A DNA stretch of 64,000 nt from an uncultured Chthonomonas sp. (GTDB lineage Bacteria; Armatimonadota; Chthonomonadetes; Chthonomonadales; Chthonomonadaceae). The stretch spans positions 62,001 to 126,000 of the forward strand of contig CAIONQ010000107.1 of assembly GCA_903859705.1 (NCBI GenBank). Direction: 5' to 3'. Position numbers and translations under genes: made by a program. Positions 1 to 64,000 of the stretch are shown here, one piece after another (position 1 is the stretch's first letter; each line of letters opens with the position of its first letter). The notes beneath the pieces are model-generated. The model had not been told where the DNA came from. It made no database searches and saw nothing but the letters and a program-made list of their open reading frames with translations.

Positions 1-655
1 TGTTAAAGTTCAGTGTTACCCCACCGGCGCTCAAGTTTATTGGGTGAAAGCCCTGTGACTTGTAAGACCGTGGAGTTGCTCCGAATACAGCCTGGCCCTG
101 ATTTTCCAGAAGCAGAGAAATACCGATTGCTGTTATCAGTGCAGTTAGCCGATTGCGCGACGGCATAACTATCCGTCCAAGCCGGGTAAACAGGAGCCTG
201 AGCAGCGGTGTGAATATTGCAAATGCAATACCAGTGACTACAACAAATGAGGTGACTCCGGTTAGGGGGGAATGCTGTTCGACAACTGGCCCAATGAACA
301 GGCCGGCATAAGAGGCCCAAAACAGGCCCCATACCCAACCATCTTGTGGCCCAAGGCCATTTCGAAGTGGCCTATATGCCAATCGTTCAATAAACGCGCC
401 AATCAAACCGCACCCAATCAGACACAGAAGCAGGGCTCCTATATCCTGACCAACAGGGCTCAGGTTAGACAGTACTCCACCCACAGCAAACAAGCCGACA
501 TATGCGCCGACCATGTAAACATCGCCATGGGCAAAATTGATGAACTTCAATACGCCGTATACCATGGTATATCCCACAGCTATCAGCGCATATACGCTGC
601 CGGCTGCAATACCATTGATAATCTGCTGAAGTAGGTGTTGGAGGGCTGCCGCCAA
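1..655 (-). CDS. livH: Branched-chain amino acid ABC transporter permease, LivH family (3' end cut by window edge)
   Basis: Membrane permease of a Liv-type ABC importer. The reverse strand from 655 reads an open frame to the left edge without a stop, 218 codons. Its N-terminal block contains QQIINGIAAGSVYALIAVGY, then VYGVLKFINFAHGDVYMVG, the diagnostic start of LivH permeases; further hydrophobic segments follow. No ATG lies at the right place. A TTG at 655-653 is preceded by AAGGAG with 9 bases between, so I chose TTG. The C-terminal part lies outside the window. The gene sits 185 bases downstream of the binding-protein gene on the same strand. LivM, LivG and LivF would be expected beyond the left edge. 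Family assignment is firm; substrate specificity is inferred from the neighbour. Confidence 0.88.
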   Translation of the reverse strand, partial: MAAALQHLLQQIINGIAAGSVYALIAVGYTMVYGVLKFINFAHGDVYMVGAYVGLFAVGGVLSNLSPVGQDIGALLLCLIGCGLIGAFIERLAYRPLRNGLGPQDGWVWGLFWASYAGLFIGPVVEQHSPLTGVTSFVVVTGIAFAIFTPLLRLLFTRLGRIVMPSRNRLTALITAIGISLLLENQGQAVFGATPRSYKSQGFHPINLSAGGVTLNFN

Positions 656-756
656 ACTGCAAAACTCCTTATATGACTGGGGTGGACCACGGCCCACTGA
701 ACCAGCAACAATCTGAGATAGGAAGGGGCTGAAATGAAGAGCCGTACTGCCATAAA

Positions 757-828
757 ACTGGCCGTCCATCTCCACAATCCCCTGCCCTTACGAGGCGGCA
801 AGTGGATCGAAGCAATGGACGGCCCAGT
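757..828 (-). other. Inverted repeat between livJ and livH
   Basis: Arms at 757-769 and 815-828 are complementary over 13 positions with one extra base in the right arm, separated by about 45 bases. It lies just after the livJ stop and before livH on the same strand. That is a usual place for a structure that stabilises the binding-protein message or attenuates permease transcription. There is no T-run, so it is not a typical intrinsic terminator. Confidence 0.4.
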
Positions 829-840
829 CCCGTAATGTAC

Positions 841-2124
841 CTATTTCAGAGGCTGATCGGGGTTAGGAACAGTTGCCTGATAGTCAAATGCGCCGCTCTT
901 AACAGCGATCACAACGGCGGATTTGTCAGCGTTACGATCTTTGTTGATCGAGATGCTTCCGGTAACACCGTCATAGCTCTTAGTATCTGCCACTGCGTCT
1001 CTAATGTCTTTCTTATCGAGAGACTTTGCGCGCTTGATGGCATCAAAAAGGATTTTGGCGGCATCGTAGCCTAGGGCTGCCATGGTAGATGGTAGTTTCT
1101 CCATCTTTGCATCAGAGGCAAACTTTGTGGTGTAAGCCTTCACGAAGTCCTGAACAACCTTTTTGGGATCCTTGATAGACATATGGTCGGAGAAGTAGCA
1201 TCCGTCCATCGCCTTACCACCCAGTTCCAGCAACTGGCTATCGCTCCAGCCATCACCACCCAGCAACGGAACAGTAATTCCAAGTTCACGCGCCTGTTTG
1301 GCAATTGTGCTGGCATCTTTGTAGTAGCCAGGAACAAGAATTACTTCTGGATTAGCAGCCTTCAGCGCAGTGAGTTGGCCTCGGTAATCTGTATCTTTAT
1401 CGCTGTATGTCTGCTTTACAACGATGGTTCCACCGTACTTAGTGAAAGCCTTCTCAAACTCATCGCGGAAACCAGTGCTGTATGATTGGTCTTTGTTTGT
1501 GAAAATAGCTGCGCGCTTAGCCTTAAGGCCATCAATCGCGAAGCGGGCATCCACTGCTGCTTGATAGGAATCAAGGAAGCATACTCGGAAAATGTAGTCA
1601 CCAATCTTAGTAACCGCCACGTTTGTGGAGGATGGCGATATCATTGGTACGCCAGCCTTCTGGCAGATTTTCCCACCGGCAATACTACAGCTCGAAGCCA
1701 CTTCGCCCAGAATTGCAGATACGTGCTTCTGATCAATCAGGCGCTTAACTGCAGTTTCGGCATTTTCGGATTTGCTCTGGTCGTCTTCAAGCTCAATCTT
1801 GATCTTGTACTTCTTGCCATCGCGCTCTATACCGCCAGCAGCATTAATTTCGTCTACAGCAAGCCGAACGCCCGCGTCATTTTGGATGCCGAACGAGCTA
1901 TTGTCGCCCGTCATGCTTCCGTACTCGCCAATCAGAATAGTATCGCCGGATACAGCAGAGCCACCATCCGTTGCCTGATTGCCAGGAGCCGTTGATCCTG
2001 CCCCTGGCTTGGACTGATCTTTGCAGCCTACGAGGGAGAGCAGGCCGACCGAAACAGCGGCTGCAGCAGTAATTGCCAGCGCGCGGCCAGACCTGATTGG
2101 GAAATTGCCATGCAAAGAACTCAT
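841..2124 (-). CDS. livJ: Branched-chain amino acid ABC transporter substrate-binding lipoprotein
   Basis: Solute-binding protein of a Liv-type importer, 427 residues, Peripla_BP_6 family. The N-terminus has basic residues, a hydrophobic stretch and a lipobox LVGC with Cys34, so it should be a lipid-anchored periplasmic protein. The mature part shows family blocks such as ILIGEYGSMTGDNSSFG, AGVRLAVDEINAAGGI and GEVASSCSIAGG, and later ALGYDAAKILFDAI. The ATG at 2124 has a purine-rich GAAGGGA about 10 bases upstream. It precedes the permease gene on the same strand, the usual order when the binding protein is made in excess. The exact ligand (Leu/Ile/Val or another amino acid or amide) cannot be read from sequence. 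Confidence 0.92.
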   Translation of the reverse strand: MSSLHGNFPIRSGRALAITAAAAVSVGLLSLVGCKDQSKPGAGSTAPGNQATDGGSAVSGDTILIGEYGSMTGDNSSFGIQNDAGVRLAVDEINAAGGIERDGKKYKIKIELEDDQSKSENAETAVKRLIDQKHVSAILGEVASSCSIAGGKICQKAGVPMISPSSTNVAVTKIGDYIFRVCFLDSYQAAVDARFAIDGLKAKRAAIFTNKDQSYSTGFRDEFEKAFTKYGGTIVVKQTYSDKDTDYRGQLTALKAANPEVILVPGYYKDASTIAKQARELGITVPLLGGDGWSDSQLLELGGKAMDGCYFSDHMSIKDPKKVVQDFVKAYTTKFASDAKMEKLPSTMAALGYDAAKILFDAIKRAKSLDKKDIRDAVADTKSYDGVTGSISINKDRNADKSAVVIAVKSGAFDYQATVPNPDQPLK

Positions 2125-2230
2125 CGAAAATGGTCCCTTCGTCCAGAACTACGTGATGTATTAGCGGCAGCAGCTGAAAAGCATGCGCCGAACTTGTAAT
2201 AAGGTCTCGTTAAGAATACCACACACCGGC

Positions 2231-2249
2231 CCAATCTCGGGTAGATTGG
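2231..2249 (-). terminator. Short hairpin after the CBS gene
   Basis: Perfect 7-bp stem CCAATCT / AGATTGG with a 5-base loop, 8 bases past the stop of the CBS-domain gene on the minus strand. No T-tract follows, so it is a weak terminator candidate or an RNA-stabilising 3' hairpin. Confidence 0.35.
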
Positions 2250-2256
2250 TCGCCAG

Positions 2257-2673
2257 CTACCTGGGATCTGCGCTCAAAATGCCATCGAGCATAGCCTGTA
2301 TAACGTCGATACGGTTCAGAGTGCCGATCAGACTGCCCTGACTATCGGTAACAGGTAGCCACGGGTGGGTTTCAACACACCGGGATACTAAGAGGCCAGT
2401 AACAGGTTCGGTATCCTGCACTGCCATAATGTTGGCATCCAACAAATCTGCCACGGTAATGTGGTGCAAATCTGTGTTGTGTAGATTGATTTCTTTCCAT
2501 GCCCGCTGTGTACAGCCCTGTTCAGAAACGGAGCCCAGTACCTGCCTGGCATCATCAACCACGGGCAGATGTTGTGTCTGATAGACATCTAATCTGTCCA
2601 GGGCAGTTTGTAGCGAATCTCCCATGGTCAGTGCCTGTGTATGGGTTTTCATGAGTTCACGAACTGTTATCAA
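2257..2673 (-). CDS. Two-CBS-domain protein
   Basis: Small soluble protein of 138 residues consisting of a tandem pair of CBS motifs, which usually bind adenine nucleotides such as AMP, ATP or SAM and regulate partner proteins. The first CBS spans about residues 1-60 (TVRELMKTHTQALTMGDSLQ, then HLPVVDDARQVLGSVSE). The second spans about 70-135 (TVADLLDANIMAVQDTEP, then HPWLPVTDSQGSLIGTLNR). Its ATG overlaps the stop of the upstream glycosyltransferase gene by four bases, so translation is probably coupled. No other domain is present. That a nucleotide-sensing module follows two GT-C-type membrane genes suggests regulation of that pathway, but this is inference. Confidence 0.85.
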   Translation of the reverse strand: MITVRELMKTHTQALTMGDSLQTALDRLDVYQTQHLPVVDDARQVLGSVSEQGCTQRAWKEINLHNTDLHHITVADLLDANIMAVQDTEPVTGLLVSRCVETHPWLPVTDSQGSLIGTLNRIDVIQAMLDGILSADPR

Positions 2674-4478
2674 TCCTGTCTCCAGTACGGTTTTTTGGTA
2701 ACGCGGTACAGCCCAACATTAAAGTTTGGCCGAAGCATATGCCGATATGATTGCATTTTATTATCTGGCCCAAGTTCATACGGATAGTGATGAAACCACC
2801 ACTCTTCTTTCCAGCCGTTTTCATCAAGCACTGCTACATACGCTGGCTTACCATTGTTAGCTGCAAGGCTGTTGATTGGATCGATATCGTTACAAAGGCC
2901 CGATATCATCAACACAACACGCCTGCCATTGTCGATACACAGGCCCGGGGCGAGCGCACCAAAAATCACAGCGTCTCGTTCAGTGATTCTACCGATTGTT
3001 GCATCTGCAGATGCCTGCCGGTAAGTGATGTGTGTTAGCCAATCTGCACACCATGCAAGATTTATTGCTGCCCAAACTATAACCGTAACAGCCTGGATCC
3101 TCCTTGGATGCAATAAGCCAAATCGCCTTGCAATGTGTGCAGGCAGTGCACTATCTCGTCGAAAATACAATGCACATGCCGCAGAAATCAGGGCCGCCCC
3201 AACAGCTGGCGGATAGGCAAGCGCGAAGTGTTCTGGCAGCGTTGGCTGCGTCCGATCGAGCAACGCAACAGCCAGGTGATAGCAAACCAACCCGCTGATA
3301 ATAGCCGTTACCAGGGGCCTTTGTAAAAGTGCCCTCGGCAATTGCGGTATGTGGGCTGCCATACGTGCTGCAAACAGCGCAAGTGGAGGCGACATTAGCA
3401 CGTAATATCTCGATGGCGAGTAATTTGCGATAATCAGTATTAGCGCCACCGATCCAAGCCACCATGCATTGAATACAGTGACAGCTGTATCTGCCGCTCT
3501 GTGCATACTTTCGTGGTTTAACTGAGTGCTTATGGCACCAGTGCTACGCCGTGATTTTAACTCTCCTCGGCCCAGAGCAAACCATGCAAGCGCAAGTAGG
3601 AACACCACCGGTGAGTGGTGCAGCATAAACGGCACCAGTCCCCTGCCCTCTCCAAGCAATGCAACAAAAAGGTTTCTGGTTAGTTCTGCTTTGCCTGCAG
3701 GAAGCAGCTGTTGGGCGTAATATGCGTTGGAGTGTTTCATTTCAACACGATTTGGCAGGTACCACGTTACAAGATAGATACTTGCTGCCAGTATCGATCC
3801 CAACGCGCAGGCAATCGCTGGCCACAGTTCTTTAAACCCTTGTCTAAGAGCACCGGGCGTTATAAGGAACAACGGAAGTAGCATTAAAGGAGCTGTTAGG
3901 CCACGTATCCCGTAGCTTGCAACGGTTACAGCCCCAGCCATTGCCAGGAACCAAAATCTGCTATTATTTCTCTTTAGGCAGCCCTTTACAAGCAGCCATA
4001 ATGCAAGACAAAGCATTGATGCGGCGGGAGAATCCATTAAGGCAAGGCGGTCATACAGAAATCGTGCATGGTCCAAACCTAAAAACAACGTTGCTATAAA
4101 TGCCGTACGCCAGCCATACAGCATGTTTGCTGCACAGTAGAAGAATAGCAGCCCCATCAGGCTCAAGCAAACAGGTATCAGTCGTGCCTGTACAGTGCCG
4201 ACACCTATCACGCGGAAAACAGCAACCTGGATACCATGCAGCACCGGCATAATGAGCATATTGTTGAAGCCATCTTGCCTGGCATTGCCAAAAAGAACCG
4301 CATTTCTGGCGTTGTGAATATAAAACCCTTCATCCGTAAGTAAGGCGCTGCTCCAACTGAGCGATGGATATGCATCAGAGTGAAGAGCCACCAACCTAAC
4401 GGCAATGGCGAGAAATGCCAGCACCGCAATGGCAGCCTTGCGGTTGAACTTTAATGTGGGTACGGCATCCTTGCTCAT
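2670..4478 (-). CDS. GT39/ArnT-like membrane glycosyltransferase (GT-C fold)
   Basis: Polytopic membrane protein of 602 residues with about a dozen hydrophobic segments. After the first segment, the loop reads LLTDEGFYIHNARN, with the acidic Asp-Glu pair typical of the catalytic loop of GT39-family lipid-linked sugar transferases. A second loop has LFLGLDHARFLYDRLALMDS, also typical of the dolichyl-phosphate-mannose mannosyltransferase/ArnT group. A soluble C-terminal region of about 100 residues follows. Donor would be a polyprenyl-phosphate sugar on the outer face of the cytoplasmic membrane; the acceptor is unknown. The start overlaps the end of the YfhO gene (ATGA) and its end overlaps the CBS gene, making a coupled three-gene unit. 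Confidence 0.82.
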   Translation of the reverse strand: MSKDAVPTLKFNRKAAIAVLAFLAIAVRLVALHSDAYPSLSWSSALLTDEGFYIHNARNAVLFGNARQDGFNNMLIMPVLHGIQVAVFRVIGVGTVQARLIPVCLSLMGLLFFYCAANMLYGWRTAFIATLFLGLDHARFLYDRLALMDSPAASMLCLALWLLVKGCLKRNNSRFWFLAMAGAVTVASYGIRGLTAPLMLLPLFLITPGALRQGFKELWPAIACALGSILAASIYLVTWYLPNRVEMKHSNAYYAQQLLPAGKAELTRNLFVALLGEGRGLVPFMLHHSPVVFLLALAWFALGRGELKSRRSTGAISTQLNHESMHRAADTAVTVFNAWWLGSVALILIIANYSPSRYYVLMSPPLALFAARMAAHIPQLPRALLQRPLVTAIISGLVCYHLAVALLDRTQPTLPEHFALAYPPAVGAALISAACALYFRRDSALPAHIARRFGLLHPRRIQAVTVIVWAAINLAWCADWLTHITYRQASADATIGRITERDAVIFGALAPGLCIDNGRRVVLMISGLCNDIDPINSLAANNGKPAYVAVLDENGWKEEWWFHHYPYELGPDNKMQSYRHMLRPNFNVGLYRVTKKPYWRQD

Positions 4479-6757
4479 TGGTTGCCGGGTGCCCTTAATT
4501 GTCCGCCATTACACTTGCCATTGCCCACGGCAAGAAGCCCCGCAAATATCCCGGCACATAACAGAGATACATATGCTCCCAGCTTTACAGATGCTGGTCT
4601 GTAATCCACGCGAACCGCGTGGTTACCCGGCGGTACAGGCAGGCCCATAAATGCTCCATCAGTGCAGATTAATGTTGCTGGTTGGCCATCAATGGTTGCT
4701 CCCCAACCCGGGCAGCATGCAATGCTGATCACAAAGTATCCTGCCGATTTCCCTGCTCGGATGTCAAAGTTCCAAACGCTGCCAGAAACGTCTGACCTAC
4801 TAGTTACAGGGTGCACAAGCTCGGCATCTGGTTGAGGATATTCAGGAAGATTGAGTGCGTTGTGCGGTAAAGGCCTGCTGACAATTGCCAGAGTTCGAGG
4901 GTCGAATTCTGGGGCAGAAATGGTTGATACCGATCGTGTTTTACCATCTACCTCTATTGCAGACCGTACTAACCAGCCTCGAGATACACCGCCTGCAGGT
5001 TCTGCTATCCGAACGTCGGTGCCACGAGGAAGCGGTTTCTCAGCAAAGTCTGCGCTGAAAATGCGGTGGTAAACCGGCAGATACATATCAGAGGCATCCA
5101 TTAACTGCATGTAGCTCAGTAACGTAGGTTCGCCGCGCTTGAATGCTATGCGCGCCAGGCCATCCAATTCCGCCTGTGCCTGCAACGGAACGGGCTCATA
5201 TCCGGCTGCAGTTTCGATGTTTCTTGTTTCTTCTGAATTTGCAAGGCCAGTTGAAAGCATTGCCCGGTATTCACGGTCAGTACCATAATCCGTGTATCCG
5301 TCGGAAATGAACCTTTGCCAGTAAACTTCATGTGCTGGTAAGTACGATCGACCCGTGTGCTGCTGTGATACTGCAAAGTGATCATGAATTGGAGATCGTG
5401 TTGGGTTCCACTGCACTCCGTAGACTAATAGCGGAATAGCCGTTGCCCAAACGATAAGCGCATTATAAGTAGCCCCTTGCTTGTACTTTAGTTTATGAAG
5501 TAGTTGATCACACCCTGCTGCAGTCATCACACACATGCAAATGGTTGTCAAAAATAGAAATCTTGCAGGATCATGAAATGAGGATAGTCCTGGGATTGCG
5601 TAGAAAGCCACCCAGAACAAGCCACCAGCCAGCCCTGTAGCAAGCCAGATGTTTACAAGGCCCAGAATGCTCCAGAACCGGAGATTAGGATGCTTTATCG
5701 ATCGGAAAAGGGCACTAAGGATAAATACAAGTGGAATCCAGCCTACAAAAATGGCTGGCTCCCAAGCATTTCCGCCACCGTGATAATCGCCCGTACCCGG
5801 GCTTCCGAATGTGCCAGGATAAATCAAGGTTGCGAGATGCGATAAGTCAAACACAAAACGGTTCGCGACGTACGGCGTCATGTGTTCTCGAGAGCTGACC
5901 TTCATCAGCTGTAGCATAGGTATAATCTGGATACCAGCTATACCGACACCAAGCACAAACGCGGCAATAAGTGAGGTAACCGTTCGCCCGGATCTGTGGT
6001 GAACGAAATCAGTTTGCGGTGAAGCATATTCGCTGGTAACTGTGCTGCCGGTAAATCTGTTGTTTGCTACTCGCCAAATACCGTAGACCATCGCAATTAG
6101 CGTTGAAAGGTATGCAACCTGGGGATGTGCAGCAAGCACAAGGAGTGCTACACAGGTGCTTAGCGCGAGTAATCGCCGTTTGCTTCGTGGATTCGAAATT
6201 ACCCCATCCAGGCATAAAAGAAGCAGAGGGGCATATGGAGCACTGAGCACCATTGGCGGAAATTGAATGCGAGATACAATGCACGCGCTTCCCATATAGG
6301 TAAGCCCGCCAAGAATTGCAGATACTCTGTGTTTAGACCAACTTAATAGGAATGCATACATAAACACGCCGCACAGAAATATGTGCGTAATAGTTGCGAT
6401 AGATAGAAACACAGGTGCCGACATGGCGGGGGCAAGTAAACTGAGCGGGTAGAATACTGCCATCTGCGGATTGCCAAGAAGGGGCTGCCCACACAGGATA
6501 TATGGATTCCAAAGAGGCACTCTGCCCGCATGCAACTCGGTATTTACAAGATGCTGCATGGGTTCGAAGTAGAGCCCAATGTCTCCCCAGTACAGCACTC
6601 GCCCTCGCAGCAAAGGCCAGAATAGTATCACGCAAAAGGCAAGATAGATGCCAAAAGCTGGTGCGTGTTGTAATGCCACTGAGCGGAGCCTGTGGCTAAA
6701 CGGCGGATCTGCCAACTGGGCCGATTTTACATGCCTTTGCATGCAGAAGTCTGGCAT
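4475..6757 (-). CDS. YfhO-family polytopic membrane protein
   Basis: Large membrane protein, about 760 residues, with many transmembrane segments and an extracytoplasmic C-terminal domain ending in a final helix. The block LYWGDIGLYFEPMQ, followed by GRVPLWNPYILCGQPLLGNP and AVFYPLSLL, is characteristic of YfhO proteins. These are GT-C-like enzymes implicated in glycosylating teichoic or lipoteichoic acids in Firmicutes. The C-terminal GFFVISIACCPGW-type region (here GYFVISIACCPGWGA) resembles the typical YfhO tail before the last helix. I took the ATG at 6757; GTG at 6763 and ATG at 6742 are alternatives, and none has a good ribosome site. First gene of the coupled YfhO / GT39 / CBS operon, divergent from mtnP. 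Confidence 0.82.
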   Translation of the reverse strand: MPDFCMQRHVKSAQLADPPFSHRLRSVALQHAPAFGIYLAFCVILFWPLLRGRVLYWGDIGLYFEPMQHLVNTELHAGRVPLWNPYILCGQPLLGNPQMAVFYPLSLLAPAMSAPVFLSIATITHIFLCGVFMYAFLLSWSKHRVSAILGGLTYMGSACIVSRIQFPPMVLSAPYAPLLLLCLDGVISNPRSKRRLLALSTCVALLVLAAHPQVAYLSTLIAMVYGIWRVANNRFTGSTVTSEYASPQTDFVHHRSGRTVTSLIAAFVLGVGIAGIQIIPMLQLMKVSSREHMTPYVANRFVFDLSHLATLIYPGTFGSPGTGDYHGGGNAWEPAIFVGWIPLVFILSALFRSIKHPNLRFWSILGLVNIWLATGLAGGLFWVAFYAIPGLSSFHDPARFLFLTTICMCVMTAAGCDQLLHKLKYKQGATYNALIVWATAIPLLVYGVQWNPTRSPIHDHFAVSQQHTGRSYLPAHEVYWQRFISDGYTDYGTDREYRAMLSTGLANSEETRNIETAAGYEPVPLQAQAELDGLARIAFKRGEPTLLSYMQLMDASDMYLPVYHRIFSADFAEKPLPRGTDVRIAEPAGGVSRGWLVRSAIEVDGKTRSVSTISAPEFDPRTLAIVSRPLPHNALNLPEYPQPDAELVHPVTSRSDVSGSVWNFDIRAGKSAGYFVISIACCPGWGATIDGQPATLICTDGAFMGLPVPPGNHAVRVDYRPASVKLGAYVSLLCAGIFAGLLAVGNGKCNGGQLRAPGNQ

Positions 6758-6842
6758 AACCACAACTGTTTGTCAATTATCGCCGGGTCGCTTAGTCGGC
6801 AGTTCACTGCAGATAAACCTACGTCAGAACGGAATAGAACCC

Positions 6843-7589
6843 ATGAGTGGAAATGTTGCTATCATTGGTGGAACTGGATTCGAATCATTACCACCTGAAA
6901 TATTCGCTGAAGAAGTAATTGTGGATACTCAGTACGGCATCGCAAGGGCGTTGAGTATTTCAAATAACTATGTTGAGCCGGCAAAACTGTACTTTGTTTC
7001 CCGACATGGTGCAAGTCATGGCCTTGCGCCACACCAAATCAACTACCGCGCTAATACAGATCTACTCCTTGCTCTCGGCGTAAAGTATGTTTTTGCAACA
7101 AATGCAGTTGGATCTTTAACCCTGGAACATCATCCTGGGAAACTCGTGCTATTCGATGACTTTATCGATATGACTCGCAGCCGAGACCGCACATACTTCA
7201 GTGATTCAAACTGGAAGCACATCGACTTTACTACCCCCTACTCCCCTATTCTGCGTTCCGCAGTATTACAGGCAGCGACAGAGAGCATGGTGGAAGTTGC
7301 GCCCCGTGGAACCTACCTTTGTGTGGATGGGCCGAGATTCGAAACACCTGCAGAAGTTCGCCTGTTTGGGGCCTGGGGAGCTGATGTTGTGGGTATGACG
7401 GGAATACCTGAGGTAGTTATGGCAAAAGAGGTTGGTATTGAGTACGCCGCGTTGGGAATTGTCACCAATCCTGGTGCTGGGCTAACAACCGAAGTTGTAT
7501 CTCATGATCAGGTTACGGATGTGATGGCTAGTAGCATTACCATTGTACGGGAGCTGCTGCTACGGGCCTGTGGCCACCTCGTGCTCTAA
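6843..7589 (+). CDS. mtnP: 5'-methylthioadenosine phosphorylase (PNP/MTAP family)
   Basis: Phosphorolytic cleavage of methylthioadenosine (or another purine nucleoside) to base and ribose-1-phosphate, part of methionine salvage. The 248-residue protein starts MSGNVAIIGGTGFE, with the Gly-rich phosphate-binding start, then SRHGASHGLAPHQINYRAN (RHG..H..PH..NYRAN signature), FATNAVGSL, DDFIDMT and YLCVDGPRFETPAE, and ends with TNPGAGL. The frame is open for 65 codons upstream, but the family start is clearly the ATG at 6843. MTAP and PNP members are difficult to separate without alignment, so substrate is moderately certain. The gene is divergent from the YfhO operon and closed by a strong bidirectional terminator. 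Confidence 0.88.
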   Translation: MSGNVAIIGGTGFESLPPEIFAEEVIVDTQYGIARALSISNNYVEPAKLYFVSRHGASHGLAPHQINYRANTDLLLALGVKYVFATNAVGSLTLEHHPGKLVLFDDFIDMTRSRDRTYFSDSNWKHIDFTTPYSPILRSAVLQAATESMVEVAPRGTYLCVDGPRFETPAEVRLFGAWGADVVGMTGIPEVVMAKEVGIEYAALGIVTNPGAGLTTEVVSHDQVTDVMASSITIVRELLLRACGHLVL

Positions 7590-7601
7590 GCCATTCAACG
7601 C

Positions 7602-7651
7602 AAAAGTGGCGTTTTGCCTCTGCCTAATCGCAAGAGCAAAACGCCACTTTT
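7602..7651. terminator. Bidirectional intrinsic terminator between mtnP and pilT
   Basis: A perfect 16-bp inverted repeat (arms 7602-7617 and 7636-7651) with 18 bases between. The outer ends are A/T tracts (AAAAGTGGCG at left, CGCCACTTTT at right), so a U-run forms on either strand. It lies 13 bases after the mtnP stop and 18 bases from the end of the convergent pilT gene. Confidence 0.85.
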
Positions 7652-7668
7652 ATCAAAGGCCTTGCGGC

Positions 7669-8841
7669 TTACTTTGGCATATGTGGTACTGGCGGCAGGT
7701 TGGGTACTGCCGGTGCAGCTGCCTGAACTGGCGCAGTCATGGTTTGGCGAACCTCCCCCTTATTCTGAGCCATGCGGATCAACTGGCGGAGTTCCGTATA
7801 TGGGTTCGCGTTTGCCAGTGCATCTGCTTCAGTAATAATTCCCTCTTTGAAGAAGCGCAGAAGACACTGGTTCATCGTCTGCATTCCCCAGTACTCTTCC
7901 TGGCCAGCCTGACGGATAGCTGCATAAATATCGTCCGATGCGCCCTTTTCGAGCATACCAACGATCGTCGGTGTTACATCCATAACCTCGATGGCGGCTA
8001 CTCGACCCGTGCCGTCTGCGCGTGGCAGAAGTTTCTGAGACAGAACACCTCTGAGCGATACCGAAAGGCGAAGCCAGAGCAACGGCCTTTCATGCGGGGC
8101 ATACATGTTAGAAATTCGGTCGAGGGTTTCAGCAGCGGAAGCGGTGTGAACAGTTGCAAAAACAAGGTGACCAGTTTCAGCCGCCTGAAGCGCGATGTTC
8201 ATCGTTTCGAGGTCGCGCATTTCACCAATCAGGATGATATCTGGTGCCTGGCGAAGTACGTGCCGCAACGCAACGTTAAAGTTATCGGTATCGATACCAA
8301 TCTCTCGCTGACTGACGATTGCTTTTTTGTCTTTATGAACAAATTCAATCGGGTCCTCGATAGTAATGATGTTTACCGGGCGGTGCTGATTGATAAGGTC
8401 GATCATGGCCGCAAGCGTTGTGGTTTTGCCAGATCCAGTTGGTCCGGTTATAAGCACAAGTCCGTTGCGATGCGTCAGGAACTCTTTAACCTTAGGCGGT
8501 ACTCCAAGGTCCTCCAGTGCGCGAATTCGTGTAGGAATAAGTCGGCACACTGTGGCAACGCCACCGCGCTGCTTGTAGATGTTCATTCGGATGCGGAGTT
8601 CTTCACCAACCGAGAACGCAAGGTCCATTTCATGGTGCTGTTCAAACACCGCCTGCTGGCGTGGCGTCATCTTGCTATAGCAAAGGCGATGCACTTCCTC
8701 ACCGGAAAGGCTAGGGTAGTCATGCGCAACAACGATTTTACCGTGTACTCGCAGGGACGGTACTGAATCAGATTTGACAAAGAGATCCGAGGCCTTGTGG
8801 TGGAAGGCGGTGAGGATCATCTCATCCAGCTCCAAAGTCAT
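7669..8841 (-). CDS. pilT: PilT-type pilus retraction ATPase
   Basis: Hexameric cytoplasmic ATPase that powers type IV pilus retraction (twitching motility). The 390-residue protein has the N-terminal PAS-like part with HKASDLFVKSDSVPSLRVHG, Walker A GPTGSGKT at 133-140, the Asp box ITIEDPIEFVH, Walker B ILIGEMRDLET and the His box TGHLVFATVHT. The C-terminal AIRLVA-type region is less well conserved. A Pro/Ala-rich tail of about 20 residues follows the fold. ATG 8841 has AGGT six bases upstream. No other pilus gene is adjacent, which is common for pilT. PilT rather than PilB is indicated by length and by the lack of the PilB N-terminal domain and zinc cysteines. Confidence 0.93.
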   Translation of the reverse strand: MTLELDEMILTAFHHKASDLFVKSDSVPSLRVHGKIVVAHDYPSLSGEEVHRLCYSKMTPRQQAVFEQHHEMDLAFSVGEELRIRMNIYKQRGGVATVCRLIPTRIRALEDLGVPPKVKEFLTHRNGLVLITGPTGSGKTTTLAAMIDLINQHRPVNIITIEDPIEFVHKDKKAIVSQREIGIDTDNFNVALRHVLRQAPDIILIGEMRDLETMNIALQAAETGHLVFATVHTASAAETLDRISNMYAPHERPLLWLRLSVSLRGVLSQKLLPRADGTGRVAAIEVMDVTPTIVGMLEKGASDDIYAAIRQAGQEEYWGMQTMNQCLLRFFKEGIITEADALANANPYTELRQLIRMAQNKGEVRQTMTAPVQAAAPAVPNLPPVPHMPK

Positions 8842-9117
8842 CAGGTTACCTTTCGTGTTGGAAGGAGATGGCGGCAGATATGGCCGCGTTGCATACTAGT
8901 ATAGATCAGGTATGAACAGAGATTAGTTCGACGCTTACAATCATTATGGCCCGAATTGCACCTGTATGTATCGGTATTCAGGCTAAAGCGTACATGCCGC
9001 ACTAGATATTCTGTTCCGCAGGGAATAGATCCTTCTCAACTTGCGCTGAAGGGATGCAAGTCGGCAGGCGTAAACATAGTGGGAATAAGGTGCGATGGGA
9101 AGAAAAACGGTGGAAGA
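8842..9117. other. Intergenic region between pilT and tRNA-Ala
   Basis: About 276 bases with no credible gene. A TATACT at 8898-8903 (minus strand) may be a -10 for pilT, but I see no matching -35. On the minus strand after the tRNA there is a T-run (CCGTTTTTCTT, complement of about 9098-9108) that may end the tRNA transcript, without a clear stem. Confidence 0.3.
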
Positions 9118-9190
9118 TGGAGCTGAGGAGGATCGAACTCCTGACCTCTTCAATGCCATTGAAGCGCTCTCCCAGCTGAGCTACAGCCCC
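9118..9190 (-). tRNA. tRNA-Ala (anticodon GGC)
   Basis: A 73-base cloverleaf on the minus strand. The acceptor arm GGGGCTG pairs with CAGCTCC (one G-U). The D arm is GCTC/GAGC, the anticodon stem CTTCA/TGAAG holds loop ATGGCAT so the anticodon is GGC, and the T arm AGGAG/CTCCT has the standard TTCGATC loop. The discriminator base is A. CCA is not encoded (the genome shows TCT in that position), so it must be added by a nucleotidyltransferase. Confidence 0.97.
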
Positions 9191-9240
9191 ATAACGAACA
9201 GTTCGGTACGCGGTGGTTGGGATCACCGAACTTCTCGCGT

Positions 9241-9269
9241 ATTATACTCCAGGTTTTCCGGGTTTGCAA
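9241..9269 (-). promoter_or_regulatory. Sigma-70 promoter of tRNA-Ala
   Basis: On the minus strand TTGCAA (9264-9269) and a perfect TATAAT (9241-9246) are separated by exactly 17 bases. Transcription should begin near 9234, about 44 bases before the mature tRNA end at 9190. Confidence 0.8.
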
Positions 9270-9339
9270 GGCGATTTTGCGTTCGATTCAGTTGAGCTTG
9301 CACGTCACTATTTAGCACAACCGTCATTCTGTTTAAGCC

Positions 9340-9373
9340 GGAGGATTTGCCTTACTTCGGGGCGAACTCCTCC
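9340..9373 (+). promoter_or_regulatory. Stable stem-loop in the leader of the DUF4432 gene
   Basis: GGAGGATTTGCC (9340-9351) can pair with GGCGAA-C-TCCTCC (9361-9373): 6 bp, one bulged C, 6 bp including one G-U pair, with a 9-base loop ending TTCGG. It stands about 130 bases upstream of the DUF4432 start and has no T-run. It could be an RNA leader structure or the 3' end of an unseen transcript. The rest of 9270-9502 shows no gene. Confidence 0.4.
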
Positions 9374-9502
9374 CAGAGCATGTTTCACTTCATTTCACTT
9401 CTATTCTATGGCGAGTACGCATTTATTACCCACATATGTGCTGATTAGCTTCGGAGTGGAAGCAACATCCTTCATTTCATTTTATTGCGAGGTATCCGTG
9501 AG

Positions 9503-10621
9503 ATGGCAATTCTAAATGGCAAGAGTTATACACGTGCAGAGCTGCTTCAACGTGTCGGCGACATCAGTCAGGTGGCTCGCGTAAAACCATATCGTCTGAT
9601 TGAAGGTTTCGAGGATGGTGTATTCGGAATTGACGTTACAACAGGAAGCGGCCTCGATTTTTCAATACTTCCCTCCCGCGGCCTGGATATCTCCTCGGCA
9701 TCCTATAACGGGCGATCGATGGCCTGGAGAAGCGCCACTACGGACACACATCCATCCTATTTTGATCACGAAGGTGAGAATGGCAGAGGCTGGCTCCGAG
9801 GCTTTTATGGTGGTTTAGTGGTTAGCTGCGGTATGGCGTATGCGGGTGCCAACGGTACAGACAATGGCCAGAACTACGGCCTGCATGGCCGCGTATCCAA
9901 CCTGCCGGCTACAAATGTTAGTTGGGATGGAGAGTGGGTTGGCGATGACTACGTATTAACCGTTAAAGGCAAGCTTCGTGAGGCTACTGTTTTCGGTGAA
10001 AACATTCAGCTTACAAGAACAATTCAGGCAAAGCTTGGAGAACGCAAGTTTACTATTCTTGACGAGGTCGAGAATATGGGATTCAAAGTTACCGAGCATA
10101 TGATGCTCTATCACATTAACATTGGTTTCCCTGCAGTTAATGATGACGCACGCATCGTTTCTCCCACAATCAGTGCAGAACCGCGTGATGAAGAGGCTGT
10201 TTCCGGTTATGATCGGTATACCAAACTGCAGCCACCGCAGGCAGGCTTCAACGAGCAGGTTTACTTTCATACACTGGCAAAATCGCCTGATGGTAAAGTA
10301 ACAACCGCTATTGTAAGCGAAGGGACCGAAACTGCACCTGGTGCGGAAAAAGGATTTGGAGTTTACTGCAAGTATAACCCGGATCAATTGCCAAGATTCA
10401 TTGAATGGAAAATGATGGATGCCGGAACCTATGTGGTTGGTATGGAGCCGGCAAACTGCCTTGTAATGGGCCGGGCAGCGGAAAGAAGCAGGGGCACCTT
10501 GCTAACGCTCCAGCCAGGGGAAATTCGAAAGTACGAGCTTGAAATCGGAGTATTGAACTCGGCATCTGAAATTGCTGAGCTCGAAACTGCGTGCCAGGCT
10601 GCAATTGGTAACATAAGCTGA
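9503..10621 (+). CDS. DUF4432 family protein (aldose-1-epimerase-like beta-sandwich)
   Basis: Predicted cytosolic sugar-processing protein of 372 residues from the galactose-mutarotase-like superfamily, DUF4432. Recognisable blocks are GLDFSILPSRGLDISSASYN (the PSRGLDI motif), MAWRS, WLRGFYGGLVVSCGM, NYGLHGRVSNLPA, the His-containing MMLYHINIGFP and VVGMEPANC near the end. Conserved His and Glu residues of the mutarotase fold are present, but the substrate is unknown; members often occur in sugar-acid or polyol catabolic loci. ATG 9503 is chosen because GAGG lies about 10 bases upstream. Its TGA overlaps the next ATG by one base, implying translational coupling to the membrane protein. Confidence 0.87.
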   Translation: MAILNGKSYTRAELLQRVGDISQVARVKPYRLIEGFEDGVFGIDVTTGSGLDFSILPSRGLDISSASYNGRSMAWRSATTDTHPSYFDHEGENGRGWLRGFYGGLVVSCGMAYAGANGTDNGQNYGLHGRVSNLPATNVSWDGEWVGDDYVLTVKGKLREATVFGENIQLTRTIQAKLGERKFTILDEVENMGFKVTEHMMLYHINIGFPAVNDDARIVSPTISAEPRDEEAVSGYDRYTKLQPPQAGFNEQVYFHTLAKSPDGKVTTAIVSEGTETAPGAEKGFGVYCKYNPDQLPRFIEWKMMDAGTYVVGMEPANCLVMGRAAERSRGTLLTLQPGEIRKYELEIGVLNSASEIAELETACQAAIGNIS

Positions 10622-12372
10622 TGCCTGATGTTGTAGGTAACAATCAAGGTAATACACCAGATAGTGCTCAGAGACGGTGGGCAGCGGGAATTGCTTCCGT
10701 TGCCCTCTTGCTCACATTCATCCCCTATCTTATAGGTTTGAGCTTTGCAGGTGATCGCAAGTTTCTGTGGCTTGGCTATAATCTGGATGATAGCTGTGTT
10801 TACCTTTCCTGGATGCGGCAGGCTGCGGCAGGTTCTGCGCACGCATTAAATATGTTTACTGTGGATGCACAGCATGGAATGTCCATGAATCCGCTGTTCT
10901 TTGTGATGGGCGGTTTAAGTGGTCTCCTGCACGTACCGCTGCCAATTGCCTACCACATTTTCAGAATTCTGTTTGGTGCATTGCTTCTTTTCTGTGTGTG
11001 GCGGTTGATTGAGCTTTCAACAGAGAATTCTCGTTCTCGGAAATTGGCATTCTTATTTGTTTGCTTCAGTGCCGGGTTCGGGTGGATCCCGGGCCTCTGG
11101 CCCGCACCGATCGATGCGTGGCAGCCTGAAGCAATCACCTATTTATCGCTTTACCTATCCCCGCTTTTTGCGTTTTCGCTGGCAATGCAGGCGCTGAGTG
11201 TTGTGCTCCTGTTGCGCTCGGTAGCCGCTGGTGGTAAGCAAGGTATATATTTCGCTATCCAATCCGGGTTTTGTGTTTTTGCCCTCGGCTTAACTCACAC
11301 ATACGATGTGGTTACCATGTACGCAGTTTTTGGAGCCATAGCGGTTACTATGTCATTCCGTGGTGCTGCTCTGCTCAAACGCGCGTGGGGATATGCAGTT
11401 CTTGCAGGAGCAGTTGGCTTACCCTCTGTACTCTACATTTATCACCAGCTTCAAATTGAGAAGATATTCCATGCACGTATGGAAGTCAAAACTGCTTCTG
11501 GGCCAATAATCAATTTGGTTTTAGGTCTGGGTCTTCCCCTGTTGTTCGCCATTGTTTCAACAGCTGCAGCGCTCAGGATGTACCGTAAAGAGGCAGCTTT
11601 ATCCACGGTTGGCGTTCGGGTTGCCCTCGGTGCATGGATACTTGCCAATATTGCTGTTTCTTACCTGCCAGTAGAAGCATTTCCGTTTCAACGCAAAATG
11701 CTTCAGGGTGTACATATTCCTGTTGCCATACTGGGAGGCATTGGTGCGGCAGGTATCTTACAACGGTGGCTCACAAACTCTCCTCGTCGCCTCTATCTTG
11801 CAGCAGCTGGTTCCCTTGTGGCTCTTACCTCAGTTACAAATGTACGGTTCATGTTGCGCGATATGGAGAGCTTTGAGATCGACCAGATCCAGACTACTCA
11901 CATGCATCGGCCCTACATTAATCCTGGTGAGGTAGACGCCCTTGCCTGGCTCGAGAAAAACACTTCGGAAAGCGATGCAATCCAGCCTATCCCATGGGTT
12001 GCAGCAAGTGGCTCTCAATTTGGACCAATAGATATGACCCTTGCATGTATTCTGCCTGGTGCCATTCATCGGAAGGTTTATTGTGGCCACTGGGGTGAAA
12101 CGCCCGCATATCAGGAAAAACTCTCATCACTTGTACGCATAGGGCTTCCGCCAGAGCGAATGCCGGAGGCGGCAAGAGAAGCACTTGTGCGTAGCATGAA
12201 TGTTAAGTATCTGGTGTTTTCTCAGAAACCCGCAGATGCCTCTGCGGGCAGTGGTGACGATGCCGCACAGAAGCTAATGCCCATCTTTACGGGGCAATTG
12301 CCACTGCCATCGTGGCTATCGCGCGTGTACACTAACAAAACGGTTGATATATACAAAGTAGAACTGCCGTAG
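10621..12372 (+). CDS. Polytopic membrane protein, probable GT-C-fold glycosyltransferase-like
   Basis: Protein of 583 residues with about ten hydrophobic segments and a soluble C-terminal region of about 170 residues. After the first segment the loop reads LWLGYNLDDSCVYLSWMRQA; the Asp pair followed by Y.SW in the first outer loop resembles GT-C enzymes. A second loop has FTVDAQHGMSMNPLFFVMGG. The C-terminal half has KYLVFSQKP-type text, as in many GT-C proteins of unknown specificity. I do not recognise a named family. It is co-translated with DUF4432 (one-base TGATG overlap), and its stop codon lies inside a terminator stem. Confidence 0.7.
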   Translation: MPDVVGNNQGNTPDSAQRRWAAGIASVALLLTFIPYLIGLSFAGDRKFLWLGYNLDDSCVYLSWMRQAAAGSAHALNMFTVDAQHGMSMNPLFFVMGGLSGLLHVPLPIAYHIFRILFGALLLFCVWRLIELSTENSRSRKLAFLFVCFSAGFGWIPGLWPAPIDAWQPEAITYLSLYLSPLFAFSLAMQALSVVLLLRSVAAGGKQGIYFAIQSGFCVFALGLTHTYDVVTMYAVFGAIAVTMSFRGAALLKRAWGYAVLAGAVGLPSVLYIYHQLQIEKIFHARMEVKTASGPIINLVLGLGLPLLFAIVSTAAALRMYRKEAALSTVGVRVALGAWILANIAVSYLPVEAFPFQRKMLQGVHIPVAILGGIGAAGILQRWLTNSPRRLYLAAAGSLVALTSVTNVRFMLRDMESFEIDQIQTTHMHRPYINPGEVDALAWLEKNTSESDAIQPIPWVAASGSQFGPIDMTLACILPGAIHRKVYCGHWGETPAYQEKLSSLVRIGLPPERMPEAAREALVRSMNVKYLVFSQKPADASAGSGDDAAQKLMPIFTGQLPLPSWLSRVYTNKTVDIYKVELP

Positions 12373-12392
12373 CCAGTTTATGGCTACGGCAG
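12364..12392 (+). terminator. Terminator hairpin overlapping the stop codon
   Basis: Perfect 12-bp stem (12364-12375 with 12381-12392), loop GTTTA, followed by GATTTTAATGTATTT. The TAG stop at 12370-12372 is part of the left arm. It lies between convergent genes and could stop transcription from both sides. Confidence 0.75.
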
Positions 12393-12425
12393 GATTTTAA
12401 TGTATTTGGTGCTTCTTGTGTGAAG

Positions 12426-13406
12426 TTATTTTGAAGCGTTCTTATTCACGAAGTTCACAAGCTCCCGGGCCATCTCTTCATCATGAAGCGGACCAATCTC
12501 CCAATAAGTAACGTCCATAGCCTGCTTTACGCGGCCGGTTACTGCAACGCGATGTTTTAGTACAAACACAAGACTCTCATTTTCGTGCTTGGCCGACCAC
12601 TGAAAGAACCTCGATCTACCTTCCGGCTTCAAGTTTAGCCGTGCAGTAAACGTCTTAGGATCAAAGGCATTGGGTGGGTTCTCATCGAGCTCAGCTCCGC
12701 TAAAACTATCACCCAGCAATACCACGGGGCACGCTGCAAGTAGAGATTCTGGCGGAATGGGCAATCCATGGTCCACCTGGCGTCCGCTTCCACTGGACTC
12801 ACCGGAATCGTTTTCTTCGCCCTTAATCTTCTTTATTCGTTCTGCCTGAAACCTCTGAAGTTGTTCACCAAGCGTTGTATTTTGCGGCGCAAATATTTTG
12901 CCACTTTGAACCTGTATGGTGATTGGAGTGGATGGAGATATCAAAGTCGTCCAGTCTGCTCTACCCATAATCTGGCTGATTCCAGCCTTCAGGTAGGGTT
13001 CCAGCATACGGTAGGCTGTTTCGTTATCCGTGTTCTGTGCAGAACGGATTGTTTCCCCTATTTCCTGGCGAAACATGGGGCCGTTCTTCTCGTTAAAGAT
13101 AGTGCCCCAGCCGTATTCGGTAAGTTCAACGCGTGACGTCTGATTTGCAGTAACAATTCTAAACAGGTTATGGTCGTAATCCCGCGAATCGAGGGTTCCT
13201 ACAACCGTTAATCCCTCCGACTGTGGAGTGAGAAGCGGCCACTGCTTCTGCAGCAAATAGTGATCTTGAACGCGTCCAGTTACATACCATATGCTAACTA
13301 AGCCAACAAACCCCAGAATAAGGTTGCGCGTCCCACGCTCCTTTGTAATTCCCTGGTATCGCTTGGGTGTTGGTTCAGTTCCGGGTGCGTGGGCAAACAT
13401 ACCCAT
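12426..13406 (-). CDS. Membrane-anchored protein with a SecD/SecF P1-head-like C-terminal domain
   Basis: Protein of 326 residues. A single hydrophobic segment at about 28-46 follows a short basic N-terminus; the rest should be outside the membrane. Residues 232-326 read GDSFSGAELDENPP, then ARLNLKPEGRSRFFQWSA, ESLVFVLKHRVAVTG and LHDEEMARELVNFVN. This matches the order of features in the first periplasmic head domain of SecD: a G..L..A opening, V.L.L..EG...F, a hydrophobic pair around a turn, and a final E.A..L...L helix. There are no SecD transmembrane helices. A charged Ser/Gly linker occurs at about 195-215. The role is unknown; the resemblance is by eye. Confidence 0.6.
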   Translation of the reverse strand: MGMFAHAPGTEPTPKRYQGITKERGTRNLILGFVGLVSIWYVTGRVQDHYLLQKQWPLLTPQSEGLTVVGTLDSRDYDHNLFRIVTANQTSRVELTEYGWGTIFNEKNGPMFRQEIGETIRSAQNTDNETAYRMLEPYLKAGISQIMGRADWTTLISPSTPITIQVQSGKIFAPQNTTLGEQLQRFQAERIKKIKGEENDSGESSGSGRQVDHGLPIPPESLLAACPVVLLGDSFSGAELDENPPNAFDPKTFTARLNLKPEGRSRFFQWSAKHENESLVFVLKHRVAVTGRVKQAMDVTYWEIGPLHDEEMARELVNFVNKNASK

Positions 13407-13525
13407 AATAATAGTTCTCCGTGCTGTGTCATACAGATGCCCACACGCAGAAACAGCCGGCTTGTGCCGACTGTTCTCTGCCGAAGGCTGGCTGCCATGC
13501 CACGTAAGATATCAAAGGCAGCGCA

Positions 13526-14635
13526 TCAGGCAAGAATATGCTTGAGGGCAACTAGAAGCAGGGCAACGTTTCGTCTTGTTGCTGAAGCTCCCATCGTGCC
13601 TATTCTCCATACCTTGCCTTTGAGATCGCCAAGACCGCCGCCAATTTCGAGTCCGAACTCGTATAGCAGGCGCTTGCGAACAGCTACCTCATCCTCTACA
13701 TTGCTCGGCACGTATACCGAGTTGAGGGTGGGCAGGCGATACTCAGCATTGGCAAAGGGCTTAATGCCCAGTTCTGTGAGCCCTGTCATAAGCTGATGGC
13801 TTACGTCACGATGTCTGCGATACCGTGCTTCAAGGCCTTCTTCCAGGATTTCCGCAAGGGCTTCCCGCAAGGCAAAGAGCAAGTTCACAGGAACTGTATG
13901 GTGATACGTGTGCGGGGCATCATAATAGTTCCTGAGCAGTTTCCAGTCGTAATACCAGTTAGGAACTGGTGACTTTCGACTCTGCGCTACCTGATACGCA
14001 GCTTCAGAAACGGTAATGGGTGCGAGGCCTGGCGGTGCGCCAACACACTTCTGTGTGCCGGAGTAGCAGACGTCCACATCGCACTCATCAATGTTTACCG
14101 GTATGCCGCCAAGCGAAGTTACTGCATCTACGAGGAAAAGTGCAGATCGATCATGAGCTATTTCTGCAATAGGCTCTAACGGCTGCCGAACTCCTGTAGA
14201 TGTTTCCGCATGGACTGTGCCAACCAGTTTTACTGACGGCAGTGCCTTCACTGCATCATAAAACTGACCGGGCTCTATAATCTGGCCCCATTCCGCGTTA
14301 ACTTCGGTAACATTTGCTCCAAGGCGCCTGCTTATTTCGGCCATTCGCATGCCAAAGAAGCCATTGATCCCCACAACGACATTGTCGCCGGGCTCAATTA
14401 GGTTCACAAGGCAGCACTCCATCCCGGCCATTCCTGTTCCGGTAAGGGGTATCGTAAAGTCGTTGGCCGTTCCAAACAGAGTTCTGAGGTCAGCCCGCAA
14501 ATCGTCCAGCAATGTGAATAGCTCGGGATCGAGATACCCAATAGGATTTCTTCCTAGCGCCTCAAGTACACGAGGGTTTACGCTGCTTGGGCCAGGGCCA
14601 AGTAATATGCGGGGGCTGGGTAATGCTGTTTCCAT
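13526..14635 (-). CDS. Class V aminotransferase, alanine-glyoxylate / serine-glyoxylate type
   Basis: PLP-dependent aminotransferase of fold type I, 369 residues. The N-terminus LLGPGPSSVNPRVLEALGR is typical of the AGXT family. Then come TGTGMAGMECCLVNL, the PLP-ring Asp170 in LFLVDAVTSLGG, and the Schiff-base Lys196 in YSGTQKCVGAPPGLAP. The C-terminal domain has the FGLEIGGGLGDLKGKVWRIG block, including the substrate-carboxylate Arg. Likely reaction: transfer of an amino group from Ala or Ser to glyoxylate; aspartate or phosphonate-type donors cannot be excluded. AGGAG and AAGG lie before ATG 14635. It follows fabI by 29 bases on the same strand, probably co-transcribed without obvious functional link. 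Confidence 0.9.
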   Translation of the reverse strand: METALPSPRILLGPGPSSVNPRVLEALGRNPIGYLDPELFTLLDDLRADLRTLFGTANDFTIPLTGTGMAGMECCLVNLIEPGDNVVVGINGFFGMRMAEISRRLGANVTEVNAEWGQIIEPGQFYDAVKALPSVKLVGTVHAETSTGVRQPLEPIAEIAHDRSALFLVDAVTSLGGIPVNIDECDVDVCYSGTQKCVGAPPGLAPITVSEAAYQVAQSRKSPVPNWYYDWKLLRNYYDAPHTYHHTVPVNLLFALREALAEILEEGLEARYRRHRDVSHQLMTGLTELGIKPFANAEYRLPTLNSVYVPSNVEDEVAVRKRLLYEFGLEIGGGLGDLKGKVWRIGTMGASATRRNVALLLVALKHILA

Positions 14636-14664
14636 AACGCCTTCTTTGTCTCCTGAGCCCGTAA

Positions 14665-15450
14665 TCAGGCAATCCCGAGAATGTTATAGCCGCAGTCTAC
14701 ATAGATTGTTTCACCAGTAATTGCGCGCGACCATGGGCTCATCAAGAATAGTACAACATCACCTACCTCTTCGGCTTCAACACCTCTGCCAAGGGGTGCA
14801 CGATCGGCAACATACTGCCGCATAGCATCAAAGCCTGCAATTCCTGATGCGGCCAATGTCTTGATTGGGCCAGCGGATACCGCGTTTACGCGGATGTGCT
14901 CTTTGCCGAGGTCTACAGCAAGGTATCTCACGCTAGCTTCCAGTGCCGCTTTGGCAACGCCCATCACGTTGTACTTCGGAACTGCCCTATCTGCACCAAG
15001 GTAAGTAAGAGTAACAATAGAGCCACCTCCTGCTGCGTTAAGGTAAGGGCGCGCTGATCGAGACATGTTAACGAGCGTATAGGTGCTGTTTTCATGAGCC
15101 ATCAGAAATCCCTCTTTGGATGTAACAACAAACTCGCCATCCAGCTCATCTTTATTGGCAAAAGCGATGCCGTGCAGCAATCCATCCAATTTACCACCAA
15201 AGTGTGCTGCAGTTTTCTGCATCAGCGCTTCAACCTGCTCATCATCCGCGGCATTGCAGTGAAAGATTGGCGCCGAAATGCCGGCATCTTGCATTAATTT
15301 CTCAACGCCTTTTTGTTCTCGCTCACCAAATACAGAGAAGGCAAGGTTGGCCCCCTCGCGGTGGAGCGAAACTGCCGCATGCCACGCAATACTCCAGCGA
15401 TTGCGCGCACCTGTTACCAGAACGCTGCGACCACTCATCACTCCAGACAT
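14665..15450 (-). CDS. fabI: Enoyl-[acyl-carrier-protein] reductase (NADH), FabI type
   Basis: Last reductive step of fatty-acid elongation, 261 residues, short-chain dehydrogenase fold. The nucleotide-binding start SVLVTGARNRWSIAW matches the FabI TG(V)A....SIA pattern. HGIAFANKDELDGEF matches the conserved H(S/G)IAF block. The FabI active site is present with Tyr150, Tyr160 and Lys167 (Y-x6-K) in GADRAVPKYNVMGVAKAAL, and the end VDCGYNILGI is standard for the family. The frame continues upstream, but ATG 15450 has GGGAGG 6 bases away and gives the usual length. A second ATG four codons in is possible. Divergent from the alpha/beta hydrolase. Confidence 0.95.
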   Translation of the reverse strand: MSGVMSGRSVLVTGARNRWSIAWHAAVSLHREGANLAFSVFGEREQKGVEKLMQDAGISAPIFHCNAADDEQVEALMQKTAAHFGGKLDGLLHGIAFANKDELDGEFVVTSKEGFLMAHENSTYTLVNMSRSARPYLNAAGGGSIVTLTYLGADRAVPKYNVMGVAKAALEASVRYLAVDLGKEHIRVNAVSAGPIKTLAASGIAGFDAMRQYVADRAPLGRGVEAEEVGDVVLFLMSPWSRAITGETIYVDCGYNILGIA

Positions 15451-15548
15451 AAAGGGCCTCCCGTGGGTATCATCGTATCGTAGCATTGGCAGAACCAGAT
15501 ATCGCACCAGCGATTTCGGTGGGCTGCGCAATGCTGTAAAGGTGCCAT

Positions 15549-16430
15549 ATGGGGCAGCACCCACTAAAAACCATTGCATCGATATTTGTTTGGAGCGGAA
15601 CGCGCCCCAGGCGCCGCACATTCTCACCGTCCGCCAAACACCGCAAGCATTGCGAGCAGGTTACATTTCCTTCTCTCGCACATTGTGGCGAAACCGTGGA
15701 ATTGTCCGGATGGCTATTTCCCGCACAGAAACCACTTGGAAGCATCATCTTGTGTCATGGCCATACATCCGACAAGCGGGAAATGGCCGACAGAGCATTC
15801 CTGTTCAGCAAGCATCATTTTACCACGCTGACGTTCGATTTTCGTGCCCGTGGGATGAGTGGCGGAGATGCCTGTACACTCGGTTGGCTAGAACAACTCG
15901 ATGTGCTTGGCGCAATTAAGTATCTTCAGGCTCGCAACGAGCTTCAGCATCTGCCAATTGGTGCCATTGGAAGCAGTATGGGTGCAGCTGCATGTATACT
16001 TGCGGCAGCACAACCATTGGGCGGGGGGCTGGGTATCCGCGCAATTGTTGCAGAGGCATCTTTTGGAAATCTTGATGCGGCTGTACGGCAGAGAGCGGGT
16101 TTGTTTCTTGGCCGTGCAGGTAAAACTGTTGCGGAAGAATGCGCGAAGATTGCAAAGTGCCAATTGGACATGGAAATCGGCACCATTTCTCCCGCCGACG
16201 CGATACCTCTCGTTGCGCCTCGTCCAGTATTGTTGATCGAAGATGGGCTTGATCTTACCTGTCCTTCGTCCCAGAGTAAACTACTTCAATCTCAGGCAAA
16301 GCCCCCGTTTGAAATTTGGGTTGCGAGGGCGGCGCCGCATTCGGGTGCCTTTTTTATGTATCCAGAGCTCTATGTTCAAAGAGTTTGTGCTTTTATGAAA
16401 GCTGCATTTACGGCTGGCAGCACATCTTGA
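15549..16430 (+). CDS. Alpha/beta hydrolase (serine hydrolase)
   Basis: Protein of 293 residues with a full alpha/beta-hydrolase layout: oxyanion-hole region IILCHGHTSDKREMADR, FDFRARGMSGG after strand 4, nucleophile elbow GAIGSSMGAA (GxSxG, Ser about 144), acidic residue in VLLIEDGLDLTCPSS and catalytic His in AAPHSGAFF. The N-terminal 35 residues are basic, with one hydrophobic patch, and may anchor or extend the protein. Such BAAT/prolyl-oligopeptidase-like hydrolases act on esters or amides; no substrate can be given. AAAGGTG lies just upstream of ATG 15549, which supports this start, though spacing is short. Divergent from fabI. Confidence 0.8.
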   Translation: MGQHPLKTIASIFVWSGTRPRRRTFSPSAKHRKHCEQVTFPSLAHCGETVELSGWLFPAQKPLGSIILCHGHTSDKREMADRAFLFSKHHFTTLTFDFRARGMSGGDACTLGWLEQLDVLGAIKYLQARNELQHLPIGAIGSSMGAAACILAAAQPLGGGLGIRAIVAEASFGNLDAAVRQRAGLFLGRAGKTVAEECAKIAKCQLDMEIGTISPADAIPLVAPRPVLLIEDGLDLTCPSSQSKLLQSQAKPPFEIWVARAAPHSGAFFMYPELYVQRVCAFMKAAFTAGSTS

Positions 16431-16533
16431 GGCGGGCAGGCGGGTAGCTTTATGGAGGAAACAGGGGCAGATGCAGGGAAGAACGTTGTTATCTCACATA
16501 GCCGCAAACGGGGTTATTTAACTGGAGTTCGAT

Positions 16534-17370
16534 TTGTTTAAGTACGCAATATGCAACGAAACCTTTCAGAGTTGGGATTGGGAGGCAGCCTGCCATGAAA
16601 CCGCGCGCTGCGGTTACAGCGCGATAGAAATTGCGCCATTTACGTTAGCATCAGATGTGCGTGATATATCGACAGATACCAGAAAGCAAATTGCATCTAC
16701 CGCCGTTTCGGCTGGGCTTGAAATTACAGGACTACACTGGTTGCTGGTTTCGCCAAAGGGACTGTCTATAACTGGGGATGATGCGGCTGTGCGCATGGAG
16801 ACCTCTAACCATCTGAAGGCTCTTGTAGAATTTTGCAGCGACGTGTCTGGATACTCTATGGTGCTCGGATCCCCGGCACAGCGGCGATTGCCAGCATCAG
16901 CTGGTGATAACCAGGCTCAGGTACAACTGGCAGAACAGCGCCTGTTAGAGGTACTGGCTCCGGCTCTGGATAGCGCAGCACAGCTTGGTGTAACTATCTG
17001 CCTTGAGCCGCTGCCAGCACCAGAGGCCGATTTTGTTCTCACACTTCGGGATGCAGTAGCCATTGTTGAAAGAGCGGCCCACCCTGCCCTTCAGACAATG
17101 CTTGATGTGAAATCTGGATGCAGCGACATTGAGCCTATCCCAGACCTCATTGAGAAGTACCACCGCTGGATAAAACATGTGCATGTAAACGATGCAAATC
17201 GACGCGGCCCGGGATTTGGCGATACGGATTTTGTGCCTATACTGTCGGCACTCGCTCGCGTTGGCTATACTGGCCCCGTTTCGGTGGAGGTCTTTGATTA
17301 CTCTCCGGATCCCGTAACCATCGCATCTGGATCTATTGAATATCTGAAGCGATGTGAACCCCTGGAATAG
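16534..17370 (+). CDS. Sugar phosphate isomerase/epimerase (AP-endonuclease-2-like TIM barrel)
   Basis: TIM-barrel protein, 278 residues, of the xylose-isomerase-like superfamily. Strand ends carry metal-binding acids: ITICLEPLPAPEADF-type region (TICLEPL), MLDVKSGC, HVHVNDANRRGPGFGDTDF and VSVEVFDYSPDP. This set (E, D, H..N, H/G..D, E) is the usual divalent-metal site of D-tagatose/psicose-3-epimerase-like enzymes. No ATG is in position. A TTG at 16534 has GGAG at 16524-16527, six bases away, so TTG is the start. The DUF6807 gene follows 53 bases later and is probably co-transcribed, pointing to a catabolic route for a sugar derivative. Substrate unknown. Confidence 0.87.
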   Translation: MFKYAICNETFQSWDWEAACHETARCGYSAIEIAPFTLASDVRDISTDTRKQIASTAVSAGLEITGLHWLLVSPKGLSITGDDAAVRMETSNHLKALVEFCSDVSGYSMVLGSPAQRRLPASAGDNQAQVQLAEQRLLEVLAPALDSAAQLGVTICLEPLPAPEADFVLTLRDAVAIVERAAHPALQTMLDVKSGCSDIEPIPDLIEKYHRWIKHVHVNDANRRGPGFGDTDFVPILSALARVGYTGPVSVEVFDYSPDPVTIASGSIEYLKRCEPLE

Positions 17371-17422
17371 AAGGTTGTTTTCATCACAGGAATTCGGACT
17401 TATTGATGATAGCTGAGGCGAT

Positions 17423-18565
17423 ATGAAATTAACTCTTAAAGCGGGGCCGCATGCCAGATGGAACTGCCCGGTAATTATTCCTGCCGGGGATGCCGCCAAC
17501 AATGTAGACATGTGGCAGTCCGAGGCGGGTACTCACTTGCCCGCGCAGCATCTCTCAAATGGCGATGCCGCCATCATAATCCCCTGTATAGCTGCAAATC
17601 ATGAACTCATTCTTACCCCTGTGCAGTCATCATCTCCCACTCACGGTGAGTCGGGCATGCACTTTGTTGTGTCCGAGCCCGGCGTCTTACAGTTGTGGTT
17701 TGGGCAACACCTGATTACAGCATACCGGCATTCTAATGTCGTACGCCCTTACTTCTTTCCCGTGCACAACCCTGATGGTGAGCGCCTCACGCGTTCGTAC
17801 CCGATGGAGGACGTTGACGGCGAGCATCGAGATCACCATCACCACAAATCCATATGGATAGCCCACGGTGATGTCAATGGAACGGACAACTGGAGTGAGG
17901 AACCAGAGCACGGCAGTACCCGGAATTTGAGCGTTTCTGTTCTTGAAGAGGGACCATTGCTTGCGAGGTTTGAAGCGAATGGATTGTGGTTAACAACTGC
18001 TGGCGAGCCGCTGCTATCTGAACATTTGACGGTTTCAGCTTGGCGAGGCAACGATGAGTTTACGCTGCTTGACTTTGATATTGCGCTAACGGCCGATCAA
18101 ACTGAGGGCGATGTCATTTTTGGAGACACAAAGGAAGGCGGCATTTTATCCGTGCGGGTGGCCAGTACCATGGATGGAAGGCACGGCGGGCAGATTGCCA
18201 GCGCGTATGGTGGCATAGGCGAGCGCGAATGCTGGGGCAAACCCTCACAATTCTGTAGTTACAGCGGTGCAACGGCCAATGGAATCGGCGGGATCGCTAT
18301 TTTGGAGCGGCAGGATAGTTTCCGCGCACCGGTAACCTGGCATGTTCGGGACTATGGCCTTATGACAGCAAATCCATTTGGCTATGCGGCGTTTACAGAT
18401 GGCAGATTAGATGGGACATTCAGCTTGAGTGTTGGCAAAAGCATCTGTTTCCATTACCGGATGGTGCTTCATTCCATTCCACAGGTAACAGAAACGTGCT
18501 ATCAGCTGTTTGCCGACTACGTGTTTCCGCCGCAGATAACCATTGAGCAACAGGAAGTTGGCTAA
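17423..18565 (+). CDS. DUF6807 / PmoA-like family protein
   Basis: Cytosolic protein of 380 residues from the family labelled methane-oxygenase PmoA-like (now DUF6807), which is not a methane monooxygenase. The signature region RPYFFPVHNPDGERLTRSYP continues into EDVDGEHRDHHHHKSIWI and HGDVNGTDNW. The His cluster in this loop is striking and typical. Later blocks are GDVIFGDTKEGG, LRVASTMDG-like VRVASTMDGRHGG, ECWGKPSQFCSYSG and a closing FHYRMVLHSI. Members occur with sugar epimerases and Gfo/Idh/MocA dehydrogenases in glycoside-catabolic loci; the reaction is unknown to me. Its stop overlaps that of the convergent TPR gene by three bases. Confidence 0.87.
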   Translation: MKLTLKAGPHARWNCPVIIPAGDAANNVDMWQSEAGTHLPAQHLSNGDAAIIIPCIAANHELILTPVQSSSPTHGESGMHFVVSEPGVLQLWFGQHLITAYRHSNVVRPYFFPVHNPDGERLTRSYPMEDVDGEHRDHHHHKSIWIAHGDVNGTDNWSEEPEHGSTRNLSVSVLEEGPLLARFEANGLWLTTAGEPLLSEHLTVSAWRGNDEFTLLDFDIALTADQTEGDVIFGDTKEGGILSVRVASTMDGRHGGQIASAYGGIGERECWGKPSQFCSYSGATANGIGGIAILERQDSFRAPVTWHVRDYGLMTANPFGYAAFTDGRLDGTFSLSVGKSICFHYRMVLHSIPQVTETCYQLFADYVFPPQITIEQQEVG

Positions 18566-19767
18566 AGGCGTCGGTTCCAGATTGAGCCATCCGGTATCAA
18601 ACCCGTACGCAGTCCGTTTCTTTTGTTAACTTCATCTGCAAGAAGCTTCTTCATTTGATCGTTTAGAGGTGTTGCGGCTTTCTTAGCTGCTTCGTTAAGG
18701 TCGTTAATGGCCGAGCGGATGTCGGACGGCATTCCGATCTTCAAACCAGCAACATACGCGGCTCTTGCATCTACCGGCTTATTCTGTACAGTGAAAGCTA
18801 GCCCGATGTTGAACTGAACATACGCAAGCGAACGATCAAGAGTCAGTGCTTTCTTGCTGGCAGTTATGGATTCCTGATATCTGCCCGCGCCGTACATGGC
18901 CCAGCCCATATTTCCCCAGGTATAGGCATCGTCCGGGGTTAGTTTTATTACCTTTCGGTACTCTTCTATCGCTTCGGTATGACTTCCGCAGGTGTCTAGA
19001 GTTTGCGCAAGCCCAGTATGTGCGAGCGGATCGTTTGGAGTGCGAGTAACCAGATCTCGCATTAGTTTTTCTGCCTCGGAGCGCCGCTTTAAGCCTGCAA
19101 GTGCGGTTGCCTGGCCAATAATGGCCTGTGCTGCGCCCGGTGCCAGCCGCAGAGCCGCTGAATACTCCTGCAGCGAAAGCTCGTGCTGGTTTAGCTGCTC
19201 GTAGACATCCGCCAGGGCCGCGTGGATATCCGGGCTATCGGGAGCGTATCCCAGCGCCGCAATAAATGAGTTTCGAGCATCCTCATATTGCTTGTCTTTA
19301 ACAAATGTAGATCCAATGCCAAACCGAGATGCTGTATCCTGTGCATTCAGCGCAACGGCATGGCGGAAAGCCTGCCTCGCAGTTTCGGTTTTATTGGAAT
19401 TTTGCAGCGCCGAACCGAGACCATTGTAGAATGCGCTGTTTCCGGGGCTGAGATCGATAAGGCGTCGGTACTCCTCTGCGGCATCATCAAATTTCCGCAA
19501 CTGCTGTAGCACAAGCGCCAGCAGAGCATGGCCCTCGATATCCTGAGGGTATCGGGCCGAATATTTCTTTAACACAGTCAATGCTTCTTCAAACTTTTTA
19601 TTACCAAGCATTGCTCGTGCCTGAGCGATGTCAGAAGGCGGCTGCGTGGTTCCTCCCTGGCCAGTAAACGGATTAACCTGGCCGTGTGCGGCGCTTGATA
19701 TGGACACACCAGTGCCTATAAGCGCTGCTAATGCAAGCTTTAAGAGATGGCCGGTTCTACCGTACAT
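18562..19767 (-). CDS. Secreted tetratricopeptide-repeat protein
   Basis: Protein of 401 residues with an N-terminal signal peptide (hydrophobic LLKLALAALIGTGVSISS, cleavage probably after AHG or SSA) and about nine TPR units from about residue 35 to 360. Examples are AEEYRRLIDLSPGNSAFYNG, QEYSAALRLAPGAAQAI and EEYRKVIKLTPDDAYTWGNM. TPRs form a scaffold for protein interaction, so a periplasmic or outer-surface assembly role is likely. ATG 19767 is chosen for its AGGAG 6 bases upstream and its good signal peptide. The upstream membrane gene overlaps this start by 11 bases, so the pair is coupled. It ends in a 3-base overlap with the convergent gene. Confidence 0.85.
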   Translation of the reverse strand: MYGRTGHLLKLALAALIGTGVSISSAAHGQVNPFTGQGGTTQPPSDIAQARAMLGNKKFEEALTVLKKYSARYPQDIEGHALLALVLQQLRKFDDAAEEYRRLIDLSPGNSAFYNGLGSALQNSNKTETARQAFRHAVALNAQDTASRFGIGSTFVKDKQYEDARNSFIAALGYAPDSPDIHAALADVYEQLNQHELSLQEYSAALRLAPGAAQAIIGQATALAGLKRRSEAEKLMRDLVTRTPNDPLAHTGLAQTLDTCGSHTEAIEEYRKVIKLTPDDAYTWGNMGWAMYGAGRYQESITASKKALTLDRSLAYVQFNIGLAFTVQNKPVDARAAYVAGLKIGMPSDIRSAINDLNEAAKKAATPLNDQMKKLLADEVNKRNGLRTGLIPDGSIWNRRL

Positions 19768-20221
19768 GAACGCTCCTGTTGCTGTAAGTCGAAACATCCG
19801 GCTGCATGGCACGCACGAATAGAAGTACCATTGAGGCCAGTAGCACAAGCAGTGCCGCTGTTACTGATACAGCCGGCAGGGGGCGGGAGTGTGAGAAGTG
19901 CGGTGCTTCATGCATGGAAGCTGCTCCATGCCTGGGTAGGATCCCAGATCTTCTGCCGCCATTCAGGAACCCGCCACCAGACGCTTTCCCATTGACTATT
20001 GCCTGTGAATTCTCGGTTGCTTGAATCGGCCACTTAATTCTCAGAGTTAGCGCCAGCAACGTAGTGGAAACCAGGGCATCAACCAGTAGCAGGTTGTGCA
20101 GTTTAGTAACATCTGGAGATTGCCTGCCGCCAAGAGTCCCTGGCAGCAGTGGCGGATTATCGAGTATCAAGAATGCAACAAACACTGCCAGAACTATAAT
20201 GAGTGCCTGCCTGAATCTCAT
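19757..20221 (-). CDS. Small two-helix membrane protein of unknown function
   Basis: Hypothetical protein, 154 residues. There is one hydrophobic helix near the start (RQALIIVLAVFVAFLIL), probably a second short one (VDALVSTTLLALTLRI) and a last one at about 125-140 (VTAALLVLLASMVLLFV). Between them lies a Gly/Arg/His-rich stretch of low conservation. ATG 20221 is preferred because GGAG lies a few bases upstream; a longer frame from 20296 exists. Its end overlaps the TPR gene by 11 bases, suggesting the two products act together at the membrane. I recognise no family. Confidence 0.6.
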   Translation of the reverse strand: MRFRQALIIVLAVFVAFLILDNPPLLPGTLGGRQSPDVTKLHNLLLVDALVSTTLLALTLRIKWPIQATENSQAIVNGKASGGGFLNGGRRSGILPRHGAASMHEAPHFSHSRPLPAVSVTAALLVLLASMVLLFVRAMQPDVSTYSNRSVHVR

Positions 20222-20287
20222 ACCCTCTCCGATCTGCGACATGTTTGGCCACAAATTGTCCGAATAGATTTGATCCCGTATGCGTTT

Positions 20288-20293
20288 ATTATA
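20288..20293 (-). promoter_or_regulatory. Candidate -10 element for the membrane/TPR operon
   Basis: Perfect TATAAT on the minus strand, giving a leader of about 60 bases before ATG 20221. I see no good -35 at 16-18 bases. Confidence 0.4.
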
Positions 20294-20362
20294 CATAATG
20301 AGTGATCTGCTATCTTCATTTACTTACGTCTGGCCTCCTTCTGGCTGCCAACCGGACAAACT

Positions 20363-21832
20363 ATGCTTCTTTCACGATTTCGTAACACTAATATCTTCAT
20401 CATACTGTGCTGGCTGTGTTTGTTGGCGCAATTGCCTGCGCAATCGGATCGGAATACAGCCGCAGGGCGGGTTCAAAAAAGTATAGATAGCATCCTGGCA
20501 ACACCGGTGCTCTCCAGTGGTTTCCAGGGGGTGGCCATCGCTCGGGCGGATACCGGACAATATTTGTACAAAAAACTGGCAACGCATGTTTTTGTGCCAG
20601 CATCGAATAACAAGCTCCTTACAGGCTCTGCGGCGCTCTCTATTCTTGGTGCTGGGTATCGATACAAGACAGTGATTAGATCTGCCGGCGAGTTTGACCG
20701 CGAAACTGGCATCGTTGCGGGCAACCTGGAAATTATTGGATCTGGAGACCCCGTATTGGGCACGACAGATCTGATTGCGCTGGCAAAACAAGCGGCTTCG
20801 GCCGGAGTAAAGACAGTGAAGGGTGCTGTTGTGTGCGATGTAACCCGTTTTGATTCACAGCCGCTCGGAAGTTCCTGGGAGTGGGATGATGAGCCGTACT
20901 ACTATGCCGCACAGATATCGGCACTGAATGTTGATAGGAATGTAGCCACGGTTGTAGTAACGGGTGGTAGGCAGGAAGGCGACATGCCTACCATTTCGGT
21001 ATCTCCATTACAGGATATCTACAAAATCAAGTGTGCTGCAACTACGGCTCAAACCTCGGACCACAAAGCTCACCTTGAAATAACTCGTGAGCGGGCAGCG
21101 AATGTGCTTGTAATAAGCGGCAAGGTGCCACCCGGTACCTCCAACTCACCGGAACAGATAACCTTTGAAAAGCCAGAGGAAATAGCGCTGCGGGTATTTA
21201 CTGAAGCGTTGCAAAAGGCAGGAGTAACAGTTGAAGGGGGCGATATTGCCAATACTGGCAAGGCAGGAGTTACCATTGTAGAGCATATGTCCCCACCCCT
21301 CTCCCAGATACTTTCTCTAATGAATAAACCAAGCGACAATATGATTGCAGAATGCCTGCTAAAAACGGTTGGCGCGGCAAACGGCGGTGTTGGTACGGCA
21401 GGTGCGGGAGGCAGCGGAGCACAGGCTGCCCGCAAGTGGCTGCTTTCGATAGGTTTAGTGGGCGGCCAGTTGAACCAGGTAGATGGCTCTGGCATGGCGC
21501 GCCAAAATGCGGTTTCGCCAGATAATCTTGTACGCTTGCTGCTATACTGGCGGAAGCGGCCAGAGTATTCTGTATGGTACAACTCTTTGCCCGTTGCAGG
21601 CATAGACGGCACGCTTAAGTCGAGAATGAAGGGGACGCCGGCATATAACAACTGCCATGCGAAAACGGGCTCCCTCTCCCAGGTGAGCTGCCTCTCCGGA
21701 TATGTAACCTCAGCCGACGGCGTTCCTCTCGTTTTCTCAATCATGACCAACGCTCAGATCGGAAGCGTTCGGCCGTGCATGGCAGCACAGAATAGCATTG
21801 TTGAGATGCTTGCATCGCTCAAACTGCGATAA
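20363..21832 (+). CDS. dacB: D-alanyl-D-alanine carboxypeptidase/endopeptidase, PBP4 (peptidase S13)
   Basis: Periplasmic penicillin-binding protein that trims or cleaves peptidoglycan cross-links, 489 residues. It has a signal peptide (hydrophobic FIILCWLCLLAQLPAQ). The three active-site motifs of the serine-penicillin-recognition fold are visible: SxxK as SNNK at 81-84, SxN as SDNMIAE at about 328, and KTG as HAKTGSLS at about 431. The large insertion between the first two motifs is typical of PBP4/DacB. The C-terminal LSGYVTSADGVPLVFSIM strand also fits. It is transcribed alone, divergent from the membrane/TPR pair. Confidence 0.94.
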   Translation: MLLSRFRNTNIFIILCWLCLLAQLPAQSDRNTAAGRVQKSIDSILATPVLSSGFQGVAIARADTGQYLYKKLATHVFVPASNNKLLTGSAALSILGAGYRYKTVIRSAGEFDRETGIVAGNLEIIGSGDPVLGTTDLIALAKQAASAGVKTVKGAVVCDVTRFDSQPLGSSWEWDDEPYYYAAQISALNVDRNVATVVVTGGRQEGDMPTISVSPLQDIYKIKCAATTAQTSDHKAHLEITRERAANVLVISGKVPPGTSNSPEQITFEKPEEIALRVFTEALQKAGVTVEGGDIANTGKAGVTIVEHMSPPLSQILSLMNKPSDNMIAECLLKTVGAANGGVGTAGAGGSGAQAARKWLLSIGLVGGQLNQVDGSGMARQNAVSPDNLVRLLLYWRKRPEYSVWYNSLPVAGIDGTLKSRMKGTPAYNNCHAKTGSLSQVSCLSGYVTSADGVPLVFSIMTNAQIGSVRPCMAAQNSIVEMLASLKLR

Positions 21833-21872
21833 CGGTAGCAATACACATCATTCATAGAAAAAGTAGATCCAT

Positions 21873-22997
21873 ATGGTATCCAACACGAATGTATCCGGGG
21901 TTAGTAAAGCTGCTGTTATGCCGTCGCCAGGTCGCCCGGTAGAGGTTCGAAGTTACAATTTGCCGCCTCTGGAGCCCGGCTCCGCGCTGTTTCGCACAAT
22001 TGCTTCTGAAGTGTGCGGAACCGACGTGCACTTGTGGCATGGTCGCCTTGCCGGCGTGCCCTACCCTCTTATCCCCGGGCATGTTAGCGTTGGTGTGTTG
22101 GAGCATACAGAGGGCGATTTGCGGGATGTCAACGGAACGGCCCTACGCACTGGCGATACTGTTACGTTTCTGGATGTTATTGGCACCTGTAATGCATGCT
22201 GGTACTGCCTTGTAGCCCATGCCTCAACACGCTGCCCACATCGCAAGGTATACGGCATCACTCTTGGCGCCGAGGATGGTCCGGGGTTGGCAGGCGGATG
22301 GAGTGAAGTAATCTACTTGCGGCCGGGTACCCGTATACTCCGCTTACCAAAAAACGTATCGCCGGATACCTGGATCGGTGGCGGATGTGGCCTGCCAACT
22401 GCCATCCACGCTATCGAACTTGCAAGCATCAAACTCGCAGACCGGGTGCTGGTACAGGGCTCAGGGCCAGTAGGCTTAAGCTGTGCCGCGCTTGCTTTAC
22501 TCAGTGGAGCTTCATGGGTAGGAGTTATTGGTGCCCCTGCAGATCGCCTCGCAGCAGCAGTGCGCATTGGGATAGATTTTACTATTGATGTAACCGCCAC
22601 AACTCCTGCTGCACGCAAGGCGGCTGTGTTGGACGCCACAGGCGGAATTGGACCGGATATTGTAATCGAAGCATCTGGCAACCCTATGGCCGTGCCGGAA
22701 GGATGTGAACTCACGAGGGATGCTGGCAGATACGTTATTGTTGGTCAATACACGGATAACGGAGATGTTGGCATGAACCCACATCTACAGATCAACAAGA
22801 AGCACCTTGAAATTCGAGGCTGTTGGGGATCTGATTTTTCACATGTTTATCGGGCTATAGAAGTTCAACGCCGTTTCGACAGGCAGATCCGATGGTCCGA
22901 GTTTATCTCCAGGCGTTACGGCCTGGCGGATACCGAGGCCGCTATGAACGATGTTGCCGCCGGGCGTGTAGTGAAGGCCGTGGTAATGCCAGTATAA
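21873..22997 (+). CDS. Zinc-dependent medium-chain alcohol dehydrogenase
   Basis: NAD(P)-dependent dehydrogenase of the MDR superfamily, 374 residues. Catalytic zinc ligands are Cys48 (CGTD) and His70, and the structural-zinc lobe has Cys106, Cys109, Cys112 and Cys121. The Rossmann motif is VLVQGSGPVGLSCAAL. An unusual feature is that the normally conserved Glu after the catalytic His (GHE) is Val71 here (GHVSVG). The end resembles sugar- or polyol-dehydrogenase members such as sorbitol or threonine dehydrogenase. The substrate is not predictable. It stands 41 bases after dacB on the same strand and is convergent with the ankyrin gene. Confidence 0.87.
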   Translation: MVSNTNVSGVSKAAVMPSPGRPVEVRSYNLPPLEPGSALFRTIASEVCGTDVHLWHGRLAGVPYPLIPGHVSVGVLEHTEGDLRDVNGTALRTGDTVTFLDVIGTCNACWYCLVAHASTRCPHRKVYGITLGAEDGPGLAGGWSEVIYLRPGTRILRLPKNVSPDTWIGGGCGLPTAIHAIELASIKLADRVLVQGSGPVGLSCAALALLSGASWVGVIGAPADRLAAAVRIGIDFTIDVTATTPAARKAAVLDATGGIGPDIVIEASGNPMAVPEGCELTRDAGRYVIVGQYTDNGDVGMNPHLQINKKHLEIRGCWGSDFSHVYRAIEVQRRFDRQIRWSEFISRRYGLADTEAAMNDVAAGRVVKAVVMPV

Positions 22998-23030
22998 GAT
23001 CTGGCAAATTGGTGCTTGAAGCGCCCAATG

Positions 23031-24122
23031 CTAATACGCAGCTCCATGTGACCGCAGCATACTTACAACTCTGCTCGATCCGGCTTCCTGCCTTGGGCGA
23101 TCCAGAATAGCCAGATCCAGAGCGGTTTGCCCATTGGAATTACGAGAATTGATGTTTACACCCTGTGCCTGCAGCCACGGTATTACACGCAGATCATCGT
23201 TAACGAGTGCCAGCATGATTGCTGTTGTTCCACCAAACCCAACGGCACGCACATCACCACCAGCTACCACCAATTTCTGAATAGTCTCAAGGCTGCAACT
23301 CTCGCAAGCCCAAAGTGTCGCTGTAAACTTGCCGGTGTCCCTTGCCTTTACGTCCGCTCCCTGCTCAATGAGCCTGATCACCGAAGCGTCCATACCCTTT
23401 CTTGCTGCAATCATAAGTGGAGTTGAACCGTCTTTATCTCTCGCAAGAAGATTTGCCCCATGTTTGTGTAACACATCAAGCTTGTCTGGAAGCGCAAAGA
23501 AAACCGCGCTTCTTCCGGAATTTCGGTCCGTGGTTTCAACGTTAATGCCATGAGACAACAGCGTACGGGTATCAATTGCATCTGCATCGAGTAAGGACTC
23601 AGCGACTATGGATTCCGGATGCCTTCGCAGAAGTGCATCCAGTACCCTGTGATGATGAAAGGATACTATCTGCCGAAACAGCATAGGGAGATTATCTGGG
23701 TGGCGATCCAGGGCCCCGCTTTCTATTAACTTAACTGCAAGTCGCTGAAAAGTGTCCTCTTCAACACCGACTGCGGGCGCATCGAGGCGCGACTCAGTAT
23801 TTGCCAACCCATAAAGCACATCAATCGATACAAATGGTTTATAGGTATCGGCAGTCTGCCCAGCCGGTGTGGGCCAATTAATGGCGTCTCTCAGCTTTTG
23901 TATCACACTCGGTTCGTTATCTGGGTCCCTCTTAACTGCTGATGCATCTGCCCCCGCATTTAATGTATCGAGCGCTGCCGCATACTTACGAGCTTCAATA
24001 TCGCCAATCATTCGCGTATTCAAACGCTCTTTCCGGTAAACCACGAATGTTATTGAGACGATCATGCAGAGGAATAGTAGGAGCAGTATTCCGGTGACTT
24101 TCTGCCATTTCCTGGTTTGCAT
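23031..24122 (-). CDS. Membrane-anchored ankyrin-repeat protein
   Basis: Protein of 363 residues. A single N-terminal transmembrane anchor (GILLLLFLCMIVSITFVVY, about 11-29) precedes a 130-residue alpha-helical region without a known domain. At least four ankyrin units follow, from about residue 200 to the end. Examples are GANLLARDKDGSTPLMIAA, IEQGADVKARDTGKFTATL and GVNINSRNSNGQTALDLAI. Orientation would place the repeats outside the cytoplasm if the N-terminus stays inside. Ankyrin proteins of this kind mediate binding; the partner is not evident from neighbours. The start has GGAG 10 bases upstream, a little far. Confidence 0.8.
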   Translation of the reverse strand: MQTRKWQKVTGILLLLFLCMIVSITFVVYRKERLNTRMIGDIEARKYAAALDTLNAGADASAVKRDPDNEPSVIQKLRDAINWPTPAGQTADTYKPFVSIDVLYGLANTESRLDAPAVGVEEDTFQRLAVKLIESGALDRHPDNLPMLFRQIVSFHHHRVLDALLRRHPESIVAESLLDADAIDTRTLLSHGINVETTDRNSGRSAVFFALPDKLDVLHKHGANLLARDKDGSTPLMIAARKGMDASVIRLIEQGADVKARDTGKFTATLWACESCSLETIQKLVVAGGDVRAVGFGGTTAIMLALVNDDLRVIPWLQAQGVNINSRNSNGQTALDLAILDRPRQEAGSSRVVSMLRSHGAAY

Positions 24123-24186
24123 TACTTATGATCTCCCGGTAGTTCTGCCCCAAGTACCGTAATTTTATGATTGGCACCTGGCTAAG

Positions 24187-24223
24187 CCAAAACGGGCAAT
24201 GGAACCATTCCATTGCCCGTTTT
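24187..24223 (-). terminator. Strong intrinsic terminator downstream of metH
   Basis: Perfect 17-bp hairpin (24187-24203 with 24207-24223) with a 3-base loop. The outer stem is AAAACGGGC on one side and GCCCGTTTT on the other, so it can work on either strand. It lies 38 bases past the metH stop and upstream of the ankyrin gene. Confidence 0.85.
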
Positions 24224-24260
24224 GTCATCTTTATATCTGCCGCCTACTCAGTTTCAGCGG

Positions 24261-27200
24261 TTATGGCACATAGTTGAGATTAGGTGCCAGCCACTTCTCA
24301 GTAATTTCCACAGGCTGGCCTTTACGGCGGGAGTAATCTTCCACTTGATCACGGGAGATTTTGCCAACCGGGAAATACCTCGCGGCTGGATGAGCGAAGT
24401 AGAGGCCGCTTACAGAGCTTGCCGGGTACATTGCAAACGACTCCGTAAGGCTGATGCCCGTGTTGTTTTCGGCATCCAGCAGATCCCACAGGGTGGCTTT
24501 TTCGGTGTGATCCGGGCAGGCCGGGTATCCCGGTGCAGGGCGAATACCACGGTATCGTTCGCGAATGAAGTCTTCGGTGCTCAGTTCTTCTGTTAGCCCA
24601 TAGCCCCAGGTATCTCTAGCCTTTTTGTGCAGCATCTCCGCAAAGGCTTCGGCCAATCTATCCGCCAGCGCCTCGGTCATGATCGCGTTGTAGTCATCAT
24701 GGTCTGCACGGAAGCGGGCGGTAATGGCCTCAATCCCCTTGCCCGTTGTAACCGCAAAGGCTCCGATATAGTCTGGCAGTCCGGTCGATTTTGGCGCAAC
24801 GAAGTCAGCAAGGCTATAATTCACACTATCGTCGCCCTGCTTGTCCGCCTGCTGCCTTAGCGAATAGAGCGTTGTGCGGACCACGCTCCTGGTTGCATCG
24901 GTATAGATTTCTATATCGTCGCCAACTGCATTTGCCGGGTAGAAACCTATAACTCCAGAAGCCTTGAGCTCTCCCCCGGCAACCAATTCCTCAAGTAGCT
25001 TCAGCGCATCCTTGTGGAGTTCTGCCGCCTGAACTCCCACTACTGGGTCGGTCAGAATGTCTGGGTATCGCCCTCGGAGCTCCCAGGAGTGGAAGAACGG
25101 AGACCAATCGATATAGGGCACCAGTTCGCTAAGCGGAACATCCGAAAGAACCTGGACACCGGTGAAAGCTGGCTCCAGCACATCTTCTGCGCGCCACACG
25201 ATTGGAGTACGGCGCCTTCTTGCAGTTTCGAGCGTAAGCATATTACGCTCTTTCTGCCGGTTTGCAAAGTCTATGCGTAGCTTCTCCTGGTCGATCCGGT
25301 TGTTCTGCACATAGGCTTCCTTGTTATCGGTGCTTAGCAGGCTTGAAACCACGCCAACCGCCCGTGAAGCATCCGTTACGTGCACAACTGGCCCAGAATA
25401 GCTTGGTGCAATCTTAACGGCTGTATGTGGCTTGCTTGTGGTAGCGCCACCAATAAGCAATGGTATCTCGAACCCGGTGCGCTTCATCTCGGCAGCAACA
25501 TGGGTCATCTCGTCCAGCGATGGAGTGATCAAGCCACTCAGGCCAATGATATGAACGCCGTACTCTTTTGCTGCGGCCAATATCTTATCGCAGGGCACCA
25601 TAACTCCGAGGTCTATCACTTCGTAGTTGTTACAGCCAAGCACCACGCCAACAATGTTCTTGCCGATGTCGTGAACATCGCCCTTAACCGTGGCAAGTAG
25701 TATCTTGCCCTGTGCGCTCGTTACCTCGCCTGCCGCCGCCCGTGCTGCTTTTTCGGCCTCCATATACGGCAGAAGCACCGCAACGGCCTTTTTCATTACC
25801 CGCGCACTGCGTACCACCTGCGGCAGGAACATTTTGCCGGCGCCAAAGAGCTCGCCAACTATGTTCATACCATCCATCAGTGGACCCTCGATGATGTTTA
25901 GTGGCCGATCATACTGCAGGCGTGCCTCTTCTACATCGGCATCTATAAACTCGACGATACCATGCACCAGTGCGTGTGAAAGACGGCTCTCTACGCTTGC
26001 CTGTCGCCATGCATCGTTCTTAACTTGTGCTTTGCCTGCCTGCCCCTTTACGGTTTCTGCAAACACCAGCAGGCGTTCAGTTGCGTCGGTGCGTCGGTTC
26101 AAAAGCACGTCTTCTATTAAGCCAAGCAGTTCTGCGGGCACATCTTCATACACGGCTAACTGCCCGGCATTTACGATTCCCATATCCAGCCCGGCCTGAA
26201 TGGCGTGGTAAAGGAAGGCGGAGTGCATGGCTTCGCGAACCACGTTGTTGCCACGGAATGAGAAGGAGATGTTGGAAATACCGCCGCTAACCATACAGCC
26301 CGGAAGAGTCTGCTTGATTATGCGAGTGGCCTCGATAAAGTTTACAGCATAGTTGTTGTGCTCTTCAATGCCCGTTGCCACCGTGAGAACGTTGGGATCA
26401 AAAACGATGTCTCGAGGTGGAAAACCTATCTCCCGAGTCAGAATGTTATAGGCGCGTGTACATATCTCAACCTTACGTTGGATGGTATCTGCCTGCCCCT
26501 GCTCATCAAAGGCCATCACAACCACACCGGCGCCATATAGCCTTACCAGCCTGGCCTGTTCCTTAAACTTCTCCTCACCTTCCTTAAGGCTAATTGAGTT
26601 TACAAGCCCCTTGCCCTGAACGCACTTAAGGCCCGCTTCCAGCACTTCCCACTTAGAGCTATCCAGCATAATGGGTACGCGCGAAATTGAGTCGTCCGGG
26701 CCAACAAGGTTTAAGAAGCGCGTCATGGCGTCCACGCCATCCAGCATGCCCTCGTCCATGTTTATATCAATGATGCTGGCACCATTCTCAACTTGCTGCC
26801 GGGCAATGGCAAGCGCTGCTTCATAATCGCCGGCAAGAATAAGCTTTGCAAATTTTGGAGAACCAGTTACGTTTGTGCGCTCACCGATGTTTACGAAGTT
26901 TGTTTCCGGGCGTATTGTTAGCGCTTCTAAGCCACTGAAGCGTGCATAGTCTGTAATGGTAGGAAGTGTTCGAGGTGTAGCGCCTGCAACGGCATCGGCA
27001 ATTGCCTGTATGTGTGCTGGGGTTGTGCCACAGCAGCCGCCAACGATGTTGAGCCAGCCGTTACCGGCCCACTCTTTCAACAAGGGCGCCATATCTCGAG
27101 GCACCAGATCGTAACCTGTTTCCGCAAGCGGGTTTGGTAGGCCGGCGTTGGGGTACGCGCTTACGTAAATAGGCGCGATGTTGGAGAGCTCTTCGATGTA

Positions 27201-27959
27201 TGGCCGCAGTTGATCCGGGCCGAATGCGCAGTTAAGCCCAACGCTTAGCAGCGGTACATGCGAAATAGAGTTCCAGAATGCCTCCAGAGTTTGGCCAGAC
27301 ATTGTTCGGCCGCTCACATCCAGAAACAGGCTGGCCATTATCGGCACTTCTCGGCCACTATCCTTAAAATACTTTTGCACTGCGAACAGTGCAGCCTTTA
27401 AGTTAAGCGTATCGAATGTGGTTTCTGCCAGAATGAGATCTACGCCGCCATCCATCAGGCCGCGAACCTGCTCATAATAGGATTCCATCACCTGGTCGAA
27501 AGTAACGGTACGCTTCCCGGGGTCGTTTACATCCACGCCAATGGAAAGCGCTCGGTTCATCGGGCCAAGGGCGCCAGCAACAAATCGCCTTCGATTAGAA
27601 GAACCCACCGCTTCGTCAACGGCCTGCTTTGCAAGCTGTGCGGCAGTGACATTCATCTCATAAACCAGGTCTTCCATTTCAAAATCCGCCATGCTCACGG
27701 AGTTTGCGCTGAACGTGTTGGTTTCGATAATGTCTGCGCCGGCAGCAATGTATTGAGAGTGGATATCCTTAATTATGTCTGGCCTAACCAGCATAAGGGC
27801 TTCATTGTTGTTTTTCAGATCAATTGAGTGGTTCTTGAAACGCTCACCCCGGTAATCTGCCTCACCCAATTTGTGTCTTTGTATCATTGTTCCCATAGCG
27901 CCATCTATTATTAAAATGCGCTGCTGAAGAAGTTCAACTATGGGGTGAGATCGGTTCAC
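24261..27959 (-). CDS. metH: Cobalamin-dependent methionine synthase
   Basis: Transfers methyl from 5-methyltetrahydrofolate to homocysteine through methylcobalamin. At 1232 residues it is full length (E. coli MetH is about 1227). Domain order: homocysteine-binding barrel (about 1-330) with zinc ligands in GLNCAFGP and VGGCCGTTP; folate barrel (about 350-630) from [13 protein letters not shown]; cap and cobalamin domain (about 650-890) with the base-off motif DVHDIG at about 760 and [12 protein letters not shown]-type follow-up; C-terminal reactivation domain with [12 protein letters not shown] and the SAM-binding DTWGYG block. ATG 27959 fits [20 protein letters not shown]. It is monocistronic, with a hairpin terminator behind it. 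No metF is nearby. Confidence 0.98.
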
Positions 27960-28058
27960 TGCGTGAGGTCCTTCCGAAGGTGGAGAGAAACTGCGGCCAC
28001 TGTGCCGCCATCAAAACCACTGTTTCTAATACTTGATATACGCGTAGTGCGGAGGAAT

Positions 28059-28064
28059 ATTATA
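28059..28064 (-). promoter_or_regulatory. Candidate -10 element of metH
   Basis: Perfect TATAAT on the minus strand, about 95 bases before the metH ATG. No consensus -35 at the right distance, so the call is tentative. Confidence 0.4.
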
Positions 28065-28180
28065 CCGCAACGCGTGCTCGCGCCACCGAGGCATCAGTCT
28101 TCTCAGCGTTCAGCTTGCCCGGCGATCTGATTCGGTAATGGCATATGGCATCACGGCAACGCAGGAACTTATTGTTTATG

Positions 28181-28196
28181 GAGTGAAACTTCACTC
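28181..28196 (+). promoter_or_regulatory. Operator-like inverted repeat before the Gfo/Idh/MocA gene
   Basis: GAGTGAA-AC-TTCACTC, perfect 7-bp arms with a 2-base centre, about 80 bases upstream of ATG 28275. Size and symmetry suit a dimeric repressor; it could also form a small RNA hairpin, but a 2-base loop makes that less likely. Confidence 0.4.
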
Positions 28197-28274
28197 AACG
28201 AGGCACCAGGCACAGATCTGTTTCCTCTGTAATATTTCAGCATTGATCAGGTTTACTGCTCAGGGAGAAGATTG

Positions 28275-29336
28275 ATGGCAAAAAAAGTTAAGATCGGTGT
28301 TATTGGCACTGGTGGCATTGCAAACGGTGCACACCTACCGGGATACCACAAGATTCCGGACGACTGTGAAGTGGTGGCCATTTGCGACATATTGCCAAAT
28401 GCACTCAATGACACGGCTGAAAAGTATCCCGATATCAAGCACAAGTTCAAGGATTACAAGAAACTGCTTGAGCTGGATGAGATTGATGGTGTTTCCGTTT
28501 GTACACCTAACTTTGCGCATCATCAGATAACCATTGATGCCCTTAAAGCTGGCAAGCATGTGCTTTGCGAGAAGCCGATTGGCCTCAACGCAAGGCAGGG
28601 CTCGGAAATGGTGGCTGCAGCAAAGAAAGCGAAACGAATTCTGCAAATTGGTTACAACAGCCGCTTCCAGCCCAGCAACCAGGCGCTTAAGCGGTTTATC
28701 GATGCCGGAGAACTTGGTGACATCTACTGGGCACGGGCGCAGGCACTTCGCGTTCGTGGTATTCCAAGCTGGGGTGTGTTTATTGATAAAGAAAAGCAGG
28801 GCGGCGGGCCGCTGATTGACATTGGCGTGCACATGCTGGACTTAACCCTGTGGTTTATGGGGCATCCCAAGCCTATTTCTGCCAGTGGAGTAACCTACCA
28901 GAAGTTTGGAAAACGCAACGATATCGTTGGCTTTATGGGTCAGTGGGATACCGAGAAGTTTACGGTTGAAGACTTTGCTTCCGCTCTCATCCGCTTCGAG
29001 AATGGCGCAACTATCATGCTGGAAGCCAGCTTTGTAGCAAACCTCAAAGCCGATCATCAAAATGTGACTGTGCTTGGTACAGAAGGCGGTGCAGAGGCAT
29101 ATCCGTGCAGCATCACGCAGGAACGGCATCAGAGTGTGTTTACGTTTGAGCCGCGCATACCTGGCGGTAACAACCTGAACACACATCAGGCTGAGATGAA
29201 GGCATTTGTTGAGTGTATCCGAGATAAGAAGCAGCCACTGGTTACCGGTGAGCATGGGGTAATGGTTGCTCAGATAATGGATGCAATCTACAAATCATCA
29301 GAACTGGGTGAAGAGGTAAAAATAGAGCAGTTTTAA
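28275..29336 (+). CDS. Gfo/Idh/MocA-family NAD(P)-dependent oxidoreductase
   Basis: Sugar or cyclitol dehydrogenase of 353 residues. An N-terminal Rossmann domain begins KIGVIGTGGIANGAHLPGY. The family catalytic motif is HVLCEKPIGLNA (EKP), and the catalytic His/Asp region is GGGPLIDIGVHMLDLTLWFM. The C-terminal beta-sheet domain extends to the end. ATG 28275 has GGAG seven bases upstream; an in-frame TTG just before it is unlikely. The following MFS transporter and the convergent epimerase suggest uptake and oxidation of a sugar or inositol-like compound. Substrate unknown. Confidence 0.93.
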   Translation: MAKKVKIGVIGTGGIANGAHLPGYHKIPDDCEVVAICDILPNALNDTAEKYPDIKHKFKDYKKLLELDEIDGVSVCTPNFAHHQITIDALKAGKHVLCEKPIGLNARQGSEMVAAAKKAKRILQIGYNSRFQPSNQALKRFIDAGELGDIYWARAQALRVRGIPSWGVFIDKEKQGGGPLIDIGVHMLDLTLWFMGHPKPISASGVTYQKFGKRNDIVGFMGQWDTEKFTVEDFASALIRFENGATIMLEASFVANLKADHQNVTVLGTEGGAEAYPCSITQERHQSVFTFEPRIPGGNNLNTHQAEMKAFVECIRDKKQPLVTGEHGVMVAQIMDAIYKSSELGEEVKIEQF

Positions 29337-29536
29337 TTAGAAACTGTTCGGTGACGCATCTCGTATGGGTGAGCAGACCACGCGAAAACAGGCAGCACTT
29401 CCGCATATCTTGGGTACCACACAATGATGCCGGGCAAAAGTGCAGTATACTGTGCAGCGAGATCTGCTCACCTTTTTGTGCATGCAATGGATTTGGATCT
29501 CTTTCAATATGTTTGAACGAGATGTTCGTTTAGGAG

Positions 29537-30847
29537 ATGTCCCGATTGACTCCCGTGCCAATAAATGATGGCCAACCACCTCAGGTGCCAGTTGTATCTT
29601 CCAGCCGCCTTATACTTGCCGTTGTTGTTGTGGCCGCCTGTGCGGAACTTGCGTACACCACCGTAAACATCAGTGCAATGCCGGTATTTATACGGGCACA
29701 TAAGCTGGATCCAATCTGGATACAGATGGCAGCTCTTGCCTTCATTTTGATGGAGGGAGTGCTAAAGTCGCCGTTTGGTGTGCTTGGAGATCGCATTGGC
29801 AGACGAGCGCTGATTATGGCAGGCCCAATGGTTTCCATTGTAACCTGCCTGCTTACTCCGCATATACAAAATCCACCAGTGCTCATTTTGCTGAGGGTTC
29901 TGGATGGGATTGGCGCGGCCGCTCTGTGGCCTGCAGCCTTTAGCCTGATTGGCGACCATGTTCCAGAAGAGCACCGCTCTCGAGCCATGAGCTTTTTTAA
30001 TCTTGCTTATTTGATTGGCATTGCACTTGGCCCTGTACTTGGTGGCGGTGTAAATGACTTTAGCTACAGGTTTATGCATCGCAGCTTTGTCGATTCCAAG
30101 TCAACTTCGTTTTATGTTGCCTCGGTGTTATTTGCAATCACAACGGTAGTCGCAACGGTTCTGGTTCCGAAAGTGCGCCCGGTAGATCATCACGGTGAGG
30201 GTGTTGAAGGTGGGCTCGACATTGGTACGTTTGCAAGCATGCTTAAGCGCATGCCAAGCACGCTAATCATGACGTTCACAACATTTCTTGGCATTGGCCT
30301 AATCATGACCATTGTTAAGGACTTCTGCCTGCGGTACTTCAACTTTAACGAAACACACTTTGGGCTGTTGCTTATTGGCCCGGCGCTGGTGATTGCCGCT
30401 CTTTCTATTCCGCTTGGCACGCTTGGGGATCGTATTGGTAAAGCAAAGGCTGTGAAGATAGGCATTGGGCTCTGCGCAGTCTCTTTCTGGCTGTTAATGG
30501 CAACGTTTAGCCAGTGGTCGCTAATTGTATTTGGTTCCACTCTTGGGGTTGGCTTTATTATTGCTTTCCCGGCCTGGATGGCTCTTGTTAGCTCCATTTG
30601 CGACTCCAGCCAGCGGGGAGCTGCAATCGGTGCCGTTGGAACCGCACAGGGCATTGGTGCAATCACAGGAGTTGCCGTAAGCAGCCTGCTGTACAGAATG
30701 AAGGATGTACATCTCGGCGGTATCGCTATCCCTGATGGTGGCCTGCCCTTCCTATTCTGCGGAATTATGCTTGCCGTATCGCTGGCACTTGCTATAACTA
30801 CTGTTCACGATCCTGAGAAAAAACCGAGCGCCCTGCGGCCTGATTAG
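29537..30847 (+). CDS. MFS transporter
   Basis: Major facilitator protein, 436 residues, about 12 membrane segments. The loop 2-3 signature is FGVLGDRIGRRALI, and a second copy in the C-terminal half is LGTLGDRIGKAKAV, the expected internal duplication. The loop at about residues 200-215 carries His and acidic residues. The start is uncertain: AGGAG touches the ATG at 29537, whereas a TTG at 29546 stands nine bases behind it and may be the real start, shortening the protein by three residues. It follows the oxidoreductase by 200 bases on the same strand and probably serves the same pathway. Substrate cannot be read. Confidence 0.87.
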   Translation: MSRLTPVPINDGQPPQVPVVSSSRLILAVVVVAACAELAYTTVNISAMPVFIRAHKLDPIWIQMAALAFILMEGVLKSPFGVLGDRIGRRALIMAGPMVSIVTCLLTPHIQNPPVLILLRVLDGIGAAALWPAAFSLIGDHVPEEHRSRAMSFFNLAYLIGIALGPVLGGGVNDFSYRFMHRSFVDSKSTSFYVASVLFAITTVVATVLVPKVRPVDHHGEGVEGGLDIGTFASMLKRMPSTLIMTFTTFLGIGLIMTIVKDFCLRYFNFNETHFGLLLIGPALVIAALSIPLGTLGDRIGKAKAVKIGIGLCAVSFWLLMATFSQWSLIVFGSTLGVGFIIAFPAWMALVSSICDSSQRGAAIGAVGTAQGIGAITGVAVSSLLYRMKDVHLGGIAIPDGGLPFLFCGIMLAVSLALAITTVHDPEKKPSALRPD

Positions 30848-30871
30848 TTCAAGCTGAAAGGCGCCCGGGAC

Positions 30872-30890
30872 AATACAAATCGATTGTATT
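30872..30890. terminator. Weak hairpin between convergent genes
   Basis: AATACAA / TTGTATT, 7-bp AT-rich stem with a 5-base loop, followed by CGGTTTT on the plus strand. It lies between the ends of the MFS gene and the convergent epimerase gene. Confidence 0.35.
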
Positions 30891-30895
30891 CGGTT

Positions 30896-31711
30896 TTAGC
30901 TACCGAAAACTGTTCTCAACGAATCCGCGATATGTTTAAGCCCCAGTTCGGGTTCCGTTCGATATCCATCCACTTCACCGGTTATGTACCCGTCGTACCC
31001 TACAGCCTCCAGAGCAGCCTTTACCTTGTACCATGCCACATCTCCCTGCAACGGATTGCAGAAACCAGTGATGTTACCGATACCTGCTCGGAAATCTTTA
31101 ACATGGATCTTCCTTATGCGAGATCCAAGGATCTTGATCCACTGCTCCGGGAAACCATAAACAAGCACGTTGCCTACGTCGAAATAGGCTCCAACATGCG
31201 TACTCCCCACTTCATCAATAAAGCGGGCAAACTCCAGCGGAGATAGGAGGAACTTGTTCCACACGTTTTCAATGCCTATCGAAACACCCAGGGCCTCCGC
31301 CTCAGGCGCTGCAAGTTTAATAGTTTCAAGTGCGCGTGCATACGCGTCGTCGTAGGCAATATCGGCACTTACAACGCCAGGTACAACCAGAATGGTATCT
31401 ACGCCAAGCCACGACGCAGCTTTTAGCTGGCTGGAGATATTTGCCAATCCCCTGGCACGCACGTCTGGATCCGCCGAAGTAATCGGGTATTTCCATCCAA
31501 GGCCTGTGGATACACTGGAAATCTCTATCCCCGCTTCGGCAGCGGCTACGGTCAAAGCCCTTACATCTGCTTCCGGCGTGTTAGGCGTTAGCTCACCATC
31601 TTCAGCAATGTTAATCTCAATGCTGTCGAACCCTGTTCGCTTAACAAGGTCAAAACACTCGCGCAGGCTCAGACTGCCTGGCAGCGTCCAGCGATTGATG
31701 CCAATCTTCAT
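30896..31711 (-). CDS. Sugar phosphate isomerase/epimerase (L-ribulose-5-phosphate 3-epimerase-like TIM barrel)
   Basis: TIM-barrel protein of 271 residues. It begins MKIGINRWTLPGSLSLRECF, then FDSIEINIAEDGELT, SSVSTGLGWKYPITS, LGVSIGIENVWNKFLLSP, VGAYFDVGNVLVYGFPEQW, IRKIHVKDF and YITGEVDGY. The metal site acids (Glu in IEN, Asp in FDVGN, His in HVKD, Glu in GEVDG) are all present. The IENVWNKFLLSP block is typical of UlaE/SgbU-like epimerases and related hexulose epimerases. ATG 31711 is chosen, with a purine-rich GAGGGG about 8 bases upstream; a longer frame to 31777 lacks one. Convergent with the MFS gene. Exact sugar unknown. Confidence 0.9.
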   Translation of the reverse strand: MKIGINRWTLPGSLSLRECFDLVKRTGFDSIEINIAEDGELTPNTPEADVRALTVAAAEAGIEISSVSTGLGWKYPITSADPDVRARGLANISSQLKAASWLGVDTILVVPGVVSADIAYDDAYARALETIKLAAPEAEALGVSIGIENVWNKFLLSPLEFARFIDEVGSTHVGAYFDVGNVLVYGFPEQWIKILGSRIRKIHVKDFRAGIGNITGFCNPLQGDVAWYKVKAALEAVGYDGYITGEVDGYRTEPELGLKHIADSLRTVFGS

Positions 31712-31843
31712 GATAAATCCCCTCTTATGCCGCGCACACAAAGGCGCTGGCCGATTCGCTGGTCCACACTTCGACATACTGCCATGTAATTCCGCATATT
31801 ATCACCCAATCCGCAATATCCTCCCGCCGATTCTACAATCCGG

Positions 31844-31849
31844 TATAAT
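31844..31849 (+). promoter_or_regulatory. Candidate -10 element of the DAHP synthase gene
   Basis: Perfect TATAAT with a predicted start near 31857, giving a leader of about 30 bases that includes the AGGAAA ribosome site. No clear -35. Confidence 0.5.
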
Positions 31850-31885
31850 GCTAGGAATATCAAATGAGTGAGGAAATTGCAACCA

Positions 31886-32914
31886 ATGATGGTTCTGATG
31901 CATGCGAACGCCACAAGCGCCGATATTGAGGCTGTAATCGCAAATATTGAGGCGCACAGTATGCAGCCATTGCGCCTGCCCGGCGGCGACCATGTGGCGA
32001 TTGGTGTAGCAAGCGCTATCCCGCCAGGATTGCGCGAGCCCCTCTTTCAGTCTCTCAATGGCCTCTCCGGAGTGGAACACGTGGTGCATATTAGTAGGCC
32101 ATACAAGCTCGCTTCGCGCGAATTTCATAATCAAGATACAATAATCAACATCAAGGGTGTGGAGATCGGTGGCAACAAATGCGTTGTGATGGCCGGCCCT
32201 TGCTCGATAGAGACCCGAGATCAGATATTTCAATCCGCAGAAGTAGTAAAGGCTGCCGGTGCTTCCGTTCTGCGTGGCGGCGCGTACAAGCCGCGCACGT
32301 CTCCATATGCCTTTCAGGGCCTCGGCAAAGAGGGCCTGGAGCTTCTTAAAGAGGCCGGCGATAAGTACAGCATACTGACCATTACCGAGGTAATGGCGCC
32401 CGAAGATGTGCAGCTTGTTGCAGAGCATGCCGACATTCTTCAGATTGGTGCCCGCAACATGCAGAACTACCCACTGCTGATTGCCGCTGGCAAATCCGGG
32501 CACCCTTGTATGCTCAAACGTGGCCCCAGCGCATCGCTAGATGAGTTTTTGCTTGCAGCAGAGTATCTCCTGTACCACGGAACACCGGATGTAATGCTTT
32601 GCGAACGCGGTGTACACCCGCTCGATAAATCCTACACTCGCAACACGCTGGATGTAAATGCCGTTCCGGTGCTCAAGCATGTCTCGCACTTGCCTGTTAT
32701 CATTGACCCATCTCACGGAATTGGTGTATCGCGCTACGTGCCTGCGATAGCTGGTGCTGGCATTGCTGCGGGCGCAGATGGGCTTATTATTGAAGTCCAC
32801 CCGGATCCGCGCAAAGCCATGTCCGATGGTGCGCAATCCCTCAATCCAATCGAATTTTCCGATACAATGACTCGGCTGCGTAAGATTGCAGCTGCAATTG
32901 ATCGCACTATATAG
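31886..32914 (+). CDS. aroF: 3-deoxy-7-phosphoheptulonate (DAHP) synthase with N-terminal regulatory domain
   Basis: First step of the shikimate pathway, condensing phosphoenolpyruvate with erythrose-4-phosphate. The protein is about 342 residues and of type I-beta: a ferredoxin-like regulatory domain (about 1-65) precedes a DAHP/KDO8P synthase barrel. Visible motifs are [62 protein letters not shown] and [10 protein letters not shown], carrying the metal and PEP ligands. An in-frame GTG at 31868 exists, but ATG 31886 (or 31889) matches the family start and follows AGGAAA. It is monocistronic with a strong terminator. Feedback inhibitor unknown, likely Tyr or Phe through the N-terminal domain. 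Confidence 0.95.
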
Positions 32915-32938
32915 GTAATCGCGGTATTTCGTATGCAT

Positions 32939-32979
32939 GGCGGCCTGGACAAATTTGCACTGTCTAGGCTGCCTTTTTT
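32939..32979 (+). terminator. Intrinsic terminator of the DAHP synthase gene
   Basis: 13-bp stem (32939-32951 with 32961-32973, including two G-U pairs), 9-base loop, followed by a run of six T. It stands 25 bases after the stop codon. Confidence 0.9.
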
Positions 32980-33173
32980 AACGCTTGATTCTATGCTCTA
33001 AATATTGCTTCCGTTATTTTCGTAATTTGCAATCTGTGAACACTGTTTTATCACCTGATGGCAGCATAAAAAGAGGATTACTTTAGCAGATTGTGTAAAC
33101 CACCAAGCAATGCGGCCCGGCTCGTTTACAGCCAGGCTCAGAACACTATTACCTCATGGTAGGAGAAGTCAAC

Positions 33174-34490
33174 GTGGAGAATCTCGAAACCGCTGATGGC
33201 TTAGGCAGCGAGTACTGGAAATCTCAGCGCGACAAGTTATTTGTAGCGAGTTGCGTAGCGCTTATCGTTACTGCAATGTCGTTCGCTATTCGCGGCAATA
33301 TTATTACTGAGTGGGGCAAACAGTTTGGCCTCGGGGAAGATAAGCTGGGTGTGATCACTGGAGCCTGGGGATTGACTTTCGCAGCGGCAACAGTCATAGG
33401 CGGGTGGTTATGTGATGTCCTTGGCATGGGGCGAATCCTGTCGTTTGCATTCATCGGTCACACTGCCGGTATCGCGATAACCTGTGCCGCCAACAAAGGC
33501 AATGCAGGCACTGTGCTGCTTATTGGTACGCTTGTGATGGGGCTGGCGAATGGATTTGTAGAAGCCGCCTGTAACCCTCTCATTGCTACCCTGTATCCAG
33601 ATCAAAAGATCAAGCGGCTCAATTTGTTCCATGCATGGTTCCCCGGTGGAATCGTGATCGGTGGTCTTGTTGGTTATTTCATTGCCGGATCAAAGGCTGG
33701 CGGAGATCATAACTGGCAGATTCAGATGCTCAGCATGCTGGTTCCACTGTTTATCTACGGCTTCCTGTTTATGGGTAAGAAATTCCCGGCTACCGAGCGG
33801 CAGGCTTCTGGCGTAACCAATTCAGAGATGTTTAAGGCATGTCTGAACCCGCTATTCGTAGTTATGCTGGTTTGTATGACCATGTCGGCAGCAACAGAAC
33901 TGGTTACCGGCGGATGGGTACCAGATATTCTAACCGTCACCACTGGCTTCGCCGGCATCATTTTGCTGGTGATTCAGAATGGTCTTATGGCGGTCGGCCG
34001 CAATTTCGCGGGCGCAATTGTCCACCGTGTTTCGCCTATCGCGATGCTCATTGGATCAGCCACCTTCGCGTCCATTGGTATGTTTCTTCTTAAAACAGCA
34101 AATAGTGCGTCCACTGCACTTCTCGCTACTGTGGTATTCGCTGTTGGCGTCTGCTTCTTCTGGCCCACCATGCTTGGTGTCACTTCCGAGCGCTTCCCCA
34201 AAACAGGTGCTCTTGGTATTGGCGTAATGGGTGGCATTGGATCGATGTCTGTATCGATCTGGAACCCGATTGTTGGTGCCAGATATGCCGACGTCAAAAC
34301 GGCAGCCATGTCACATGGTGTTGCAGAAGCAGCCGCAAAAGCTCAGGGAGGCCAGGCCGCTCTCGGCATCCTCGCAATTCTGCCCATCGTTCTGCTCGGC
34401 GTGTTCATTGCCATGTTCCTTGCCGACAAGGCCAAGGGTGGTTATAAGCAGGAAGTTTTGGTTCAGCACCAGAAGGACGGCGACGCATAG
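33174..34490 (+). CDS. MFS sugar transporter, L-fucose-permease (FHS) like
   Basis: Membrane transporter of about 438 residues with 12 hydrophobic segments. The N-terminal half has VITGAWGLTFAAATVIGGWL, then LVMGLANGFVEAACNPLIAT and NLFHAWFPGGIVIGGL. The N.FVE..CNP..A and NL.HA..G.G..IG pattern is typical of FucP-like fucose/glucose-galactose permeases. I take the GTG at 33174, because AGGAG (33161-33165) is eight bases upstream; the ATG at 33156 has no ribosome site in front. Proton-coupled sugar uptake is likely; the sugar is unknown. It stands alone between two intrinsic terminators. Confidence 0.87.
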   Translation: MENLETADGLGSEYWKSQRDKLFVASCVALIVTAMSFAIRGNIITEWGKQFGLGEDKLGVITGAWGLTFAAATVIGGWLCDVLGMGRILSFAFIGHTAGIAITCAANKGNAGTVLLIGTLVMGLANGFVEAACNPLIATLYPDQKIKRLNLFHAWFPGGIVIGGLVGYFIAGSKAGGDHNWQIQMLSMLVPLFIYGFLFMGKKFPATERQASGVTNSEMFKACLNPLFVVMLVCMTMSAATELVTGGWVPDILTVTTGFAGIILLVIQNGLMAVGRNFAGAIVHRVSPIAMLIGSATFASIGMFLLKTANSASTALLATVVFAVGVCFFWPTMLGVTSERFPKTGALGIGVMGGIGSMSVSIWNPIVGARYADVKTAAMSHGVAEAAAKAQGGQAALGILAILPIVLLGVFIAMFLADKAKGGYKQEVLVQHQKDGDA

Positions 34491-34522
34491 TAGAGTTATG
34501 CGCGTAGCCTTTGCGCATGTTT

Positions 34523-34564
34523 CGAGCCTGGTTCTGCTGTTAACAAACGGTAGTACCAGGCTCG
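34523..34564 (+). terminator. Terminator after the FucP-like gene
   Basis: Perfect 10-bp stem CGAGCCTGGT / ACCAGGCTCG with a 22-base loop that can pair partly, followed by T-rich TGTTATTTGTG. Confidence 0.7.
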
Positions 34565-34641
34565 TGTTATTTGTGAAGCCATCCATGGTGTATCTGCGTA
34601 TAATCAACAGCGATATCTTTATCTAAGCCCGGATGTAACCA

Positions 34642-36177
34642 ATGAATCTACAGCATACTGAGGAACTTAGGCCAGCAGTACCAGCGCTCCAGACGACGGG
34701 GCTAACTGCTAATGAATCGTCTTCCGTGAGGGAACAGCGCATCAATCTGGCTGATTTCGAGGCGGATCCCCCTAAAGTTGAGATGTTAGCCGGGGCTGCG
34801 TATGCCATGCTTCCTACAGGAGTTGCCTTCAGCGTGTACGCTCACTGGCAGCTCAATTCGTTTCCTATTGCGTTACTCAGTTTAACGGTGCCTATATTTC
34901 TGCTTGCTTTGGAACGCATGACGCGGCAAAATGCCTGGTCGGAGGCTGCGGCAGAAATCCTGGCAAATCATGCCGCCGGCCCAGAAATCATCCCAGATCT
35001 GGTTCGTGGCTTACACTCGGGAAACCACAGGCTACGAGCTATTTGCTCACGGGTGCTGGCACAAATGCTCTCCGTTATTTCCGCTGCGGATCTCTCTAAC
35101 CTGGATCGCCCCATTCGTGATACGCTTTATTCATGGGTTGGCAGCCAACCAGGGAGCCTCCAGGATGAAAAGATATCCATGCTGGCTGCACTGGAGAAGA
35201 TAGCTGATACAGGCATAATTGCCCATATACAACGCGCTACAACACATTCTGCATATACAAAGCGCGCTCGCAATCTAAGAAAAGCTGTGCAGTCCTGCAT
35301 GGATAGTGTGCTCAAGCGAGATCGCATCGATAAAACAGCTGCCGAGCCCAATGCCGGGGGGGCAACAACAGTTCCATCAGCTGAAACCAACACAGAAACA
35401 GCCGCAGAACGAGAGGCGAAACTCGCAGCTGTAAGGCTTCTTCAGACCAAAGGGGAAGCAACCACCAGCCCATCTATGCGTGCAGGCTTCTTAATGGCAA
35501 ACTGGTTTATTATTACGCCCTACTTTGGTTATCAATGTTTAGACGCAATTAGAACGGATGGCTATGCACCCAGCAGCGTATTATGGGGGCTTGTAACCAT
35601 TTCATCTGTCATGCTCTATAAAGTGGCATTGCTGCCCGAACAGATGCGCCTTGCCAGAGAGGCAGCAAAACTATCGGATGTGCGCGCCGCCGGCGTTTTA
35701 GCCGAAGCACTCACCTGGCCAGAGATTGAAGCCAGAGTTACCGCCAGAACAGCCCTTATCCGTATACTCAAACTGATGACAGGCGATGATACAGCAATAC
35801 TAAATAAAAAACAGCGCCGCATTCTGGACTCCATGCTCACCTTTGAAACAAGCAGCAATTACATGGATTCGGAGCTGCAACTTTCGATTCTACACGCATG
35901 GACCCACGTAGGAGATGAGGCTTCCCTTGTAGCTGTGCGTGCGCTAGCCGCACAAAATCCCACTGGAGAGCTCCAAACGCGCGTAGTAGTCGCCGCCCAA
36001 CAGTGCCTGCCTCACCTGGAGCTTGTTGCCAAAAAGAATGAACTTGGGCTGGTGCTTTTGCGCGCCTCAAGCTCTCCTACAGAAACAGGCGCAGCCCGCG
36101 AACTGGTAAGGCCGGCCGGTGCCGGCGACCCTGCTCGCGAGCTGCTACGTTCTTCCCATCAGAATGATCAGTTATAG
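34642..36177 (+). CDS. HEAT-like repeat membrane protein of unknown function
   Basis: Hypothetical protein, 511 residues. Two hydrophobic pairs (about 50-95 and about 285-330) flank cytosolic helical regions. The segments after each pair (for example NHRLRAICSRVLAQMLSVIS and PEIEARVTARTALIRILKLM) have the spacing of HEAT-like helical hairpins, so the protein may be two similar halves. A polar linker rich in Ala, Thr and Glu lies at about 235-265. The C-terminus repeats an ARELVRP / ARELLRS motif. No catalytic motif is seen. It begins with ATG 34642 and overlaps the convergent toroid-protein gene by 10 bases. Function unknown. Confidence 0.7.
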   Translation: MNLQHTEELRPAVPALQTTGLTANESSSVREQRINLADFEADPPKVEMLAGAAYAMLPTGVAFSVYAHWQLNSFPIALLSLTVPIFLLALERMTRQNAWSEAAAEILANHAAGPEIIPDLVRGLHSGNHRLRAICSRVLAQMLSVISAADLSNLDRPIRDTLYSWVGSQPGSLQDEKISMLAALEKIADTGIIAHIQRATTHSAYTKRARNLRKAVQSCMDSVLKRDRIDKTAAEPNAGGATTVPSAETNTETAAEREAKLAAVRLLQTKGEATTSPSMRAGFLMANWFIITPYFGYQCLDAIRTDGYAPSSVLWGLVTISSVMLYKVALLPEQMRLAREAAKLSDVRAAGVLAEALTWPEIEARVTARTALIRILKLMTGDDTAILNKKQRRILDSMLTFETSSNYMDSELQLSILHAWTHVGDEASLVAVRALAAQNPTGELQTRVVVAAQQCLPHLELVAKKNELGLVLLRASSSPTETGAARELVRPAGAGDPARELLRSSHQNDQL

Positions 36178-37181
36178 AAACTGAGCGCTGCAATTGCCCA
36201 GGCAGTGGCCGTTATGGATATGAACTGATCCTTTACATGCGGAAAACCGCTTTCGAAGTAGGGTTGAACAGGTTTGGCGCGCGTAGTTACATGCCATGTT
36301 CCGTCTGGTAACTGTGCCTTCAGCAGGTACAGCTCGGCACGCATCAGCGCCCTATCACCAGGCTTTGCCACACCAGAAGATAGTAACGCATAAACTGCAG
36401 TAGCAGTGGCATATACGTCCTCTCCAGCTCCATCGAGCTGAGCCCATCCCCCATCTTTGCCCTGAGTCTTTAGCAGATCGTCAGCAGCAGAAGATAGAGT
36501 TGTACCGCGCCCACCTGCCTCGTACAGCCCCATCAGTTTAAACACTCGGTCTTCGTGTTCTGTAACCGGAGTTGCCTGCAACCACGCCATCGCCTTTTCA
36601 ATTCTGCCCGCTATCTGTGTAGTCTTTGTGGCATCTCCATAGAGCTTCAAAGTACGTATAGAAAGCGCAGTATCGGTAAAGCTGCTGTGCTCTGATGGCG
36701 GACGATTGGATCGAGCCTTCCAATACGGCTGATCCGGATCTCGGCGTAGCACGTAGGCAGCCACTGCATCGGTAACGGCGCTCTTCGGCTCTTCGTTGGC
36801 AGAAAGTGCCAGCATTGCGTACCCGGCGCGCGATATGCCACCAGGCTGACCGTCGCCATCGGTGTATAGCTTAATGTCGCGCTTCAAATCGTCTCGCGTA
36901 TGCGCCAGCGCCTTCTGCAGCGGCTCACGAGCCGTTGCATGCCCGGCTTTCAGCGCCAGTCGCAGCGCCAGGCCGGGTGCTCCCTGATGGTGGCAGGAGA
37001 AGCAACTTACCTTTGTGGGGTACACCTCAATCGATTTTGCCAGCGGAACGATCGCTCGGTCAATCGATGCGTAGGCGGCAGATACTTTACCGTTAGCAGG
37101 TTCTGCGCCGCCATGGCTGGCTATCAGCCCAATTAATCCCACCGAACTAAGTGCTACATTGCACAAAAGATACCTTCGCAC
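36168..37181 (-). CDS. CXXCH-containing alpha/alpha-toroid (prenyltransferase/squalene-oxidase repeat-like) secreted protein
   Basis: Protein of 337 residues with an N-terminal hydrophobic signal (LLCNVALSSVGLIGLIAS) and a single CFSCHH (CxxCH) site near residue 60, so a covalently bound c-type haem is possible. Beyond it run helical repeats with QG-type motifs: GYAMLALSANEEP, GKDGGWAQLDGAGEDVYATA and LPDGTWHVTTRAKP. These resemble the squalene-cyclase/prenyltransferase repeat family but lack the DxDD cyclase motif. Start codon is GTG at 37181, 2 bases past the stop of the FG-GAP gene, so it is the last gene of the six-gene operon. Reaction unknown. Confidence 0.75.
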   Translation of the reverse strand: MRRYLLCNVALSSVGLIGLIASHGGAEPANGKVSAAYASIDRAIVPLAKSIEVYPTKVSCFSCHHQGAPGLALRLALKAGHATAREPLQKALAHTRDDLKRDIKLYTDGDGQPGGISRAGYAMLALSANEEPKSAVTDAVAAYVLRRDPDQPYWKARSNRPPSEHSSFTDTALSIRTLKLYGDATKTTQIAGRIEKAMAWLQATPVTEHEDRVFKLMGLYEAGGRGTTLSSAADDLLKTQGKDGGWAQLDGAGEDVYATATAVYALLSSGVAKPGDRALMRAELYLLKAQLPDGTWHVTTRAKPVQPYFESGFPHVKDQFISITATAWAIAALSFYN

Positions 37182-37183
37182 GG

Positions 37184-38401
37184 CTAAACCCCCAGGTTCT
37201 CAAACAAAAACAGGCCACTTTTGCCAGGTGCCAGTATATCTGTACGGCTTTTGGATACTATGTGCCCTGTAAATAGCTGCAGACCCGTGCCCGCCTGAGT
37301 GCCTTCGTCGATTACATATCGTGTCCAACGTGCAGTCGGTCTGTCATAGGCATAGTAGCAAATCACCAGCGGTTCTGCGGCGCCCGGGTCGTGGTCATGC
37401 GCCTTATAGCGCTTACCCGTTAGCACAACCGGCTGGCCCTTGCGTTCGATATCCGCCAGCATAAGTGCATGCGCCTGAGACCAAGTGGTATCTATAATGT
37501 GCTCCACCCACTTTTGTGGAGAAGAGGGCGATTGTTGCTGATACCACGCCAGGCCGTATCCGTGCCCACTGCCGATTACAATGTCGTTTCTGCCATCGCC
37601 ATCCACATCGTAAACCGGCATGCCGATACTTGCGCCGCCAAGGCTAAACTTGAAATCCGGGTGCCACTCCCACTTATCGTGCCCAGCATCAATATTCTCG
37701 TACCAGCCATTCGGGCAGATAATATCCACTTTGCCGTCGCCGTTTACATCCCCCCAACCTACTCCATGGCCAGCCCCCTCTTTGCCAACGAAGTGCTCTA
37801 TCCATTTCGGTTCTTTTCCGGTTTGCAGTTCGTACCAAACCACCTGCCCCGCGCAGTTTGGCAAAATAGTAATTTTGCCTTTGCCGAGTATTGGGGCTGT
37901 GATGGTGGTTTCGGCACTTCCCGGCTTAGCTATGAGGTGCCTGGGCCACAGGTCTGAGGTGCCGCCCACATTTTCATGCCAGAAGATCTCTCCAGAGGCA
38001 TAGTCGCTGGAAACGATATCGATTCTGCCATCGCCGTTGACATCAATTGGGATATCCGCAAAAGATGCTCTGTAGCCGCTCTCTGTGGCGCTTCGGCCCC
38101 ACACACCAATCTCTCTGAACTTATGTGGCGTCCAGGTTCCATGCTCATACCATGTGTCGCCGCTCACTATATCCATCTGGCCCTTACCGCTTATATTGGC
38201 AGAGCAGGCAGCCTCGAAATCGGATGAGGCACTGATTGTATGCTTTTTGAACCGAGCCCGGCTGGCTGCACTTAGCGGCTTAACCGGTGCGGTTTGTGCC
38301 AGCACGCTGTTGGCAGCCAGTGCGGCAGCAAAGCCCGCAGCGCTCGCCAAGAATCCTCGCCGGTCCATCCGAGCGTTGGAAACATTGATACGGGATGACA
38401 T
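37184..38401 (-). CDS. Tat-exported FG-GAP/VCBS repeat protein
   Basis: Secreted protein of 405 residues. The N-terminus has a twin-arginine signal (MDRRGFLASAAGFAAALA). The body is a beta-propeller of FG-GAP/VCBS repeats with calcium-binding-like loops: DVNGDGRIDIVSSD, DVNGDGKVDIICPNG and DVDGDGRNDIVIGSG. Between them Trp/His-rich strands read WYENIDAGHDKWEWH. Such propellers bind carbohydrate or protein partners; catalysis has not been shown for this type. ATG 38401 is chosen for its GGAGGG six bases upstream; a longer frame exists. Fifth gene of the operon, between the DUF1501 gene and the CXXCH-toroid gene. Confidence 0.85.
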   Translation of the reverse strand: MSSRINVSNARMDRRGFLASAAGFAAALAANSVLAQTAPVKPLSAASRARFKKHTISASSDFEAACSANISGKGQMDIVSGDTWYEHGTWTPHKFREIGVWGRSATESGYRASFADIPIDVNGDGRIDIVSSDYASGEIFWHENVGGTSDLWPRHLIAKPGSAETTITAPILGKGKITILPNCAGQVVWYELQTGKEPKWIEHFVGKEGAGHGVGWGDVNGDGKVDIICPNGWYENIDAGHDKWEWHPDFKFSLGGASIGMPVYDVDGDGRNDIVIGSGHGYGLAWYQQQSPSSPQKWVEHIIDTTWSQAHALMLADIERKGQPVVLTGKRYKAHDHDPGAAEPLVICYYAYDRPTARWTRYVIDEGTQAGTGLQLFTGHIVSKSRTDILAPGKSGLFLFENLGV

Positions 38402-38454
38402 GGAAATCCCTCCACCGTTGGCATGTGCCAACACGATTGATCTTCAGACTAATC

Positions 38455-39891
38455 TCAGGCGAGCACCGGGCGAATCACTTCACCGCTCACATCGGTAAGC
38501 CGCATATCGCGGCCAAGGTAACGGTATGTTAGCTTCTTGTGGTCAAACCCCAGCAGATGCAGGATAGTTGCATTCAGGTCGTACACGGTCTGCACGTTGT
38601 CTGCGGCTTTGTAACCAATCTCATCCGAAGAACCGTAAACGGTTCCCCCTTTAACCCCTGCTCCGGCCAGCCATACTGTAAAGGCGTTGGGGTTATGATC
38701 TCTCCCGGTAGAACCTTCGGTAAATGGCATGCGGCCAAATTCGGTATGGAACACTACCAGTGTGTTTTCAAACATGCCGCGCTGTTTCAAATCCTTCAGT
38801 AGCCCGGCAACGGGAAGGTCTATCTCACCTGCGCGCTTTGTGTGGTTTGCAACCATGCCGTTATGTGCGTCCCAGCTCTGATCGAAAACACCACCACCGC
38901 TGTAAAGCTGCACAAACCGAACCCCGCGCTCCACCAGCCGCCGCGCCATCAAGCACTGCCTGCCAAACATCTGCGTTTCCGGGCCATCCAGGCCATACAT
39001 CTTGCGCGTGGTGGGGCTTTCTTTATCTATGTCAACAGTCTGCGCCGCTTCGGTTTGCATGCGGTATGCCAATTCATAGGTTCTAATTCTGGCCGCCAGC
39101 TCCTGCTCTCCGGGGTGCGACCTCAGGTATTCGTCGTTCATCCTGTGCAGAAAGTCCAGCTCTTGCCGTTCGCTTTCCCTGGTCACACCTGTTGGCGGGT
39201 TCAGGTTCAACACTGGCAATCCAGTACTTCGGAACTGCACGCCCTGGTAAGATGCTGGCAGAAAACCGCTATTCCAGTTGCCGGCCCCACCACCAACCAG
39301 CGCTCGTGGATCGGTCATCACTATGAAGCCCGGTAGGTTTTCGTTCTCGGTGCCAAGCCCGTAAGTAATCCAGGACCCAAGGCCGGGGCGGCCACTTATT
39401 GTGCTTCCGGTAAGCATGTGATACACGGCCGGCACATGATTGTTGCTTGCAGAGGTCATCGAACGGATCTGAGCAAGATCATCTACACATGTACCGATGT
39501 TAGGAAACAGATCGGATACTGGCAAACCACTTTTTCCGTATCGTTTAAATCCCCAGGGGCTTTTCATCAAATGCCCGGGTGCTGAGCGGCCGCCGGTATC
39601 AAACCCCTTACGCCCGACTACGGATTGGCCATCCTGCTTTTCCAGTTCTATTTTAGGGTCGAAGCTGTCTACCTGGCTCAAGCCCCCGAATAAAAAGATA
39701 GATATTACGCGCTTTACCTTACCGGGAAAGTGTGGCTTGCGGGGATGCATCGGATCAGCAGGCTCTCCCTGCGCAAGTGCACCATCGCCAGCAAGGAGAG
39801 AGGCAAAGGCCAGGCTGCCAATCCCCCCACCAGCCTGATTCAAGAACTCCCGCCTTGCGATAATGCGGTGTGTTTTGTTATCTTCGGTCAC
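38455..39891 (-). CDS. DUF1501 family exported protein
   Basis: Protein of about 478 residues of the DUF1501 family, related to sulfatase/alkaline-phosphatase-like folds. The N-terminal ARREFLNQAGGGIGSLAF looks like a Tat-type signal. Family blocks are VISIFLFGGLSQVDSFDPK, RSMTSASNNHVPAVYHMLTG, QCLMARRLVERGVRFVQLY and VVFHTEFGRMPFTEGSTGRD. The GTG at 39891 has GGGAG eight bases upstream and is the likely start; an upstream ATG at 39939 would overlap the preceding gene and has no ribosome site. DUF1501 is almost always found beside DUF1549/DUF1553 genes, as here. The reaction remains unknown. Confidence 0.92.
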   Translation of the reverse strand: MTEDNKTHRIIARREFLNQAGGGIGSLAFASLLAGDGALAQGEPADPMHPRKPHFPGKVKRVISIFLFGGLSQVDSFDPKIELEKQDGQSVVGRKGFDTGGRSAPGHLMKSPWGFKRYGKSGLPVSDLFPNIGTCVDDLAQIRSMTSASNNHVPAVYHMLTGSTISGRPGLGSWITYGLGTENENLPGFIVMTDPRALVGGGAGNWNSGFLPASYQGVQFRSTGLPVLNLNPPTGVTRESERQELDFLHRMNDEYLRSHPGEQELAARIRTYELAYRMQTEAAQTVDIDKESPTTRKMYGLDGPETQMFGRQCLMARRLVERGVRFVQLYSGGGVFDQSWDAHNGMVANHTKRAGEIDLPVAGLLKDLKQRGMFENTLVVFHTEFGRMPFTEGSTGRDHNPNAFTVWLAGAGVKGGTVYGSSDEIGYKAADNVQTVYDLNATILHLLGFDHKKLTYRYLGRDMRLTDVSGEVIRPVLA

Positions 39892-39916
39892 GTCGTGAAC
39901 TCCCTGTCTTCCGATA

Positions 39917-42334
39917 TCAGTCGACGTAAACAAACTCATTCATATTGAGTACTGCATGGCATAGTGAGGTTAGCGGCGCAAGGCCCTCCCCTCGCTTCGC
40001 CATAAATGCACGGCAATCTGCCAGCTCTGCCACCGATGGCAGGCGGTTAAATGCCAGGGAAAACACGCGCTTTACCTGTGCAGCCGCATCGCTGCCCGCT
40101 TCTTTGTTAACGCGCTCTGCAAACAGAACTGCCTGCCGGTTAGCAAATGGGCCGTTGAGCAATGTGAGCGCCTGGGTTGGCGTGGTTGTTATGCTGCGGG
40201 CCGCAACGCTATTGGTAATCTCCGGGCAGTCAAACACTTCCAGTTCTGGCAACAACAGAGATCGTTTAACTTTTACGTAGATGCTGCGGCGCCACGTTGA
40301 TGGTCCATCTTCGCCATCCTGCCAGTTTGGCCCCTGAAATGTGTCTGCACGCAAGGTAGGGTCTACGGGCGGGTAGACCGCCGGGCCGCCTGTTGACCGG
40401 TTGAGGGCGCCGCTAACTGCCAGAACAGTATCTCTGATTGCCTCGGCCTCCAGCCTTCTTACAGGCATACGCCATAGCAATCGGTTTTGAGGATCCACTG
40501 CCTGCGGTGCCTGTCGGATTGACGAAGCCTGCCGGTATGCGGAACTAAGTAGAATCATCCGGTGCAGTTTTCGTGTGCTCCAGCCATTACTTTCGAATGT
40601 AACTGCTAACCAATCCAGCAATTCGGGATGGGATGGTAGTTGTCCGCTAATTCCAAAGTTACTGGGTGTATCCACTATTCCGTGCCCAAAGTGCTGCCGC
40701 CACACGCGGTTAACCCATACTCTGGCAAGCAGTGGATTATCCTTTGTAAGCCAATCTGCAAGCGCCAGCCTGCGGCCGGTGCTGGTTGCACCGGGTGGTG
40801 CGGCACCTAAATCTACATTGCCGCCTGGCAGGCTGCAGATAAACCCGGGCTTAACCTCTTCACCGGGGCGGCTCGCCTCACCTCTAATTAGCAGGTGGGA
40901 GGGTGGAAACGTTGCAGATCTATCGGTAACAGCCATTGCCTTTGGCAGCGAAGCACGCGTTTTCTCAAGCTCAGCAATATCTTTGCTTAGCTCGGAATAT
41001 CGTTTGAAGCTCTCTGTAGGCACGTGCATGGCAAGCTGTTCTGGGTTAGGCGCTGCTAAGCCGGCCAGATGGCAAGCGGCGGTAGCCGCAGCAGTTATAG
41101 GTGCCAGCTCTGCCAGCAGGGGTGCCAGCTTTGTATCTAGCCTCGCATTCGCTTCATCAGCTGCCTTCCGCTCATTGTCAGTCGGTACATCTATTTCTCG
41201 TCGTTCGGAGGGTGCAAATACCGCGGAAAGTCGGTAGTAATCCTTTTGAGTAATTGGATCATACTTATGATCGTGACACCGTGCGCAGCCAAGCGTAAGG
41301 CCAAGAAATGCACCTCCTGTTGTGCTTACGATGTCATCCAATTCGTTGGCGCGGTTCTGATCATTGATCATTACGATGTCAACGGGTCCGCATGCCAGAA
41401 AACCGGTTGCGACAATGCCTTCTCTGGCTGCGTCGGCATTCAGCTTCATTTCATCGCCAGCAACCTGCAGCTTCACAAACTGATCGTATGGCATATCCCG
41501 GTTGAAGGCATTCACTACAAAATCGCGGTACTTAAACGCCAGTGGTCTATCTCTATCGCCCTCAAAGCCGCCGCTATCTGCGTAGCGCACTATATCTAGC
41601 CAGTGACGAGCCCACCGTTCGCCATACGCTGGCGTAAATAACAGGCGATCTACAAGGCGCTCATAAGCATCTGGACGCTTATCTGCAAGAAACGCCACCG
41701 CTTCTTCGGGCGTGGGCGGAAGCCCTGTTATATCAAACGTTACGCGCCGCAGCAGCGTTTTTCGATCTGCTGCTGCTGAAGGCACCAGCCCCTGTTTTTT
41801 AAGCTTCGCAAGTACGAAGGCATCTATAGGGTTACGGATTGGGAAAGTGACCGGAGCAACTCTTGCAACACCTGGCACCGGGGGGAGAACCGGCTTTCGG
41901 AAAGCCCACCAGCCAGAAGCTCCTCCGGCTGGCGCAGGTGGTGCGCTCCCGGCAAATGCCGCACCGGCATCCAACCAGGATTTTATGGTTGAAATCTGCT
42001 GTGGTGTTAACCTGTCTGCGGGGGGCATCTGCTCCCCGTTTGGGGCCGTAATGCGTTTGTAAATCAGGCTGGTTGCTGCCTTACCTCTTGCCGCCGATCC
42101 ATGCTTGCCACCTGCCTTAAAGCCCGCTGCTGTTGAGAGATCCAGGCCACCAAGACGAACCGTGGTGTTATGGCAGGATAGGCAGCGATCGGCAAGGACT
42201 TTTGTAGCGGAAGCTGCAACGCCTTGCGCTCGCCCTGTTGTTGGCAGCACGCTAACAACAATGGAGACTGCCGAGAAAAGCAGCCATCTAACTGTTATCA
42301 TTGCCATGCGTTTCGATGTTCTGAGTAAGCGCAT
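39917..42334 (-). CDS. DUF1549/DUF1553 protein with planctomycete-type cytochrome C domain (PSCyt1-PSCyt2-PSD1)
   Basis: Large exported protein of 805 residues. A signal segment (VRWLLFSAVSIVVSVLP) precedes a PSCyt1 domain with the haem-c site RCLSCHN at about 51-57. It continues with the methionine-bearing GEQMPPADRLTP, the usual axial ligand region. Residues about 150-360 form DUF1549 (FPIRNPIDAFVLAKL, FDITGLPPTPEE, YGERWARHWLDIVRYADSGG). Residues 520-770 form DUF1553 (LADWLTKDNPLLARVWVNRV, HFGHGIVDTPSNFGISG, RRLEAEAIRDTVLAVSGAL). An additional haem-independent function is not known. Start ATG 42334 lies 7 bases after the binding-protein stop with GAGG in front. Confidence 0.93.
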   Translation of the reverse strand: MRLLRTSKRMAMITVRWLLFSAVSIVVSVLPTTGRAQGVAASATKVLADRCLSCHNTTVRLGGLDLSTAAGFKAGGKHGSAARGKAATSLIYKRITAPNGEQMPPADRLTPQQISTIKSWLDAGAAFAGSAPPAPAGGASGWWAFRKPVLPPVPGVARVAPVTFPIRNPIDAFVLAKLKKQGLVPSAAADRKTLLRRVTFDITGLPPTPEEAVAFLADKRPDAYERLVDRLLFTPAYGERWARHWLDIVRYADSGGFEGDRDRPLAFKYRDFVVNAFNRDMPYDQFVKLQVAGDEMKLNADAAREGIVATGFLACGPVDIVMINDQNRANELDDIVSTTGGAFLGLTLGCARCHDHKYDPITQKDYYRLSAVFAPSERREIDVPTDNERKAADEANARLDTKLAPLLAELAPITAAATAACHLAGLAAPNPEQLAMHVPTESFKRYSELSKDIAELEKTRASLPKAMAVTDRSATFPPSHLLIRGEASRPGEEVKPGFICSLPGGNVDLGAAPPGATSTGRRLALADWLTKDNPLLARVWVNRVWRQHFGHGIVDTPSNFGISGQLPSHPELLDWLAVTFESNGWSTRKLHRMILLSSAYRQASSIRQAPQAVDPQNRLLWRMPVRRLEAEAIRDTVLAVSGALNRSTGGPAVYPPVDPTLRADTFQGPNWQDGEDGPSTWRRSIYVKVKRSLLLPELEVFDCPEITNSVAARSITTTPTQALTLLNGPFANRQAVLFAERVNKEAGSDAAAQVKRVFSLAFNRLPSVAELADCRAFMAKRGEGLAPLTSLCHAVLNMNEFVYVD

Positions 42335-42341
42335 TCAGCCT

Positions 42342-43439
42342 CTATTTCTTGTTCTTGCCCGTTATTACGCTCAAATCAACCAGCAGTTCCCCACCCGGTT
42401 TTACGCTACCATCCAGAATTCCTACAGCGAGGCGTACTGCATTTTCGCCCATATAATCCGGGTGCTGTTCCACGGTGCCAATCAGCTCTCCGCTCGCCAG
42501 GTACGTCTGCACCTCTTTGATGTTGTCGTAGCTAACCACCAGGGTTTTACCGGCCTTGCCTGCTGTTTTAAGCGCATTGATGGCACCTATTGCCATTTCA
42601 TCATTTGCGCAGAAAACACCATTAATATCCGGGTGAGCCGCCAGCATGTTCGCCATCACGCCCTGTGCTTTTTCGGTTTTCCAATCGGCAGATTGAGAAT
42701 CAACAATGGTTAACTTGCCTTTAACCGCTGCTTCAAATCCACGTTTTCGGCTTTCGGCGTTGTCTACACCCCGGATACCTTCAATAACCACAGCGTTGCC
42801 TTTGCCGCCCAGCGCATCTGCCAGCGCCTTGCCGGCGAGTACGCCTCCGGCCTCGTTATCGGCGCCAACATAGCCGCCTGGCGTAACGCCCGCGCTTTTC
42901 AGTGCTTCGGCGTCCAGGCGGTTATCTACATTGATTATAACGATGCCCTTATCGGCTGCCGCTTTTAGGGCCGGCACCAGCGCTTTGGAATCGGCGGGGG
43001 TGATACATATTGCATTGAAGCCCTGCGATGCCGCGTTCTGAACCAGGGCTGCCTGCTTATCTACATCGGTTTCCTGCGGGGCAGCCTGCACCTCGCCGGT
43101 TACGCCCAGCTCAGCGCATGTTTTCTTAAATGACTCGACCATCGGCTTAAAGAACGGGTTGTTGAGCGTTTTAACAATCAAAACGATTTTGTATGGTTTC
43201 TTCGCTTTCGTCACCGTTTTAAGATCTGCGGAGGTAAGCCTGGGTGCCGCGGCCGCTGGTGCTACAGGCGCTGAATTTGGCTTCGGATTATCTACTTTAC
43301 CGCCACTATCGGTGGTTGGCTCTTTGCCGCATGCCACAAACGCTATCGCCGTAACCGCAAGCAATGCTGCAGCCAGATGCAATCTGCGCGCCGGGCGAAT
43401 AGCTGCGCCCCCAGCAGTGTTAAGCTTCATCGATTTCAC
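42342..43439 (-). CDS. Sugar ABC transporter substrate-binding lipoprotein (ribose-type, Peripla_BP_4)
   Basis: Periplasmic binding protein of 365 residues. The N-terminus has a basic stretch, a hydrophobic core and a lipobox FVAC, so it is a lipoprotein. After a Pro/Ala-rich linker the fold begins KPYKIVLIVKTLNNPFFKPM, then AAPQETDVDKQAALVQNAAS, NAICITPADSKALVPALKAA and IVIINVDNRLDA. These blocks are diagnostic of the RbsB/XylF-like group. The C-terminal half has GVFCANDEMAIGAINAL and VVSYDNIKEVQTYLASG. ATG 43439 follows AGGAGTG. It lies between the permease and the cytochrome-type gene. A sugar or sugar-like ligand is expected. Confidence 0.93.
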   Translation of the reverse strand: MKSMKLNTAGGAAIRPARRLHLAAALLAVTAIAFVACGKEPTTDSGGKVDNPKPNSAPVAPAAAAPRLTSADLKTVTKAKKPYKIVLIVKTLNNPFFKPMVESFKKTCAELGVTGEVQAAPQETDVDKQAALVQNAASQGFNAICITPADSKALVPALKAAADKGIVIINVDNRLDAEALKSAGVTPGGYVGADNEAGGVLAGKALADALGGKGNAVVIEGIRGVDNAESRKRGFEAAVKGKLTIVDSQSADWKTEKAQGVMANMLAAHPDINGVFCANDEMAIGAINALKTAGKAGKTLVVSYDNIKEVQTYLASGELIGTVEQHPDYMGENAVRLAVGILDGSVKPGGELLVDLSVITGKNKK

Positions 43440-43464
43440 TCCTGCCTATCTATAAACTAAAGTT

Positions 43465-44643
43465 TCAGCCTGCTGCAACTACCTTCAAACTGCGCCGTGA
43501 GCGCAGCTGATCAGCTATAACAGTAAGCACAATCACCGCGCCCAGCACCACCTGCTGCAGGGTATCTGGCACGTGCACAAGTATGAGGCCAGCGGTGATA
43601 ACGGTAATTGTCAGCGCACCAGCCATGGCACCCGGAATGGAGCCTTTGCCGCCAGACAGGCTGGTGCCGCCTATAACCACCGATGCTATGGCATCCAGCT
43701 CGGCCCCGCTTGCCGCATTTGTACTTGCCTGCCCGAACATGGCGGTTATTACAATGGCGGCAGTGGCGGCACAGGCTCCGGAAAGCACATAGGCCAGAGT
43801 CTTGTAAGATATGACGTCAACTCCTGAAAGACGTGTCGCCTGTTCGTTGCCACCAATAGAAAGAATGTAACGGCCAGTTTTGAACCGTGCAAGCAGCACG
43901 GACCCTGCAACCACCACACTCAGGGTAATAACGGTAAGCGGGAGCCCATGGCCCAGCGCCATCAGGCGAGGCGAAAGGGCTGTAACGCTTTCGCCATTGG
44001 TTGCGTAAAGCGTTAGGCCCCGGGCAATGCTCATCATCCCGAGAGTTACAACAAATGGCGGCACATTTCCTGTAGAAACCACTAAACCGTTAATTGCGCC
44101 GCAGGCGCATCCAATTAAAACGCACACGGCAGCTGCAATTTCCAGATGCACGCCACCTGCCAACCCTTTTGCCAGCCCTATTCCCAATAGCGCCAGAGCA
44201 ATGGCAAACACAGCCGCCGTGGCTGCGAGGCGTGTGGGGCCAGATGGCAAGCGGCGAAACACAAGCAAGGAGGGAATCAACGCAAGTGGAAGGGCGGCAA
44301 TAGCGGCCAACCAGGGAGGCATACTGCCACCCATCGAAAGGCCCAGCCCTACCCCGGCTAGCGCTGCCACGGAGCCAACCGAAAGATCGATTCCGCCCGT
44401 TAGCACCACAAAACTCATACCCACTGCCAATACGATGTTTCGGGCAGATTGCTGAAAGATATTGGGCAGATATTCCGCACGGAAAAACGTGGACCGGAAT
44501 GTGGGAGAAATCGAAAACAGAGCAATTACCACAAACAGCATCGAAAATTGGCGCACTGGGGCAAACATGCCAGCAACCCGGCGCGCTTGATTAGGTGTAG
44601 CATCCGAATTCGGGGAGTAATCAGAGTTCTGTAAACGATTCAT
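43465..44643 (-). CDS. Sugar ABC transporter permease (RbsC/XylH type)
   Basis: Inner-membrane permease of about 392 residues with 9-10 hydrophobic segments. Family blocks are AVGMSFVVLTGGIDLSVGS, then GNVPPFVVTLGMMSIARGL, YILSIGGNEQATRLSGVD and ASVVIGGTSLSGGKGSIPGA. The GGNE.AARLSG and GG.SL.GG.G...G patterns are the classic RbsC signatures. There is an insert at about 110-145 relative to shorter members. Start ATG 44643 (MNRLQN) is likely; no strong ribosome site. It is the first gene of the six-gene operon. The expected ATPase (RbsA-like) is neither here nor adjacent. Confidence 0.92.
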   Translation of the reverse strand: MNRLQNSDYSPNSDATPNQARRVAGMFAPVRQFSMLFVVIALFSISPTFRSTFFRAEYLPNIFQQSARNIVLAVGMSFVVLTGGIDLSVGSVAALAGVGLGLSMGGSMPPWLAAIAALPLALIPSLLVFRRLPSGPTRLAATAAVFAIALALLGIGLAKGLAGGVHLEIAAAVCVLIGCACGAINGLVVSTGNVPPFVVTLGMMSIARGLTLYATNGESVTALSPRLMALGHGLPLTVITLSVVVAGSVLLARFKTGRYILSIGGNEQATRLSGVDVISYKTLAYVLSGACAATAAIVITAMFGQASTNAASGAELDAIASVVIGGTSLSGGKGSIPGAMAGALTITVITAGLILVHVPDTLQQVVLGAVIVLTVIADQLRSRRSLKVVAAG

Positions 44644-44853
44644 AAGGTGAACTAGAAACGGGACTGCCAACTTAATGCCAGCAGCAGATTAAGAGTGATG
44701 CAGAGTGATGCAGTATAACAAAAAGTGGGACGGAGGGCAAGCGGAGGACGCTTAGCTGAGCTGGCGGGTGTGACCTGTACGGTAATAATAACCAGTGAGG
44801 TAGTTCGAAGAATTACCGATTTGGCGTGCCGAAGGCAGCACCGGACGATTTAC

Positions 44854-46236
44854 TTACACCATTGGAACCAGATGTTCATTTTGTAACACTCCAACCTTGA
44901 ACACTCTTCCCTTTTGTTCTGAAATGAGGCCGGGGTGCAGATCCATAAGTAGGTGACACAGCCCCACTACATTAGTAGAGTTGTGCGGCAGTTGCTCTGC
45001 AATTTTGTGCGCAACCTCTTCCGTGCTGGCACTTCCGCCTGCTTTGCCCACGCTGTAATATAGTGTATCGGAAAGGCCATGCCATATCCCATGTTTGCTG
45101 GCAGCTAATTTAAGCAACGCCCTGCGTTCTATTTGCCGAACTCGTTGGGGGGTAATGCCTATTCTGATTGAAACTTCCCTCAAGGTTAGCGCGCCATCTA
45201 TGTTCTGTTGTGGTCCCAGCTCTGGCTGCGCATCGTACAGCCCATATCGCATACAAAGTACAGCCCATTCTTTGACTTTAAGGATTATTTGCATTGTTAT
45301 AGCAAGCTCATCCAGTGTAATTGTGCTTGTTAGAGGTGTTACTGTTTGCTCCCACTCGGCAGAAGCATCACCTGAGCGTATTCCAAGCTCTACAAGGCAA
45401 TCCCAAATGTTTTGAAACGCAACTCTATCAATACATAGCGCTGGTATTGGAGGACTTAACGCATGCAGCAGTTGCTGAATAGTGAAAATGGCGCTGTTCT
45501 TCAAAAGGTTGAGGGCGTGTAAGCTCAGGTTAAGTTGATCAACCCTCCGGTGGGTTAACTCAGCTTCAATTGCCTGGCGATCCCGTTGCATATCCATGCC
45601 CTGCGCTGGCCCACGGGAAGCTGCCTCCCTCGCTTCAATAGCTATAGTAACTAATGCATTTAGGAGTTCATTGGCGATATCTTCCCCGAGCAATTGCCGT
45701 GCTTCGCTCCATGACCAGTTCAGTAGGCAGCTTATATTGTTGCCAGAATGTTTAACAACATCCAAGGCGAACGGTGCAGATATTTCATTAACTATGTTTG
45801 TGAGATCTGGAGGGGGAGCTGTGTGCCATGAGTGGAGATCCCACTCATCACCAAGTGTAAGTGGTGTATAGCCGTTACCCAGCAATGCCATTCTTCTTGC
45901 ATTTACCACCCTGTAGTGGGTGTTCACATTTGTTGTATGTATGCGATGATGCGGGGGCGGGCTTTGTACGTGCTGGATTATCTGCTGTATTGATTCCTGG
46001 GCAATCCCCTTTAACTGAAACAATTGCCGTACTGATAGATCCAGTAATTGACCAACCGTTGCAATTAATTCCCAGTTCAGTCGGCGAATAATTCTGTCGT
46101 TAAGGCCCAGCTTACTTATCGGTAAGTGCTGGATGCTATCTATCGCCTCACGTGAGAGCTTGAGTGCCACCTTAAGTGGCAGCTTGAAATCTTGTGCCTT
46201 TATTTCATCAAACAATTGAACGTACATTATTTGCAT
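44854..46236 (-). CDS. Alpha-CTD / sigma-70 region 4 / winged-helix fusion protein
   Basis: Protein of 460 residues. Residues 38-90 (ISKLGLNDRIIRRLNWELI, then TVGQLLDLSVRQLFQLKG) resemble the RNA polymerase alpha C-terminal helix-hairpin-helix domain. Residues about 228-285 (HRRVDQLNLSLHALNLLKNS, TIQQLLHAL) look like a second, divergent copy. Residues 329-378 form a complete sigma-70 region 4: MRYGLYDAQ, TLREVSIRIGITPQRVRQIE, RRALLKL. Residues 387-447 suggest a winged helix similar to HARE-HTH. Sigma region 2, needed for the -10 element, is absent, so it is probably not a sigma factor but a DNA- or RNA-polymerase-binding regulator. It has its own consensus promoter. Length, order of domains and role are not known to me. 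Confidence 0.78.
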   Translation of the reverse strand: MQIMYVQLFDEIKAQDFKLPLKVALKLSREAIDSIQHLPISKLGLNDRIIRRLNWELIATVGQLLDLSVRQLFQLKGIAQESIQQIIQHVQSPPPHHRIHTTNVNTHYRVVNARRMALLGNGYTPLTLGDEWDLHSWHTAPPPDLTNIVNEISAPFALDVVKHSGNNISCLLNWSWSEARQLLGEDIANELLNALVTIAIEAREAASRGPAQGMDMQRDRQAIEAELTHRRVDQLNLSLHALNLLKNSAIFTIQQLLHALSPPIPALCIDRVAFQNIWDCLVELGIRSGDASAEWEQTVTPLTSTITLDELAITMQIILKVKEWAVLCMRYGLYDAQPELGPQQNIDGALTLREVSIRIGITPQRVRQIERRALLKLAASKHGIWHGLSDTLYYSVGKAGGSASTEEVAHKIAEQLPHNSTNVVGLCHLLMDLHPGLISEQKGRVFKVGVLQNEHLVPMV

Positions 46237-46506
46237 GCTTTGCAGTATTGTGTTTGCGAATGAATCCAGATTGCGTTAGGAGATATTTTAAACGGTTCTG
46301 TACATATGGTCAAGCAAAGAAATGAGGAGTGCCGCCACATACAAATATAGGGCTCGTCAGAACTTTAGCCGCCGTGCGGGCTAATGGAAATCATATGGCA
46401 TACGGACACTTGCCGCATAAAGCGTTGCTACAAGTTCTGGTTGCCGCTATTGCACCTAAACTAATTAGGCCAACTACCTACCTCACTCGCTAAAAGCTGC
46501 GGCCAA
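46237..46506. other. Intergenic region with promoter of the alpha-CTD/sigma-4 gene
   Basis: 270 bases between the small unknown gene and the fusion-protein gene, both on the minus strand. Apart from the consensus promoter at 46285-46313 I see no gene, terminator or clear repeat here. Confidence 0.5.
46285..46313 (-). promoter_or_regulatory. Sigma-70 promoter of the alpha-CTD/sigma-4 gene
   Basis: On the minus strand TTGACC (46308-46313) and TAAAAT (46285-46290) are separated by exactly 17 bases. The predicted start near 46278 gives a leader of about 42 bases before ATG 46236. Confidence 0.78.
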
Positions 46507-46758
46507 TCAAACCCCAAATACCCACACCACTGAGGAGCTATGGAGAGGCCCCTTGCGGCTGATTAGCGTTACGCCAGCAGCTTCAATAAACGTTTCTCCG
46601 TCCAGGGCACTGCATACCACAGGGTATCGGGCTCTCAGTGCCAGTGCCGCATGTACTTCTGCCGCTCTTACGGTTACCGACCGCGTGCCCCGTGCGCGGG
46701 CGGGAATGATGTAAACTTCCATCACATGCTCCCGGATTTCATCTGCAAGCAATGCCAT
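46507..46758 (-). CDS. Small protein of unknown function
   Basis: A frame of 83 residues from ATG 46758, or 110 from ATG 46836/TTG 46839. I prefer the shorter form because the conserved-looking core begins there: ALLADEIREHVMEVYIIPAR, a basic helix, then VTVRAAEVHAALALRARYPV, VCSALDGETFIEAAGVTLIS and a hydrophobic VVWVFGV end. The RAAEVH.AL.L..RYP.VCSAL pattern recalls small helical DNA-associated proteins found by restriction-type and phage loci, but I cannot name the family. It precedes the alpha-CTD/sigma-4 gene on the same strand at 270 bases. Real gene likely, function unknown. Confidence 0.6.
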   Translation of the reverse strand: MALLADEIREHVMEVYIIPARARGTRSVTVRAAEVHAALALRARYPVVCSALDGETFIEAAGVTLISRKGPLHSSSVVWVFGV

Positions 46759-46866
46759 ATCAACGTCCCTTCGGGGCTTCGTATTTATCGCCTCAGGGGC
46801 GATTGCTGCATCGGCGAACTGCCGACAACCTACCATCAATGCATCCAGAACAACCTATATTGTAGC

Positions 46867-46906
46867 TGTAAGCTTACAAGTACCATGTAGTAACGGTAAA
46901 TTACTA
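46867..46906. promoter_or_regulatory. Operator-like palindromes upstream of the small gene
   Basis: TGTAAGCTTACA at 46867-46878 is a perfect 12-bp palindrome. At 46888-46906 TAGTAA and TTACTA form a second inverted repeat with a 7-base spacer. Both share the GTAA/TTAC half-site flavour and lie next to a TACAAT-like -10 on the minus strand, where a repressor could control the small gene and possibly phyH. Confidence 0.4.
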
Positions 46907-46988
46907 TACGTTTTATGGCAAAACAATCAATTCATTGGTTTGCAAGTGTGTTTTGGGGTCATTTGAGCGAACTGGCCCTTAACATCCT

Positions 46989-47014
46989 ACCAGGCGAAGC
47001 GTACTAACCAGGCG
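46989..47014 (+). repeat. Short direct repeat
   Basis: ACCAGGCG occurs at 46989-46996 and again at 47007-47014, 18 bases apart (start to start); the second copy enters the left arm of the terminator-like hairpin. Confidence 0.5.
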
Positions 47015-47042
47015 GGGCACATACTTCCCTACCCCGCTTTTT
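47012..47042 (+). terminator. Orphan plus-strand intrinsic terminator upstream of phyH
   Basis: GCGGGG / CCCCGC, 6-bp GC stem with a 14-base loop, followed immediately by TTTTT (47038-47042). It lies 73 bases before the phyH start, yet no plus-strand gene precedes it, so it would end a small RNA or attenuate phyH. Confidence 0.6.
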
Positions 47043-47114
47043 CCTCAGCATGTAGTAAAATTACCTGCACGGTATGTAAGTGGGCGATTTCCTGTGATGA
47101 GGTGATTGGCAGCT

Positions 47115-47960
47115 ATGATTCAGAATGTATTCTCGCATCCAGAAGCGGATTCGCGACTATGTGTTCCTTATACGGTTACGGATGCGCAGGCGCAGGCATT
47201 TCAGCATGATGGCCATGTACTGCTGCGTGGGGTGTGCAGCCCGGAGGAAATTGCGGAGTTCCGGCCTGTAATCAATGCCGCCACCGAGCGGTTTAAAACG
47301 GAAATCCGCCCGATGGAGGAGCGGGATACCTACGGCAAGGCTTTTCTACAGATAATGAACCTGTGGGAGCGCGACCTGGAGGTACGAAAGTTTGTGCTTG
47401 CCAGTCGCTTTGCGGGTATTGCTGCACGCCTGCTGGGTGTGCCATCAGTTCGCCTGTATCATGACCAGGCGCTATATAAAGAACCGCATGGCGGCCATAC
47501 GCCCTGGCATCAGGATCAGTACTACTGGCCACTGGATACTCAGGGCACGCAAACCCTTACTATGTGGATGCCGCTAGTGGATGTTTCGCTTGATATGGGT
47601 GCACTAACCTTTGCCAGTGGCACGCACATCGATGGCTTTATGGGCCACATCAAAATTTCGGATGAATCGGAAGCGGTGTTTGAAAGCCACGTGAAGGAGA
47701 AAGGGTTCCCAATCGCTCAGCAGGCGATGAAGGCAGGAGATGCCACCTTCCATAGCGGCTGGACCCTGCATTGCGCGCCTGGCAATGCCAGCGATACCAT
47801 GCGTGAGGTAATGACCATTATCTACTTTGCGGACGGCATTAAGGTATTGGAGCCGGACAATCAGAACCGTGTCGATGACTTAAACACCTGGCTGCCCGGC
47901 GCAAAACCGGGCGAGCCGGCCGCCAGCCCGCTCAACCCGGTTCTGTATAAAGTTGGCTGA
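47115..47960 (+). CDS. Phytanoyl-CoA dioxygenase (PhyH) family protein
   Basis: Fe(II)/2-oxoglutarate-dependent oxygenase of 281 residues with the double-stranded beta-helix fold. The iron triad is His132 and Asp134 in TPWHQDQYYW and His219 in GWTLHCAPGN. The 2-oxoglutarate-binding Arg is probably in the REVMTIIYFADG block after the distal His. The N-terminal VTDAQAQAFQHDGHVLLRGV is standard for the family. ATG 47115 is chosen because GAGGTGAT lies before it; an in-frame TTG at 47106 overlaps that site. Bacterial PhyH members hydroxylate varied lipids, amino acids or natural products. Substrate unknown. Convergent with the dipeptidase by 5 bases. Confidence 0.9.
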   Translation: MIQNVFSHPEADSRLCVPYTVTDAQAQAFQHDGHVLLRGVCSPEEIAEFRPVINAATERFKTEIRPMEERDTYGKAFLQIMNLWERDLEVRKFVLASRFAGIAARLLGVPSVRLYHDQALYKEPHGGHTPWHQDQYYWPLDTQGTQTLTMWMPLVDVSLDMGALTFASGTHIDGFMGHIKISDESEAVFESHVKEKGFPIAQQAMKAGDATFHSGWTLHCAPGNASDTMREVMTIIYFADGIKVLEPDNQNRVDDLNTWLPGAKPGEPAASPLNPVLYKVG

Positions 47961-47965
47961 ATAGC

Positions 47966-49402
47966 CTATAGCTCTTCGGCCACAGCAAGTGCATATAGTG
48001 CATGGGCATAGATTTTTGCCGCCTTCACCAGCGAGGTAATCGCAATGCGCTCGTTGGGTTCATGCGCCGGCCCATCGGATCCGCCGGGGAACATTGCCCC
48101 GTATGCCACGGCATGCGGGGTGGCCCGGGCATACGTTCCGCCCCCCATCGTGCCCGGCTGGCTCTCCAGATCTCCTGTTTCTTCCCTGTAAACTCGCAAC
48201 AGAGTGCGTACCGGCTCTTTATCCTGTGGAACATACAGCGGTGGCGCGTCGGATTTGGCATCCAGTGTCCAGCCTGCAGCCGCTATCACCGGGTTAAGGT
48301 TGTTCAGCAGCAGATCAAAACTCCACGTTACGGGGTATCGAATGTTGTAAATTAGCTCTATTCTCGCCTGCTCTGTTGAGGCGATGAGGCCAAGATTGCT
48401 TGTGAGCGGCCCGGCAACTTCATCGGTATGGGCAATTCCCAGTGCTGCGCCTGTGGTCACCGATGTACGGTTAATCCAATCAAGCGCCGAAGCCCATTCC
48501 TTAACCTGGAGCGATGCCAGCGCACGTGCCAGCCGCGCAATGGCGTTATCTCCGCCTTCCGGCCTTGCTGCATGGGCACTTTTGCCACCGGCGTTTACGT
48601 GCAGGGCATTTCCCGTGTGCTCGATGCTAATGTTCTTATCCCAGAACCCTGCCAATGTGTCGGAAGCGGATTGCAGTGCATCTGCAGGGCCCGTGAGCAC
48701 TGCACTTGCAAAATCAGGGACCATATTGGGGCGCCTTCCGCCGCAGAGACCTGATATTGTGAGGCCATTGGAAGCAGAAGAAATTGCTGTGCTAAGAGTG
48801 AGACCCGCGATGCCTTTCTCGGCGTAGATAAGCGGGAAGCGGCTATCTGGAGTAAAGGCGGCCACAGGGCGCTCGTTGTTGGCAACCTCCCAGTAGTGAC
48901 GCACACATCCAAAGCCACTCTCCTCATTACATCCCACCACTACGCGCACCCGCCGGCGTAGCTGTAGGCCAGAGTTTAGAATAGCGGCCGCGGCAAACAG
49001 AGAAGCATATGTTGGGCCTTTGTCATCGGATGATCCTCGTGCGTAGATGTAGCCATTGTGGATTTCGGCGCCGTAAGGCGGGTAATTCCATCCATCGCCT
49101 TCTGGTACCACGTCCAGATGCCCGAGTGCGGCCACCATCTGCTCACCTTCACCAAACTCCAGGTGTCCGGCATAGCCTGCATCGTCATGGATACGGAAGC
49201 CCAGGCTTTCGCCCAGTTGGAGCGTATAATCGAGCGCCTGACGGCAGGTTGGTCCGAATGGGGCGTTTGATTCGGCCGGCGCCTCCAGGCTTGGGATACG
49301 AAGAACTCCCTGCAGGGCAGTGATCATGGCATCTGTGTTTTCATCTATCCACGTGTGTAGGAGTTCAACGGCCTGCTGCTCGGTTAGGGATTGGGTGGTC
49401 AT
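47966..49402 (-). CDS. pepV: M20-family dipeptidase, PepV-like
   Basis: Zinc dipeptidase of 478 residues. Metal and catalytic residues of M20 enzymes are visible: His95 and Asp97 in ALGHLDVVPEGDGW, bridging Asp126 in ARGSSDDKGP, and catalytic Glu160 with ligand Glu161 in GCNEESGFGC. A further metal Asp lies in FTPDSRFPLIYAEKG and the last His in the GGTYARATPHAVAYG region. The GSSDDKGP and EKG blocks, together with length, match PepV/PepD rather than ArgE or DapE. It should be cytoplasmic, removing dipeptides with broad specificity. It is convergent with phyH, and a ribosome site (AAGGTGGGTGG-like, complement) lies before ATG 49402 only weakly. Confidence 0.9.
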   Translation of the reverse strand: MTTQSLTEQQAVELLHTWIDENTDAMITALQGVLRIPSLEAPAESNAPFGPTCRQALDYTLQLGESLGFRIHDDAGYAGHLEFGEGEQMVAALGHLDVVPEGDGWNYPPYGAEIHNGYIYARGSSDDKGPTYASLFAAAAILNSGLQLRRRVRVVVGCNEESGFGCVRHYWEVANNERPVAAFTPDSRFPLIYAEKGIAGLTLSTAISSASNGLTISGLCGGRRPNMVPDFASAVLTGPADALQSASDTLAGFWDKNISIEHTGNALHVNAGGKSAHAARPEGGDNAIARLARALASLQVKEWASALDWINRTSVTTGAALGIAHTDEVAGPLTSNLGLIASTEQARIELIYNIRYPVTWSFDLLLNNLNPVIAAAGWTLDAKSDAPPLYVPQDKEPVRTLLRVYREETGDLESQPGTMGGGTYARATPHAVAYGAMFPGGSDGPAHEPNERIAITSLVKAAKIYAHALYALAVAEEL

Positions 49403-49552
49403 GAAGGTGGGTGGTCCTTAAACTGGTTTGGTAGCCCGTCCCGCGGGGCGGTTGAAAGGGCATTAACCAGTATTATAGCCCGTGCGCTGCTCGGGGTGTT
49501 ACAAGGAATTAACTACCTCTGCGGAGAATATACATAGACAATAGAAACGGTG

Positions 49553-50716
49553 ATGGATGAACCAATCGCGTTGATAACAGACACCTTTTTTAGGAAGCCA
49601 GTGTGGCTAGCTTGCGTGCTTATGGCGCTGTATTGTGCAGCACCCACTTTTTTGCATGCGCAAACGCAATCTACTCAGCCTACCGACAGGCCTCAATCCT
49701 CCGCCGGTAGCCTCCCTTTTGAAGAGGCTGCGGCCGGATGGCTTCGGCCCTTTGATGGGATCACCACGTATGGATGGCACTTTACAAAAGGCCGCCCCTG
49801 GCGCGTAACTACCGATGCTGCCCTGGTTTCCCCGCCAGATGCTGGCGCTACCGCCGTGTGTATGCCATGTTTCCCCGATTATGAACTTCAGATGGAGTAT
49901 CAGCTTGGCCCAGGCGCCGCCGTGGATGTGCTGGCGGGGATAATGCCCGGCAATCTCGATCCCTCTGATAAAACGTCGTACGCGGTGCGACTATCCAACA
50001 GCAACGGAGTTGAAACCCCCTGGAAGCGGCTGACGTTGCGGTGCGTACCAGGTGGCATGGCTGTTTTTAGCCTGGACTCTGAACTAAAGGTAGTTAACGC
50101 CATCAGGGCGAGCTCGGGTAGCTTTGGGTTCAAGAATTTGCACGGAGCATTTGCAGTGCGTAGATTGCGGTTGAGGCCCGTTATAACAGTGCGCCCCGGA
50201 TTGGAAGATGCGCGGGCAAAGTTAACTGCGGATCCCCTTGGCTGGCATGGTTTTGAGGCCGTGCTTGGTGGCATACGGATAATTGCCCCGGGCGGTAGTC
50301 TACGTACCGGATTGAAGGCACGAGGTGCTCTGATCCAGGCGGATGTTACGATACAGAGCGGCCAGGGCAGCCTGGATCTGCAGACAGGAGCGTTAGCCAG
50401 GAGTATCTCGCTGGATAATCGCATAAAGGGAATTGATCATACCCGGCCTGTGGCAATAGGAACGGGCGGAATAAAGGGTCTGCAAAACGCAAGGGAAGTT
50501 ATCCCTATCGATGGTCAACCGTTTGTGCTCACTGCATCTCTGGGCCCGGATGGTAGTTTGGGAGTGTTTATAAACGGATACATGGTGAGTTATGCGCCGG
50601 CGGGCAACATTCAGACCGCTGGGATTTTAACGCTGGCACTAACTGTGGATGCGCCAAAGAGTGTCATCGAGATTAAGAACCTGCGGGCGGCACTCATCGC
50701 CGCACCAGCACGGTAA
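49553..50716 (+). CDS. Secreted DUF1080 (3-keto-disaccharide hydrolase-like) protein
   Basis: Exported protein of about 387 residues. A signal peptide (WLACVLMALYCAAPTFLHA) is followed by a DUF1080-type concanavalin-like domain. Its opening LRPFDGITTYGWHF corresponds to the family LFDG..L.GW motif. A second, similar beta-sandwich with PIDGQPFVLTASLGPDGSLG runs in the C-terminal half. DUF1080 members are now linked to cleavage of 3-keto-glycosides. That fits the GMC/subunit-3 dehydrogenase genes that follow, since these could oxidise sugars at C3. ATG 49553 is preferred to GTG 49550. First gene of a four-gene operon. Catalytic residues not assigned. Confidence 0.72.
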   Translation: MDEPIALITDTFFRKPVWLACVLMALYCAAPTFLHAQTQSTQPTDRPQSSAGSLPFEEAAAGWLRPFDGITTYGWHFTKGRPWRVTTDAALVSPPDAGATAVCMPCFPDYELQMEYQLGPGAAVDVLAGIMPGNLDPSDKTSYAVRLSNSNGVETPWKRLTLRCVPGGMAVFSLDSELKVVNAIRASSGSFGFKNLHGAFAVRRLRLRPVITVRPGLEDARAKLTADPLGWHGFEAVLGGIRIIAPGGSLRTGLKARGALIQADVTIQSGQGSLDLQTGALARSISLDNRIKGIDHTRPVAIGTGGIKGLQNAREVIPIDGQPFVLTASLGPDGSLGVFINGYMVSYAPAGNIQTAGILTLALTVDAPKSVIEIKNLRAALIAAPAR

Positions 50717-50730
50717 GGAGACGTTAAGCG

Positions 50731-51177
50731 ATGGAGCTAAACGCCAGCCAACAGCGCACGCTGTGCGCCCTTGCAGATAGGATAATACCAGCAGATGAAT
50801 TTCCTTCTGCGTCGGAACTGGGGGCACTGTCGTTTGCTACCGACCTATTTAGTACTGACCTGGCATCTGCGGGCGGAGCAGTTGTTGCCGGGTTAGACAG
50901 TTTACATGGCGAAGCACATGCTATTGGTGGCACAGAGTTTGCTGAACTTACTCAAGAGCAACAGGATGCACTTATCCAGGATTTGCTGCAGGGTAATACT
51001 CGGGCAGAATGGAAGACATCTGCCGCAACATTTTTAAGGCTCATGATTGCTGTTGTAAACGAGGGCTATTATGCAGACCCCGATAATGGCGGTAATGCGG
51101 AGGGTGTCTCATGGAAAATGGTGGGTTTTGAGGTGCGCGAAGGGATGCGCTTACTGCCCGAAGGTGTAACAGTATGA
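50731..51177 (+). CDS. Gluconate 2-dehydrogenase subunit 3 family protein
   Basis: Small partner of a GMC-type sugar dehydrogenase, 148 residues. The family opening LNASQQRTLCALADRIIPAD is clear, followed by AVVAGLDSLHGEAHAIGGTEFAEL-type helices and the YYADPDNGGNAEGVSWKMVG block. The latter corresponds to the GYY(T/S)...NGGN......W...G signature. Most members start with a Tat signal that carries the catalytic subunit to the periplasm; none is visible here, so the complex may be cytoplasmic. AAGGAG lies 9 bases before ATG 50731. Its end overlaps the GMC gene by four bases (ATGA), the usual coupled pair. Confidence 0.9.
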   Translation: MELNASQQRTLCALADRIIPADEFPSASELGALSFATDLFSTDLASAGGAVVAGLDSLHGEAHAIGGTEFAELTQEQQDALIQDLLQGNTRAEWKTSAATFLRLMIAVVNEGYYADPDNGGNAEGVSWKMVGFEVREGMRLLPEGVTV

Positions 51178-52850
51178 GCATCACGCCGAACCACAACCAC
51201 TTTGATGCAATTATTGTTGGAAGCGGCCCGGGTGGCGGAATAACAGCCGGTTTGCTGTGTGATGCAGGCTTTAGAGTGCTTGTATTGGAGCGCGGCCAAG
51301 ATAGAACATATGATGAAATAGGCCGCGATCATCTGCGCAATCAGCGCATTTCTCAATACGGGCACAATGGCGGCCCGGATATTGAGGGCAATCCGCGGGT
51401 TGTAGAGCTGGATCCACGCAAGCCCGGCGAGATGAGTGTTGTGAAGCCCCATCAAGGTGGGTATAGCAATAATGCCGCGATTTATGGCGGGGGAGCGCGG
51501 GTTTATGGGGCGCAGGCCTGGCGGTTTATGGAGCAGGACTTCCGAATGGCGAGCACCTATGGTGTGCCGGAGGGAAGCTCACTTGCAGACTGGCCGCTAA
51601 GCTATCAAGAACTGGAACCGTTTTATGAGAAAGCAGAGTGTGAGATAGGCGTTTGTGGGAGCGCCGCAACAAACACCAACCGGGCATGGCGAAAATCTGA
51701 GTACCCAATGCCTGCATTGCCTGCAACGAAGGCGCATAAAACGTTAAAACGTGGAGCAGAGGCTCTTGGATGGAACACGTTCCCCACCCCACTCGCCATA
51801 AATAGTGTGGAGTATGGAGGGCGTGCTGCCTGTGTGCAGTGCCAACATTGTGTTGGGTTTGCCTGCCCATCTGATAGTAAGAACGGGGTGCATAACACTC
51901 TGCTACCAAGGGCGATTGCCACCGAGCTTTGCACGGTGATTACCGGTGCGATGTGTGAAACAGTGGACACAGACGGCAGAGGGCGGGTGACTGGGGTATC
52001 CTATTTAGTGGAATCTGGCGGTTCTGTAACTCGGCACAGGGCTACGGCTCGTGCTGTGGTAGTTTCTGCAGGTGCAATTGAAACCGCAAGGCTAATGTTT
52101 AACTCGCACACGGATGTGCATCCGAATGGCCTGGGCAACCACAGTGGCGTGCTTGGCAGGCATTTGCAGGGGCATGTATATTCTGGTGCGCTGGGGCTTT
52201 TCGAAGAGCCCGTGTGGGATTCTATCGGCCCGGGCGTATCCATATCCACATCACAGTTCAACCATGGGAATGCTGGGATTGTTGGCGGCGGAATGCTCTC
52301 CGATGAGTTTATAAAGACACCGGTTATCTTCTGGCACCGATGTTTTCCGGCAGATGTGCCGCGGTGGGGATTGGCAGCCAAGGAGTGGATGCGACATGCC
52401 TACACGCGAACCATTCATGTGATTGGCCCCATACAGGATATTCCTAACCCGGAATGCCGGGTGCAAATAGACCGTGGAGTTAGAGATAAGTTTGGGATAC
52501 CGGTGGCACGCCTGAGCGGAGCCGTGCATTCTGAATCTCTAAGAACGGGTGAGTTTATGTTTGAGAATGCGCGTACATGGCTGCGGGCCAGTGGCGCAGT
52601 TAGAATATGGGGCGACAAGCCTGGGCTCCATCTCAGTGCCGGGCAACATCAGGCCGGAACGTGCCGCATGGGGACGGACCCCGCGACATCGGTCACTGAT
52701 CCGTTTGGACGGGTTCATGGGCACGATAACCTGCGGGTTATCGATGCCTCTACCCATGTAACCAACGGAGGGTTTAACCCGGTATTAACTGTGATGGCAC
52801 TGGCTTTCCGAAATGCGTCTGCGTTGGCAGCTGAGCTAAATCAGCTGTGA
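51174..52850 (+). CDS. GMC-family FAD-dependent oxidoreductase, likely glucoside 3-dehydrogenase catalytic subunit
   Basis: Flavoprotein of 558 residues. The FAD-binding Rossmann motif is AIIVGSGPGGGITAGLL near the start. The second GMC block has GGYSNNAAIYGGGARVYGAQ with the FAD-binding GG...G. The cluster CVQCQHCVGFACP (four cysteines, about residues 220-235) is typical of the gluconate/glucoside dehydrogenase group. The C-terminal part has HLSAGQHQAGTCRMGTDPAT, NLRVIDASTHVTNGGFNP and the catalytic His/Asn pair. Coupled to subunit 3, and preceded by a DUF1080 protein, it probably oxidises the C3 hydroxyl of a sugar. No cytochrome partner is adjacent. It lacks a signal peptide, and the acceptor is unknown. 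Confidence 0.88.
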   Translation: MSITPNHNHFDAIIVGSGPGGGITAGLLCDAGFRVLVLERGQDRTYDEIGRDHLRNQRISQYGHNGGPDIEGNPRVVELDPRKPGEMSVVKPHQGGYSNNAAIYGGGARVYGAQAWRFMEQDFRMASTYGVPEGSSLADWPLSYQELEPFYEKAECEIGVCGSAATNTNRAWRKSEYPMPALPATKAHKTLKRGAEALGWNTFPTPLAINSVEYGGRAACVQCQHCVGFACPSDSKNGVHNTLLPRAIATELCTVITGAMCETVDTDGRGRVTGVSYLVESGGSVTRHRATARAVVVSAGAIETARLMFNSHTDVHPNGLGNHSGVLGRHLQGHVYSGALGLFEEPVWDSIGPGVSISTSQFNHGNAGIVGGGMLSDEFIKTPVIFWHRCFPADVPRWGLAAKEWMRHAYTRTIHVIGPIQDIPNPECRVQIDRGVRDKFGIPVARLSGAVHSESLRTGEFMFENARTWLRASGAVRIWGDKPGLHLSAGQHQAGTCRMGTDPATSVTDPFGRVHGHDNLRVIDASTHVTNGGFNPVLTVMALAFRNASALAAELNQL

Positions 52851-52865
52851 AGGAGCAGGTGGTTA

Positions 52866-53384
52866 ATGTTTGTTAGTATGGTGCGCGACGACGATAAAGA
52901 GATAGCTTTTAAGCGATCTCCGGGTGTGCGCAACGCAATTCTGCTAATACTGGGTGCGGTAGATGTTGGATCGTACCTTTTCTTTGCCGAACAGATTCGG
53001 CAGATACCAATTGGAGACTATGAGAAGCAGTACGTGTGGTGCGTACCAATTCTGATGGTGGTTATCTTCAATTTTCTTGGAATGCGCTACGCTGGCCCCA
53101 AGGATTTGGTACTGGATATCGATCAGCAAACGTATACCTATGTATCTGGCTATCCGATGTTTCCTAAGATTGTTAGTGGAACCTTTGGCGACTTTTACGG
53201 CCTGTGTGTTCGGCCGATAAAGAACCGAAATCGGAAGATAGTTTGCTACCAGGTTGAGTTGGACTGGAATGCTCCAGATTTGCCTCCATTGGTGCTGTTA
53301 AAGACCAACTCCGCAGATGAGGCGCATACACAGCAGAATATGTATGCCCACCGCCTGATCAGCATTCCTGTAGCCAAAGACTGA
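52866..53384 (+). CDS. Small membrane protein of unknown function
   Basis: Hypothetical protein, 172 residues, with two transmembrane helices (AILLILGAVDVGSYLFFA, about 24-42, and CVPILMVVIFNFLGMRY, about 58-74). A beta-rich cytosolic region (KDLVLDIDQQTYTYVSGYPM, then FGDFYGLCVRP, ELDWNAPDLPPLVLLKTNSA) recalls a PH-like or DUF-type lipid/protein-binding fold. It is the last gene of the DUF1080 operon, 15 bases after the GMC stop with AGGAG and AGGTGG in front. No family named. Confidence 0.75.
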   Translation: MFVSMVRDDDKEIAFKRSPGVRNAILLILGAVDVGSYLFFAEQIRQIPIGDYEKQYVWCVPILMVVIFNFLGMRYAGPKDLVLDIDQQTYTYVSGYPMFPKIVSGTFGDFYGLCVRPIKNRNRKIVCYQVELDWNAPDLPPLVLLKTNSADEAHTQQNMYAHRLISIPVAKD

Positions 53385-53496
53385 CATTTGGAGCGGTGCC
53401 GCCCGGAGTGGCACCCCCTGAGCGGCTACGCATGCTCCCAATTGTGCATAGCCGGAACTATATTTACTGTAATCGCCGCCCTGGAGAACCTCCTTA

Positions 53497-54771
53497 ATGA
53501 CCTCTGCCGCATCTGAAAATGTTCAGATTACCACCCTGCCTAATGGCCTGCGCATTGTAACCGAGAGTGTGCCTTATGTACGATCTGCCTCGGTGGGCCT
53601 GTTTGTTGGGATTGGATCTCGGGATGAAGAGGATGCGTCTGCCGGCATCTCCCACTTTATAGAGCACATGCTGTTTAAGGGCACAACGAAGCGTACTGCC
53701 CATCAGATTGCGGATACCATAGAGCAGCGTGGCGGTCACCTGAATGCCTGGACCGATAAAGAGATGACCACTTACCAGACGCGTGTGCTTGCTGAAGACA
53801 CCGTGTTGGCGCTGGACATTTTGAGCGACATGCTGCTGGGATCTCTGTTTGATCCCGAAGAGATGACACGCGAAAAGGGCGTAGTTATTGAAGAAATCAA
53901 GATGTACGAGGACTCACCGGAAGACCTGGTGCATGAGTTGTTTGAGAAGCTTCTGTGGGGCAAACACCCCGTTGGCAGGCCGATTATTGGCACCGAACAG
54001 ACCGTTACCGCAATAACGAGAGACGATATAACCGCGTTTATTGCGAACCGATATACTCCCGATAGAATTGTTATATCTGCAGCGGGCAATGTAGACCATG
54101 CCGAGATTGTTGCGTTTGCAGCAGAGCGTATGGGAGGCCTGGCTGGCCAGACACCAACTGCCAAAGTTAAACCGCCAAAAGCAAGCGGAAAAAGCAAATC
54201 TGCGCGGAAGCGAGATACAGAGCAAGTGAATTTCTGCCTTGGATCTCATGGATATTCCAAGCTATCACTGGAGCGATATCCACTCTCTATCCTGAACAAT
54301 GTGCTGGGCGGAAATATGAGCAGCAGGCTGTTTCAAGAAATTCGCGAGAAACGCGGGCTTGCATATAACATTGGGGCATTTAGCCGTAGTTACCGGGATA
54401 GTGGAACGTTCTGTATATACGGGGGCACCAGCCCGGCAACCTACAATCAGGTGTTGGACCTTACAAGAGCACAGACAGAAAGTGTGAAGAAGAACGGTAT
54501 CACCGAAGACGAACTCACCAAAGCGAAAACACAGGTGCGCGGCGCACTGGTGTTGGGCCTCGAGGGTATGAGCTCCAGGATGAACCGATACGGAGAGTCG
54601 CTGCTTTCGCTGGGGCGTATTGTGCCCGTGGAAGAGGTGCTTGTGCGTTACGAAGCAGTGACGAACGAGGCAATAATCGGAGTTGCAGAGCACATCTTTG
54701 CAGACGGATTGCAGACAGAGGCGACCATTGGACCCTATCCTAAGAAAGAACGCGCTGCAGAAGTAGTTTAG
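53497..54771 (+). CDS. M16-family zinc metallopeptidase
   Basis: Peptidase of 424 residues of the pitrilysin/mitochondrial-processing-peptidase family. The inverted zinc motif HFIEH is at 53-57, with the distal ligand near Glu133 (VVIEEIKMYED), so it is the catalytically competent member of the pair. The C-terminal half has GGNMSSRLFQEIREKRGLAY, the substrate-binding RGLAY/SRLFQ signature. It is the first gene of the M16-dapB cluster; a homologue (MlpA/YmxG) precedes the dipicolinate/lysine genes in Bacillus. It is cytoplasmic, with no signal peptide. The start ATG 53497 has GGAG 11 bases upstream. Confidence 0.93.
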   Translation: MTSAASENVQITTLPNGLRIVTESVPYVRSASVGLFVGIGSRDEEDASAGISHFIEHMLFKGTTKRTAHQIADTIEQRGGHLNAWTDKEMTTYQTRVLAEDTVLALDILSDMLLGSLFDPEEMTREKGVVIEEIKMYEDSPEDLVHELFEKLLWGKHPVGRPIIGTEQTVTAITRDDITAFIANRYTPDRIVISAAGNVDHAEIVAFAAERMGGLAGQTPTAKVKPPKASGKSKSARKRDTEQVNFCLGSHGYSKLSLERYPLSILNNVLGGNMSSRLFQEIREKRGLAYNIGAFSRSYRDSGTFCIYGGTSPATYNQVLDLTRAQTESVKKNGITEDELTKAKTQVRGALVLGLEGMSSRMNRYGESLLSLGRIVPVEEVLVRYEAVTNEAIIGVAEHIFADGLQTEATIGPYPKKERAAEVV

Positions 54772-54817
54772 ACATCTACTTACAACTCTTCAATCTTAAC
54801 TAAGTGGGAGACCTGAT

Positions 54818-55639
54818 ATGGGTGATATTAAGGTGGCGGTAACCGGCGCGGCGGGCAGAATGGGCCGCGAGGTTGTGCGTGCAGTGATCGAGGCCGAGGG
54901 CCTGGAACTTGTTGCGGCAATAGACCGTGGGTGCATCGGCACCGATGCCGGTGAACTTGTGGGCTGCGGAAATGCTGGAGTTGCGGTTGAGAGCAACCTT
55001 GATGAGGCACTTTCACGCACAAAGCCGGATGTGATGGTTGACTTTACGCTGCCAGAGGGGCTGATGGGCAACCTGCGGACGGCGCTTGGGCATGGAACCG
55101 CACCCGTGGTTGGAACTACAGGCCTTAACCCCGCAGACTTTGCGGAGCTTGAACAGCTATCTGCCAGTACATCTACCCCAGTGTTTATAGCGCCAAACTT
55201 TGCAATTGGCGCAGTGCTAATGATGCGGTTTGCTGCGGCAGCAGCGAAATATATGCCAGACGTAGAGATTATAGAACTGCACCATGATAAGAAACTGGAT
55301 TCTCCCTCTGGTACAGCGCTATTAACCGCGCAACGCATTGGTGAAGCCCGGCGCGCTGCCGGGGTTAGCCCAACTCCGGTGCCTGCCGGGCGAATAGAGA
55401 AGGCTGTGGGAGCGCTGGGTGCTCGCGCTGAGAACACGGGAGACGTGCCGGTGCACAGCGTACGCCTTCAGGGATTTGTGGCACATCAGGAAGTGATATT
55501 CGGTGGTCCGGGCCAGGCGCTAACTATTCGCCACGACTCCATCGATAGAAAATCGTTTATGCCGGGCGTGGTTCTTGCAGCACGCAAGGTTCGCGGTTTA
55601 ACAGGCCTTGTGATTGGCCTTGAAAAAGTGATGGATTAG
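54818..55639 (+). CDS. dapB: 4-hydroxy-tetrahydrodipicolinate reductase
   Basis: Reduces 4-hydroxy-tetrahydrodipicolinate with NAD(P)H in the lysine/diaminopimelate pathway, 273 residues. The Rossmann start is VAVTGAAGRMGREVVRAV. Then VMVDFTLPEGLM and GTTGLNPADF give the usual cofactor contacts. The catalytic signature is IELHHDKKLDSPSGTAL, with the His-His and Lys pair of the DapB family, and the C-terminal FGGPGQALTIRHDSIDRKSF block is also present. ATG 54818 follows GGGAGACCTGAT. It lies 46 bases after the peptidase gene on the same strand, and a hairpin-rich intergenic region follows. Confidence 0.96.
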   Translation: MGDIKVAVTGAAGRMGREVVRAVIEAEGLELVAAIDRGCIGTDAGELVGCGNAGVAVESNLDEALSRTKPDVMVDFTLPEGLMGNLRTALGHGTAPVVGTTGLNPADFAELEQLSASTSTPVFIAPNFAIGAVLMMRFAAAAAKYMPDVEIIELHHDKKLDSPSGTALLTAQRIGEARRAAGVSPTPVPAGRIEKAVGALGARAENTGDVPVHSVRLQGFVAHQEVIFGGPGQALTIRHDSIDRKSFMPGVVLAARKVRGLTGLVIGLEKVMD

Positions 55640-55679
55640 GCCCTAACAGCCTCGATACTTGCTAAACGAACCGGATGCG

Positions 55680-55736
55680 GGCGCTGCTTAGCGCCGTATG
55701 CAAGCACTCGGTTTGCAGCTCGAACCGGCAGAGCTG
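55680..55736 (+). terminator. Hairpins downstream of dapB
   Basis: GGCGCT-GCTT-AGCGCC at 55680-55695 is a perfect 6-bp stem with a 4-base loop, and it can be lengthened with a bulge. CAGCTC (55716-55721) and GAGCTG (55731-55736) form a second stem. No T-run follows. It may limit read-through from dapB into the next gene. Confidence 0.35.
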
Positions 55737-55783
55737 GCATCTCACCTGCGTATATGACATGCGCTCCGGCCCCCTCCGACGGG

Positions 55784-55789
55784 TATAAT
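55784..55789 (+). promoter_or_regulatory. -10 element of a probable leaderless promoter for the pyrophosphatase gene
   Basis: Perfect TATAAT ends six bases before the A of ATG 55796, so transcription would begin at or next to the start codon. No ribosome-binding site is present before that ATG. A -35 hexamer is not clear. Confidence 0.55.
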
Positions 55790-55795
55790 TAAATT

Positions 55796-57127
55796 ATGTA
55801 TCAGATCAAAGAACGCTCGGATCGATGGGATCCGTCAAAAATTTATGTGATTGGGCATCAGCGCCCGGACACCGACTCTGTGGCTTCAGCACTGGGCTAT
55901 GCCTGGTTTCTGAAATCCACTGGCAACGAATCAGTAATGGCAGCCCGTGCGGGACAACCGGGCGAGCAGGCGATATTCGCCCTGAAACGGTTTGAACAAA
56001 CCTCCCCTTTTCTGTTAACTGGCGTTGCGCCCACGTTTGGGCATGTGGCCACGATGCAGCCGTTTGTACGGCCATCGGATCCATTGCCCGCCGCCATGGC
56101 TCGCGTGGCTGAAGGAGACCGTGTTGTGCCCGTTGTAGACGACAACGGCCGCCCGGTGGGAATTGTTACTGCGCTGGCGCTTGCCCGTGCTTACAACGCC
56201 CCGATGAACTTTACTGCGATGCTCGCGCAGCCTTGCAAGCAGATAGTTGAGAACTTCCCGGCACTGGATCATCGAGATAGAATTCAGGATCACAGAAGCG
56301 GCCTGCTCAGAAGCGAGACAGACGACTTTTTGATTGTGGACGAGAACGGCGAGTATGTAGGTGTTGCAACACGCCGGCGCATACTGGATCCGCCCCGTGC
56401 CAAGCTGATACTGGTGGACCACAATGAGCTTTCTCAGGCAGTGCATGATGCTGATGAGGCTGAGATTGTTGGTGTGCTGGATCATCACCGTCTGAACAAC
56501 GCCTCAACGGCATCCCCCATTCCATTTGTTGTAGACCCGGTAGGCAGCACATCTACGCTGGTTGCTGAACGCTGCCGCGCACATGACCTACGCCCGCCGG
56601 CCGGAATTGCGGGTATGCTGCTGAGCGGTATTCTTTCAGACACACTTGTATTCTTATCTCCAACCACTACAGACCGCGACAAGAAAGCTGCAGTTTGGCT
56701 GTCTGAGCTTGCGGGTGTTCAAAGCGAAGAGTATGGGCATCAGTTACTTCGGGCCCAGCCCGGGCTTGGTGCGCGCAGTGCGGGCGATATTATGGATACC
56801 GACCGCAAGACGTACGAGCACAATGGCCAGGTGTTGAGCATTGGCCAGGTAGAAGTAACCGGCTTGCAGGAGTTGCCTGAGCGGCGTAAAGAGCTGCTTG
56901 AGGCACTTCAAGAGCGCAGAGTTCGCGAGGCATTGACGTTTATTGGCCTGATGGTTACCGATGTAGTAACTGGAACCAGCCACATGCTATGCGATGCTGA
57001 GCAATGGATAGTGACCGCACTGCCGTTTACACGTCTGGCAGACGGATTGTTTGACCTGGGCGAGATGGTTTCCCGAAAGAAACAGCTGGTACCCATCCTG
57101 ATGGCAATTATCGAGGAACTGCGCTAA
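55796..57127 (+). CDS. ppaC: Manganese-dependent (family II) inorganic pyrophosphatase with two CBS domains
   Basis: Hydrolyses pyrophosphate, 443 residues. The DHH-family metal site is visible in VIGHQRPDTDSV (His21, Asp25, Asp27), LILVDHNE and GVLDHHR. A pair of CBS domains is inserted between these motifs (about residues 65-200), as in the nucleotide-regulated group of family II enzymes; there is no DRTGG domain. DPVGSTSTLVAE and GILSDTLVFLSPTTTDRD are further family blocks, and the C-terminal DHHA2 domain has VTDVVTGTSHMLC. The start lacks a ribosome site and follows a TATAAT directly, suggesting a leaderless mRNA. It separates dapB from asd. Confidence 0.95.
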   Translation: MYQIKERSDRWDPSKIYVIGHQRPDTDSVASALGYAWFLKSTGNESVMAARAGQPGEQAIFALKRFEQTSPFLLTGVAPTFGHVATMQPFVRPSDPLPAAMARVAEGDRVVPVVDDNGRPVGIVTALALARAYNAPMNFTAMLAQPCKQIVENFPALDHRDRIQDHRSGLLRSETDDFLIVDENGEYVGVATRRRILDPPRAKLILVDHNELSQAVHDADEAEIVGVLDHHRLNNASTASPIPFVVDPVGSTSTLVAERCRAHDLRPPAGIAGMLLSGILSDTLVFLSPTTTDRDKKAAVWLSELAGVQSEEYGHQLLRAQPGLGARSAGDIMDTDRKTYEHNGQVLSIGQVEVTGLQELPERRKELLEALQERRVREALTFIGLMVTDVVTGTSHMLCDAEQWIVTALPFTRLADGLFDLGEMVSRKKQLVPILMAIIEELR

Positions 57128-57205
57128 GGGCTGATGGCACTGTCCATTGCCCTTGAGTGCCGTGGAGACCCGGCAAAAAAGACAACTACGAAAGTATTTC
57201 AAATC

Positions 57206-58225
57206 ATGACACTTTACAACGTGGCAATTGCAGGCGCCACAGGCGCCGTTGGAACCGATTTTATAAAGTTGCTGGAAGAGCGCAACTTCCCTCTGAAAGA
57301 GCTGAGGCTCCTGGCATCCGAGCGCTCAGCGGGTAAAAAGATCGAGTTCAAAGGCAAAGAGCTCACCGTTGAAGTACTCACCGAAGACTCGTTTAAAGGC
57401 ATCGATATCGCATTCTTCAGTGCTGGTGGCTCGCGCAGTAAAGAGTTTGCGGCAGCTGCGGTGAACGCAGGAGCGATCGTTATAGATAACTCATCTGCAT
57501 TCCGCATGGACCCGGAAGTGCCGCTGGTGGTGCCGGAGATAAATCCAGGCGATATTAGCGCATCGAAGGGAATAGTCGCGAACCCGAACTGCTCGACGAT
57601 TATCATGCTGATGGCAGTTGAGCCTTTGCGGCAGCTTGCGCCGGTTCGCCGCATTGTTACCTCTACTTACCAGGCTGCCAGCGGTGCCGGTGCACAGGCT
57701 ATGGAAGAGCTGTTGGAGCAGACGCGAACAGTGGTGAATGGCGGAACTGCGGCGCCGAGCATCTTCCCCCACCCAATTGCTTTCAATCTGTTTTCACACA
57801 ACACGAAGATAGATTCCACCGGGTACAACGAAGAAGAGCGCAAGATGATCAATGAATCGCGAAAGATTCTACATGACCCATCTCTGCGTATTTCAGCAAC
57901 CTGTGTACGTGTGCCTGTTTTGCGAGCGCACTCAATTAGCATAAATGTGGAGTTTGAGGCAGGCCAACGCCCAGATCTGGATGCGATGCGTGCTGCGCTT
58001 GCTGCGTTCCCGGGCGTTACCATACAGGACGATGCCGAGAACAACCACTTCCCTATGCCGCTGGAGGCCAGCGGTAAGGACGATGTGCTGGTGGGCAGGT
58101 TGCGGTATGACCTTTCGAACGACGATGCTGTTGACCTGTTTGTGTGTGGCGACCAGATACTTAAGGGCGCAGCACTAAACGGCATGCAGATCGCAGAAGA
58201 GTGGGTAAGAATTCAGCAGGCCTGA
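57206..58225 (+). CDS. asd: Aspartate-semialdehyde dehydrogenase
   Basis: NADPH-dependent step from aspartyl phosphate to aspartate semialdehyde, feeding lysine, methionine and threonine. The protein has 339 residues: NADP-binding start VAIAGATGAVGTDFIKLLEE, catalytic Cys129 in IVANPNCSTI, and the Asp-semialdehyde-binding ISATCVRVPVLRAHSISI block with the catalytic His. LRYDLSNDDAVDLFVCGDQI closes the protein. The frame is open upstream, but ATG 57206 is the family start and GAAAG lies a little before it. It lies 78 bases after the pyrophosphatase stop and 61 bases before dapA. Confidence 0.96.
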   Translation: MTLYNVAIAGATGAVGTDFIKLLEERNFPLKELRLLASERSAGKKIEFKGKELTVEVLTEDSFKGIDIAFFSAGGSRSKEFAAAAVNAGAIVIDNSSAFRMDPEVPLVVPEINPGDISASKGIVANPNCSTIIMLMAVEPLRQLAPVRRIVTSTYQAASGAGAQAMEELLEQTRTVVNGGTAAPSIFPHPIAFNLFSHNTKIDSTGYNEEERKMINESRKILHDPSLRISATCVRVPVLRAHSISINVEFEAGQRPDLDAMRAALAAFPGVTIQDDAENNHFPMPLEASGKDDVLVGRLRYDLSNDDAVDLFVCGDQILKGAALNGMQIAEEWVRIQQA

Positions 58226-58286
58226 GCTCCCGGCAGTAGCCGCGTGGGGCCAGCCTGTACGTGTACCAATTACGGAAGGATTGATG

Positions 58287-59192
58287 ATGACCGAGCCGCT
58301 GTTTGGACAGGTGCTGACCGCAATGGTGACCCCATTTGATGCAGCAGGCAATATAGATGACGCCGGTGTTGCGGGCGTTGTTGAGCATCTGCTGGCAAAT
58401 GGGTCCGATGGGATTGTTGTTTGTGGGACCACGGGTGAAAGCCCAACACTGAGCCATGCGGAAAAGCTGCATCTGTTTAAACTTGTGAAAGATATTGTTG
58501 CGGGCCGTGGACCTGTTATAGCTGGCACCGGTGGCAACGACACAGCTGCAAGCATAGCGATAACGCTTGAAGCTGCTGAGATAGGCGTGGATGGCGCGCT
58601 GTTGGTTGTTCCGCCGTATAACAAACCATCTCAGGAGGGGCTTTATCAGCACTTCATTGCGATTGCTCAAGCAGTACCGGGCCTGAAGTGCATGCTGTAC
58701 AACGTGCCGGGGCGAACCGCGCAGAATATGGATGCGGCAACCACGGTACGCTTATCATACGCTGCAGATAATATAGTTGCAGTGAAAGAGGCAAGCGGTA
58801 ACCTGGTGCAGGCTGCAGAGATATATGCAAATGCGCGGCCAGGGTTTAATATTTACAGCGGAGATGATGGCCTTGCATTGCCAATGCTGGCAGTGGGAGG
58901 CGTAGGAGTTGTTAGTGTGAGCGCTCACCTTGTGGGCAAAGATATGAAGCAGATGCATGTTAGCTTCGCTAATGGCGCCCTGGAAGAGGCCGCAAAGCTG
59001 AATGCAAAAATGCTGCCGATTGTGAAGGCATGCTTCCAGCCATCTACCCCCAGCCCTGCCCCTGTGAAGGCAGGAATGAACCTGCTGGGCGTGCCGGTTG
59101 GCGGGCTGCGGCTGCCACTGGTGGAAGCAAACAGTGCCGAGAGTGAAATTGTTCGGAAAGCGCTTGTTGCGTATGGTTTAATTTCCGAATAG
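58287..59192 (+). CDS. dapA: 4-hydroxy-tetrahydrodipicolinate synthase
   Basis: Condenses pyruvate with aspartate semialdehyde, the committed step to lysine and diaminopimelate; 301 residues, TIM barrel. The Schiff-base Lys167 is in IVAVKEASGN. Tyr138 in MLYNVPGRT and the Thr-Thr pair in VCGTTGESPTLS are the proton-relay residues. Of the two ATGs, 58287 is chosen because AAGGA is six bases upstream (58284 would leave only three). Its neighbours asd and RNase J give the same order as in Bacillus. Confidence 0.97.
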   Translation: MTEPLFGQVLTAMVTPFDAAGNIDDAGVAGVVEHLLANGSDGIVVCGTTGESPTLSHAEKLHLFKLVKDIVAGRGPVIAGTGGNDTAASIAITLEAAEIGVDGALLVVPPYNKPSQEGLYQHFIAIAQAVPGLKCMLYNVPGRTAQNMDAATTVRLSYAADNIVAVKEASGNLVQAAEIYANARPGFNIYSGDDGLALPMLAVGGVGVVSVSAHLVGKDMKQMHVSFANGALEEAAKLNAKMLPIVKACFQPSTPSPAPVKAGMNLLGVPVGGLRLPLVEANSAESEIVRKALVAYGLISE

Positions 59193-59324
59193 GTTATCTG
59201 CAACATGCAACTGGCACAGATTGGCAGTGTCGGGTGCACCCTGTGTGCGCCAAACCGATATGATAGCGGTTGGCAGGCACTTTCTACGGCCTCATCTGAA
59301 ACACACTTCTAAGGTGAGGCCATT

Positions 59325-61007
59325 TTGTTTTCTCTGAGGAATGCATTGAATTCTAAACTGAAGATTATATCCCTTGGCGGCAGTGGAGATATTGGCAAGA
59401 ACATGCTTGCTTTCCACTATGAAGATACTATTGTGGTAGTGGATTGCGGGGTTGCATTTGCCAACGAGGAGCAGCCCGGCGTAGATCTCATTATTCCAGA
59501 TATCACGTATCTTCTGGAGCACCGTGAGTGCGTCAAGGCGATCTGCCTTACCCATGGCCACGAAGACCATATTGGAGCGCTACCCTTTGTATTGAAGCAA
59601 CTGCATGTGCCGCTTTATGGCACGGCGCTTACACTGGGAATGGTGCGCGAGAAACTTGGAGAGCATGGCCTTGCGGCCAGCACCGAGTTTAATGTTTATC
59701 CAGAAAATGAACCGGTTGTTCTTGGAGATTTGAGTGTAGAGGCCGTGCACGTTACGCACTCTTTGCCAGATGCGGCCAGCCTTATTATTCGATCTCCCGT
59801 TGGCATTGTGGTTCATTCTTCCGACTTCAAGATAGACCAGACCCCCATAGATGGCCGCCTGTTTGATGCGCCACGATTTGCACAGATTGGCGACGAAGGC
59901 GTACGTCTGCTGATTTCAGACACCGTAAACGTTGAGAAGAAAGGCTGGTGCCCGTCTGAACGAAACCTCGTGCCAGTTTTCGACAGGTTTATGCGGGAAT
60001 CAGAAGGGCGTGTGATTGTTGCCACATTCGGAAGCAACCTGCACCGGGCTCAAACGGTTATTGATGTCGCAACACGTAACAACCGTAAAGTAGCAATTTT
60101 CGGCCGAAGTATGAGCCAGAATATCACCACGGCACGTTCGCTGGGTCAGCTGAAGATATCCGATAGTCAGCTGGTGAAAGTGGAAGATATAAGCAAATAT
60201 CCTGACAAGGAGATTGCAATACTTACCACCGGTAGCCAGGGTGAGCCGCTGGCCGGCCTTACACGCATGAGCCGGGATGAGAATTCCAAAATCCAAATTC
60301 GGCCATCAGATACGGTTATACTCTCCTCCACACCAATCCCTGGTAACGAGGATATGGTTTGGCGCGTTGTTAACCGCATCTTTCGACTTGGTGCCACTGT
60401 CATCTACGATGCAATAACCAATGTGCACGTATCTGGCCATGGATATCAGGAAGAGTTGAAGATGCTGATAAACCTAACCAGCCCTGAGTTTGTTGCCCCT
60501 TACCATGGTGAGCCACGGCATTACAATGCTTACAAGCGGATGGCTATGGAGATGGGATATCCGGAAGATCAGGTGCTTATATTTGAAACAGGTCAGTACC
60601 TTGAGCTGGATGAAAACGGTGTAACGCATGGCAAAGAGGCCATACCGCACGGCAGTGTTCTGGTGGATGGCATATCTGTAGGCGGTGTGAGCGACGTGGT
60701 ATTGCGCGATAGGCGGCACCTATCGCAGGATGGAACCGTGATTGTAACGGTTTCTATGGATAGATCGAATGGTGAGATACTATCTGGCCCAGATCTGATG
60801 TCGCGCGGGTTCCTGCAGCCGGAAGATAGCCAGGAGATGTTTGACATTGCTGAGGAGCGCGTGGTGGAGGCTCTTGAGGAACTGAACCTCACGGAAGGCT
60901 CTGATCTTGATACCGTGCGCGTAACAGTACATGATACGGTAAGCCGATACCTGCGCAAGCGCACGGGCAGGCGCCCGGTTGTTATCCCAATAATAATGGA
61001 GATATAA
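59325..61007 (+). CDS. rnj: Ribonuclease J
   Basis: Metallo-beta-lactamase/beta-CASP nuclease of 560 residues with 5'-exonuclease and endonuclease activity on mRNA and rRNA. Its first metal motif is THGHEDHIG (His77, His79, Asp81, His82). Further metal residues are in VEAVHVTHSLPD and HSSDFKIDQ. The beta-CASP block is VATFGSNLHRAQTVID, GRSMSQNITTARSLG and the later ASP box TTGSQGEPLAGL. The C-terminal domain is present. A TTG at 59325 is the start; GAGG (59316-59319) lies five bases before it and no ATG fits. Downstream of dapA on the same strand, probably co-transcribed. Confidence 0.95.
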   Translation: MFSLRNALNSKLKIISLGGSGDIGKNMLAFHYEDTIVVVDCGVAFANEEQPGVDLIIPDITYLLEHRECVKAICLTHGHEDHIGALPFVLKQLHVPLYGTALTLGMVREKLGEHGLAASTEFNVYPENEPVVLGDLSVEAVHVTHSLPDAASLIIRSPVGIVVHSSDFKIDQTPIDGRLFDAPRFAQIGDEGVRLLISDTVNVEKKGWCPSERNLVPVFDRFMRESEGRVIVATFGSNLHRAQTVIDVATRNNRKVAIFGRSMSQNITTARSLGQLKISDSQLVKVEDISKYPDKEIAILTTGSQGEPLAGLTRMSRDENSKIQIRPSDTVILSSTPIPGNEDMVWRVVNRIFRLGATVIYDAITNVHVSGHGYQEELKMLINLTSPEFVAPYHGEPRHYNAYKRMAMEMGYPEDQVLIFETGQYLELDENGVTHGKEAIPHGSVLVDGISVGGVSDVVLRDRRHLSQDGTVIVTVSMDRSNGEILSGPDLMSRGFLQPEDSQEMFDIAEERVVEALEELNLTEGSDLDTVRVTVHDTVSRYLRKRTGRRPVVIPIIMEI

Positions 61008-61025
61008 GCCCGAAGGTTTTCTGGT

Positions 61026-61754
61026 TTATGGAAGCAATACGGCGCGCGCGATAACCACCTGGACTTCGCGCGTGCCGTCATTTTTTGCGTCCTGTGTTGG
61101 TTGAGCTTTAATGGCATCCCCACCCTGCAGGGTAACTGGCAAAAAATCGGTTTGAATGCACCAACCTGTTTTCTCCATACGGGATAGGAGTTCCATAGAT
61201 TGCGGCCGCCCGGGATCCGATAGAATAAGGGTTCCGCCCGGTTTTACTGTTTGCCTGAAGAGTTTTTCCAGATGGTAGTGCATGGCACGCTCATACATCA
61301 CATCGGCGCCGATAACAACATCATATCGCTCTCTTACGTTCCAATCTCTCCAATCGGCAATAAACTGCCGAATATTTGTTACGCCGTTGGCGGCTGCATT
61401 TTTGCGAGCAAGCTCCAAAACACCGGGTTGATGATCAGTTTGATCGACCTGTGCACCGCACACTGCCGCGATAATGCCTGAGAGCCCCACTCCACATCCA
61501 ATTTCGAGAGTTGATTTGCCATTAACCAGGTGTGGATTGTCCATGATGAATCGCGCCATCCCTATGGCAGATTCCCATAAAAGGAAGCCATAGGGCATGT
61601 GCTCTAGATCCTCTACTGCATCAATAAGTGCATCTTGATTGTCTACAGCAAGGAGATTCCAGGTTCGGCCGCCTGCGCGAACCTGTGTGCTTTCTACAGG
61701 AATTTGCCGTGCGGCTTGCCCGGGTGTAAGGGCTGCAGGAGTATACGGTGCCAT
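61026..61754 (-). CDS. SAM-dependent methyltransferase (protein-lysine methyltransferase-like)
   Basis: Class I methyltransferase of about 242 residues. Motif I is STLEIGCGVGLSGIIAAVCG, then motif II QTDHQPGVLELARKN, and an acidic GADVMYERAM motif with ISD-type LILSDPGRP, as in the Methyltransferase_16 family that includes ETFB lysine methyltransferases. The substrate is not predictable. ATG 61754 is the preferred start; a frame to 61787 would overlap the upstream permease stop by 26 bases. It is convergent with the RNase J gene at 18 bases and downstream of the permease gene. Confidence 0.85.
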   Translation of the reverse strand: MAPYTPAALTPGQAARQIPVESTQVRAGGRTWNLLAVDNQDALIDAVEDLEHMPYGFLLWESAIGMARFIMDNPHLVNGKSTLEIGCGVGLSGIIAAVCGAQVDQTDHQPGVLELARKNAAANGVTNIRQFIADWRDWNVRERYDVVIGADVMYERAMHYHLEKLFRQTVKPGGTLILSDPGRPQSMELLSRMEKTGWCIQTDFLPVTLQGGDAIKAQPTQDAKNDGTREVQVVIARAVLLP

Positions 61755-61761
61755 TGGCTGC

Positions 61762-64000
61762 CTAATTCTCCTTGCGGCTTTCTGCAAACTTTAGATCGCC
61801 TTTGCGGAAGCGGCCAATAGACCAGACCGATGCTATGTAGGCAAGGAGTATGGTGGCGATACTAACGGACGTGAAAATGATCAGGCCATCTCTTGGCGTA
61901 ATACCCAGATCAATAAAGAAGGTGTTAAGCCACGGAATTATGAATCGCAGTGACTGGATAAAGATTTGAATACCTATAGCAAATGAGAAGCGCCACACGC
62001 CTGGATTGATGGTGAACTTGGAAATCAGGGCTCCAAAACTGAGGCAGGCACTGGTAACTGCACAGAAAAGCAGAATGCTGCCAGCGCTGATTGCCAGCCA
62101 AACCAGGAGTGCCAGAAAGCCTGCTCCCGGGATGATGCAGAGTGAAAGGATGAATGTCCAAACAAACAACACCAGGATGGAAGCAACAGTAGCAAGTATA
62201 AAACCTGAGAACTTGCCGCGCACTATCGAGCCCACAGTCATTGGAGTGAGCAAGATAAAGCCGAGCGTAGATTTCTCTCGTTCCACCGTAAACAGCCTGG
62301 TAGCACCAAAGCCAGCAAAAGCACATATGCCCACCAGCACCATGTACCAGCATACTGTGATTTCTGAAATGATCTGAATACCGGGGTTGACTATGGTGCC
62401 GTAAAGTGCAGAAGCAAAATAGCCACCGATAGTTTCTGGAAATGCCGGCAGCTGAAACAGGCCAACAGTGAGGACCGCCATGAGCACCAGAAGGTTTCTG
62501 ATGCCGTTACTGCCCATTCTGCCTCGGAGGCGGGCTCTGAGCTCTTTCACAGCCACAGCGTTATCGCACGATTTCTGAACAACTTTAATTATGGCGAGTG
62601 CGAGCGGCGTGTCTTCTTTTGCTGTTGCATCGAGGGCGATTGCCGCTTCATCTCGGAATACTTCAGAGCCATATATTGTTGGATCGAGAATAGCATCTTC
62701 CCCGCCCTCAATCTCTTTACCCATAAGTGCGCGGAGGCGAAGAAGACCGATTGTGGAAAGAAGTACACCCAGCCCTAGCAATGCGCTGGCAAAGTGAACC
62801 CACGTAAAAGTGCCGTAGAATCCTTTGAGGCCGGATTGAGCATACTGCGAAAGCGATGCAAAACCCAGAGTGGGGCTCAGGAGTCCGAGCCAGCGTGCTG
62901 CTTCAATATGGTAGCTGTTCCATGCGCCAACGGATGCAATCATCAGAAGGAGACGCGGGATTGCAGAAAAGGTACCCATAGCAGCATCGACGCCAAAGCT
63001 GATCAAGCCACCTGCAGCCATCATGCAGATCATCGGCACTAATACCGCCACACAATCGGACCGGAATGGATTGAGGCCCGACAGAACGCTGCAGAGAGCA
63101 AATGTTCCGAAAGCACCAATTGCCGGCATGCAGCAGTACCACAGGATCCGCAGAGGTTTGATTGCGCGCTGCGCGAGGCGTGTTTTACGCACATGATCTG
63201 CTCTTATCCAGGTAACTGCTTCGCTTGCACGGTTCAGAACTGTTAGGCCAGCAAGACACATCAGGATATAGAGGAACGTTGGAAGGCCGGGCGAAGACCT
63301 GATTTTAGAAGCAGGAAGCAATATTATGCTCCCATTGGTTACCATCCACTTCCATGCGTAACCGATTAACGCGATAGAAACAGCCGATCTATAGAAGGCC
63401 TCAGCCTTTCGGCGCATGACATATGTTGGGAGCCCTGCAAGGTCTCGGTATGTACCTACCTGCAGGAATTCTGCGGTGCGAACAGCGGAGAGGTAGCGCT
63501 GTAGTACTGTAAGCGGAACACAGAACACAATGGGCCATATGTGGAGGCCGAACCATGCAAACGGAGTGGTCATGCTTCTGGCGATGAGGAAGGGCCAGGC
63601 AATCATCGAGGCGGGCATTAGCGATAGAATACTATCCGGGAAATACGGCCCAAGTATTGCGTGCATGCCAGCTGCACCGCGGCCCATTGCGAAGCCAAAC
63701 ATGGCAATTGTCATGGGCATGAAAAATGCCATCATGCTCCAGCCACCACTGCCTGTTTGTGCATTCTGGTTTGCGCGGGCGTTTTGAGCTTCCGTACCAG
63801 AAAAAGCAGAGGCAGTAGTATTCTGAAGTTTGGGCTGCTGAGTTGGCAGCGTTGGTGCGCTATCGCCAACTCCAGGCTTTCTAAGTACAGGAAACGAGAC
63901 AGCTGTACCAGCAAAGAAGAGGTAAAGGCAGAACAGCTCGGTCCAGGTAACCCGTTCAAGTGCGACCATGAACACGTAGAACGGAAGCAAAAGTAAGGCA
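61762..64000 (-). CDS. ABC-2-type permease-like large membrane protein (5' end cut by window edge)
   Basis: Polytopic membrane protein; over 740 residues are visible and the frame stays open to the right edge, so the N-terminus lies outside. The C-terminal part has the ABC-2 permease signature FTVEREKSTLGFILLTPMTV followed by GSIVRGKFSGFILATVASIL, which couples to an ATPase in exporter families. Many further hydrophobic segments and a cytosolic region of about 90 residues (near 62500-62700) make it a fused or duplicated permease. The ATPase would be expected upstream, off the edge. Substrate unknown. Confidence 0.75.
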   Translation of the reverse strand, partial: ALLLLPFYVFMVALERVTWTELFCLYLFFAGTAVSFPVLRKPGVGDSAPTLPTQQPKLQNTTASAFSGTEAQNARANQNAQTGSGGWSMMAFFMPMTIAMFGFAMGRGAAGMHAILGPYFPDSILSLMPASMIAWPFLIARSMTTPFAWFGLHIWPIVFCVPLTVLQRYLSAVRTAEFLQVGTYRDLAGLPTYVMRRKAEAFYRSAVSIALIGYAWKWMVTNGSIILLPASKIRSSPGLPTFLYILMCLAGLTVLNRASEAVTWIRADHVRKTRLAQRAIKPLRILWYCCMPAIGAFGTFALCSVLSGLNPFRSDCVAVLVPMICMMAAGGLISFGVDAAMGTFSAIPRLLLMIASVGAWNSYHIEAARWLGLLSPTLGFASLSQYAQSGLKGFYGTFTWVHFASALLGLGVLLSTIGLLRLRALMGKEIEGGEDAILDPTIYGSEVFRDEAAIALDATAKEDTPLALAIIKVVQKSCDNAVAVKELRARLRGRMGSNGIRNLLVLMAVLTVGLFQLPAFPETIGGYFASALYGTIVNPGIQIISEITVCWYMVLVGICAFAGFGATRLFTVEREKSTLGFILLTPMTVGSIVRGKFSGFILATVASILVLFVWTFILSLCIIPGAGFLALLVWLAISAGSILLFCAVTSACLSFGALISKFTINPGVWRFSFAIGIQIFIQSLRFIIPWLNTFFIDLGITPRDGLIIFTSVSIATILLAYIASVWSIGRFRKGDLKFAESRKEN

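Follow-up and report, generated by a model that had tools for sequence, protein, structure and literature searches.

Gene locus and domain composition

The window (the whole stretch of 64,000 nucleotides that was analysed, from an uncultured Chthonomonas sp.) encodes on its minus strand, at exactly 44854-46236, a protein of 460 amino acids, which is referred to below as the target protein. Its open frame extends over 473 codons; when the stretch was shuffled 300 times by mononucleotides, the maximum was 226. The gene is flanked by ABC transporter, PhyH and M20 genes and does not belong to a BREX operon. The features of the locus are as follows.

44854..46236, minus strand: coding sequence for 460 aa, in which three alpha-CTD-like modules precede sigma-70 region 4 and what is probably a winged helix
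45964..46140, minus strand: alpha-CTD module 1 (residues 33-91); Pfam E 1.2e-10; hhalign 97.5%; Foldseek probability 0.96-1.00
45622..45789, minus strand: divergent HhH module 2 (residues ~150-205); hhalign gives 85% with module 1 and 32% with alpha-CTD
45367..45561, minus strand: alpha-CTD module 3 (residues ~226-290); Pfam 24.1 bits when taken alone; hhalign 74%
45097..45324, minus strand: sigma-70 region 4 (4.1 and 4.2; residues ~305-380); Pfam E 1.8e-9; alignment with sigma factors of the phylum
44893..45087, minus strand: probable winged helix (residues ~384-448); AGG..E pattern; three predicted helices, pLDDT 47
46285..46313, minus strand: promoter-like site TTGACC-N17-TAAAAT, a consensus match only, 48 nt upstream of the ATG
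46507..46758, minus strand: small gene whose 83-aa product is related to the N-terminus of McrB-like AAA proteins; tblastn E 6e-9
44671..47105: interval missing from genome G001 of the same genus, which has the flanking genes ~230 bp apart; G+C ~0.47

Two Pfam families match the target protein with scores above their gathering cut-offs: RNA_pol_A_CTD, in two stretches with the first at residues 33-91, and Sigma70_r4 at residues 321-377. Sigma region 2 gave no Pfam match at E up to 10, and the Pfam scan revealed neither region 3, nor the alpha N-terminal (dimerisation) domain, nor any further RNA polymerase or sigma domain. The rpoA model reaches 37.6 bits against a cut-off of 227.8, and the NCBIfam sigma models match partially, in the C-terminal part only and far under their cut-offs. 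The protein thus has in common with the RNA polymerase alpha subunit and the sigma-70 factors the isolated alpha-CTD and region 4 domains, but differs from them by the lack of the alpha N-terminal domain and of sigma region 2. This domain content is the one proposed in the initial annotation, whose view that the protein is not a true sigma or alpha subunit is likewise supported by the missing domains and the sub-threshold model scores.

The number of hairpins proposed there (one or two) turned out to be too low, as Pfam together with hhalign points to three. The reference for hhalign consisted of 30 alpha-CTD sequences from genomes of the phylum, and 60 column-shuffled profiles per module served as a control, the best of them scoring 2-9%. 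Module 1 (residues 29-94 in this comparison) is the clearest one; in Foldseek it was matched to the solved alpha-CTDs 7vpd_S, 9dvt_A and 1doq with 1.3-1.6 A rmsd, the E-values being weak since the remainder of the structure model is unreliable. Module 2 (residues 147-206) is undetected by Pfam and is recognized through its similarity to module 1 (best of 60 shuffles 8%). Module 3 (residues 223-290; best of 60 shuffles 9%) taken alone passes the Pfam cut-off of 23.8 bits narrowly. Judging from these profile comparisons, the target protein carries three predicted alpha-CTD-like hairpin modules, a third, divergent one having joined the earlier count. The full-length AlphaFold model, built with two sequences, is poor (pLDDT 44.5); its only interpretable part is the N-terminal alpha-CTD.

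Region 4 and the C-terminal part

Alignment with sigma factors of the phylum shows that region 4.1 of the target protein is diverged and is separated from region 4.2 by an extra loop of ~10 residues. In region 4.2, Pro363 and Gln364 stand at Arg584 and Glu585 of E. coli sigma70, which are positions of base contact with the -35 element, and the residues corresponding to Arg586, Arg588 and Gln589 are retained. The DNA-contact residues of the alpha-CTD are retained in part. The relative encoded on plasmid pIAD-21 (see below) keeps the consensus SRERVRQVE in region 4.2, and in the homologue from the metagenome-assembled genome G036 region 4 is degenerate. Binding to -35/UP-like DNA, as envisaged in the initial annotation, is still reasonable, though weakened by Pro363 and Gln364 and by the partial retention of alpha-CTD contacts. 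Given the part-replaced contact residues and the degenerate region 4 of the G036 homologue, sequence-specific -35 binding may have been lost.

The AGG..E pattern of the part following region 4 is kept in three homologues. A separate model of the C-terminal 83 residues consists of three helices predicted with low confidence, and its top Foldseek matches are mostly winged helices, none of them below E 0.7 (E near 1). A winged helix after region 4 is therefore likely in the predicted model, as a lead and not as a proof. The proposed resemblance to HARE-HTH did not hold: the HARE-HTH profile (PF05066) gave no match at E up to 10, whether it was run on the complete protein or on its C-terminal stretch by itself. 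In the relatives from pIAD-21 and genome G065, HARE-HTH matches marginally, failing the cut-off at E 0.011, in a C-terminal tail that the target protein lacks. Fusions of HARE-HTH were reportedly catalogued by Aravind and Iyer in 2012.

Relatives and their BREX neighbourhoods

With the full-length query, matches were found in 2 of 291 genomes of the phylum, the target's own and G036. The latter contains a full-length relative of 491 amino acids (contig SYMT01000678.1), solitary among unrelated genes, and scans of genome contigs gave no relative beyond it. In the plasmid collection one homologue was found, on pIAD-21 of an Abditibacteriota bacterium (BCM94557.1); viral contigs, phages and the other plasmids gave no more. 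It is annotated as RpoD, but of the sigma domains only region 4 is present. With region 4 masked in both proteins, the alignment to the target protein persists over residues 160-293 (28% identity, E 8e-11), and the homology thus extends beyond region 4. Querying with the C-terminal portion of the pIAD-21 protein brought two more relatives, of 1028 amino acids in G065 and of 589 amino acids in G269, the latter with its 5' end lost at a contig edge. The chain of significant similarity runs from the target protein via pIAD-21 and G065 to G269; compared directly, the target protein and the G269 protein show insignificant similarity (E 0.6) and are linked through these two intermediates. A profile search of the phylum (A1) was dropped for counting because region 4 pulled in ordinary sigma factors. 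The G065 relative (G065:C478:164-3250, minus strand) has a longer N-terminal HhH-like part; its downstream genes are lost, since the contig ends after 163 bases.

Longer members of the family stand first in BREX phage-defence operons, of which two are at hand, on pIAD-21 and in G269. On pIAD-21 (AP024153.1:88508-102865) an Eco57I-type methylase gene comes directly after the homologue, with no gap between them; next in order are DUF4007, a small AAA-like protein, a BrxC/SspC-like ATPase, PglZ and BrxL. This BREX-like operon is a mixture of type-4-like and methylase-based BREX, and its first gene, annotated rpoD, does not encode a full sigma factor. In the metagenome-assembled genome G269 (G269:C264:1-13051) a type-4 BREX operon lies behind a protein with alpha-CTD-like, region-4 and winged-helix-like parts; the order is the relative, a 185-residue stretch with no Pfam match, BrxP (PAPS-reductase domain), DUF4007, a BrxC/SspC-like ATPase, PglZ and BrxL. 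According to a survey of BREX systems, BrxP-DUF4007-BrxC-PglZ-BrxL is the component set of type 4, and DUF4007 is a BrxA-like DNA-binding unit (PMC12839542). Both operon leaders resemble the target protein in the succession of HhH/alpha-CTD-like modules, region 4 and winged-helix-like parts. In contrast to it, they are followed by BREX genes and possess extra C-terminal domains. The neighbour analysis of homologues proposed in the initial annotation was thus informative, with two relatives in BREX operons and with the target and G036 genes solitary.

Comparison with PglW and MzaA

The PADLOC model of PglW matches the target protein at residues 215-415 (E 2.2e-7) and the G269 protein in the equivalent stretch, at residues 90-254 (E 3.2e-10). 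The PglW score of the target protein is 21 bits against a cut-off of 990. The same survey describes the C-terminal half of type-2 BREX PglW as an alpha-CTD-like domain with several winged HTH modules behind it, and attributes to the protein, in addition, a NERD nuclease, kinases and an iSTAND domain (PMC12839542). As far as the PADLOC model allows the comparison, the alpha-CTD and HTH middle part is common to PglW and the target protein, whereas the NERD nuclease, the kinases and iSTAND are all absent from the latter by Pfam. The link to DNA-modification systems, originally drawn through HARE-HTH, therefore holds on other grounds, namely the relatives heading BREX operons and the similarity to PglW. 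MzaA of the MZA anti-phage system has in common with the target protein a sigma region 4-like stretch, but the match is partial, restricted to region 4 and far under the MzaA cut-off.

A NERD-kinase protein of genome G006 and its plasmid match were considered as PglW and rejected; they are other proteins. The G006 open frame (G006:C73:34000-38726, at least 1267 aa) matches PglW positions 43-775 and, by eye, continues into a P-loop NTPase-like part where PglW has its C-terminal half. It is possibly an unclassified defence protein.

Probable acquisition of the locus, and the small upstream gene

In G001 the permease and PhyH genes are neighbours, and neither the target gene nor the small upstream gene lies between them. 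The interval 44671-47105 is poorer in G+C than its surroundings (0.53-0.57), and the target gene is the lowest in G+C, GC3 and codon adaptation among the 25 full-length genes of the window that were compared, though by no wide margin. Acquisition by the target's genome is favoured because the interval is absent in G001 and low in G+C; probably, the target gene was acquired horizontally and jointly with the small upstream gene. Loss in G001 is less probable but conceivable, because in other family members the 1.5 kb examined does not have the permease next to PhyH. Nothing marks the insertion ends: the interval lacks terminal repeats that are long or near-perfect, and there is no intergenic DNA that can be aligned.

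The product of the small gene at 46507-46758 is 42% identical to the N-terminal part of AAA ATPases whose genes adjoin McrC on Klebsiella plasmids, and 47% identical to the product of a 98-aa ORF that is solitary in genome G055; related small ORFs occur in a few genomes of the phylum. The gene is itself solitary in the window and is likely to be a co-acquired neighbour of the target gene. In G100, a distant relative (L100:7109-7492) lies immediately before a gene for a 143-aa protein that looks by eye like a PIN-domain toxin, as in a toxin-antitoxin pair.

The initial annotation described the target gene as standing alone under its own consensus promoter. It does stand alone with respect to defence genes, but not with respect to the small McrB-N-related gene just upstream on the same strand. 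The promoter-like site (46313-46285) is present and agrees with the consensus at 10 of 12 positions; such sites are not rare in the window, however, with 9 found against 3.6 +/- 2.3 expected. Profiles of PglZ and McrC have no match in the target's genome (6.2 Mb, ~96% complete); in the DUF4007 search of that genome, the control genomes gave no match. No effector gene was seen in the ~2.4 kb interval.

Possible function

The best explanation, to which we assign a probability of about one half, is that the target protein is a solitary, probably acquired member of its family acting as a transcriptional regulator that binds duplex DNA at multiple sites and is not an RNA polymerase subunit. The family would consist of DNA-binding proteins built of alpha-CTD-like hairpins, sigma region 4 and winged helices. 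The target protein may bind several contiguous sites of duplex DNA together, the hairpin modules facing the minor groove and the helix-turn-helix of region 4 and the winged helix facing the major groove, and in this way it could regulate transcription from a few promoters or at the locus in which its gene lies. Since PglZ and McrC are unmatched in the genome, a role as an active BREX subunit is unlikely here.

Rather unlikely, in our opinion, is a role as an orphan defence component, in which the target protein would scan DNA or act as an adaptor: it would read invader DNA or a modification state and recruit effectors encoded elsewhere, perhaps together with the McrB-N-like neighbour. Such a role would suit the position of the longer relatives at the head of BREX operons, the PglW-like stretch and the relationship of the neighbour gene to McrB-like ATPases. 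It is less easily reconciled with the unmatched PglZ and McrC profiles, with an interval in which no effector gene was seen, and with the lack of the tail that bears the marginal HARE-HTH match in longer relatives.

It is improbable that the protein appropriates RNA polymerase or serves as a decoy, its region 4.1 replacing region 4 of the resident sigma factor on the beta flap, or its alpha-CTD modules touching resident sigma or alpha, with transcription being redirected or inhibited. Both 4.1 and 4.2 are present, and alpha-CTD and region 4 do sit together at natural promoters; but region 4.1 is diverged, an insertion precedes 4.2, and the operon context of the relatives indicates DNA defence, not control of the polymerase.

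The solitary state and rarity of the target gene, its low G+C interval, its shorter length compared to the BREX-linked relatives and the degenerate region 4 of the other solitary homologue (G036) could also be expected if the gene were left over from an earlier BREX island and were decaying, without any function today. We consider this quite improbable, as the frame of 460 codons is intact, the region 4 and alpha-CTD motifs are clean and a promoter-like site is present.

That the protein is an ordinary (alternative) sigma factor, as its full region 4 motif and the RpoD annotation of the pIAD-21 homologue might suggest, is very hard to accept with regions 2 and 3 absent by Pfam and the sigma models matching partly and far under their cut-offs; any sigma role appears unlikely because region 2 is missing.

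Novelty and significance

Each single domain of the target protein is already known, and so is a fused alpha-CTD/HTH array, in PglW. In the 2026 BREX survey, the section on type 4 has no such polymerase-derived leading module among the components, and to that extent a stand-alone alpha-CTD/region-4/winged-helix BREX leader is unnamed in the survey (PMC12839542); priority is uncertain, and Aravind and Iyer (2012) may mention it. Tentatively, we suggest that the proteins form an undescribed family of polymerase-derived DNA binders. Its members would serve some BREX systems as the subunit for DNA recognition or control and would correspond, as stand-alone proteins, to the C-terminal half of PglW; solitary descendants would work outside BREX.

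Two BREX operons with a PglW-related, polymerase-derived leading gene suggest a common DNA-reading or control module. Such a module would bear on how BREX systems find or regulate their targets, and its solitary versions, like the one in the present genome, would let the module be studied without the remaining BREX components.
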